Shown piece after piece: positions 1 through 32,796 of a DNA stretch of 32,796 bases. Every line of letters begins with the position of its first letter. The first letter of the stretch is position 1. Position numbers and translations under genes: made by a program. The DNA comes from Actinomycetes bacterium (GTDB taxonomy: Bacteria; Actinomycetota; Actinomycetes; S36-B12). The stretch lies in assembly GCA_024641635.1 (NCBI GenBank), contig JAHECS010000006.1:87968-120763 (forward strand). The letters are read 5' to 3'. The notes under the pieces are model-generated. The model saw only the letters and a program-made list of their open reading frames with translations, had not been told where the DNA came from and searched no databases.

Positions 1-15
1 CGACACAATGCGCCT

Positions 16-780
16 ATGGAGGTCGAGCCGATCCGCACCGGGATCGCCCTCGTCCTGCTGTTCTCCGGCGCCTTCGCCGTCATGACCGTGAGCGGTCTTC
101 GGTTCCGCAAGGAGCTGGTGATCGCGTCACTCCGAGCCTTCGTCCAGCTCTCGGCCGTGGCCCTCATCATCGCCTGGATCTTCACGCACCCCCAGGGCGC
201 GGTCGTCTACCTCGCCGTCATGCTGCTCGTCGCCGCCTACACCTCCAACCGACGCATCGGCGGTGATCGACGCGACGGCCTTGGCGTCCTTCTGGCGATC
301 TTCCTGGGGGCCAGCGCCACCGTAAGCATCGTCGCCCTGACCGGCGCCCTGGAGTTCAGCGCGCAGGCGCTGCTGCCGTTCAGTGCGCAGATGATCGGCG
401 GAGCGATGACCACCGCGTCGCTGGCCGGGGTCCGGCTCCGCGACGACGTCCGTGACCAGCTGACGACCTTCGAAGGCTACGTCGCACTCGGTGCCACCTA
501 CCGTCAAGCCGGTCGCGAGTTCGCCGGTCGGGCGTCCGAGCGCTCCTTGTTCCCCACCCTCGACCAGACGAAGAGCGCCGGGCTGGTGACGCTGCCGGGG
601 GCGTTCGTCGGCATGCTGCTGGGCGGAGCCTCGCCGCTCGCCGCCGCGCAGGTGCAGCTGCTCGTGCTCATCGGCCTGCTGCTCGTCCAGGCGATCACGG
701 CGGTCGTGACGACCCGGCTCATCAGCCCCCTGCCCCCCTCCCTCGGCCAGAATGCCGGCCAACCCCGGGTCGCCGCATGA
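16..780 (+). CDS. fetB: FetB/YbbM-type ABC transporter permease
   Basis: Integral membrane permease of the UPF0014/FetB family, whose E. coli member with FetA is linked to iron export and oxidative-stress resistance. At 254 aa it has the family length (about 260). Hydrophobic segments are visible near residues 5-25, 35-57, 62-75, 90-112, and 190-235. The family-type signature lies in the middle: PFSAQMIGGAMTTASLAG (about 120-137), followed by a charged cytoplasmic stretch with R/E/D residues (ALGATYRQAGREFAGRASERS) that contacts the ATPase, then TLDQTKSAGLVTLPGAFVGM, which is strongly conserved in FetB. The stop overlaps the next start by ATGA, so it is translationally coupled to the ATPase. 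Start chosen is the ATG at 16; the window begins too close to judge its ribosome binding site. Substrate (metal versus phosphate-like anion) is not determinable. Confidence 0.85.
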   Translation: MEVEPIRTGIALVLLFSGAFAVMTVSGLRFRKELVIASLRAFVQLSAVALIIAWIFTHPQGAVVYLAVMLLVAAYTSNRRIGGDRRDGLGVLLAIFLGASATVSIVALTGALEFSAQALLPFSAQMIGGAMTTASLAGVRLRDDVRDQLTTFEGYVALGATYRQAGREFAGRASERSLFPTLDQTKSAGLVTLPGAFVGMLLGGASPLAAAQVQLLVLIGLLLVQAITAVVTTRLISPLPPSLGQNAGQPRVAA

Positions 781-1553
781 CCGGTGACGTCTTCACGCTC
801 GATCACGTGAGCGTCACGTACGGCGACGTGCTCGCGCTCAGCGACGTCAGCATGACGATCAACCGGTTGGGCGTCACGGCGCTGATCGGCCCCAGCGGCT
901 GCGGCAAGTCGACGCTGCTGCGGACGCTCAACCGCATGAACGACCTGGTGGCCGGGGCGCACGTGGAGGGGATGGTCCTGTTCGACGGTGTTGACGTCCA
1001 CGCTCCCGACCGCGACCTCGTCGAGTTGCGGAGACGAGTCGGCATGGTCTTCCAGAAGCCGAACGTGTTCCCGATGTCAGTGCGCGACAACGTCGCCTAC
1101 GGCCCCGCCCTGCACGGCCGCCGTGACGGCCTCGACGATCTGGTCGAGCGATCCCTGTCCCGTGCCGGGCTCTGGGACGAGGTCAAGGACGACCTTCAGC
1201 GCAGCGCGACGGCGCTGTCGGTCGGGCAGCAGCAGCGGCTCGTGATCGCGCGCTGCCTCGCCGTGGAGCCGGAGGTGATCCTCATGGACGAGCCGACAGC
1301 CTCCCTCGACCCGGTCGCGACGATGGCCATCGAGTCGCTCACACGCAGCCTGGCCCAGGACTTCACCATCGTGCTCGTCACCCACGACCTGCGGCAGGCG
1401 GAGCGCATCTCAGATCGGACCGCCTTCTTCATGGCTCACGTGCACGACGAGAAGTCCCGGCACGGCGAGCTGGTCGAATACGGATCGACGGAAGCGATCT
1501 TCACCGATCCGCAGCACCCGAGGACCCGCGAGTACGTGCACGGGCGGCGTTAA
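777..1553 (+). CDS. ABC transporter ATP-binding protein, PstB-like
   Basis: Cytoplasmic ATPase that powers the upstream permease. Walker A is GPSGCGKST (about residues 38-46), the Q-loop is VFQKPNVFP (about 92-100), the Walker B is VILMDEP, followed by the D-loop ASLDP, and the switch histidine is in VLVTHDL. The stretch after Walker A (TLNRMNDL) and the C-terminal part ending in EYGSTEAIF...TREYVHGR are hallmarks of phosphate-transport PstB rather than of FetA, although the partner permease is FetB-type and no pstS, pstC or pstA is nearby. The ABC signature reads LSVGQQQR, with Val where Gly is usual. Length 258 aa is normal for PstB. It starts with ATG inside the ATGA overlap with the permease gene. 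The pair is clearly one transporter; the substrate is open. Confidence 0.85.
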   Translation: MTGDVFTLDHVSVTYGDVLALSDVSMTINRLGVTALIGPSGCGKSTLLRTLNRMNDLVAGAHVEGMVLFDGVDVHAPDRDLVELRRRVGMVFQKPNVFPMSVRDNVAYGPALHGRRDGLDDLVERSLSRAGLWDEVKDDLQRSATALSVGQQQRLVIARCLAVEPEVILMDEPTASLDPVATMAIESLTRSLAQDFTIVLVTHDLRQAERISDRTAFFMAHVHDEKSRHGELVEYGSTEAIFTDPQHPRTREYVHGRR

Positions 1554-1580
1554 CGCGCCGTATGCCCTTGGCATCCGTCG

Positions 1581-1608
1581 CGGCCGGAAGCCCCCGCTCC
1601 CCCGGCCG
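1581..1608. terminator. possible bidirectional terminator hairpin
   Basis: A 7-bp inverted repeat (CGGCCGG at 1581-1587 and CCGGCCG at 1602-1608) with a 14-nt loop sits in the 60-bp gap between the convergent ABC ATPase gene and hydrolase-cyclase gene. A second small hairpin (ATGCC-CTT-GGCAT, 1562-1574) lies just before it. No T-tract follows, as is common in high-GC actinobacteria. Confidence 0.4.
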
Positions 1609-1613
1609 TCCCG

Positions 1614-2975
1614 TCACGCTGATGGCGACGACGAGTCGGAGACGCGCAGCAGGTGCCAAGCGCCCGGAACGCCCTTGAGCTCATGCTCACCCGCATCCTC
1701 GAAGACCAGACCCGACCCCAACGTCAGATCCCGCACCGTCGAGGTCGCCCACACCTCCGATGCTCCGGCCAGGGCGGCCACGCGCGCTCCGATGTGCACG
1801 GCGAGGCCGCCGATGTCGTCGTCCAGGACCTCGATCTCGCCGGTGTGACAGCCGGCCCGCACCTCAAGGCCGAGCAACCGAGCGGTCGCTCCGATCGCCT
1901 GGGCGCAACGAACCGCCCGGGCGGGTCCGTCGAACACGGCCAGCAGCCCATCGCCGGTCGAGGCGACGAATCGTCCGCGGAAGCGCTCGACCTCCCGTCG
2001 TGCCAACTCACGCTCCCGCAGGACCACGGCCTTCCACGCAGAATCGCCCATTGCGGCGAGGCGCTCGGTCGAGCCCACGATGTCCGTGAACAGAACGGTG
2101 GCCAGCACCCGCTCCGCCGAGTCCTCCCCATCACGCAGGTCCCCGAGGAACCGACGAATCTCCGCCACCAATGCCTCGGAGTCGCCGGCCCACGGCGGGT
2201 GGTCGGCTCCCTCGAGCTCGACGTACCGGGCCCCCGGTATCCGGTCCGCGATGTAGCGCCCCTGGCCGACGGGCTCGATCGCATCGTCGGTGCGATGGAC
2301 GACGAGCGTGGCGACCCCGATCGCAGGAAGGAGCGCCCTGATGTCGGTCGCTCGGAGCTGCTCCTCCAGGGCCAGCTGGCTGCCCGGACTGGACACGAGG
2401 CGGAAGAAGCGAAGCATCCAGCGCTCAATCCGGCCGTCTCCCACGTGGGACGGAACGAACCTCGGCATCATCGCCGCCGAGAACTCGTCCGTGCCCCACC
2501 CGTCCCTGACCGCATCCAGGTAGTCGGACCACTCCTCCTCCGACCACTGCCAGGGATAGTCCGGTTTGCGGAGCCCGCAGGCTGTCGCCGCGTAGAGGAT
2601 GAGCCCCGCGACCCGATCCGGGCGCGTAGCAGCGAACATCGCGCACTGGGCGGCCGCCTCCTCGAACCCGAACAGCACCACCCGATCACTTCCACACGCA
2701 TCCAGGACGACGGTGATGTCGTCCACCATCACCTCGAGTGGCGGCGCATCACCCGGCGCGAATCGGTCCGAAAGTCCCGTGCCCCGGCGGTCGATGAGGA
2801 TGACGCGAGCCACGTCCCCCAAGGCCCGGAGGTACCGCGCATAGAGCGGGTTCTCCCATGCGATCTCGAGGTTGTCCATCGGGGACAGGCAGACGAGGGT
2901 GAGCGGCCCGCTGCCGAAGGATTCATAGGCGATCGATACGGCGCCATTCCGTGCGTACCGAACCTGCGGCTCCAT
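1614..2975 (-). CDS. alpha/beta-hydrolase-adenylate/guanylate cyclase fusion
   Basis: A 453-aa protein with two domains. Residues about 1-280 form an alpha/beta-hydrolase fold (LIDRRGTGLSDRF at about 80-92 is typical of the family), and residues about 288-450 a class III nucleotide cyclase domain starting at VLATVLFTDIVGSTERLAAM, with the first metal Asp in FTDIVGST, the second in STGDGLLAVF, and the late motif VHIGARVAALAG. Such fusions are common in mycobacteria and other actinobacteria and are thought to sense small molecules or pH. The hydrolase nucleophile elbow, normally G-x-S-x-G, reads FGFEEAAAQ, so the catalytic Ser appears replaced by Glu; the domain is probably a sensor, not an enzyme. 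Start is the ATG at 2975 (MEPQVRYARNG), which matches the family N terminus. The gene diverges from the MMPL transporter. Cyclase activity is inferred from family, not shown. Confidence 0.85.
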   Translation of the reverse strand: MEPQVRYARNGAVSIAYESFGSGPLTLVCLSPMDNLEIAWENPLYARYLRALGDVARVILIDRRGTGLSDRFAPGDAPPLEVMVDDITVVLDACGSDRVVLFGFEEAAAQCAMFAATRPDRVAGLILYAATACGLRKPDYPWQWSEEEWSDYLDAVRDGWGTDEFSAAMMPRFVPSHVGDGRIERWMLRFFRLVSSPGSQLALEEQLRATDIRALLPAIGVATLVVHRTDDAIEPVGQGRYIADRIPGARYVELEGADHPPWAGDSEALVAEIRRFLGDLRDGEDSAERVLATVLFTDIVGSTERLAAMGDSAWKAVVLRERELARREVERFRGRFVASTGDGLLAVFDGPARAVRCAQAIGATARLLGLEVRAGCHTGEIEVLDDDIGGLAVHIGARVAALAGASEVWATSTVRDLTLGSGLVFEDAGEHELKGVPGAWHLLRVSDSSSPSA

Positions 2976-3129
2976 GTGGGCGACTGTAGGGCTGGCCTAG
3001 CGCTCCGTGCATGACTTTGCATCCCCCGCGGGAGCCATCTCGGTCGCGGCGGAGTCTCCTCCGCATACGACGGGGCGCGTCGCCCTTGGCCTCCCGTCGA
3101 TCCACGCCCTGCTCCGGCAGGATGCGGCA

Positions 3130-5964
3130 ATGAGCCATTGGGCCGTGCGCCGGCCAGTCATCGCACTCGTCGCGTGGGTGATCGTGCTCGTCGCGATCGG
3201 CGGTGCCGCCAGCGTCATCGGTGGCAAGTTCAACGACAGCTTCGCGCTTCCGGGCGCGCAGTCGACCGTGGCCCAGGACCTCCTCACCAAGCTCGAAGGG
3301 ACGACGACGGACGTCACCGCGAAGGTGATCTGGTCCCCCGCGACCGGGAAGGTGACGGAGCCTCGCGTCGAGAAGGAGATCCATCCGACGCTGGAGAGGC
3401 TCGCGGACCTGCCCTTCGTCACCTGCGTGGCCGGACCGTACGGACGCGACTACGGGTCGGCCTGCCCGAAGGCGACACCCGTCGACCTGCGTCGCGCGGT
3501 CCTCAAGGCCTTCCGTGCCGAGCTCGCGAAGAAGACGGGCGTGCCGGTCGACCGGCTCTCCGAGGGAGCCGACCTGCTCGACCGACTCGCACCGCTCGAG
3601 GGCGCCGACCCACGGTCGCTGGCCACGCTTGCCCGCGCCCTCCCGTCCCTCGCCCGACTGGCGAAGGCCTCCGAGCCGCTCCTGGCCGTCATGCGCACGC
3701 CGTCCGCCGACGACCTCCAGTTCCTCGTCGGCCTGAAGGCCTCAGACATCAAAGCGGCCATCACCGCCGTGCAGGTCACCGACGCGATCGCCAACCTGCC
3801 CCCCGATCTACTGGCCGTCGTCCCCGGGCTGGAGAAGCTCGCATCCGCATCGCGCCCGACCCTGGACGCGCTCGCGAAGCTCACTCCGTCCGACCTGACC
3901 TTCCTGGAGGGCCTGACCCGTTCGGACATCCAGACCGTCGTCGGGGCGCTCGGCGGACTTCAGCGCTTCGCGGAGCTGCCCCCATCGACGCTGGAGCAGC
4001 TGGCCAAGGCGTCCCCCGACAAGCTGGGTGCAATGGCGGCCGCGATCCCCTCCGACGTCAGCAGGGCCACGGCTCTCATGACCGAGATCAAACGGAAGGC
4101 CGAGGAGCTGGGGAAGGCGGCCGACGCAACCTCGGCTGCCACGTCGGCCGTCTCGCACGACGACACCGTCGCCTACGCAACCGTGACGATGAACGGTCCG
4201 TCGATCACGGCGCGCGACGCTGCGCGGTTCCTCGAGATCGTCGACACGTCGAGCACGCCGAAGCTGACGGTGGGGGCCCAAGGGTCCGCACTCGAGTCCG
4301 GCGTAGGGGGACCGGACTCCTCGCAGGGTCTCGGGCTGATCGTGGCCATCGTCATCCTGCTGCTCGTCTTCGGCTCGCTGGTCGCCGCGGGCCTGCCGAT
4401 CGTCGTTGCCATCACTGGCCTCGTCGCCGGGCAGCTGCTCGTCATCGTGGCCGCCCACTTCATGGACGTGGCCACCTTCGCTCCGTCCCTGGCCGCGATG
4501 GTGGGCCTCGGCGTCGGCATCGACTACGCCCTGTTCATCATGAATCGCTTCACCCAAGCCAGTCGCAATGGCAAGGCGCCCAAGGACGCAGCCCTCGAGG
4601 CCGTGGGCACCGCAGGCAAGGCAGTCGCCTTCGCCGGCACGACCGTGATGATCGCCCTGCTCGGGATGTTCGTGCTGCGCATCAACTTCTTCAATGGCCT
4701 CGCGCTGGCCGCTGCCGCCGCCGTGCTCATGGTCATGGCGTCTGCGCTCTGGATGCTGCCGGCGCTGCTGTCGCTGCTGGGGGCGAAGTCCCTGTCGCTG
4801 CGGATGCCGTGGGCCCGTCATCCCAAGCCCTTCGATCCGGCAACCTCCCGTTGGACGCGCTACGGGGCTCTCCTCCAGCGCCTCCCGGCCATCCCCGCCG
4901 TCCTGGCCCTTGCCGCCGTGGGCCTGCTCGCGTCACCGGCACTGGGCATGCAGCTGGGCTTCCCGGACGACTCGTCGGAGGCGAGGGGATCGCCCCTGCG
5001 GGTGGGATTCGACCTCATGTCCACCGGTTACGGCCCGGGTGTGAACGGCCCGTTCTATGTGGCCGTGGAGGTGCCGAAGAAGGACGACTACCGGGTGCTC
5101 CGCGGCGTCATCGAGGAGCTGGCGAAGACGCCCGGAGTCGCGAGCACTGTGCCGACGGCGGGCATGCTCCCCCTCCTCGAGGCCGACAAGAAGGGCTTCG
5201 GCTCCGACGGCAGGATCACGTCGGTCATCGTCCAGCCCCAGTCCGCCCCCTCGGCCGGTGAGACGGCCGACCTCCTCGACCGGATCCGGTCGTCCACGGC
5301 CCCGCGGATCAAGGAGCGCACCGGTGCCGTGATCTACGTGGGCGGATCGCAGGCCGTGTCCGAGGACTTCACCGGAGTCCTCGAGAAGGCGTTGCCGGTG
5401 TTCCTCCTGCTCGTCGTCGGCTTTGGCTTCCTCGCACTGATGCTGCTGTTCCACTCCCTGCTGATCCCGCTGACCGCAGCCGTCACATCCCTGCTCTCGT
5501 TCGCCGGGGCACTCGGCGTGACGGTCGCCGTGTTCCAGCACGGTGTCGCTGACTCGCTGCTCGGCGTCACCGGAACCGGCCCGATCCTCCCGTTCCTGCC
5601 GATCATGGTCTTCGCCATCCTGTTCGGCCTGTCGATGGACTACCAGGTGTTCCTCGTCAGTCGCATGCGCGAGGAGTGGGACCGCTCACACGACAACGCC
5701 GATGCGGTGCGCCGCGGGCTCGCCGGATCCGGCCGCGTCGTGGTCGCTGCCGCCACGATCATGATCAGCGTCTTCGTGTCCTTCATCCCCACGCCGATCG
5801 CCACGATCAAGCTGTTCGGAGTCGCACTGGCTGCGGCCGTCTTCATCGATGCCTTCATCGTGCGCCTGATCCTCGTCCCGTCGGTCATGAGCCTGTTCGG
5901 GCGTGCCAACTGGTGGCTGCCCCGCTGGCTGGACCGGGCGCTGCCCACGATCCGCCTCGAGTAG
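3130..5964 (+). CDS. MMPL family RND transporter
   Basis: A 944-aa inner-membrane RND-type exporter of the MmpL/YdfJ class (lipid or drug efflux by proton motive force). The N terminus MSHWAVRRPVIALVAWVIVL begins the first membrane helix. A long extracytoplasmic loop follows (about residues 30-395), then a helix bundle containing GLGVGIDYALFIMNRF, a second loop, and a second bundle containing LFGLSMDYQVFLVSRMREEW. The paired Asp-Tyr motifs are the proton-relay residues of this family. The first loop is unusually rich in Leu/Ala helices and contains two related units of about 55-60 residues. The open frame extends upstream to a GTG at 3007, but the ATG at 3130 gives the canonical MMPL start and has AGGA upstream; 3130 is preferred. 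Substrate unknown; no TetR regulator is adjacent. Confidence 0.88.
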   Translation: MSHWAVRRPVIALVAWVIVLVAIGGAASVIGGKFNDSFALPGAQSTVAQDLLTKLEGTTTDVTAKVIWSPATGKVTEPRVEKEIHPTLERLADLPFVTCVAGPYGRDYGSACPKATPVDLRRAVLKAFRAELAKKTGVPVDRLSEGADLLDRLAPLEGADPRSLATLARALPSLARLAKASEPLLAVMRTPSADDLQFLVGLKASDIKAAITAVQVTDAIANLPPDLLAVVPGLEKLASASRPTLDALAKLTPSDLTFLEGLTRSDIQTVVGALGGLQRFAELPPSTLEQLAKASPDKLGAMAAAIPSDVSRATALMTEIKRKAEELGKAADATSAATSAVSHDDTVAYATVTMNGPSITARDAARFLEIVDTSSTPKLTVGAQGSALESGVGGPDSSQGLGLIVAIVILLLVFGSLVAAGLPIVVAITGLVAGQLLVIVAAHFMDVATFAPSLAAMVGLGVGIDYALFIMNRFTQASRNGKAPKDAALEAVGTAGKAVAFAGTTVMIALLGMFVLRINFFNGLALAAAAAVLMVMASALWMLPALLSLLGAKSLSLRMPWARHPKPFDPATSRWTRYGALLQRLPAIPAVLALAAVGLLASPALGMQLGFPDDSSEARGSPLRVGFDLMSTGYGPGVNGPFYVAVEVPKKDDYRVLRGVIEELAKTPGVASTVPTAGMLPLLEADKKGFGSDGRITSVIVQPQSAPSAGETADLLDRIRSSTAPRIKERTGAVIYVGGSQAVSEDFTGVLEKALPVFLLLVVGFGFLALMLLFHSLLIPLTAAVTSLLSFAGALGVTVAVFQHGVADSLLGVTGTGPILPFLPIMVFAILFGLSMDYQVFLVSRMREEWDRSHDNADAVRRGLAGSGRVVVAAATIMISVFVSFIPTPIATIKLFGVALAAAVFIDAFIVRLILVPSVMSLFGRANWWLPRWLDRALPTIRLE

Positions 5965-5971
5965 GACAGGG

Positions 5972-5986
5972 CGAGCGTTCCGCTCG
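5972..5986 (+). terminator. short hairpin after MMPL gene
   Basis: CGAGCG-TTC-CGCTCG forms a perfect 6-bp stem with a 3-nt loop, 7 nt after the MMPL stop codon and before the GerW-like gene. It is small and lacks a T-run, so it may only weaken read-through. Confidence 0.35.
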
Positions 5987-6027
5987 TACGTAGAATGGAG
6001 TCACGCCAGACCGACAAGGAGATGGCT

Positions 6028-6354
6028 ATGACATTCGAAGAGTTCATCGCCCGCGCCCAGGACACCGTCACAGTCCGCAAGGTCTATGGGGAGCCCTTCG
6101 AGAAGGACGGCATGACGGTGATCCCCGCGGCCCGCGTGATGGGGGGCGGAGGCGGTGGCACCGGGACCGACGAGCAGGGGCAGACCGGCGAGGGCGGCGG
6201 CTGGGGAGTGAACGCCCGACCTGCTGGCGCGTATGTCATCAGGGACGGCCAGATCAGCTGGCGCCCTGCCGTCGACGCGAACACGGTCATCGTGGCCGTG
6301 GCCGCGGTCGCCGTGGCGGCCCTCGTCGCGGGGGTTCTGCGCCGCCGCGGCTAA
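6028..6354 (+). CDS. GerW/YtfJ-like small membrane protein
   Basis: A 108-aa protein of the GerW (YtfJ) family. It has an N-terminal helix (MTFEEFIARAQDTVTVRKVYG), the family-type segment GEPFEKDGMTVIPAARV, a Gly-rich stretch (MGGGGGGTG) and a block that continues GGGWGVNARPAGAYVI, then VDANTVIVAVAAVAVAALVAG, a C-terminal membrane helix capped by RRRG. In Bacillus the family is tied to spore germination, but homologues are widespread in non-sporulating actinobacteria where their role is unknown. Start: AAGGAG at 6016-6021 lies directly against the ATG at 6022 but six bases before the ATG at 6028, so 6028 is preferred over 6022 and over 5995. It lies 63 bases after the MMPL gene and may be partly co-transcribed. 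Confidence 0.75.
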   Translation: MTFEEFIARAQDTVTVRKVYGEPFEKDGMTVIPAARVMGGGGGGTGTDEQGQTGEGGGWGVNARPAGAYVIRDGQISWRPAVDANTVIVAVAAVAVAALVAGVLRRRG

Positions 6355-6457
6355 CCGACGTCCGCCACCCCCGGCATTCGGCCCGCCGCACCAGTACGGC
6401 TGAACCGCACAGGCGCCCTCTAGCATCGAGACCGACACCGATGCGGACGGAGAACGC

Positions 6458-7645
6458 GTGCGACTGCTCCACACCTCCGACTGGCACCTCGGCCGACACC
6501 TGCAGACGGTCTCGCTGGTCGAGCACCAGCGGACCTTCCTCGCCTGGCTGGCCGACCTCGCGGCCGAGCGTGATGTGGACGCCGTGCTCGTGTCGGGGGA
6601 CGTGTACGACCGCGCCATCCCGTCGGTCGATGCCGTGAACCTGTTCGAGGAGGGACTCGTCGGCCTGGTCGCCACCTGCCCCGTGATCCTCATCTCAGGG
6701 AACCACGACTCCCCCACCCGGCTCGGTTTCGGTGGTGCGCTGCTGGAGGCTGCTCGGGTGCACCTGCGCTCGGGGGTCGGTGACGTCGCCCGCCCGGTCG
6801 AGATCACCGACACCGCGGGCCGCACACTTCTCGTCTACGGCCTGCCCTATCTGGAGCCTGAGGTCGTGCGAGCCGCCCTGGGCGCGGAGAAGTCGCACGC
6901 GGCCGTGCTCTCTTCGGCGATGGATCTCGTGCGTGCTGACGTCGACGCCCGCCGCGAGGATGCGGCGACAGAGGATGCCCCCGCGCCCCGCGTGGTCGTC
7001 ATGGCACACGCCTTCGTCGCGGGCGGGACGGGAAGCGACTCCGAGCGGGACGTCAGCGTGGGTGGGATCGCCGACGCTCCGGCCGACGTGTTCGCGGGCG
7101 TCGACTACGTCGCGCTGGGCCATCTCCACGGCCCTCAGGAGATCGCGAACCCGGGCGGCCCGGTGACCAGGTACAGCGGATCACCGCTGGCCTACTCGTT
7201 CTCCGAGGAGAGCCATGAGAAGTCGGTCGCCATCGTCGACGTCGGCCCCGACGGCGAGGTGACGGCGGAGCTCGTTGCGGCACCCGTGCCCCGACGGCTG
7301 CGCACCATCACGGGTGACCTCGAGAGGCTGCTCGACGACCCCGATCTCGCAGGCGCCGAAGAGTCGTGGGTAAGGGCCGTCCTCACCGACAGCCGGCGAC
7401 CCGAGAATCCGATGGAACGCCTGCGGACCCGGTTCCCGCACGCGATCGAGCTCACCTGGATCCCCCACGTCGACGGTGAGCCCGTAACCGACTCAGCTCC
7501 TCGCGTCGATCCCAGCGGGACGGATCCGGTGGAGGTCACGGCGTCCTTCATCGAGCACGTCACGAGCGAGCCTGCGCGCGATGCGGAGGTGGACCTCATC
7601 CGGGCGTCTGTCGAGCGGGTTCGCATCTCGGAGGCGGCCCAATGA
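6458..7645 (+). CDS. sbcD: exonuclease SbcCD subunit D (Mre11-like nuclease)
   Basis: Nuclease subunit of the SbcCD complex, which trims hairpins and protein-blocked DNA ends in repair and replication. The calcineurin-like phosphoesterase motifs are all present: HTSDWHLGR (residues 5-13), VSGDVYDRA (about 47-55), SGNHDSPTR (about 80-88), VMAHAF (about 183-188) and ALGHLHGPQ (about 223-231). C-terminal capping region to residue 395, a normal length. Start is a GTG preceded by ACGGAG at a 5-base spacing. A TAGCAT at 6421-6426 could be a -10 box for the sbcDC transcript. The stop overlaps the sbcC start by ATGA, as expected for a coupled two-subunit enzyme. Confidence 0.95.
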   Translation: MRLLHTSDWHLGRHLQTVSLVEHQRTFLAWLADLAAERDVDAVLVSGDVYDRAIPSVDAVNLFEEGLVGLVATCPVILISGNHDSPTRLGFGGALLEAARVHLRSGVGDVARPVEITDTAGRTLLVYGLPYLEPEVVRAALGAEKSHAAVLSSAMDLVRADVDARREDAATEDAPAPRVVVMAHAFVAGGTGSDSERDVSVGGIADAPADVFAGVDYVALGHLHGPQEIANPGGPVTRYSGSPLAYSFSEESHEKSVAIVDVGPDGEVTAELVAAPVPRRLRTITGDLERLLDDPDLAGAEESWVRAVLTDSRRPENPMERLRTRFPHAIELTWIPHVDGEPVTDSAPRVDPSGTDPVEVTASFIEHVTSEPARDAEVDLIRASVERVRISEAAQ

Positions 7646-10383
7646 GGCTGCACACGCTGACTATCACCGGCATCGGCCCCTTCCGGGGCCGTCAGGACAT
7701 CGACTTCGACGCCCTGTCATCGTCCGGGCTGTTCCTCATCGAAGGTCCCACCGGATCGGGCAAGACGACGATCATCGACGCCATCGTGTACGCGCTCTTC
7801 GGAGTGGTCTCGGCCGGCGGCGACGACCTCACCCGGCTGCGGATCCGCAGCCACTACTGCAGCGATACCGACCCCACGGGTGTCGCCTGCGAGTTCTCCG
7901 TGGACGGACGCCGGCACCGCATCGCTCGCGTGCCGGCTGGGGCTCGAGACCCGGAGGATCCCGGCAAGGCGGCCAAGTCGAAGGGCGTGCGGCAGACGCT
8001 CACCGAGTACGACGCGGACGGCGAGACCGTTCGCGTGCTCACCGCGCGCAGGGAGATCGACGAGCACGTCGAGGGCCTGCTCCGGATGTCGGCGGAGCAG
8101 TTCCGTCAGCTGGTCGTGCTTCCGCAGGGACAGTTCGCTGAGCTTCTGCGGAAGACTCCGGCCGAGCGCCTGGCGTCACTGGCACCTTTGCTCGAGGACC
8201 CGCATATCGCCCGGGTGCAGGACGACCTCGACGGTCAGGGGCGGGCTGCGCGCGATGAGCGACATGCGGCGGCTCTCGCCGTGGACCAGGCCGCCCAGCG
8301 CCTTGCCGGGCGGCTCGAGTCGTACCTCGCCGACATGCCCCCTGAGGTGGACTTCACGGACGCCGCCGTCGGTGATTCGGCCCGCGAGGCGCGCGTCGAC
8401 GACATTCTCGCCGCCCTCGAGAGGCAGGCGGAGTCCGCTGCGACGGCGCGCGACCAGCAGGCAGAGATCACCCGGGTCGCACGCGAGGCGGCGTCCGAAG
8501 CCGGGGACGTGCATGCCGCGCTGCAGGCTGCCACCCAGGCGCGGGCATCCGTCGTCCAGGCGAAGGCGATGCTGAGCGCCGACGACGAAGACGTCACCGA
8601 GGAGACGATCGGCGCCCGGCTGGGCACCCTCGAGCGGCAGGCCGGGGCGCTGGGAGAGCACGCCGCCTGGGAGGCAAAGGCACCGGCCCGGCACCTCGAG
8701 AGGCGTGGCTGGGCTCAGCAGTCCGCCGGCCTGCGCGAGGAGGCCGTGATCCTGCGGACGGAGCAGGCGTCGCTGCCCGGCCTTCGAGCCGACCTCGACG
8801 CGAAGCTGGGCGAGGCTCAGCGGCTGGCCGGAACCATCGACCGGGCCCGGAGCGAGGAGAAGCGGCTCGACGTACTTCTCACGAAGGCAGCGGCCCTGGC
8901 GCGATTGCAGGAGAGCCTCGAGGAGAGCGGCGCCGCCATCGAGAACTGCGTGGCCGAGCAGCTGGACGCCGAGGCGGCCGCGAACGCCGCCTCCGACGAG
9001 TGGGAGACGCTGCTCGCCCGTCAGCACGCGGGGACCGCGGCGGCGCTCGCCGCGCTGCTCGCTGCCGGAGAGGCATGCCCGGTCTGCGGATCGACGGACC
9101 ATCCGTCACCCGCGCCATCCGACGACTCCTCCGAGGTGGTCACCCAGGAGCAGGTCGCCGCCGCCCGCTCGGTGGCCGCCGAGGCGCGTGCCCGGGCGAA
9201 GGATGCCGCCGAGACCACCGTTCGAGCTCACGCGGCTCACGCGGGGATCACCACCGAGGTCGCTGCGCTCGCGGGTGCCGTGGGTCACGAGGACGGCGCG
9301 AGCCTCGCGGTCGCCGCTGCGGAGGCCCGACAGTCGCGCGAGGACGCGGAGGCGGCGGCCGTCACGACGACGGTGATCCGGCAGCGTCTCTCGGAGCTCG
9401 ACGAGCGCGCGAAGTACGTGGCCGAGCAGTGCGGCCTCCTCGAGACGGAGGCGGCTGTCGTGGACGCCACGATCAGGGCACAGGAGGCCGCCGAGCAGGA
9501 GTACAGCGCCGTCATCAGATCTGCCATCGGCGATGCCGAGTCGGCGACGTCGCTGCTGCGACGGACGCGGGAGCGGATCGCCTCCCTCTCGGCCCTGGAC
9601 CAAGCGTGGGACGAACTGGCCCGAGCGCTGGCCCGCGTGCCCGCCGGGCAGCGGAACACTCCGCTCGAGGAGGCGGAGCTGACTGCGCGGACGGCACGCG
9701 GTGAGCTGGACGACGCCGCGGAGGAACTCGCGCTCCGAGAGAGGCACGCCACCGCCACCGCGGCCACCCGCGACGAGGCCGGGCCGCTCGCGCACGCCTT
9801 CACCCGGTCCCTGGGCAATCGTCGACACGTCGAGGAGGTGACGACGACCGCCATCGACCTGGCCAACCTGGTGACCTCGAACAACCCGAGGAGGCTGCAG
9901 CTACGGAGTTATGCGCTGCAACGGCGTTTCGAGACCGTGCTCGCGGCGGCATCCATTCACCTCGAGCGGATGAGCGCGGGCAAGTTCCAGTTCCAGCTCA
10001 GCGAGGACACGGCCCGCGCGGGCCAGTCGGGGCTTGGCATCTCGTTGTTCGACTCCTGGACCGGGGAGCCGCAGGACCCGAAGTCCCTGTCCGGCGGCGA
10101 GACGTTCTACGCGTCCTTGGCCCTGGCCCTCGGCCTGGCCGACGTGGTCCGCGGCGAGGCCGGGGGGTCGTCACTCGAGACTCTCTTCGTGGACGAGGGG
10201 TTCGGGTCGCTGGATCAGGACACCCTCTACCAAGTGCTCGAGCAGCTCGATCAGCTGCGGGCGGGACGACGCGCCGTGGGCGTGGTCAGCCATGTGGCCG
10301 AGATGAAGGAGTCGATACCCGACCGCATCGAGGTCCGACGTCAGCAGGACAGCTCGAGCGTCGTCGTCGGACAGGAACCCTGA
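7642..10383 (+). CDS. sbcC: exonuclease SbcCD subunit C (Rad50-like ATPase)
   Basis: SMC-like ATPase partner of SbcD. Walker A GPTGSGKTT lies at residues 35-43, followed by long Ala/Glu/Arg-rich coiled-coil arms. The zinc hook CPVC is at residues 479-482, at the apex between the arms. The C-terminal head has the signature KSLSGGETFYASLALALGL and Walker B LETLFVDEGFGSLD. Length 913 aa is typical for actinobacterial SbcC. It is coupled to sbcD by an ATGA overlap and its stop directly abuts the next gene. All essential motifs are intact, so the complex is expected to be functional. Confidence 0.95.
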   Translation: MRLHTLTITGIGPFRGRQDIDFDALSSSGLFLIEGPTGSGKTTIIDAIVYALFGVVSAGGDDLTRLRIRSHYCSDTDPTGVACEFSVDGRRHRIARVPAGARDPEDPGKAAKSKGVRQTLTEYDADGETVRVLTARREIDEHVEGLLRMSAEQFRQLVVLPQGQFAELLRKTPAERLASLAPLLEDPHIARVQDDLDGQGRAARDERHAAALAVDQAAQRLAGRLESYLADMPPEVDFTDAAVGDSAREARVDDILAALERQAESAATARDQQAEITRVAREAASEAGDVHAALQAATQARASVVQAKAMLSADDEDVTEETIGARLGTLERQAGALGEHAAWEAKAPARHLERRGWAQQSAGLREEAVILRTEQASLPGLRADLDAKLGEAQRLAGTIDRARSEEKRLDVLLTKAAALARLQESLEESGAAIENCVAEQLDAEAAANAASDEWETLLARQHAGTAAALAALLAAGEACPVCGSTDHPSPAPSDDSSEVVTQEQVAAARSVAAEARARAKDAAETTVRAHAAHAGITTEVAALAGAVGHEDGASLAVAAAEARQSREDAEAAAVTTTVIRQRLSELDERAKYVAEQCGLLETEAAVVDATIRAQEAAEQEYSAVIRSAIGDAESATSLLRRTRERIASLSALDQAWDELARALARVPAGQRNTPLEEAELTARTARGELDDAAEELALRERHATATAATRDEAGPLAHAFTRSLGNRRHVEEVTTTAIDLANLVTSNNPRRLQLRSYALQRRFETVLAAASIHLERMSAGKFQFQLSEDTARAGQSGLGISLFDSWTGEPQDPKSLSGGETFYASLALALGLADVVRGEAGGSSLETLFVDEGFGSLDQDTLYQVLEQLDQLRAGRRAVGVVSHVAEMKESIPDRIEVRRQQDSSSVVVGQEP

Positions 10384-11190
10384 GTGCAGAGCCGGGACAT
10401 CGTCGACCGCTACCTCGCGGAGCTGCACCTGGAGAGGAGCGAGCCGGGCCTCGACCTCCTCACCCGGATCACGCGGAGCCACGTGGCCACACTGCCGTTC
10501 AGCAGCATCGGGCCGAGGCTCGGAGACGCCCTGCCGCTGGAGCCCGCCAGCCTGCTCGACCGCATCGTCGTGCGACGTCGGGGCGGCTACTGCTTCGAGC
10601 AGAACGGCCTGCTCCATGCCGTACTGGACGACCTCGGCTTCGTCACGAGAATCCAGCTCGCCCGCGTGATCCACAACCGGACTGACCTGCCGGGACTGAC
10701 TCACCGCGTCGTCCTCGTCGACATCGACGAGACCACGTTCGTGGCCGACGTCGGCTTCGGCCCGCTCGGTCCGCCCGTACCGGTGGTCGTGGGCGGGACG
10801 CAGGTCGTGACGGCCGAATGGTCGCATCGCGTGATCGAGCACCGCCCAGGCGAATTCCACCTGCAGCGGCACTCGGACGCAGCGCCGGAGTCCTTGTACC
10901 GCTTCGACGGCGGCGAGTACGGCGCGTATGACTGCGAGATCGGCCACTTCTACTCGCATCGCCATCCCGGGGCCACCTTCGTGAACACGCTCGTCGCTTC
11001 ACGGATCCTCGATCGCGAAATCCGCTCGCTCCGCAACCGGGAGTACTGGGTGCTGAGAGCCGACGGCGACACGCGCACGACCGTCGGCGATGCCCGGCAT
11101 CTCCGGGACCTCCTCAGTGGCGAGTTCGGGCTTCAGGTCAGCGAGGCCGAGGCACTGCGCCTGTTCGACGGCCTTCCCCTGGTCGAGTGA
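10384..11190 (+). CDS. nat: arylamine N-acetyltransferase
   Basis: Cytosolic enzyme that transfers an acetyl group from acetyl-CoA to arylamines, hydrazines or related acceptors; in mycobacteria it acts on isoniazid and in sterol degradation, in other actinomycetes on rifamycin-type substrates. The catalytic triad is visible: Cys in RRGGYCFEQN (about residues 63-72), His in LTHRVVLVD (about 105-113) and Asp in FVADVGFGPLG (about 121-131). Length 268 aa matches the family. The GTG start immediately follows the sbcC TGA (TGAGTG), so it is probably expressed with sbcDC although no functional link is known. Confidence 0.92.
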   Translation: MQSRDIVDRYLAELHLERSEPGLDLLTRITRSHVATLPFSSIGPRLGDALPLEPASLLDRIVVRRRGGYCFEQNGLLHAVLDDLGFVTRIQLARVIHNRTDLPGLTHRVVLVDIDETTFVADVGFGPLGPPVPVVVGGTQVVTAEWSHRVIEHRPGEFHLQRHSDAAPESLYRFDGGEYGAYDCEIGHFYSHRHPGATFVNTLVASRILDREIRSLRNREYWVLRADGDTRTTVGDARHLRDLLSGEFGLQVSEAEALRLFDGLPLVE

Positions 11191-11267
11191 GAGGGCTACG
11201 TTGGCACGTAACCATCCACCAGGCGCTGCGTAGCGGGGGTCGGCGCCTCACGTCGAGAGGAGCGCCC

Positions 11268-11516
11268 ATGCCGATGTTCATGGACGTCCACGTCAACATG
11301 GTCGGAGTAACTCCAGAGGCGCTGCAACAGGCGCATCAAGCCGATCTCGATATCCAGGGCGAGGAGGGCGTGGACTTCCAGCAGGCCTGGGCTGACCCCA
11401 ACACGGGCCACGTGTTCTGCCTGTCCGAGGCCCCGAGCGCTGAGGCCGTCAAGCGGATCCACGAGAGGGCCGGCCATCCCGCTGACGAGGTGCACGAGAT
11501 CACCGTCACCGCGTAG
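11268..11516 (+). CDS. DUF4242 / SCO4226-like small protein
   Basis: An 82-aa protein, MPMFMDVHVNMVGVTPEALQ through a C-terminal HEITVTA. It matches the DUF4242 pattern, a dimeric alpha/beta ferredoxin-like barrel, one member of which (SCO4226 of Streptomyces) was described as nickel-binding. Met/His-rich N terminus (MDVHVNM), WADPNTGHVFCLSEAPS in the middle, and HERAGHPADEVHEI near the end offer potential metal ligands. The frame stays open to a GTG at 11187, but the ATG at 11268 has AGAGGAG at 11256-11262 with 5-base spacing and gives the family N terminus. Function unknown. Confidence 0.8.
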   Translation: MPMFMDVHVNMVGVTPEALQQAHQADLDIQGEEGVDFQQAWADPNTGHVFCLSEAPSAEAVKRIHERAGHPADEVHEITVTA

Positions 11517-11530
11517 CCGATCACCCCTGT

Positions 11531-11584
11531 CGCCCGCCGGGTCTGAACGCCACCCCCGAGATGCGCGTTCAGACCCGACGGGCG
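11531..11584. terminator. 54-nt hairpin between DUF4242 gene and peroxidase
   Basis: Two 20-nt arms, CGCCCGCCGGGTCTGAACGC (11531-11550) and GCGTTCAGACCCGACGGGCG (11565-11584), pair at 19 of 20 positions around a 14-nt loop. It lies 15 bases after the upstream stop and only 11 bases before the peroxidase ATG. It could terminate upstream transcription; because it ends so near the next start it might also affect expression of that gene. Confidence 0.6.
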
Positions 11585-11595
11585 AAGATTTGGGC

Positions 11596-12087
11596 ATGAC
11601 GTCAGCTGAGTCCCTCTACGACCTGAGCTTTGTCGACAACCACGGCGAGACCGTGGCCCTGGCCGACTATGCCGGGCGCCCCGTCCTCATCGTCAACACC
11701 GCGAGCAGGTGCGGCTACACGCACCACTACGACGGACTCCAGCGCCTGCACGAGGTCTACGGGCCACAGGGGCTCGTCGTGCTCGGCTTCCCGTGCAACC
11801 AGTTCCTCCAGCAGGAGCCGGGGACGGACGCCGAGATCGAGGAGTTCTGCCGACTGGACTACGGGGTCACGTTCCCCCTGTCCACGAAGGTGGAGGTCAA
11901 TGGCGACGACGCCCATCCCGTCTTCTCATTCCTCAAGGAGCGCACCGGGGGCGAGGACGTGCCGTGGAACTTCGAGAAGTTCCTCGTCGAGGCTGACGGC
12001 GTCACCGTGCATCGCTACAACTACCGCATCAAGCCGGATGAGCTCACCGACGACGTCGTGGTCGCCGTCGGCGACTCGGCCGCCTGA
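11596..12087 (+). CDS. glutathione peroxidase-family thiol peroxidase
   Basis: Reduces hydroperoxides. A 163-aa protein of the bacterial Cys-type GPx family, which in actinobacteria usually uses thioredoxin rather than glutathione. The peroxidatic Cys lies in NTASRCGYT (about residues 35-43), followed by VLGFPCNQF with the second conserved Cys region (about 70-78), and the tetrad Trp-Asn in PWNFEKFLV (about 131-139). Start chosen is the ATG at 11596; a TTG two codons upstream is possible. No clear Shine-Dalgarno is seen because a strong hairpin occupies the upstream region. Convergent with the aldo/keto reductase gene, separated by 10 bases. Confidence 0.9.
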   Translation: MTSAESLYDLSFVDNHGETVALADYAGRPVLIVNTASRCGYTHHYDGLQRLHEVYGPQGLVVLGFPCNQFLQQEPGTDAEIEEFCRLDYGVTFPLSTKVEVNGDDAHPVFSFLKERTGGEDVPWNFEKFLVEADGVTVHRYNYRIKPDELTDDVVVAVGDSAA

Positions 12088-12097
12088 CGACGGTGGC

Positions 12098-13090
12098 CTA
12101 GCCCCGCGAGCGGTACCCATCGAGCGGCGGGCTGTCACCGTACGTGTGCGGCTTGGAGTAGCGGGCACCGACGACGCCGCTCATGAGCTCGCCGACCTCC
12201 TCCACCTGCTTCGGCGTCAAGGCCACCTCCGAGGCTGCAGCGTTCTCCTCGAGGTAGGAGCGACGCTTGGTTCCCGGGATCGGCACGACGTCCGGTCCCT
12301 GAGCGAGCACCCAGGCGATGGCCAACTGGCCGGCCGTGCAGCCGACGTCCGCTGCGTAGTCCGACACCCGCATCGCCAGGGCCCGGTTCTGCTCGAAGTT
12401 GTCCGGAGAGAATCTTGGACCGGCACGCCGCAGATCGCCCTCGCCGATCGCGTCGACCGAGTCAAGCCGGCCGGTGAACAGCCCGCGCCCAAGGGGGCTG
12501 TAGGGGACGATGCCGATTCCCAGCTCACGGGCAACCGGCAGCACGTCGGGCTCGAGGTCACGGGTCCACAGCGACCACTCGCTCTGGAGTGCGGCGATCG
12601 GGTGCACCGCGTGTGCTCGGCGCAGCGTCGCGGCGCTGGCCTCCGACAGCCCCAGGTGGCGGACCTTCCCACTGTCCACCTCCGCCGCCATCGCCCCCAC
12701 CGTCTCCTCGATGGGGACCTTCGGATCGACCCGGTGCAGGTACCACAGGTCCACGTGATCCGTACGCAGCCGACTGAGACTCCCGTCGATGGCCCGACGC
12801 GCGTTCTCGGGACTCCCGTCGAGCTCCCGGTTGCTGTCGAAGCCGAACTTCGTCGCGATCGTGACGGCGTCCCGATGCCTCTCCAGCACGGATCCGATGA
12901 GCGCCTCGTTGCCGCCGCTCCCGTACACCTCTGCGGTGTCCCAGAACGTCACGCCGAGCTCAATGGCGCGTTCGAGGGTCGCGACGGCCTCGCCGACGTC
13001 GACCGCCCCATAGACCTCGGACATGGGCATGCAGCCGAGACCGATGGCGCTCGTCGTCAGCCCAGACCGCCCGAGCCTGCGCGCCTGCAT
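12098..13090 (-). CDS. aldo/keto reductase
   Basis: NADPH-dependent carbonyl reductase of the AKR superfamily (330 aa, family length). The N-terminal signature is LGRSGLTTSAIGLGCMPMS; catalytic tetrad residues are visible as Asp and Tyr in FWDTAEVYG (about residues 49-57), Lys in IATKFGF (about 78-84) and His in YLHRVDP (about 117-123). SPLGRGLFTG (about 198-207) and the C-terminal GTKRRSYLEENAAA match the cofactor-binding region of the AKR13/YajO-type group. Start is the ATG at 13090. Physiological substrate unknown; convergent with the peroxidase gene, which is compatible with a role in detoxification but does not prove it. Confidence 0.92.
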   Translation of the reverse strand: MQARRLGRSGLTTSAIGLGCMPMSEVYGAVDVGEAVATLERAIELGVTFWDTAEVYGSGGNEALIGSVLERHRDAVTIATKFGFDSNRELDGSPENARRAIDGSLSRLRTDHVDLWYLHRVDPKVPIEETVGAMAAEVDSGKVRHLGLSEASAATLRRAHAVHPIAALQSEWSLWTRDLEPDVLPVARELGIGIVPYSPLGRGLFTGRLDSVDAIGEGDLRRAGPRFSPDNFEQNRALAMRVSDYAADVGCTAGQLAIAWVLAQGPDVVPIPGTKRRSYLEENAAASEVALTPKQVEEVGELMSGVVGARYSKPHTYGDSPPLDGYRSRG

Positions 13091-13166
13091 CGCACGATCG
13101 TAGGCGAACCGTCACGTCGGCGACACCCGTCGACGACGGGCTGCGGCCTCACTGAGGGGGCTTGTG

Positions 13167-13180
13167 CGGTTGAGCAACCG
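13167..13180. promoter_or_regulatory. perfect dyad in divergent promoter region
   Basis: CGGTTG-AG-CAACCG is a perfect 6-bp inverted repeat with a 2-bp centre in the 197-bp divergent gap between the aldo/keto reductase and the small barrel protein. It has the size of an operator for a dimeric repressor, but no adjacent regulator gene points to one. Confidence 0.3.
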
Positions 13181-13287
13181 GGAGGACCATGCCTAGAGCC
13201 GCGTTGCTCATCCAGGTGCGCGACGGCGCACGGTGTCACCGGCCCACCGCTCGCCAGCCGACAGACCGGGCCCATCCAGGAGAACCG

Positions 13288-13557
13288 ATGGCCAAGCTCA
13301 TCGTTCGTCACAACGTCGCGGACTACGACAGCTGGAGGAGCGGCTACGACGCCAACAATGCCGTGCGTGACAACGGCGGCGTCACCGCCGACTACGTCTA
13401 CCGGTCGGCGGACGACGGAAATGACCTGACGGTCATCCATGACTTCGACTCCGTGGAAGCCGCCAAGGCGTTCGCCGGGTCTGCGGAACTCAAGGAGGCG
13501 ATGATGGCCCTCGGCGTCGTTGGCGCCCCGCAGATCTGGTTCGTCGAGGAGGCGTGA
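13288..13557 (+). CDS. small dimeric alpha/beta-barrel-like protein
   Basis: An 89-aa protein, MAKLIVRHNVADYDSWRSGY to a C-terminal IWFVEEA. The pattern of an N-terminal strand, a DYDSWR helix start, an SADDGNDLTVIHDFDSVEAA segment and a terminal strand resembles the antibiotic-biosynthesis-monooxygenase/cyclase-type dimeric ferredoxin-like fold. No catalytic residues can be named, so enzymatic function is not assigned. The frame is open to 13189, but AGGAGA at 13279-13284 followed by ATG at 13288 fits best. Convergent with the S51-like gene. Confidence 0.7.
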   Translation: MAKLIVRHNVADYDSWRSGYDANNAVRDNGGVTADYVYRSADDGNDLTVIHDFDSVEAAKAFAGSAELKEAMMALGVVGAPQIWFVEEA

Positions 13558-13581
13558 GCCGGACGCCGTCCGCCGCCTGAG

Positions 13582-14844
13582 TCAGTCGGCGGCAAGGTCC
13601 CACGTGACGCCTTCGGACGTGTCCCGGACCTCGACGCCGGCTGCCGCCAGTCCGTCCCGGATGGCGTCACTCGTCGCATAGTCCTTCGCCTCGCGTACCC
13701 GACGCCTCGCGTCGAGCGCCACCTCGACGATGGGTGCGAGCGCGGCCCGTGGATCGCGCAGCCCCAGCACCGCGGAGCCGGCGAGGTCGACGATCATCGA
13801 TCGCAGGAGCCGACGCGCGACGTCGACGTCATCGCTCTGGAGCGTGTCGGCCGACCAGGCGTGGATGGCGTCCTCGAGCTCGAGACTCGCTGACATGGCT
13901 CCGTCCGCGTCCCCGTCAGCAAGGCAGGCGTCGAAGCGCGACTTCAGCTCGGCAGCGGTCGCGCGCAATGAGGTCGCGGACGCCGACTCGACGTCCGGCT
14001 CGTCAACACCGTCCTCGGCCGCAACCAGGGTCGCCACGACGTGGACCGTGTCCTCTCCGCGCAGGATGGCCGAGATGTCGGCCAGAGCGATGGACTCGCC
14101 CGCCGGGACCATCTGGCTGACGCCACGGACGCGCAGGGTCATTCCGCCGGCCCCGTGCACGGTCGCCGTTCGTTCGACCACGTCCACGACGACGGCAGTG
14201 TGCTCGTCCACTCCGATGACGCCGACTCCGCTGGGCAGCATGGACTCCATCGCCTCCAGTCGCTGCTCCCCGAGATAGCAGTAGCGGGTGTCGTGGCGCC
14301 CACCCTCGCGATTGTCGTAGTGCGGAATGACCGCCGCCTCGACGCCCACGAGCTGCCCGAGCAGGTCCAGTCCCGCGACCCAGCGCGGCTCCTCGCCGAC
14401 CTTGTAGATCTCGTATACGGGCACGGACCACGCGCCCACCGTGACTGCCGCCGCGCTGCCCATGACGATCGTGCCTCCACGGGAGACGACCTCGCCCAGC
14501 GCCGTGGGGACCGGGGTGTCGAGCCATTGGCCGAGCGCGTAGGTCGGGCTGCCCGGTCCGGCGAACACGAACGACGCCCGATGGAGCAGGGCGAGCGTTC
14601 GCTCCCGGGTGGCGACCGGCTCGTCGCGCCGCCGCCACCGGGCCACCTCGAGGGCGGTCCCGACCGACTCGCCGAAGTACTCCTGGACCTTCTCCGTGAG
14701 GTCGTCCGCGTTCGCCTGGAACCCGAAGGGCGTGTCCAGCATCGCCCGCACGCCCCCTCCCGCGTGCTCGATCAGCGAGCGGTGGACCTTCACCATGGTG
14801 GGGGCGGTCTCACCTGAGCCCATGATCACTATGCGTCCGGTCAC
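13582..14844 (-). CDS. S51-peptidase-like protein fused to CysRS-like C-terminal domain
   Basis: A 420-aa two-part protein. Residues about 1-270 resemble peptidase S51/cyanophycinase-like class I glutamine-amidotransferase folds: an N-terminal strand and GSGETAPTM, then FAGPGSPTYALGQWLDTP (about 94-111) and the elbow TIVMGSAAAVTVGAW (about 125-139) with Ser 130 in the nucleophile position. Residues about 290-420 are helical and end with REAKDYATSDAIRDGLAAAG followed by VEVRDTSEGVTWDL, very close to the end of cysteinyl-tRNA synthetases (KD.A.SD.IRD.L...G....D...G..W). It is not a synthetase: no HIGH or KMSKS motif exists. Start is the GTG at 14844 (TGRIVIMGSG); the frame is open to 14880. Substrate and role unknown. 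Confidence 0.75.
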   Translation of the reverse strand: MTGRIVIMGSGETAPTMVKVHRSLIEHAGGGVRAMLDTPFGFQANADDLTEKVQEYFGESVGTALEVARWRRRDEPVATRERTLALLHRASFVFAGPGSPTYALGQWLDTPVPTALGEVVSRGGTIVMGSAAAVTVGAWSVPVYEIYKVGEEPRWVAGLDLLGQLVGVEAAVIPHYDNREGGRHDTRYCYLGEQRLEAMESMLPSGVGVIGVDEHTAVVVDVVERTATVHGAGGMTLRVRGVSQMVPAGESIALADISAILRGEDTVHVVATLVAAEDGVDEPDVESASATSLRATAAELKSRFDACLADGDADGAMSASLELEDAIHAWSADTLQSDDVDVARRLLRSMIVDLAGSAVLGLRDPRAALAPIVEVALDARRRVREAKDYATSDAIRDGLAAAGVEVRDTSEGVTWDLAAD

Positions 14845-14886
14845 GACCCCTAGCCTTCCATGCCGGGCGCTCGGCGCCACCGGGGA

Positions 14887-14979
14887 TCAGGACGAGTAGA
14901 GCTCGGTGGACAGGTACCGCACGCCGGAATCGCACAGGATCGTGACGACGGTCGCCGCTGGCGGGGCCACTCGCGAGGG
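14887..14979 (-). pseudogene. relic of a cysteine synthase 3' end
   Basis: In the 152-bp gap upstream of the S51-like gene one minus-strand frame reads VVTILCDSGVRYLSTELYSS followed by TGA (14887-14889), preceded by APPAAT. This matches the extreme C terminus of PLP-dependent cysteine synthase family proteins, where I/VVT.LCDSG.RYLST is conserved. Upstream the frame meets a TAG at 14980-14982, and the COG4705 gene stop lies at 14997, so at most about 30 codons remain. It looks like the leftover of a deleted gene. A chance match is possible but the motif is long and correctly placed before a stop. Confidence 0.6.
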
Positions 14980-14996
14980 CTATGAGCGGTCGCGGA

Positions 14997-16286
14997 TCAG
15001 GCGCCCATCTGGGTCAGGAGGTCCTGAAGCGCGGCCTTCTCGGTCGTCGGCTCGGGGCTGGTCGAGCGCAGCTCGCGCAGAACCGTGTCGATCTTGCCGT
15101 CGACGGCGGTCCACTCGTCGGGGTTGCGGCGCTTGAGAACGGCCTGCGCCTGGTCCCATGCCGACTCGAGGTCCGTGATCCGGTTCGTGGCATCGGCCTG
15201 CTTCCCGGCGTTCAGCATGTCCAGTGTGTCCTGCGAGATGACGACGAACTGCGACATGTCCCCGAGAGGTGACGTGACGGCCACGGCGGTCGTGCCGCCG
15301 GATGCGGGCGCTGACGCCGCCGCCACAGCGGCCTCGCTGTTCAGTGTCGTGGTGCGTACGTTGTAGAACACCAGCCCGCCGACGACGAAGATGCCGAGCA
15401 CGATGGCCGTTTGGATCATGGCCGACCGCCGCGACTGGAGGTGATGGTGGGGTGCCGTCTCCGGCTCGTCGAGGGCGGCGAGCGCCGACGGATCGGACGG
15501 CACCGGAATGACGTCGGGCTTCTTGATCGTGAGGAAGATGATCGTTCCGAGGATGGCGGTCAGGAAGATGACGCTGGTGACAGTCACCCCCAGCCCGAGG
15601 CCGCCAGCGCTGGTGGGCTGTGCGAGGTAGTCGCCGATGGACGCGCCCAGCGGGCGGGTCAGGATGTACGCGATCCAGAACGCGAGCACGGCGTTGAGCC
15701 CGAGCCGCCAGGCGATCGTGACCGCTCCGATGAGTCCGGCGCACAGGATTCCGGTCCAGAAGTAGCCGACACCCAGTCCCTCGGAGATCAGGTCGCCCGT
15801 CGCGGTGCCCAGGGCGAACGTCACGAGGATCGCCAGCCAGTAGAACGACTCACGGCGACGGGTGTAGATCGAGTGGATCGACAGCGTCTTCTCACTGGCG
15901 TACCACGCCAGGAAGACGAGCCCCAGCAGGACGGAGAAGAAGATCGTGCTCACCTCGAGCGGGACTCCGAGGTTGTCCGTCATGTTGTCGGTGACGAGGG
16001 TGCCGAACACGCTGACGAGGACGACGGTGAGCCAGTAGACGCCGGCGACATACCTCTTCAGGGACATCTGCAGGCTCAGCACGATGACCAGCAGGACCCC
16101 CGTGGCGATCGAGGTGCCCGTCAGCCCCCAGTTGAGGTTGACGTTGAGGAAGTCGGCGGCCGACTCCCCCACCGTGGTGCAGAGCACCTTGATGATCCAG
16201 AAGAAGATGGTGACCTCGGGCACCTTGTTCAGCAGGCGCCGATTCATCACGCCGAGGTCAGGGCCAACTGTGGTGGTCATCGTCAT
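14997..16286 (-). CDS. COG4705 family polytopic membrane protein
   Basis: A 429-aa membrane protein. The sequence LNKVPEVTIFFWIIKVLCTT followed by VGESAADFLNVNLN is the typical start of COG4705 (uncharacterised membrane-anchored protein). About eight to nine hydrophobic helices follow up to residue about 260, including LGTATGDLISEGLGVGY and AYILTRPLGASIGDYLAQP, two related TATGD/RPLGAS-type repeats. After a charged linker (about 265-295) comes one more helix (MIQTAIVLGIFVVGGLVFY) and a soluble C-terminal region of about 110 residues with helical stretches. Start is the ATG at 16286; a second ATG is at 16280. The frame extends further upstream only as the shadow of the divergent MFS gene. Tandem 11-bp repeats 18-40 bases upstream suggest control by an OmpR-type regulator. 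Function unknown. Confidence 0.82.
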   Translation of the reverse strand: MTMTTTVGPDLGVMNRRLLNKVPEVTIFFWIIKVLCTTVGESAADFLNVNLNWGLTGTSIATGVLLVIVLSLQMSLKRYVAGVYWLTVVLVSVFGTLVTDNMTDNLGVPLEVSTIFFSVLLGLVFLAWYASEKTLSIHSIYTRRRESFYWLAILVTFALGTATGDLISEGLGVGYFWTGILCAGLIGAVTIAWRLGLNAVLAFWIAYILTRPLGASIGDYLAQPTSAGGLGLGVTVTSVIFLTAILGTIIFLTIKKPDVIPVPSDPSALAALDEPETAPHHHLQSRRSAMIQTAIVLGIFVVGGLVFYNVRTTTLNSEAAVAAASAPASGGTTAVAVTSPLGDMSQFVVISQDTLDMLNAGKQADATNRITDLESAWDQAQAVLKRRNPDEWTAVDGKIDTVLRELRSTSPEPTTEKAALQDLLTQMGA

Positions 16287-16304
16287 GGCGCTGAAGGTAC
16301 GGAG

Positions 16305-16326
16305 GCGACCCTGAGGCGAACCTGAG
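16305..16326 (-). promoter_or_regulatory. tandem 11-bp repeats upstream of COG4705 gene
   Basis: On the plus strand GCGACCCTGAG (16305-16315) is followed without gap by GCGAACCTGAG (16316-16326), identical at 10 of 11 positions. Read in the gene direction this is CTCAGGTTCGC-CTCAGGGTCGC. Contiguous 11-bp direct repeats are the classical binding architecture of OmpR/PhoB-type response regulators. They lie 19 bases upstream of the ATG at 16286 and within the divergent gap to the MFS gene. Confidence 0.5.
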
Positions 16327-16436
16327 ACGTCCTGCGTGGCCACCACCGCGTTCGCCACGATCCATGCACGAGCGGGGCCGAGTCGCGGGGCATACTCGAG
16401 TCCGCGCCGCCGTGGCGCGACGACCGAAGGGGGCAT

Positions 16437-17669
16437 GTGGTGCCGCCGCCCGGGAAGGAGCCCGTCACCGACCTCGGCTGGCGACAGCGCACGTTCGCCG
16501 CACTCGCCAACCGCAACTACCGCACCTTCTTCATCGGCCAGGCCGTCTCCCTCACCGGCACGTGGATGCAGTCGGTGGCGCTCGCATGGCTGATCCTGCA
16601 GCTCACCGGATCCGCGACCTGGCTGGGCATCGCGATCGCGCTCCAGACGCTTCCTGTCCTCCTGCTCGCCCCCTACGGCGGTCTCATCGTCGACCGCGTG
16701 GACAAGCGACGCCTGCTGATCACGACGCAGGCGATCGCCACGGCCCAGGCGCTCACGCTCGGGCTGCTGACCGTCACCGGGCACATCACGATGACCTGGG
16801 TGCTCGTGCTCTCGGTGGCTCTCGGCCTCATCAACGCGATCGACAACCCGGGCCGACAGGCTTTCGTGCGCGAGATGGTGCCGCCGGAACTCGTCCGCAA
16901 CGCTGTGAGCCTCAACGCGGTCCTCGTCAACGTCGCCCGAGCCGTGGGACCGGCGGTCGCGGGCGTTCTCATCGCCACCACCGACGTCGGTGTGTGCTTC
17001 CTCGTCAACGCCGTGACGTTCGTCGCAGCCATCGGGGCCTACTTGCTCATGGACCGGGCGCAGCTCACGCCCACCGAACCGGTCATCCGTGGGCCCGGCC
17101 AGCTGCGCGAGGGCCTCAGATACGTCCGCGGCGAGCCCGAGCTGCTCGTCCCGCTGCTCATGATGGCCCTCGTGGGGACCCTCACGTACGAGTTCCAGGT
17201 GACCCTCCCCGCGTTCGCGACGGAGACGTTCGGCAGTTCGGCCAGCGGGCTCGGTCTCATGGTCGCGGCCATGGGGCTCGGTGCCGTGATCGGTGGACTT
17301 GTGAGCGCCGGTCGCCATGCCAGCGGCATCCGAACCATCGTGGTGGCTGCCTCGGTCTTCGGGATCGCCACCGCCGTCACCGCGCTGGCCCCGACGATCG
17401 TCGTGGCCGCGGGGTGCCTCGTGGCCACCGGGGCCGCCAGCATCTGGTTCCTGTCGACCGGCAACACCACCCTCCAGCTGATCGCGGCTCCGGAGATGCG
17501 CGGACGCGTCATGTCGCTGTGGACCGTGGCGTTCATCGGCAGCACTGCGATCGGCGGACCCCTCATCGGCGTCGTCGCCGAGCGCGCCGGACCGCGCTGG
17601 GCCCTAGGTCTTGGCGCGGCCGCAGCACTCGCCGCCGCCGGGCTTGGCCTGAGGCGCATCCGCGCCTAG
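16437..17669 (+). CDS. MFS transporter (EntS/MFS_3-like exporter)
   Basis: A 410-aa major facilitator with the layout of the EntS/enterobactin-exporter-like group (MFS_3). After a short cytoplasmic N terminus, NRNYRTFFIGQAVSLTGTWM starts helix 1, a family hallmark. The loop 2-3 motif is GGLIVDRVDKRRLLI (about 79-93), and helix 5 carries NAVLVNVARAVGPAVAGVL. The second half starts near residue 220, with the late RGRVMSLWTVAFIGSTAIGG typical of the group. Twelve helices are plausible. Start GTG at 16437 (GTG at 16440 also possible) with AAGGGGG upstream. Substrate unknown; a siderophore or drug is usual for this family. Confidence 0.88.
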   Translation: MVPPPGKEPVTDLGWRQRTFAALANRNYRTFFIGQAVSLTGTWMQSVALAWLILQLTGSATWLGIAIALQTLPVLLLAPYGGLIVDRVDKRRLLITTQAIATAQALTLGLLTVTGHITMTWVLVLSVALGLINAIDNPGRQAFVREMVPPELVRNAVSLNAVLVNVARAVGPAVAGVLIATTDVGVCFLVNAVTFVAAIGAYLLMDRAQLTPTEPVIRGPGQLREGLRYVRGEPELLVPLLMMALVGTLTYEFQVTLPAFATETFGSSASGLGLMVAAMGLGAVIGGLVSAGRHASGIRTIVVAASVFGIATAVTALAPTIVVAAGCLVATGAASIWFLSTGNTTLQLIAAPEMRGRVMSLWTVAFIGSTAIGGPLIGVVAERAGPRWALGLGAAAALAAAGLGLRRIRA

Positions 17670-17777
17670 CGGCCTCCGGACCGAGTCCCCTGGCGACACG
17701 GTGATGAGGCGGCTCACCCGATCAGGGAGACGACCTCGACGGTCGCCGCCGCGCCAGGAGTGCCGGCGCCAGGGCCG

Positions 17778-18128
17778 TCATGCCGACGGCGTCGTCCTGA
17801 TCGACGGCGCGCCCTTGCGCTGCGCTTCCTTGCCGAACCGCCTGTCCAGAACGGCGACCAGCTTGTCCAGCGCCCCGTCGAAGGCCAGGCCCAGCTCGAC
17901 CGCGTCCGCGCTCACCGCAACCGGGTCCTTGCCGGCCGGGCGCGCCTCGATCGTGCATCGTCGGTCGGGGACACCGATCGCCCGAGCGTTCTCCTCGTTG
18001 AAGCCGACCTCTACTCGCGTCAGCCGCACGCTGTACCGGGCCAGCCTCGACGCCAGGACGTCACGGACGTGGCGCTCCAGGTCTGGCTTGGCTGCAATCT
18101 TGCTGTCGGTGTGGACCAGGACCTCCAT
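17778..18128 (-). CDS. HPF/RaiA-like ribosome-associated protein (short form)
   Basis: A 116-aa protein, MEVLVHTDSKIAAKPDLERH onward, with the beta-alpha-beta-beta-beta-alpha pattern of the S30AE/HPF fold: VHTDSKI strand, helix to about residue 33, SVRLTRVEVGFN strands, CTIEARPAG strand, and a C-terminal helix ALDKLVAVLDRRFG. These factors bind the 30S decoding site and silence ribosomes in stress. It lacks the C-terminal dimerisation domain found in long HPF, so it may act like a short HPF/YfiA or be a divergent paralogue. Start ATG at 18128 has GGGAGG at 18135-18140 with 6-base spacing; the open frame runs further upstream to 18293 without a better start. Confidence 0.72.
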   Translation of the reverse strand: MEVLVHTDSKIAAKPDLERHVRDVLASRLARYSVRLTRVEVGFNEENARAIGVPDRRCTIEARPAGKDPVAVSADAVELGLAFDGALDKLVAVLDRRFGKEAQRKGAPSIRTTPSA

Positions 18129-18322
18129 CGGATCCCTCCCTGTTGCGGCACTCATGCCTGACACTTCGACGATACGTCCAACGCCTGCGACACGCCCAGT
18201 CCCATCCGACCCTTGCGGCTGGATGCCGACCTCCCTCGACGCTGATCGCATGGCGCCCCCTGGGCTCGCCTCCGACGCTAGCGCTCGGCGCACCCGGAAT
18301 CTCGCCGAGCAGTCGGTACGCC

Positions 18323-18745
18323 CTACCGGGGCAGGGAGCCGTAGGCCCGCGTCGGTCGGAGTCGGATCACCAGGCGCCCGTCGGTCACCATGGCGCCCCG
18401 GTACTCGTCCCAGTCCGGATGCTCGCCCGAGAGGTCGCGGTAGTAGCCGACCAGTTCGTCGACGGTCGCATCGTCCGGGCGAGCCGCCACGGGAGTGAGC
18501 TCGGCTTCACCCTCCAACACGACGTACGACCAGAAGTCCGCCGAGGTGACATGCAGCGAGACGCGCGGGTCCCGTCGGATGTTCGCGGTCTTGGCGCGGG
18601 TGTCCGTCACAGAGATGCGGATCGTTCCGCCCGCGTCGACGGTGAACATGATGTTGGACAGCTGAGGCCGACCGTCGGCCTTGATGGTGGCCAGCACGCC
18701 CTTGCTGATCGCACGTGCGTGGTCGAGCGCGTCATCGAGGTTCAT
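18323..18745 (-). CDS. PPOX-class (pyridoxamine-oxidase-like) flavin/F420 protein
   Basis: A 140-aa split-barrel protein. The stretch GVLATIKADGRPQLSNIMFT (about residues 17-36), then ISVTDTRAKTANIRRDPRVS (about 46-65) and the SADFWSYVVLEGEAEL segment are typical of the F420-dependent PPOX-class oxidoreductases of actinobacteria, which reduce substrates with reduced deazaflavin. Start: ATG at 18745; the frame stays open to 18796. Gap of 54 bases from the nuclease gene upstream, and 194 bases to the HPF gene downstream, so co-transcription with the nuclease operon is possible. Substrate unknown. Confidence 0.85.
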   Translation of the reverse strand: MNLDDALDHARAISKGVLATIKADGRPQLSNIMFTVDAGGTIRISVTDTRAKTANIRRDPRVSLHVTSADFWSYVVLEGEAELTPVAARPDDATVDELVGYYRDLSGEHPDWDEYRGAMVTDGRLVIRLRPTRAYGSLPR

Positions 18746-18799
18746 GCACCGATCCTGCCTGCTCAAGCCCTGGGGCGCGACTGCAGCCGAAGGCACCCG

Positions 18800-20599
18800 T
18801 CAGAACGGGAACTCCTCGTCCGCGTCAGGACGGCCGAGCACGCGCAGCACCTCGTCCGACGCGGTTCCGGCCCATGCCTGGTCCACGTCATGCACGTCGG
18901 GGAGGAGATCGGCGGTGACCTCCTCCAATGGGCTGTACGGGCTGATCTCGCACCATTCGAACACCTCGCAGGTGCGGCACGGAGGCCGATCGCCGATCGG
19001 GTGCGTGGTGTCGAACAGCCAGGTGTCGACCCGATCCGCAAGGGACGTCCGTGCCACGAGGACGGTGAGCGGGTCGCCTGCGTCGTAGCGGATCACCTCG
19101 CCCTGCTCCGGCCCCAGCAGCTCGAGCTCCACGAGGCCGGGGAGGGCGTCCGCCCCGTCGGGGGTCCATCCGTCGGCAAGCAGGCAGATCGCCGCAGCCG
19201 CCTGGGCGTAGCGCTCGAGCAGGACGGTGCGGTCGTCAGGCAGGCCCTTGGGGCTCAACGTCTTGGTCTCGCGCAGCACCCACCGGCCCTCGGAATCCCG
19301 ATAGGCGGCGTCGGGTCGCGTGGTGAACACGACGTTCGCATCGGTGTCCCACGCGGTGACCGAGACCTCGCTGTCGACCTCCGCCGCGCCAGCCTCATCG
19401 AAGGGGCAGCAGCCGAGGTGCTGCAGCAGGTAGGGACGGTTGACGGCGTAGTCGTCCGCGGACCAGGCGAGCCCGGTATGGACCGCCGACTGCTCGTGGC
19501 CCTCCGGCAGATCCGAGCCCGAGCAGGCGACACCGCGCGCATGAGCCGCCGCCAGCCAGGCATGGACCTGGGTTCCCCTGATGAGGCTGGGACCGGCGGC
19601 ACCCGGCGTGCGCGGCAGGCCGAGATCGCGGCTGAGGTGCAACTGGCGCGGGCAGGCACGATGCGTCCACAGCGCCGATGGAGAGATGGACCGGGTGCGA
19701 GGCGAGTACCCGGTCACGCCGAGAAGCCCCGGCATCCGATCGATGCCTGAGCACACGTGCCGGATGCCGCAGCCGGCGCACGAGCCGCTCGGACGGGTCG
19801 ACCCGCCGCCCAGCAGTTCGAGCGACGACGGCACCAGGCGCGCGAAGAGGTCCTCCGCCTCGGCAGGGGTGCCGTCGAAGCGAACGTCAGACGAACGATC
19901 CAGCATGCCGATCACGCGGACGCGGACGGTCGCGGGCGTGGGCGGCTGCGTCAGGCCCTTCCGTGGCTCGAAGGGGCGCCACCACTTGTCATGATCGACG
20001 ACCGAACCCGACCCGGCGACGTGGGCGATGAGGGCCACCTCGGCCTCGCCGAGCGAGACGTTCGCGGCGCTGCGCCACCGGAGAAGGTGGGCTTCGCGCA
20101 CGGTGCCGTCACGGCTGAGGTGCAGGAGCGCCCAGGCCCAGAACTCGACACGGTCGGCGTCCGGGTCCTGCGCGACGGCGAGGTCGGCGAACACCAGGGA
20201 CTCAGGCAGCGCGCCTTCGGCACGCAGTGACTCGAGCACCTCGAGGTAGCCCACGATGGCTTGCTCGACGGGAGGCCGACTCTCCGGCGCCCACTCGTCC
20301 CAGGAGTCCTGCGCGGCACGGTCGATCGCCGCTCGTATCCGTGCGGACGGATCCTCCGGGAGCGTTGCCGCCCCACCCAGGAGCAGCACCAGCGCATCGC
20401 GGGCGAGCCCGAGCGGGAACGACCCGACGCCCTTCGGCTCCCACGGTGCCCGCGCGTCGGGGAACACATCGGGCCGAGCCTTGCGCGCCACCTGCTCCGC
20501 GCAGCCGCCCGGACGCAGGTGGGTGTTGCTGATGCGCACGAAGCCCGCGGTCGACGAGGTCGGCCACGGCGGGGTCCACGGCGGGATGGGGATGCTCAC
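18800..20599 (-). CDS. tandem Fe-S PD-(D/E)XK nuclease-like protein
   Basis: A 599-aa protein made of two related halves, each with the cysteine set of Cas4/AddB-type nucleases. Half one: Cys33 and CAGCGIRHVC (274-283). Half two: SALWTHRACPRQLHLSRDL with Cys316, then ATRP-like FTTRPDAAY with Asp430, RETKTL with Glu444 and Lys446, and CRTCEVFEWC (541-550). Both clusters are C-x2-C-x5-C. Half two keeps an apparent D...E-x-K catalytic set; in half one the equivalent strand reads VREAHLLRWR, with no E-x-K, so it is probably inactive and may bind DNA. Start is the GTG at 20599, overlapping the TGA of the upstream nuclease gene (GTGA) with GGAGG just upstream. It is the last gene of the helicase-nuclease operon. 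Assignment of half one as a nuclease fold is an inference. Confidence 0.68.
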   Translation of the reverse strand: MSIPIPPWTPPWPTSSTAGFVRISNTHLRPGGCAEQVARKARPDVFPDARAPWEPKGVGSFPLGLARDALVLLLGGAATLPEDPSARIRAAIDRAAQDSWDEWAPESRPPVEQAIVGYLEVLESLRAEGALPESLVFADLAVAQDPDADRVEFWAWALLHLSRDGTVREAHLLRWRSAANVSLGEAEVALIAHVAGSGSVVDHDKWWRPFEPRKGLTQPPTPATVRVRVIGMLDRSSDVRFDGTPAEAEDLFARLVPSSLELLGGGSTRPSGSCAGCGIRHVCSGIDRMPGLLGVTGYSPRTRSISPSALWTHRACPRQLHLSRDLGLPRTPGAAGPSLIRGTQVHAWLAAAHARGVACSGSDLPEGHEQSAVHTGLAWSADDYAVNRPYLLQHLGCCPFDEAGAAEVDSEVSVTAWDTDANVVFTTRPDAAYRDSEGRWVLRETKTLSPKGLPDDRTVLLERYAQAAAAICLLADGWTPDGADALPGLVELELLGPEQGEVIRYDAGDPLTVLVARTSLADRVDTWLFDTTHPIGDRPPCRTCEVFEWCEISPYSPLEEVTADLLPDVHDVDQAWAGTASDEVLRVLGRPDADEEFPF

Positions 20600-21507
20600 G
20601 GCACCTCCTCCGGGTCGCCCACCATGTCCCGGTCGGCTTGGCGGGACGGCCGAAGGACCAGCTCACGCACTGATTCCAGCCGGCGATGGCTGTCCGAGCT
20701 CCCGGGGACGGGCACCTTCCGGTCGGTGTAGGCGGGGCACACGCTGCGGAAGGGGCAGTGGCCACAGAGCGCGCCTCGGCGAGCCTCCCAGCGGGCACTC
20801 TCGTCGTAGGCCGTGCGCTGCACCTGTGCCGTTCCCAGGTCCCCCGCGGCCCGCGCGTGAGCGGCTGGCGGAACGGGGCGCACCAGTACCCGTGCCGGGT
20901 CCCCGAGGTACATGAGGGCGATGTCAGCTACGTCGGTACCTTCGTCCGCCAGCATCTGGGCGTACAGGAGCAGCTGCCGCCAGTAGGCAGCCGCGTACTG
21001 CGGCTTGGCGGCACCGGTCTTGTAGTCGAGGACCCGCACGCCACCCACGGCGAACTCGATCCGGTCGACCGTCCCGGCGATGTCGACACCGCCGATCGTG
21101 GCACTCACCTTGCGCTCGAGCCCGTCCGGAACGACGTCGACGGCGGTCGGGTCCTCCAACTCGAAGTACGACCGCATGGCCGTGCCAGCGCGCTCGCGCA
21201 GCTGCTCGCGGTCGATGCGCGCGTCGAGATCGGGCTCCAGCTCGGCGGCCTGCACGGCGTAGATGGACCGTGCCGCGTCAACCGTGCGATCGGCGGGATC
21301 CAGAAGAAGCAGCGCCTCCAGCACGCCGTGCACCAGTGTCCCGGCGGTGAGGACCGCATTCGGCGCGGTGCGCCACCCCTGCGCGTACTTCCACCAGTAG
21401 GCAAGGGGGCACTTGATGAAGTCGTTCACCGAGCTCGGAGACCACACGGCTGGCAGGCCAGTCGACCTGCTGTCGTCGACGACGACCTCGATCGCCTCGT
21501 CCGCCAC
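20596..21507 (-). CDS. RecB-family Fe-S exonuclease
   Basis: A 303-aa PDDEXK_1 protein. Motifs in order: WSPSSVNDFIKCPLAYWWKY (first Fe-S Cys), GTLVHGVLEALL (His of the nuclease core), IAGTVDRIE (metal Asp), VRVLDYKTG (catalytic D-x-K), YWRQLLLYAQML (QxxxY motif), and ALCGHCPFRSVCPAY with C-x2-C-x5-C. This is the full set for a RecB-type nuclease with a 4Fe-4S cluster, as in AddB and Cas4. Start: GTG at 21507 has AGGTGAGG just upstream; a GTG at 21516 is an alternative. It overlaps the next gene by GTGA and follows the unknown gene by 75 bases. Likely degrades or trims DNA opened by the operon's helicase. Confidence 0.85.
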   Translation of the reverse strand: MADEAIEVVVDDSRSTGLPAVWSPSSVNDFIKCPLAYWWKYAQGWRTAPNAVLTAGTLVHGVLEALLLLDPADRTVDAARSIYAVQAAELEPDLDARIDREQLRERAGTAMRSYFELEDPTAVDVVPDGLERKVSATIGGVDIAGTVDRIEFAVGGVRVLDYKTGAAKPQYAAAYWRQLLLYAQMLADEGTDVADIALMYLGDPARVLVRPVPPAAHARAAGDLGTAQVQRTAYDESARWEARRGALCGHCPFRSVCPAYTDRKVPVPGSSDSHRRLESVRELVLRPSRQADRDMVGDPEEVP

Positions 21508-21582
21508 TGCCCTCACCTGCCGTCGAGTGTTGCCGCGTCACCTGCCGTGACTGTAGCTGCGAGGTCCGACACCGACATGGAA

Positions 21583-22224
21583 TCAACGCTCCGCTCGGCG
21601 CGCGGCGACGACCAGCCCAGCGGACCAGCCGGGCGCCCGCCCGTGCGACGGTGGCGCGATCGAGGAGGCGTCGAGGCCTCCCATGGCCAGCAGCCACGCC
21701 ACCAGCGAGTTCGAGTTCCACATGTCTCCGGCGTCCTGCTCGTCACGACCCCACGTGGCCGTCGGGAATGCCGGCACAAGGCCGAGGACCTGCGTTGCCG
21801 GATCGGTGCCTACGGCAACGCGTCGGGCACCGCCCACCGCGAACCGGAGGTCCGGGATGACCCCCTCCTTCCACCTGCGCACCTGATAGCGGAAGTAGCG
21901 GGAGCGGCCCAGCCACCGCAGCCCGACCGGGCCTTCCCCGACCACTCCATGGTCCCCCGATCCGGATCCCCAGGCGGGCGTCATCTCGATGACGAAGCGC
22001 ACACCATCGACGCGCAGCTCGAGGGCCGCGTGGTACAGGTCCTGGGCGGGACGGCGTTGCCATCGGGCCACCAGCGCCTCGAACAGGAGCCCATTCCATC
22101 GAACGATGGGAAGGCGCGCCCCTGCCCCGAGCGGGATCCAGTACAGGTCGACCCCGTCGCTTACCGGGGTGGTGGTCTCGGCGTTGTCACTGCTGGCTGC
22201 CACGGTCCTCAGCGAACCAGTCAT
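21583..22224 (-). CDS. conserved hypothetical protein in helicase-nuclease operon
   Basis: A 213-aa protein I do not recognise as a named family. Visible features: LYHAALELRVDGVRFVIEMT (about residues 63-82) with a His followed by a strand pair, GRSRYFRYQVRRWKEG (about 107-122), and a striking late motif DMWNSNSLVAWLLAMGGL (about 166-183) ending in PPSHGRAPGWSAG. An early His on a strand and a later polar motif at a helix start resemble permuted papain-like (NlpC/P60) folds, with Asn/Ser where Cys would be; this is a weak inference. No signal peptide or membrane helix. ATG start; it lies 31 bases after the helicase-phosphoribosyltransferase gene and 75 before the RecB-like gene, on the same strand. 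Confidence 0.7.
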   Translation of the reverse strand: MTGSLRTVAASSDNAETTTPVSDGVDLYWIPLGAGARLPIVRWNGLLFEALVARWQRRPAQDLYHAALELRVDGVRFVIEMTPAWGSGSGDHGVVGEGPVGLRWLGRSRYFRYQVRRWKEGVIPDLRFAVGGARRVAVGTDPATQVLGLVPAFPTATWGRDEQDAGDMWNSNSLVAWLLAMGGLDASSIAPPSHGRAPGWSAGLVVAARRAER

Positions 22225-22255
22225 CCTCCGCGGACGGAAGGATCCTCGGCCCTGA

Positions 22256-24346
22256 TCATCCGGACGGCCGCCTGTGGATCACCAGCGGCAGGACGGAGTC
22301 GGACCCCGCTTCGCGCAGCAGCGCCCCCGCCAGCGTGGCCGTCCACCCCGTGCGCCAGGTGTCGTCGACCAGCAGGACGGCCTCGCCACTCAGGGTGGCG
22401 CCGGGAGCCAGTGCGAGCCGCGGAGCCTGGAAGTGCGCACGCGCCTTCGTCGACAGGTCCCGCGTGCTCGCCGCTCCGGTGATGACGAGGGCGTCGAGCA
22501 CGGGCAGGCGCCCGATCTCCCCGACCGCCTCGGCGAGGGATCCGATGAGGAGCGGATGCCGGGTGCTGGGCACGGGAACCACGAGGGTCGGTCGGCTCGG
22601 CCACCGCTGCTGCCATCGGCGCAGGATCGCGACGACCGCGTCCACCGCCCACCCGGGAATCGGCGCATCCGGTGCCTCGACGAGTTCCGCGGCCTCGGGC
22701 CACGCCGGGTCACTGGCGAAGGCGATGGCCCGGCCGGGCTGCATCGCCAGATCGGCCGCGATGCGGCCCGAGCGCCCCGGCAGGCCCGTGGCCCACATCT
22801 TCCGCGGCTCCAGCACCACGTCCATGCCCCGCAGGTGGGCAAGGGCCGCCGCAACACTCTCCCGCCCCGCCGCCTCAGCGAGACCCGCCGGCAGAGTGCC
22901 CGTGCAGGCCGAGCAGCGTCCGCACTCGCGCACCTGCGGATCGTCGAGAGCCTCGCGAAGGACGCTGTCCAGACAACGGGTCGACCGCGCGTAGTCCCGC
23001 ATGAGGGCGGCCTCACGGTCGCGAGCCGCCAGGAGCGCGTCGTAGCGCGGCGCGTCGTAACTCCAGCTGCGACCGGTTCCGGACCACCCGGCGCTCGTCC
23101 GCTGCACGGCCCCCTCGACGGCGAGCACCTTCAGCAGGAACTCCAGCCGGCCCTCCGCCACGCCGGTGTCGATGCTCATCCGGGGCACCTGCAGCGGCTC
23201 GGGGCTCTCGGCGAGGAGATCGAGCACCGCGTGCGCGTCCTCCTCGCGGGGGATGGTCGCGGTCGCGAAGTACCGCCACAGGTGCTCGTCCTCCGGAGTG
23301 GGGATGAGGACGACGAGCGCGGTGTCGAGGGCCCGGCCGGCGCGGCCGACCTGCTGGTAGTAGTCGACCGGGGAGCTCGGTGAGCCGACATGCACGACGA
23401 ACCCGAGGTCGGGCTTGTCATAGCCCATGCCCAATGCCGAGGTCGCGATCACGGCCTTGACCCGGTTCTGTCGCAGCTCATCCTCGACGCGCAGCCGGTC
23501 TTCCGCGTCGACTCGCCCGTGGTAGGCACGGACGTCGTGGCCACGCGACTGCAGGTAGGTCGCCATGTCATCGGCCCGCTGCGGCGTCGCCACGTAGACG
23601 ATGCCGGATCCCGGCAGGGCCGGCAGGTGCTCGTCGATCCAGGCGAAGGCCTCGACGACCCCCGTCCGCGGCAGAACCGACAGGTGCAGCGACTCTCGGG
23701 CGAGCGTGCCGCGCAGGACGAGGGTGTCGCTGCCCAGCTGATCCGCGACATCCCGCGTGACGCGGTCGTTGGCCGTCGCCGTGGTGGCGAGCACAGGCAG
23801 CTCGGGCCTCGTGGTGAGCAGGGTCGCGATGCGCCGGTAGTCGGGCCGGAAGTCGTGCCCCCATGACGAGATGCAGTGCGCCTCGTCGATGACCAGCATC
23901 CCCAGGCGCGGGAGCAGCCAGGGCAGCACCTCGTCGGCGAACCGCGGATTGGCCAGTCGCTCGGGGCTCGTGAGAAGCACGTCGACGCCGTCGTTCGCGA
24001 GATCCTGCTGGATGGCGCCCCAGTCGGCGAAGTTCGACGAGTTCAGGGTCGCGGCTCGAAGGCCCGAGCGGCCCGCAGCCTCGACCTGGTCGCGCATGAG
24101 GGCGAGCAGCGGGGACACCACCAGCGTGGGTCCGGCGCCGGCGTCGCGCAGGGCCCTTGCCGCCATCCAGTAGACCGCCGACTTGCCCCAGCCGGTGGCC
24201 TGGACGACGAGCGCACGGCGTCCCTCCACCGCCAGGGCGGCCGCGGCCGCGATCTGGTCGGGACGGGGCTCAGCACCAGGACCGGCGATCCCACGGAGGA
24301 CGTCGCGCGCGGCGATGCGGAGCTGTTCCGTCGTCGCTGCGGGCAC
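22256..24346 (-). CDS. RecQ-family helicase fused to phosphoribosyltransferase domain
   Basis: A 696-aa protein. Residues about 1-480 are a superfamily 2 helicase of RecQ type: motif 0 RPDQ, Walker A QATGWGKSAVYW (Lys 55), DEAH at 154-157 in VIDEAHCISSWGHDF, LATTATA, and YYQQVGRAGRAL. A RecQ zinc site follows: Cys458, Cys475, Cys478, Cys481 (C-x16-C-x2-C-x2-C). The C-terminal part (about 500-696) holds a type I phosphoribosyltransferase region with PRPP-binding motif AVLLVDDTWRTGWTATLAGA (about 653-672), preceded by LVVPVPSTRHPLLIGSLAEA. No HRDC domain. Start is the GTG at 24346, with GGGGAG at a 7-base spacing; the frame runs on to 24445. It leads the operon with three downstream genes. Such helicase-PRTase fusions occur in actinobacteria but the role of the second domain is not known to me. 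Confidence 0.88.
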   Translation of the reverse strand: MPAATTEQLRIAARDVLRGIAGPGAEPRPDQIAAAAALAVEGRRALVVQATGWGKSAVYWMAARALRDAGAGPTLVVSPLLALMRDQVEAAGRSGLRAATLNSSNFADWGAIQQDLANDGVDVLLTSPERLANPRFADEVLPWLLPRLGMLVIDEAHCISSWGHDFRPDYRRIATLLTTRPELPVLATTATANDRVTRDVADQLGSDTLVLRGTLARESLHLSVLPRTGVVEAFAWIDEHLPALPGSGIVYVATPQRADDMATYLQSRGHDVRAYHGRVDAEDRLRVEDELRQNRVKAVIATSALGMGYDKPDLGFVVHVGSPSSPVDYYQQVGRAGRALDTALVVLIPTPEDEHLWRYFATATIPREEDAHAVLDLLAESPEPLQVPRMSIDTGVAEGRLEFLLKVLAVEGAVQRTSAGWSGTGRSWSYDAPRYDALLAARDREAALMRDYARSTRCLDSVLREALDDPQVRECGRCSACTGTLPAGLAEAAGRESVAAALAHLRGMDVVLEPRKMWATGLPGRSGRIAADLAMQPGRAIAFASDPAWPEAAELVEAPDAPIPGWAVDAVVAILRRWQQRWPSRPTLVVPVPSTRHPLLIGSLAEAVGEIGRLPVLDALVITGAASTRDLSTKARAHFQAPRLALAPGATLSGEAVLLVDDTWRTGWTATLAGALLREAGSDSVLPLVIHRRPSG

Positions 24347-24411
24347 TGGATCTCCCCTCCAAAGCTCCTGATCGGTCCCGGCGGCACGACCTCGGTCACG
24401 GTATCCCGGAC

Positions 24412-24422
24412 GTCCGACGGAC
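24412..24422. promoter_or_regulatory. palindrome upstream of helicase operon
   Basis: GTCCGACGGAC (5-bp arms around one base) lies 66-76 bases upstream of the helicase GTG, in the 125-bp gap after the response-regulator gene. It could be an operator for the helicase-nuclease operon, or chance in a GC-rich gap. Confidence 0.25.
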
Positions 24423-24471
24423 CTCGAGGCACGCGCACCGCGCACCCCGACGCCTCACAGCATCCGACGCC

Positions 24472-25110
24472 TCACACCACCCCGCGACCGGCCGCCCACC
24501 TGGCCAGCTCGCGTCGATCCGACAGCTGCAGCTTCCGGAGCACCGCCGAGACGTGCGTCTCCACGGTCTTGATGCTCAGGACAAGCTCGCTGGCCACCTC
24601 CTTGTAGGTGTACCCGCGGGCGATGAGCCGCATGACCTCCAGCTCCCGGGGGGTGAGCCGGTCGAGCTCGTCGTCCTGCTCTGCGGGGGCACCGGAGAAC
24701 GCGTCGAGGACGAAGCCGGCCAGTCGCGGCGAGAAGACCGCATCCCCGTCGGCGATCCGATGGACCGCCTCGCGCAGCTCGGGGCCGCTGATCGCCTTCG
24801 TGACGTAGCCGCGGGCACCTCCGCGGACGGTGGCGACGACGTCCTCGGGTGCATCGCTGACGCTGAGGGCGAGGAACTTCGTATCGGGCACGACCGGGAG
24901 GCAGGCGTCGAGCACGGCACGGGCGTCGCCGCCGGGAAGGTGCACGTCGAGCAGGACCACATCGGGTGAGGTGCGCGTGATCACGGCGACCGCGTCAGAC
25001 ACGTCGGCGGCCTCCCCCACGATGTCGAATCCATCTCCGAGTTCGGCTCGGACTCCCGCGCGCACCATCGCGTGGTCGTCGACGAGGACGAGGCGCAGCT
25101 TCTCGGTCAT
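24472..25110 (-). CDS. NarL/LuxR-type response regulator
   Basis: A 212-aa two-component response regulator. Receiver domain at residues about 5-120: acidic pair DDH at 11-13, phosphoacceptor Asp in VVLLDVHLPGG (about 50-60), conserved Thr/Ser region LALSVS, and Lys in YVTKAIS (about 101-107). LuxR-type helix-turn-helix at about 148-205: LTPRELEVMRLIARGYTYKE, then SIKTVETHVSAVLRKL. It overlaps the kinase gene by ATGA, so the pair forms one two-component system. The best candidate targets are the two 17-bp palindromes found upstream of the kinase and of the PspC/LiaF-like gene. Confidence 0.93.
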   Translation of the reverse strand: MTEKLRLVLVDDHAMVRAGVRAELGDGFDIVGEAADVSDAVAVITRTSPDVVLLDVHLPGGDARAVLDACLPVVPDTKFLALSVSDAPEDVVATVRGGARGYVTKAISGPELREAVHRIADGDAVFSPRLAGFVLDAFSGAPAEQDDELDRLTPRELEVMRLIARGYTYKEVASELVLSIKTVETHVSAVLRKLQLSDRRELARWAAGRGVV

Positions 25111-26327
25111 GAGCCCTCCTGGGATGCGCGGGGCATGGCAAGTCGCACCTCGGTCCCGGTGCCCGGGGCGCTTCGCACGGTCGCGGTGCCGCCATTGCGC
25201 TCCATGCGCCCGATGAGGGACTCGCGCACCCCGTGCCGGTCATCCGGCACCTCGTCGAGAACGAAACCGTTTCCGCGGTCGCGGATGAACACGTCCGCCT
25301 GACTGTCGTTGATCTCGGCGTACACGGACACGTGACCTCCACCGTGCTTGGCGGCGTTCACCATGGCCTCGCGGGCAGCCGCGACGACTGCTCCGAGCTG
25401 GGCGTCGAGGGCCGCGTCGCCGACGGTGACGACGTCGAACGAGGCGTCGTAGTCCGACTCGACGGTCGCCGCGTCGCGCTCGAGCGCTGCCGCGAAGGTG
25501 CGATCCGGGTCGCCTGTCGGCGCATAGAGCCACGAGCGCAGGTTTCGCTCCTCCGTGCGGGCCAGCCGGGCCACCTCCGCGGGTTCGGAGCTGTATCTCT
25601 GGATGAGGGTGAGGGTCTGAAGCACGGAGTCGTGGACGTGGGCCGCGATCTCGGCCCGCTCCTCGGAGCGGATGAGGGCGCGACGCTGCTCGCTCGCCTC
25701 ACGCCAGGCCCGGTACATCCACGGGAAGATGACGAGGGCGACCCCGCCGAGCAGGAGCAGCGCCACGGCCATGCCCTGCGCCGCCTCGGCCAGGCTCGTC
25801 CGACTGGCGACGAGGGCGACCAGCGCAAGCGCGACGAGCGCGATCCCGATGACGATGCGCCACCGCCCGGCCTCTGCCGTGGTGCCAGCAGTGCGCTTGG
25901 CCGCCCTGCCGGCCGCCGCGGACCACGTATCGCGCTGCTCGTCGTCGGTCTGTCGCCAGATCAGGGCGGCCCCGAACACTGCGACGAGGACGGGGATGAC
26001 CGCGCCGCCGAGGACGTTCACGCCGAGCGCTGCCAGCAGCAGCCCGATGCCGACGACGACCGCGGCCAGCGCCAGGAGGCGGGCCGTATCGGAGGTGCGG
26101 GCAGCCGTCGTCTCCTCGTCCGAGCCCTGCGGGTCGAGCGGGAGAACAGCCCAGAAGGCGGCGTACAGCACGATCCCGATCCCCCCGGCGAAGGCCAGGA
26201 GAACGAGGGCGACGCGCACGACCCACACGGGGAGTCCCATGTTCCGGGCCAGGCCCGAAGCCACCCCGGCGACGACCCGCCCGCGCACGGGGCGCATCGC
26301 CCTCGCCGTCGGAATCGTCTGGCTCAC
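25107..26327 (-). CDS. PspC-domain sensor histidine kinase
   Basis: A 406-aa membrane kinase. The N-terminal PspC domain (PVRGRVVAGVASGLARNMGL, then helix VRVALVLLAFAGGIGIVLYA) is followed by more membrane segments at about 75-130 and 155-205, then a HisKA_3-type dimerisation region with the phosphoacceptor His in IAAHVHDSVLQTLTLIQRYS and an ATPase domain with AREAMVNAAKHGG (N box) and FIRDRGNGFVLDEV (G box). This is the PspC/LiaS-like class found in actinobacteria, where PspC links envelope stress to signalling. Start is GTG at 26327; the ATG at 26363 would place the start inside a 17-bp palindromic operator, so the downstream GTG is preferred. Overlaps its response regulator by ATGA. Confidence 0.9.
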   Translation of the reverse strand: MSQTIPTARAMRPVRGRVVAGVASGLARNMGLPVWVVRVALVLLAFAGGIGIVLYAAFWAVLPLDPQGSDEETTAARTSDTARLLALAAVVVGIGLLLAALGVNVLGGAVIPVLVAVFGAALIWRQTDDEQRDTWSAAAGRAAKRTAGTTAEAGRWRIVIGIALVALALVALVASRTSLAEAAQGMAVALLLLGGVALVIFPWMYRAWREASEQRRALIRSEERAEIAAHVHDSVLQTLTLIQRYSSEPAEVARLARTEERNLRSWLYAPTGDPDRTFAAALERDAATVESDYDASFDVVTVGDAALDAQLGAVVAAAREAMVNAAKHGGGHVSVYAEINDSQADVFIRDRGNGFVLDEVPDDRHGVRESLIGRMERNGGTATVRSAPGTGTEVRLAMPRASQEGS

Positions 26328-26362
26328 CCCTGCATCCTCTCCTGTGCAGGTCGCCCGTGGCA

Positions 26363-26379
26363 TCAGGGTCGAACCCTGA
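26363..26379. promoter_or_regulatory. 17-bp palindromic operator at PspC kinase promoter
   Basis: TCAGGGT-CGA-ACCCTGA is a perfect 7-bp inverted repeat with a 3-bp centre, 36 bases upstream of the kinase GTG. A closely matching element occurs upstream of the separate PspC/LiaF-like gene (27693-27709). Flanking GGCATC/GATGCC bases extend the dyad with a 2-base bulge. Confidence 0.6.
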
Positions 26380-26423
26380 GATGCCCCCGAGATCGCAAGG
26401 AAGCCGGCAGTTGCCCATGTCGC

Positions 26424-27473
26424 CTACCTCCGGCGCGGATCCTGCCGGGTGCGGCCCTTCCCCTCCTTGATGATCGCCGCCCAGCGCTTGCGCTCCTCGG
26501 ACATCAGGCGCGCATCGCGACGTCGCGCCAGCCAGGCGAGCTCCCGCTGCAGCGACCGCCAGCTGGACAGGCGGGCCGAGACCTGTTCGTCCTCCGCCGC
26601 CGCTGCCAGCACCGCACAGTCCGGCTCGTGCTCGTGGGTGCAGTCGGAGAACCGGCAGCGCTGCGCCAACGCGTCGATCTCCGGGAACGCCTCCCCCAAC
26701 GCCGCGTCGTCCGCCCAGGGCGCGAACTCGCGCATGCCCGGCGTGTCGAGGAGCACCCCGATCCCCGGCAGCGGGATGAGGTAGCGGGACGTCGTGGTGT
26801 GCCGGCCCCTGCCGTCCGAGCGGATGCCCTGCGTCATCAGCACCTCCTCCCCCGCGAGGGCGTTGACCAGGGTGCTCTTGCCCACCCCGGACGGGCCGAT
26901 GAGGGCGAGCGTGATTCCGTCACCGAGCACGGCACGGAGGCGGTCGAGTCCCGCTCCGGTGGCCGACGACACGCGGACGACGTCAACGCCCACGCATACC
27001 GCGTCGATGTGAGCGGCGAGCCCGTCTGCCCCGTCGATGTCGCACTTGGTGATGATGACGATCGGCGTAGCCCCGCTGGCCCACACGGCGGTGAGCTCAC
27101 GCTCGATGCGCCGGGAGTTGGCGTCGTCGACAGGGGTGCAGATGCCGACGAGGTCGACGTTGGCCGCGATGACCTGCCTCTCGCTTCGACCACCCGCCTC
27201 GGCACGCGCGAGCTCGCTGCGCCGAGGAAGCACGGCCTCGATGAAGCACACGGGACCGTCGCCCCCGCTGATCGTCACCCAGTCGCCCGTGACCGGTGTC
27301 GGTTCGAGAGAGCGCGATCGGGCATGCAGGACCACCTCCGTCGCGCCGTCGTGGCCGTGCCAGATGCCCGGTCCTTGCTGGGTGATGCGCGCCACGCGCA
27401 GGTGCGATCCGTCCGGCGGCCCGGCCATGTCGGGCCGCCAGCCGAGGTCGTGCAGGGATGGGGTGTGGGACAC
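26424..27473 (-). CDS. rsgA: ribosome small subunit-dependent GTPase A
   Basis: Late 30S ribosome assembly GTPase (RsgA/YjeQ), 349 aa. It is circularly permuted, as the family is: an OB-fold region (about 20-110), then G4 IITKCDID (about 140-147), G1 GPSGVGKSTLVNAL (about 193-206), G2 region GRGRHTTTSRYL and G3 LLDTPGMREF (about 243-252). The C-terminal zinc site CRFSDCTHEHEPDC (about 275-288) is complete. Start is a GTG with CGGAG six bases upstream. The gene diverges from the PspC/LiaF-like gene across a 270-bp gap that also contains a promoter and tiny ORF on the same strand. Confidence 0.95.
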   Translation of the reverse strand: MSHTPSLHDLGWRPDMAGPPDGSHLRVARITQQGPGIWHGHDGATEVVLHARSRSLEPTPVTGDWVTISGGDGPVCFIEAVLPRRSELARAEAGGRSERQVIAANVDLVGICTPVDDANSRRIERELTAVWASGATPIVIITKCDIDGADGLAAHIDAVCVGVDVVRVSSATGAGLDRLRAVLGDGITLALIGPSGVGKSTLVNALAGEEVLMTQGIRSDGRGRHTTTSRYLIPLPGIGVLLDTPGMREFAPWADDAALGEAFPEIDALAQRCRFSDCTHEHEPDCAVLAAAAEDEQVSARLSSWRSLQRELAWLARRRDARLMSEERKRWAAIIKEGKGRTRQDPRRR

Positions 27474-27560
27474 GATGAACTCCGACGACGGGCCGCGGCT
27501 GTCGCGGCTGGCTGAGGTGACGGACGGGGTCCGCGACCGCTCAGGCCTCGAGAGGTCCAG

Positions 27561-27596
27561 TCAGCGCACGCGGACGAGGAGGCGGGACGCAGCCAT
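27561..27596 (-). CDS. 11-codon leader-like ORF upstream of rsgA
   Basis: On the rsgA strand an ATG at 27596 is preceded by AAGGAG (27604-27609) at 7-base spacing and encodes MAASRLLVRVR before TGA. A TATGAT at 27629-27634 is a near-consensus -10 box placed so that transcription would begin near 27622. The ORF ends 88 bases before the rsgA start. A leader peptide with attenuation-like control is possible; it may also be chance. Confidence 0.35.
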   Translation of the reverse strand: MAASRLLVRVR

Positions 27597-27628
27597 GAAA
27601 CGTCTCCTTCCCGTGTCGCAACACACCG

Positions 27629-27634
27629 ATCATA
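27629..27634 (-). promoter_or_regulatory. candidate -10 box for rsgA transcript
   Basis: TATGAT on the minus strand, one mismatch from TATAAT, about 33 bases upstream of the tiny ORF and 156 bases upstream of rsgA. No clear TTGACA-like -35 is seen at 16-18 bases. Confidence 0.4.
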
Positions 27635-27680
27635 GGTCGACTCGCCCGCAGTTGGGCGGTCCGCGGACCTCGGGGTGAAG

Positions 27681-27709
27681 ATCAGGGATGAATCAGGGTT
27701 GTTCCCCGA
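27681..27709. promoter_or_regulatory. operator region upstream of PspC/LiaF-like gene
   Basis: ATCAGGG occurs twice, at 27681-27687 and 27692-27698, spaced 11 bp. The second copy is part of TCAGGGTTGTTCCCCGA (27693-27709), an imperfect 17-bp dyad that matches the kinase operator at 13 of 17 positions. It lies 36-64 bases upstream of the ATG at 27745. Confidence 0.55.
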
Positions 27710-27744
27710 TGCGGTGGGACACTGGCGGGGAGGACGGTTGAGTC

Positions 27745-29031
27745 ATGACAACGAACACCGATTACGCAGCCCCTCCCCCGCTGCCACCTGCCCCCCGTCC
27801 ACCGCTGCGCCGCAGCCAGTCCGACAAGGTGATCGCCGGCGTGGCCGGCGGCTTCGCCCGCTGGCTCGGCATCGACCCTGTGATCGTCCGGGTCGTGCTC
27901 GTCGTGCTCGCCATCTTCGGCGGGTCCGGCCTGCTCCTGTACTTCATCGGCTGGCTGTTCATCCCCATGGAGGGTGCGTCGGCGAGCTCCGCCGACGAGT
28001 TCCTGGAGAAGTCGCGCCAGCCCGGATCGTCGGCCAGGACATGGCTGATCATCATCGGCGTCATCGTCGCCGTGATCCTCTTCCTCAACGTCATGGGCTC
28101 CGCCTTCGGCGGCTGGGGCGGCGGCTCCGTCCTGCTCCTCCTCGCCGTCGGCGCCCTCGTCCTCTACCTGGTGAACCGGCAGCCCGGCCCCGTTGCCGCG
28201 GCGCCCGGGACGAGCACCGCTCAGGCGCCAGCGAACGCCGGCGTTCCCGGGGCCCTCGCCGCCACAGGTGACGGGTCGGCGCTCTCGACCACGACCACGC
28301 CGCCTCCCCCGCCCACGCCCTACGCCTACGGCGGGGCCGGGCAGTACCCCGGATATGCCGCGCCCCAGCCGACCCCGATCCCGCCGCAGCCCCCGAGGCC
28401 GCGGTCGTACCTCGGCCTCGTGACGCTCAGCATCGCGGTGATCGTGACCGGCATCCTTGCCTCGCTCGCCGTGACCGGGCTCGTCGACCTGCCGCCGGTG
28501 GTCATTCCTGCGGTCGCCCTCGCCATCCTCGGCGCCGGCATCCTCGTGGGCGCCATCGCCGGTCGGGCACGCTGGCTGCTGTGGATCGCCATCCCCACCC
28601 TGTTCGTGACGCTCATGGTGTCGTTCATCCCCGCGAACTTCGGGGACAACCTCGGCGCCAACCTGCGTGCGGGCATCGGCGAGCGGTCCTGGACGCCAAC
28701 GACCGTCGACGAGGCAGCGCTCGCGCACGACCTCGGAGTCGGATCGGCCCGCCTGGACCTCAGCGACCTGCAGATCCCGGCCGGAACGACGACCGTCCCC
28801 GTGGACGCCACCGTCGGGCTGGGAGAGCTGATCGTCACGGTCCCCGATGACGTGCGTGTCATCGTGGACGCCAGCGTCGGCACCGGCGACCTCACCGTCG
28901 ACGGCGTGTCCGTCGGCAGAGGTCCAAGCCCGTCGATCGACGTCGAGCTCCCCGGCGGACCCGCGACCGGGCCCGTCATCGACCTGACCCTTCACACCAA
29001 CGTCGGATCACTGGAGGTGTCCCGTGCGTAG
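27745..29031 (+). CDS. PspC/LiaF-like envelope-stress membrane protein
   Basis: A 428-aa protein. After a Pro-rich start comes a PspC domain (PLRRSQSDKVIAGVAGGFAR, WLGIDPVIVRVVLVVLAIFG), further membrane helices at about 97-150, a Pro/Ala/Tyr-rich cytoplasmic linker (about 155-220), four more helices (about 225-305) and a C-terminal soluble beta region (about 325-428) rich in V/T/G/D with the pattern VDATVGLGELIVTVP / VDASVGTGDLTVDGV, which resembles the LiaF/YvqF toastrack domain. LiaF-type proteins restrain a LiaSR-like system, so this is a likely partner of the nearby PspC kinase and regulator. Start ATG has GGGAGGA upstream with a rather long spacing. Its last 8 bases overlap the following small gene. 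Confidence 0.85.
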   Translation: MTTNTDYAAPPPLPPAPRPPLRRSQSDKVIAGVAGGFARWLGIDPVIVRVVLVVLAIFGGSGLLLYFIGWLFIPMEGASASSADEFLEKSRQPGSSARTWLIIIGVIVAVILFLNVMGSAFGGWGGGSVLLLLAVGALVLYLVNRQPGPVAAAPGTSTAQAPANAGVPGALAATGDGSALSTTTTPPPPPTPYAYGGAGQYPGYAAPQPTPIPPQPPRPRSYLGLVTLSIAVIVTGILASLAVTGLVDLPPVVIPAVALAILGAGILVGAIAGRARWLLWIAIPTLFVTLMVSFIPANFGDNLGANLRAGIGERSWTPTTVDEAALAHDLGVGSARLDLSDLQIPAGTTTVPVDATVGLGELIVTVPDDVRVIVDASVGTGDLTVDGVSVGRGPSPSIDVELPGGPATGPVIDLTLHTNVGSLEVSRA

Positions 29032-29242
29032 GCATCCACTCGACCTGTTCTCGCTCATCTCAGGGCTGCTCGTCCTCGGTTTCGCGTTCGCGTACCTCGT
29101 CGGCGCATACACCGACTACCGACTCGATGCGCGGCTGGCGTTCCCGCTCCTGCTCGTCGGGCTCGGGGCAGCCGGTCTCGCCGGGGCGCTTGTCGCCCAG
29201 CGGCGTTCGGATCGTGCGCTCGAGGAACCTCGCGAAGGGTAG
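29024..29242 (+). CDS. small two-helix membrane protein
   Basis: A 72-aa protein with helices LFSLISGLLVLGFAFAYLVG (about residues 9-28) and FPLLLVGLGAAGLAGALVAQ (about 41-60) and a charged C terminus. It starts with GTG inside the last codons of the PspC/LiaF-like gene (8-base overlap), so the two are almost certainly co-translated. It probably works with that protein in the membrane; no known family is assigned. Confidence 0.75.
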   Translation: MRRHPLDLFSLISGLLVLGFAFAYLVGAYTDYRLDARLAFPLLLVGLGAAGLAGALVAQRRSDRALEEPREG

Positions 29243-29278
29243 GCACCCAACCCGCCCCACCCGGCACCACCCGCCCAC

Positions 29279-29327
29279 CTTGAGGTTGGCGCCTCGAATC
29301 CCCCGGATTCCCGGCGCCAACCTCAAG
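29279..29327. terminator. strong composite hairpin between convergent genes
   Basis: Outer perfect 15-bp arms CTTGAGGTTGGCGCC (29279-29293) and GGCGCCAACCTCAAG (29313-29327) enclose an inner perfect stem GAATCC-CCC-GGATTC (29296-29310), giving 21 paired bases with one 2x2 internal loop. It lies between the convergent small membrane gene and lipoprotein gene and probably terminates both. Flanking CCCACC/GGTGGG bases could lengthen it. Confidence 0.7.
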
Positions 29328-29367
29328 CTCGTGGTGGGCTGGATCGGCGGGTGCGCGTCATGCACCC

Positions 29368-29958
29368 CTAGTAGGAGACGGTGCCGCCGCTCCACCGGCT
29401 CTCGAAGGACCATGGCACGAAGGGATCGGCCTCGTCCGTCGGATTCGCCACTCCCACCCAGGTCACGGTGCCGCTGGCGTTCTCAAACTGCCCCGTGCTC
29501 TCGCACCCGACATCGTTGAGCAGATAGCACTGACCCTGCGTCGTCGTCGGCAGGAAGGTCACCTGCGTGGGGTCTCCGGCGCCGCCCGCATCTCCCCCAC
29601 CGGTGTACTCGCCGAACAGGACGTCGCCGCCTTCGGTCACGAACGCGATCTGGCCGGACTGGGGACCTTGCGGCGAGTTGCAGTGCGCCGTCTCAACGCG
29701 AACCGCGCCGAGCTCGACATCTGTCCCATCGGAACTCGTGTACGTCGTCACCTTGTAGTAGTCCTCGACGTCCTGGTCCTCATTGCACGCCTTGGCGTTC
29801 ACAAGCCCGTCGTGGTTGCCCTCGCCGCCGAACTGAGCTGTGCCCGTCGTCGAGCCTTCGAAGGGATGGGCTGTGGGTCCCGTCGAGGCGCACCCTCCCG
29901 CTCCGAGCGCGAGGAACGCCGCCACCGTTGCCGCCAACAGGATTCGATGTGATCTCAT
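29368..29958 (-). CDS. secreted lipoprotein of unknown function
   Basis: A 196-aa lipoprotein. Signal peptide MRSHRILLAATVAAFLALGA leads to the lipobox LGAGGC (Cys about residue 22), then a Ser/Thr/Gly linker and a beta-rich domain with four Cys (NAKACNED, ETAHCNSP, QGQCYLLN, VGCESTG), which could form two disulphides, and Gly-Gly-Asp runs. Start is ATG at 29958, with GGAGGTCG upstream; the open frame extends to 30090 without a signal-like start. No homologous function recognised. Divergent from the next secreted protein gene across 226 bases in which I see no further gene. Confidence 0.8.
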   Translation of the reverse strand: MRSHRILLAATVAAFLALGAGGCASTGPTAHPFEGSTTGTAQFGGEGNHDGLVNAKACNEDQDVEDYYKVTTYTSSDGTDVELGAVRVETAHCNSPQGPQSGQIAFVTEGGDVLFGEYTGGGDAGGAGDPTQVTFLPTTTQGQCYLLNDVGCESTGQFENASGTVTWVGVANPTDEADPFVPWSFESRWSGGTVSY

Positions 29959-30184
29959 GATCGACCTCCCGCCTCCCCCGACGGGCCGCAGCAACGCCCG
30001 TGGGCTGCTCGGTCGACGGCGCACAACCCTTGCCCGCCGCCCCGCATGGCGACACGCTCGAGAGCGGTTCGTCTTCAGGCTAACCCGCACGCAACCCGCT
30101 CAGTAGGGCCGTTCTGCTCATGACGGTTCGCTGGGCGTGGTGGCGAACGGACGCCCCGCCGACGAACCCTCCTGACCAGTTGCC

Positions 30185-30850
30185 ATGCGAGGTAGGTTGC
30201 CGAGTGTGCGGATCCCACCCACATCGAAGCGGCGGCCGGCTCGACGCTCGACGACCCGGCGGATCCTTGCCGCCTCAGTGCTGGCCGTCCTGGCGCTCAG
30301 CACCGTGGGGACGCCACCGGCGACGGCCGCCCCCGGCCTGAACCCGTCCGTCGTTCATCCCGCCGAGGTCGGCACGTCTCTTGGCCCGAGGCTCCTCGAT
30401 CTGAGCAGGGGTGCCTCGCCCTCGACGGACGCCGCGGCGGCCAGCTCCGAGGCTCGTCGGCTGCGGCGACAGGTGGCTGCTCTGCTGCAGGGCTACCTCG
30501 ACGACTACGGCGACCGATTCACCCCCGCGGAGATCACGGAGCTGCTCGCATACAAGGCGAACGCCGATCGACAGCTGGCGGGTGTCGTCGTCACGACCAA
30601 GCGGCTGAAGCGACTGATCGCGATCGGAGCACCCAAGGCAACGACCCGCTCGGCCGGCCGAGCCGCCCAGACCTCATGGCGCCGGGCGCGCACCACGGCT
30701 GACGCGACGTGGGAGGGGGCACGACGCATCATGGAGCCGAGGCTGTCGCTCTTCGAGCAGATCGGCGCCCTGAGGGACTACAACGCGACGAGCGGTCGCT
30801 TCGACGATCTTGGCGCGACGATCAGCGCCGTCGTGAAGGCGACCGGCTGA
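30185..30850 (+). CDS. secreted hypothetical helical protein
   Basis: A 221-aa protein with an Arg-rich start, a hydrophobic stretch RRILAASVLAVLALSTVG (about 25-42) and a probable signal peptidase site after PPATAA (about residue 48). The mature part is helical and Arg/Ala-rich (EARRLRRQVAALLQGYLDDY, then ELLAYKANADRQLAGVVV and SAGRAAQTSWRRARTTADAT), ending in a basic, Gly-poor tail. No domain recognised. Alternative start: GTG at 30206. Downstream 42 bases separate it from the DUF1905 gene on the same strand. Confidence 0.65.
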   Translation: MRGRLPSVRIPPTSKRRPARRSTTRRILAASVLAVLALSTVGTPPATAAPGLNPSVVHPAEVGTSLGPRLLDLSRGASPSTDAAAASSEARRLRRQVAALLQGYLDDYGDRFTPAEITELLAYKANADRQLAGVVVTTKRLKRLIAIGAPKATTRSAGRAAQTSWRRARTTADATWEGARRIMEPRLSLFEQIGALRDYNATSGRFDDLGATISAVVKATG

Positions 30851-30891
30851 CGGTCTCCGCCCGCGGCGCGCGGCCGCGGCATGATGCCGCC

Positions 30892-31182
30892 ATGGAGTTC
30901 ACCTTCGAGGCCCCTCTGTGGCGGTGGGAGGGTCCGTCGTCCTGGCACTTCGTGTCGCTCCCCGAGCAGGTCGCCGACGAGATCGAGGACGCGCCACTCG
31001 ACCGCCGCGGATTCGGGTCGCTCCGGGTCCAGGTAGCCGTAGGCGCGAGCACCTGGTCGACGTCGATCTTCCCGGACAAGTCCCGGGGCACCTTCCTCCT
31101 GCCGATGAAGAAGCAGGTCCGTGACCGTGAGGGGCTCGTCGAGGGCGACCTCGTGCCCATCACCCTCACGCTGGCGGAGTAG
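30892..31182 (+). CDS. DUF1905 domain protein
   Basis: A 96-aa protein, MEFTFEAPLWRWEGPSSWHF onward. The F.A.LW.W.G...W.F..LP beginning, the RRGFGSLRVQVAVGASTWST middle and the SIFPDKSRGTFLLPMKKQVR segment are hallmarks of DUF1905, a small beta-barrel family of unknown function often paired with a YdeI-like domain. Start is the ATG at 30892; the frame is open to 30709 inside the preceding gene. Convergent with the next gene. Confidence 0.88.
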   Translation: MEFTFEAPLWRWEGPSSWHFVSLPEQVADEIEDAPLDRRGFGSLRVQVAVGASTWSTSIFPDKSRGTFLLPMKKQVRDREGLVEGDLVPITLTLAE

Positions 31183-31183
31183 C

Positions 31184-31204
31184 GGTCAGCCGCGTCGGCC
31201 GACC
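31184..31204. terminator. hairpin terminator between convergent genes
   Basis: GGTCAGCCG (31184-31192) pairs with CGGCCGACC (31196-31204) at 8 of 9 positions around a 3-base loop, directly after the DUF1905 stop and 22 bases from the stop of the convergent secreted-protein gene. Confidence 0.55.
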
Positions 31205-31226
31205 ATGACCCGTCGGGGGGCGCTCG

Positions 31227-31832
31227 CTAGCCCTGCCGGTTCTGGTTGCCCTGGTCGCCCCTCTTGCCCTTCTTCCCGAACTGGCCGTACTTGCCATAGC
31301 CGGGCGGCTTGAGCAGCGACGCGGGCACCGCTGCTGGGGCGAACGCACTCGTCACGGAGGCGACGTAGGCAACCCGCTGCGCCTCGAGACCGGCGCGCGC
31401 CGTGGTCTTGGCGTCGACGAACTTCGGCAGGGCCGCGGCGCGAGCCGCCGTGCGCGCTGCTGTGTAGGTTGCCTTGGCCGCCTCAAATGCCGCCCGCGCG
31501 GCTGTCGTGTCGCCGCCACTGGCCGCTGTCACGGCGAGGGCATCCTTCGCGATCGCCAGCGCGAGCGCCGACGGCTCGGTGGCATCGACGATCCCCGCTC
31601 GGATCCCGGCGACGGTCGTCCGGTACGCCTTGGTGATCGCAGAAGCGTTCGTCAGGTATGTGGACCGCGCGGCCAGCACGAGTCCCCGCTGATTGTCCGT
31701 CATCGAGATGGTGGTGCTGGTCCTGTCCCGTGTTGGAGAGCCATGATCGTGGGCCGAGGCCATGCCGATGGGTGCCAACGTCAGCGCAAGGGTCGCGGCG
31801 GTGGCCACAGCGAGCCGACTGAGGGTCTTCAC
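31227..31832 (-). CDS. secreted Ala-rich protein with Gly/Lys tail
   Basis: A 201-aa protein. Signal peptide VKTLSRLAVATAATLALTLA, with a likely cut after GMASA (about residue 29), leaves a mature part starting HDHGSPT. The core (about 45-165) is Ala/Thr-rich and helical, with repeated AxxAF/AYxxARxxAR-like units (AARAAFEAAKATYTAARTAA). The last ~22 residues are GYGKYGQFGKKGKRGDQGNQ followed by NRQG, a Gly/Lys/Gln-rich low-complexity tail. Start GTG at 31832 has GGAG about 8 bases upstream; the frame is open to 32072. Function unknown; the basic tail could bind an anionic surface polymer or DNA. Confidence 0.7.
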   Translation of the reverse strand: MKTLSRLAVATAATLALTLAPIGMASAHDHGSPTRDRTSTTISMTDNQRGLVLAARSTYLTNASAITKAYRTTVAGIRAGIVDATEPSALALAIAKDALAVTAASGGDTTAARAAFEAAKATYTAARTAARAAALPKFVDAKTTARAGLEAQRVAYVASVTSAFAPAAVPASLLKPPGYGKYGQFGKKGKRGDQGNQNRQG

Positions 31833-32050
31833 GGTGATGTCTCCGTCCTCCGAGGATTCGTCACCTCCACCATCGGTGTTCAACCGGGCCCGGTCAAGTT
31901 CCGCGCAGAGGACGGGGGCGCTCGCCAGCATCGACGCGGGGGCGATGACGCAAGGGACGACGCTGCACCACAGCGAGTCTTGACAGGCCCGCCACCCGGG
32001 AGGACGGTCGGCCGAAACGGCGAACCACGCCGCGCGATAGGAGGAGGACC

Positions 32051-32380
32051 ATGGCCACCCGTGAAGACGCAACCTTGATGGTTGACATCCTGAAGTGGAG
32101 CTCCGACGCCGGCGCCATGGACGCGTCGCTGGCCCTGATGTCTCCCGATTTCGACCCGGAGACGGCCTCAGCGTCCGATCGCCACGTGTTCGTCATCCTC
32201 ATGATGGGCGAGACCATCGGCACCTTCACCAAGCAGGGGCTCCTGGACAAGGACCTCATCTACGACCTGTGGGCTCCGGCGATGCTCTGGTCGATGGTCG
32301 GACCCGCGGCTATCCGGCAGCGCGAGAAGGTCGGCGTCCCGCAGCTCTGGGAGAACTTCGAGTCGCTCGCCCTCGGCTAG
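32051..32380 (+). CDS. DUF4760-like hypothetical protein
   Basis: A 109-aa soluble protein, MATREDATLMVDILKWSSDA onward, with helix-rich segments including HVFVILMMGETIGTFTKQGL and LIYDLWAPAMLWSMV, similar to small DUF4760-type proteins; family assignment is tentative. AGGAGGA lies just upstream of the ATG. It terminates in the tetramer CTAG shared with the convergent ApbE gene. Confidence 0.7.
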   Translation: MATREDATLMVDILKWSSDAGAMDASLALMSPDFDPETASASDRHVFVILMMGETIGTFTKQGLLDKDLIYDLWAPAMLWSMVGPAAIRQREKVGVPQLWENFESLALG

Positions 32381-32796
32381 CGAAAGGTGCCCCCGAGAGC
32401 TGAGTCGAACGCGACCCCGTACGTGTAGGCGACGCCGCCAACCACCAGATGCAGGGACCATGCGGGACCCAGCGCAGCGATCCAGGCTGCAGCGCCCACA
32501 CCTCGAACCAGGGCTGCGGTGGCCAGCGCATCCGCCTCGCCGAGGTCCGGTCCCACGACCGTCGCGCTGTCGACAGAGAGGGCCGTCCCGCCCGTGGCCG
32601 GGTCGATGACGTGCTCGCCTCGCTCGTACCGGCCGGAGGTGGCCATCGCCTCGTCCTGCAGAGCGACCACGGCGATGACCTCGTCTGGCGCGTGCGGGTT
32701 CAGGATGCCGACCGGCCAGCCGCACCCCGATCCGGGATCCTCGTCGCCGCGAGCGACGACGTCACCGCCCGCATTGATGAGGTGGTCGCCGAATCC
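32377..32796 (-). CDS. apbE: FAD:protein FMN transferase (ApbE), C-terminal part
   Basis: The 3' end of a flavin transferase gene that attaches FMN covalently to Thr/Ser of partner proteins. Visible from the window edge: GFGDHLINAGGDVVARG (the INAGGD metal/FAD motif), then VVALQDEAMATSGRYERGEH and VIDPATGG, the ApbE signature (ATSGxYxRG..IIDP.TG), followed by the C-terminal core ending in ALGGTFR. Frame is open to the last base 32796, so the gene is truncated by the window, not damaged. About 139 residues are seen of a typical 300-340. Shares its TAG stop with the DUF4760-like gene on the opposite strand. Confidence 0.93.
   Translation of the reverse strand, partial: GFGDHLINAGGDVVARGDEDPGSGCGWPVGILNPHAPDEVIAVVALQDEAMATSGRYERGEHVIDPATGGTALSVDSATVVGPDLGEADALATAALVRGVGAAAWIAALGPAWSLHLVVGGVAYTYGVAFDSALGGTFR

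Follow-up and report, generated by a model that had tools for sequence, protein, structure and literature searches.

A conserved pair of predicted Fe-S nucleases, one with an SSB-like C-terminal tip, in the order Nanopelagicales

Introduction

SSB recruits repair proteins via its short C-terminal tip, RecQ and PriA being among the proteins that hold it. The rules for this tip, as set out in PMC10164576, include a terminal Phe, the alpha-carboxyl group, a penultimate Pro, Asp residues and a disordered linker, and changing the penultimate Pro of the E. coli tip is reported there to weaken partner binding. For the pPIWI-RE restriction systems the gene order REase-DinG-pPIWI-RE has been described (PMC3702460), and for helicases of the RqlH/PsyrT type it was noted that rqlI is frequently missing where rqlH is present, above all in Gram-positive organisms (PMC4670107).

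The locus considered here comprises four genes, A to D, within a window of 32,796 nt, that is, the whole stretch of DNA that was analysed. Genes C and D resemble AdnAB and AddAB in the predicted AdnA-type nuclease fold and Cys pattern of C and of the second domain of D, and probably also as a two-subunit nuclease, but they have no SF1 helicase domain, unlike AdnAB, AddAB and RecBCD, and the helicase of the window (A) does not adjoin C-D in relatives. Fold, Cys pattern and catalytic residues are likewise shared with Cas4 and the Argonaute-associated Cas4 (ACE1), from which C differs in its sub-threshold score and D in being a tandem. D aligns with the pPIWI-RE nuclease profile, but it is paired with C, bears an SSB-like tip and has no pPIWI-RE protein in the 99 genomes of the order searched. 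This tip resembles that of SSB in its terminal Phe, penultimate Pro, acidic run and preceding disordered linker, yet it is carried by a nuclease, not an OB-fold protein.

Organisation of the locus

Genes A (24346..22256, 696 aa from that start), B (22224..21583, 213 aa), C (21516..20596, 306 aa) and D (20599..18800, 599 aa) share one strand, as an earlier note on this DNA had stated, namely the minus strand, and encode, respectively, an RqlH/PsyrT-type RecQ-like helicase with a C-terminal PRTase, a protein of an uncharacterised family, a single-domain RecB/Cas4-like Fe-S PD-(D/E)XK nuclease predicted to be active, and a protein of two Fe-S nuclease-like domains in tandem that ends in an SSB-like tip. 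The GTGA overlap between the stop of C and the start of D and the 31-nt gap between A and B were found as noted earlier; between B and the first possible start of C there are 66 nt, and the 75 nt given previously fit a start three codons later. D is flanked in the window by C on one side and a PPOX oxidoreductase gene on the other, and the neighbour of A other than B is a gene for a LuxR-type response regulator. The promoter scan found no promoter, and both terminator-like sites detected are located within gene C, none lying between A, B and C.

The earlier note had taken the four genes for one helicase-nuclease operon, a reading favoured by the shared strand, the short gaps, the single overlap and the terminator-like sites being confined to C. 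The neighbourhood check, however, found neither A nor B in the sequence fetched around the 34 other C-D pairs (0/34), with at least 2.2 kb available upstream of C in 26 cases and less in eight, and four of six same-genus relatives, with at least 5.7 kb upstream, are devoid of both. Reciprocally, tblastn revealed no B, C or D at 14 loci with A-like genes, and no A, C or D was found in the loci of the B homologues, which were matched, apart from the own genome, in 10 of the 99 genomes (in two cases via fragments). Co-occurrence, with the own genome excluded, was at chance level: two genomes observed against 2.4 expected for A with D, two against 1.3 for A with B, and none against 1.8 for B with D, when the 14 genomes scoring at least 100 bits were regarded as A-positive and two with weaker or partial matches (G049, G084) were left out. 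Neighbourhoods and co-occurrence together rule out A-B-C-D as a conserved unit, and a single operon of all four genes is hardly credible; for A and B this is the outcome that the earlier note had itself named as refuting its reading. The RecB/Cas4/AddAB-like end-processing logic previously ascribed to the whole set is supported for C and D, with their AdnA and Cas4 matches and conserved pairing, but not for A and B.

Nuclease domains of C and D

Protein C matches Pfam PDDEXK_1 (E 7.6e-32), and both its predicted catalytic set (H63, D151, D164-Y-K166, Q181) and its four Cys residues in a 1+3 arrangement (C36, C251, C254, C260) are invariant across 24 aligned homologues, which corresponds to the RecB/Cas4-like Fe-S PD-(D/E)XK residue pattern (H, D, (D/E)xK, Q, 1+3 Cys). 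Its structure model (mean pLDDT 92.8) found its best PDB matches in the nuclease domain of AdnA and in ACE1. Sequence and models thus show an intact nuclease of the Cas4/AdnA-like Fe-S type in C, its activity and Fe-S character being predicted. Against the NCBIfam Cas4 model it scored 47.3 bits, under the 65-bit cut-off; it matches only the nuclease parts of the AddA, AddB and RecC models, and neither C nor D is covered by any helicase domain recognised with Pfam, NCBIfam or PADLOC. C was dropped as a specific marker: C-like matches, mostly of 27-37% identity, occur in 96 of 99 genomes and are read as a widespread RecB-family paralogue, therefore C was counted only beside D. In genus g17, 13 genomes have a C-like gene (285-295 aa) but no D in the genome search, and no D was found by profile in the fetched loci of those genes.

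D, whose structure model has a mean pLDDT of 88.2 and a pTM of 0.86, was divided into two domains. Domain 2 (19711..18941, minus strand, residues 297-553) accounts for the Pfam PDDEXK_1 match of D (E 3.1e-17, residues 304-551) and displays the same Fe-S nuclease pattern as C, with a predicted catalytic set of H346, D430, E444-x-K446 and Q466 and the Cys set C316, C541, C544 and C550. Its model matched the AdnA nuclease domain with Z 14.0 (residues 301-553), and hhalign related it to C at 96%; the VIA-align rows for D concern mainly residues 272-558, and the D profile searched against solved structures gave one weak Cas4 match. Sequence and models thus show domain 2 as an intact AdnA/Cas4-like nuclease domain, predicted to be active. 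Domain 1 (20599..19712, minus strand, residues 1-296) has four Cys residues, C33, C274, C277 and C283, invariant in the alignments, in which neither a recognisable catalytic Asp nor the Lys of the ExK motif is seen. Comparison by hhalign was weak both with domain 2 (34% over 114 columns) and with C (50% over 19 columns, around the Cys residues only). Domain 1 may be an inactive Fe-S nuclease-like domain or a zinc domain, its origin as a nuclease relic being weakly supported. The three C-x2-C-x5-C clusters pointed out in the earlier note are all present (C251/C254/C260 in C, C274/C277/C283 and C541/C544/C550 in D), and those of D are invariant in the aligned homologues.

The C-terminal tip of D

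Beyond domain 2, a linker and tip follow (18949..18803, minus strand, residues 551-599); residues 560-599 have pLDDT under 50 and are predicted to be disordered. The protein ends with DADEEFPF-COOH (18826..18803, minus strand), i.e., an acidic tip with Pro-Phe-COOH after a disordered linker, as in the SSB C-terminal motif. The earlier note had missed this feature. All 34 complete C-linked D proteins (L250, whose contig ends inside D, was left out) terminate in Phe, 32 of them in -PF and two, belonging to one genus, in -AF, and all have at least two acidic residues among the last eight; DEEFPF and DDDIPF are examples. Conservation is highest at the very end and declines towards the nuclease domain, with a linker that otherwise varies in both length and sequence: among 31 D proteins, the distance from the last Cys to the end is 34-69 aa and the net charge of the linker -5 to -14. 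A -PF end with at least three D/E among the last eight residues was found in 16 of 319 called genes at 20 loci, all 16 being D, and the same 16 were recovered among 2312 mechanical ORFs, many of which are spurious.

The SSB proteins of the hosts end with EPPF in 30/30 and DEPPF in 28/30 cases (best-scoring 30 loci; 57 genomes had a match), whereas the tips of D mostly have [DE][IVLF]PF, with a hydrophobic residue before the Pro. The second SSB-like gene of the own genome has no such tip. Four D homologues that are not C-linked (L073, L159, L251, L252; the flank of L159 is only 1.5 kb) were counted apart, and L073 and L159 have no SSB-like tip. A homologue without C on a Rhodococcus plasmid ends with EDEPPPF, so such a tip also occurs outside C-D; three other D homologues with no C seen alongside have no tip. 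Among the titles and abstracts listed in literature searches for pPIWI-RE nucleases and for proteins other than SSB with an SSB-Ct mimic, none deals with an SSB-tipped nuclease pair.

Distribution and relatives of the pair

D is present in 35 of 166 genomes of the order Nanopelagicales, and C lies directly upstream of it in all 35 (16 genomes were tied to loci by coordinates or fetched; eight of 20 loci in one D-locus set, recognised by length and position as lying on the same contigs as order loci, were counted once). The spacing of C and D ranges from -10 to +3 nt over the 31 distinct junctions, with a 4-nt overlap at 23 of them, the start closest to such an overlap having been picked in each case. 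C and D are a real, conserved pair. As D is carried by only nine of 40 genera of the order and, within the genus of the window, by seven genomes out of 14, it is dispensable; C-D is kept, at the same time, in incomplete genomes measuring about 0.8-1.3 Mb. In a quick tree of 33 of the 35 C-linked D proteins (L066 and L248 left out), each of the six genera of the order with at least two D rows forms one side of a branch. Neighbours at other C-D loci were compared by clustering, and shared ones, with gene names read by eye, were seen at six loci of one small-genome genus and five loci of two other genera. Considering the genus grouping and the shared neighbours in the three genera examined, inheritance looks vertical with losses. 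The pair is apparently chromosomal and largely vertically inherited; the term 'chromosomal' rests on the neighbours, since all loci are metagenome-assembled contigs.

Window D matches the PADLOC profile PprPDDEXK with 177 bits (E 2e-52) over most of its length, and four further C-linked D proteins score 177-200 bits; D is thus a member of the family that supplies the nuclease of pPIWI-RE restriction systems. We found no paper mentioning the name PprPDDEXK. A pPIWI-RE protein (PF13032) was detected in 0/99 genomes of the order, the own included, with the positive control recovered in 2/2, and no DinG-type helicase adjoins D in the window. The homologue L073 (genome G259) sits in the REase-DinG-pPIWI-RE order and has all eight Cys positions and those of D430, E444 and K446 in common with D. 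Relatives do occur on plasmids, and two plasmid homologues lie near an ImmA/IrrE gene. In the wider phylum a first protein search for D gave hits in 3/198, one of them weak, and a profile search gave 55 matches in 396 genomes (at most three candidates scored in each), of which only those of the own genome, G259 and G344 exceeded 300 bits; the other 52, at no more than 33.5 bits, are short nuclease-motif matches. No relative was found in phage records, nor among the 60 pattern hits of a viral-contig scan. The choice posed in the earlier note between vertically inherited repair and patchy defence is thereby divided: within the order the pair looks vertical with losses, and its relatives outside the order occur in defence or plasmid contexts.

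Proposed function and alternative readings

We propose, with about even confidence, that C and D constitute a two-subunit DNA-processing nuclease whose SSB-Ct mimic docks on SSB-interacting repair proteins, the function of the tip being deduced from its sequence. The two proteins, presumably made together from their overlapping genes, would form a complex that processes DNA ends or flaps by means of two active sites, domain 1 of D serving as a DNA-gripping scaffold. Such a complex would have no motor of its own; the tip of D would enter the pocket where SSB is normally held by RecG, RecO and other repair proteins, and the nuclease would thereby be recruited to repair helicases or mediators at single-stranded DNA, or would rival SSB for them. 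C-D would then be comparable to an AddAB/AdnAB whose motor is borrowed via the SSB network. Its role is most likely chromosomal DNA repair or recombination, D itself probably being of defence-related origin. More tentatively, and with somewhat less than even confidence, C-D might represent a motorless two-subunit end nuclease of a new kind in the SSB network, derived by domestication of a pPIWI-RE-type nuclease: by imitating the SSB tip, D would cause SSB-holding repair proteins to hand DNA to a tandem Fe-S nuclease. The tip of the Rhodococcus plasmid homologue suggests that such mimicry is a recurrent option of this nuclease family. If true, a DNA-processing enzyme would enter the SSB network from the other end, competing with SSB or standing in for it and not acting as its client, and the nuclease family of a predicted RNA-guided restriction system would be linked to apparently chromosomal DNA processing, also in bacteria whose genomes measure about 1.0-1.3 Mb. 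One peptide and two genes are open to ordinary binding and knock-out assays.

Apart from the four-gene operon, three other explanations were weighed. The strongly acidic and disordered linker would also suit an intramolecular DNA mimic, which autoinhibits C-D by lying over its nuclease or DNA-binding face until DNA displaces the tail and requires no SSB partner, the more so as SSB can bind its tip with the OB domain of the same protein (PMC10164576). A charge effect, however, needs no invariant terminal Pro-Phe-COOH, and conservation peaks at precisely the last residues, which makes autoinhibition an unlikely explanation. It is very improbable that D ends in a short linear motif of another kind, directed for instance at the sliding clamp or at protein turnover, which resembles the SSB tip. 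Other motifs of hydrophobic and acidic residues do exist, but the terminal carboxylate, Phe, Pro, hydrophobic residue and acids together closely match SSB-Ct, and the plasmid variant EDEPPPF is like the actinobacterial tip.

The remaining explanation concerns the pair as a whole, which might serve in restriction of phages or plasmids, as a reduced pPIWI-RE descendant with C replacing the PIWI and DinG subunits. The PprPDDEXK scores of five C-linked members, the position of L073 in a gene order like that of PMC3702460 and the ImmA/IrrE gene near the plasmid homologues agree with it; the grouping by genus and shared neighbours within the order, the absence of a pPIWI-RE partner from the 99 order genomes and the retention of the pair in small genomes do not. 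We therefore regard a present-day restriction function as doubtful, and prefer the SSB-docking nuclease.

Genes A and B

Gene A has DEAD, Helicase_C and RecQ-family matches, and its PRTase Pfam match (13.1 bits) is under the 26.3-bit cut-off; the full-length helicase and PRTase are covered by PADLOC PsyrT (645 bits, residues 12-692), in agreement with the fusion described in the earlier note. A is therefore not nameless, being of the RqlH type of helicase-PRTase (PMC4670107). Unlike in PsyrTA/RqlHI, no DprA-like antitoxin (RqlI/PsyrA) was recognised beside A, which is merely a neighbour of C-D. B, likewise a neighbour outside the conserved unit and correctly listed as an unknown protein, has no Pfam, NCBIfam or PADLOC match, and its family alignment displays conserved G-R-D-E and N-S-N-S segments.

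The four genes of the window

Gene order and domain matches confirmed the earlier note's description of four consecutive minus-strand genes, in the transcription order A (24346..22256), B (22224..21583), C (21516..20596) and D (20599..18800). A is a RecQ-like helicase to which a phosphoribosyltransferase (PRTase) region is joined at the C-terminus; the PRTase match, taken singly, falls under the Pfam cut-off, and the PsyrT model of PADLOC spans residues 12-692 with 645 bits. Judged by its sequence, A is of the RqlH type. The PRTase domain of RqlH is reported to be genotoxic in E. coli when RqlI is absent, and RqlI to be often missing beside RqlH, above all in Gram-positive organisms (PMC4670107). 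B matched nothing in three libraries (Pfam, NCBIfam and PADLOC); it belongs to an uncharacterised family in which segments with G-R-D-E and N-S-N-S are conserved. C is a PD-(D/E)XK nuclease, and the second half of D, a tandem Fe-S nuclease-like protein, contains the same kind of domain. Elsewhere in the window (13582-14880), a peptidase S51-like region, under the Pfam cut-off, is joined to a cysteinyl-tRNA ligase anticodon-binding domain (CysS_C), and homologues of this protein occur near C-D in loci L137, L138, L139 and L247.

The same note had taken the four genes for an apparent operon whose combination matched no named system. Among 99 genomes of the order Nanopelagicales, A (counted from 100 bits up) was present in 14, B in 11 (in two of them as fragments) and D in 19, while A, B and D occurred together only in the window's genome. 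When this genome was left out, A and D co-occurred in 2 genomes vs 2.4 expected, A and B in 2 vs 1.3, and B and D in 0 vs 1.8. None of A, C and D was found in the ten other B loci, and tblastn with the window proteins detected no B, C or D in fourteen other loci of A or A-like genes (3 to 14 kb). Neither A nor B appeared in the fetched sequence of the 34 other C-D loci, which reached 2.2 kb or farther upstream of C in 26 of them and less far in 8. By the co-occurrence counts and the comparison of loci, the four genes are not a unit, and a single operon of A, B, C and D, as their arrangement in the window had suggested, is extremely improbable. In L133 (genome G061; 2737-5165), one of the fourteen A/A-like loci, an RqlH-like gene fragment adjoins a 560-aa protein matched by the C profile (57 bits).

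Association and inheritance of C and D

C and D are a unit. D is carried by 35 of 166 genomes of the order, in 9 of 40 genera, and all 35 loci (19 + 12 + 4 from three rounds of search and fetching, the 12 being assigned to their genomes by contig position) were read. C was located immediately upstream of D on the same strand in every one of them, being in two pieces in L247 and shortened by the contig end in L143 and L146. The junction ranged from -10 to +3 nt in all 31 distinct junctions and was a 4-nt stop-start overlap in 23. Of six same-genus relatives, L055, L138, L139 and L141 have an oppositely oriented gene as the next one called upstream of C, so that C-D looks there like a transcription unit of its own; the remaining two extend at most 1 kb upstream of C.

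In the D tree (35 rows, 33 of them C-linked; quick method) each of the six order genera with at least two rows formed one side of a branch, and the complete set of labels required the minimum possible number of changes. In six loci of one small-genome genus C-D lies, as read, between pntAB-like and cell-division/cell-wall genes; five loci of two other genera have a different neighbour set in common. Considering these groupings and shared neighbours, and the presence of D in 7 of 14 genomes of the window's genus, C-D appears to be a chromosomal module, stable yet dispensable and repeatedly lost, rather than a typical defence island. No relative was found in phage records, and none of the viral-contig candidates proved to be one.

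A truncated second copy of C immediately precedes the full gene in L066 (11375-11953). Two same-genus relatives (L139 11824-16031; L247 3506-6466) have a large gene for an AAA_27/SMC-like ATPase immediately downstream of D and in the opposite orientation; in L139 its start is overlapped by a metallophosphoesterase gene, which makes an SbcCD-like pair. In thirteen genomes of g17, a genus with small genomes, a C-like nuclease (285-295 aa; L106-L118) is encoded in the absence of D.

Domain structure of C and D

The expected catalytic residues of C (H63, D151, D164, K166, Q181) and its cysteines C36, C251, C254 and C260 are invariant in 24 aligned sequences. Its confidently predicted structure (mean pLDDT 92.8) is similar to Argonaute-associated Cas4 proteins and to the nuclease domain of AdnA. 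D possesses two full 1+3 cysteine sets, C33/C274/C277/C283 and C316/C541/C544/C550, common to thirty aligned sequences. In domain 2 (residues 297-553) D430, E444-x-K446 and Q466 are present and H346 is nearly invariant; the domain model matched the AdnA nuclease domain with Z 14.0. In domain 1 (residues 1-296) E152 and R168 are invariant and E169 nearly so. This domain is probably not catalytic, since C-linked rows have His or Arg at the expected Lys position and the alignment revealed no matching catalytic Asp. Profile comparison gave 96% for domain 2 against C, 50% for domain 1 against C (19 columns around the cysteines) and a weakly positive 34% between the two domains of D. As a helical domain and a zinc ribbon were described at the position of domain 1 in nucleases of pPIWI-RE restriction systems (Burroughs et al., PMC3702460), to whose family D belongs, its cysteines might alternatively form a zinc site instead of a second Fe-S cluster.

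The C-terminal tip of D

Beyond the last cysteine D continues for 34-69 variable residues, the C-terminal stretch bearing a net charge of -5 to -14 (31 proteins); the model has no confident structure from residue 560 onward. All 34 complete C-linked D proteins end in Phe (DADEEFPF in the window), preceded by Pro in 32 and by Ala in the two members of genus g25, with a hydrophobic residue before this position and at least two acids among the last eight residues. Twenty D loci contain 319 called genes; a PF ending combined with at least three acids among the final eight residues occurs in 16 of them, every one of which is D. The host SSB ends in EPPF in all 30 best loci read from the same order; the second SSB-like gene of the window's genome has no such tip. 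According to PMC10164576, in the SSB tip the terminal Phe is buried, the carboxylate is anchored and Asp makes contacts, changing the Pro weakens binding, and the tip sits behind a disordered, poorly conserved linker. The end of D follows these rules as given there; by this analogy, the tip would bind the same partners as that of SSB. That it is instead an unrelated short linear motif seems very unlikely.

The pairing of C with D, their residues, predicted folds and the conservation of the tip are established. Most likely, C and D would jointly make up an Fe-S nuclease with two active sites, acting at DNA ends or flaps and attached by the tip of D to SSB-interacting repair proteins, through which the pair may borrow a motor or mediator; complex formation, DNA substrate, partner binding and the repair role we infer. 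The novelty of four genes is gone; what is left is a smaller and stranger finding, a tip like that of SSB at the end of a conserved tandem Fe-S nuclease.

Relatives outside Nanopelagicales

In a phylum sample of 396 genomes, scores above 300 bits to D were reached in only two further genomes, G259 and G344, of the same class. The G259 homologue (L073) belongs to a pPIWI-RE system in which the DinG and PIWI genes are arranged as published, and in both genomes the PIWI family is on the same contig as the D homologue. Both homologues are devoid of the tip, and no pPIWI-RE protein was found in the 99 genomes of the order. D homologues are also encoded on plasmids of Rhodococcus antarcticus (L251) and Streptomyces albidoflavus (L252), in neither case with C beside them. 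The Streptomyces protein has no tip; the Rhodococcus one ends in EDEPPPF, an SSB-like tip resembling the actinobacterial SSB version. The tip is thus general in the Nanopelagicales C-D pair, with at least one further occurrence. On both plasmids the D-family nuclease recurs together with a hypothetical protein of about 265 aa and an ImmA/IrrE metallopeptidase (L251 8806-12377; L252 8728-12430).
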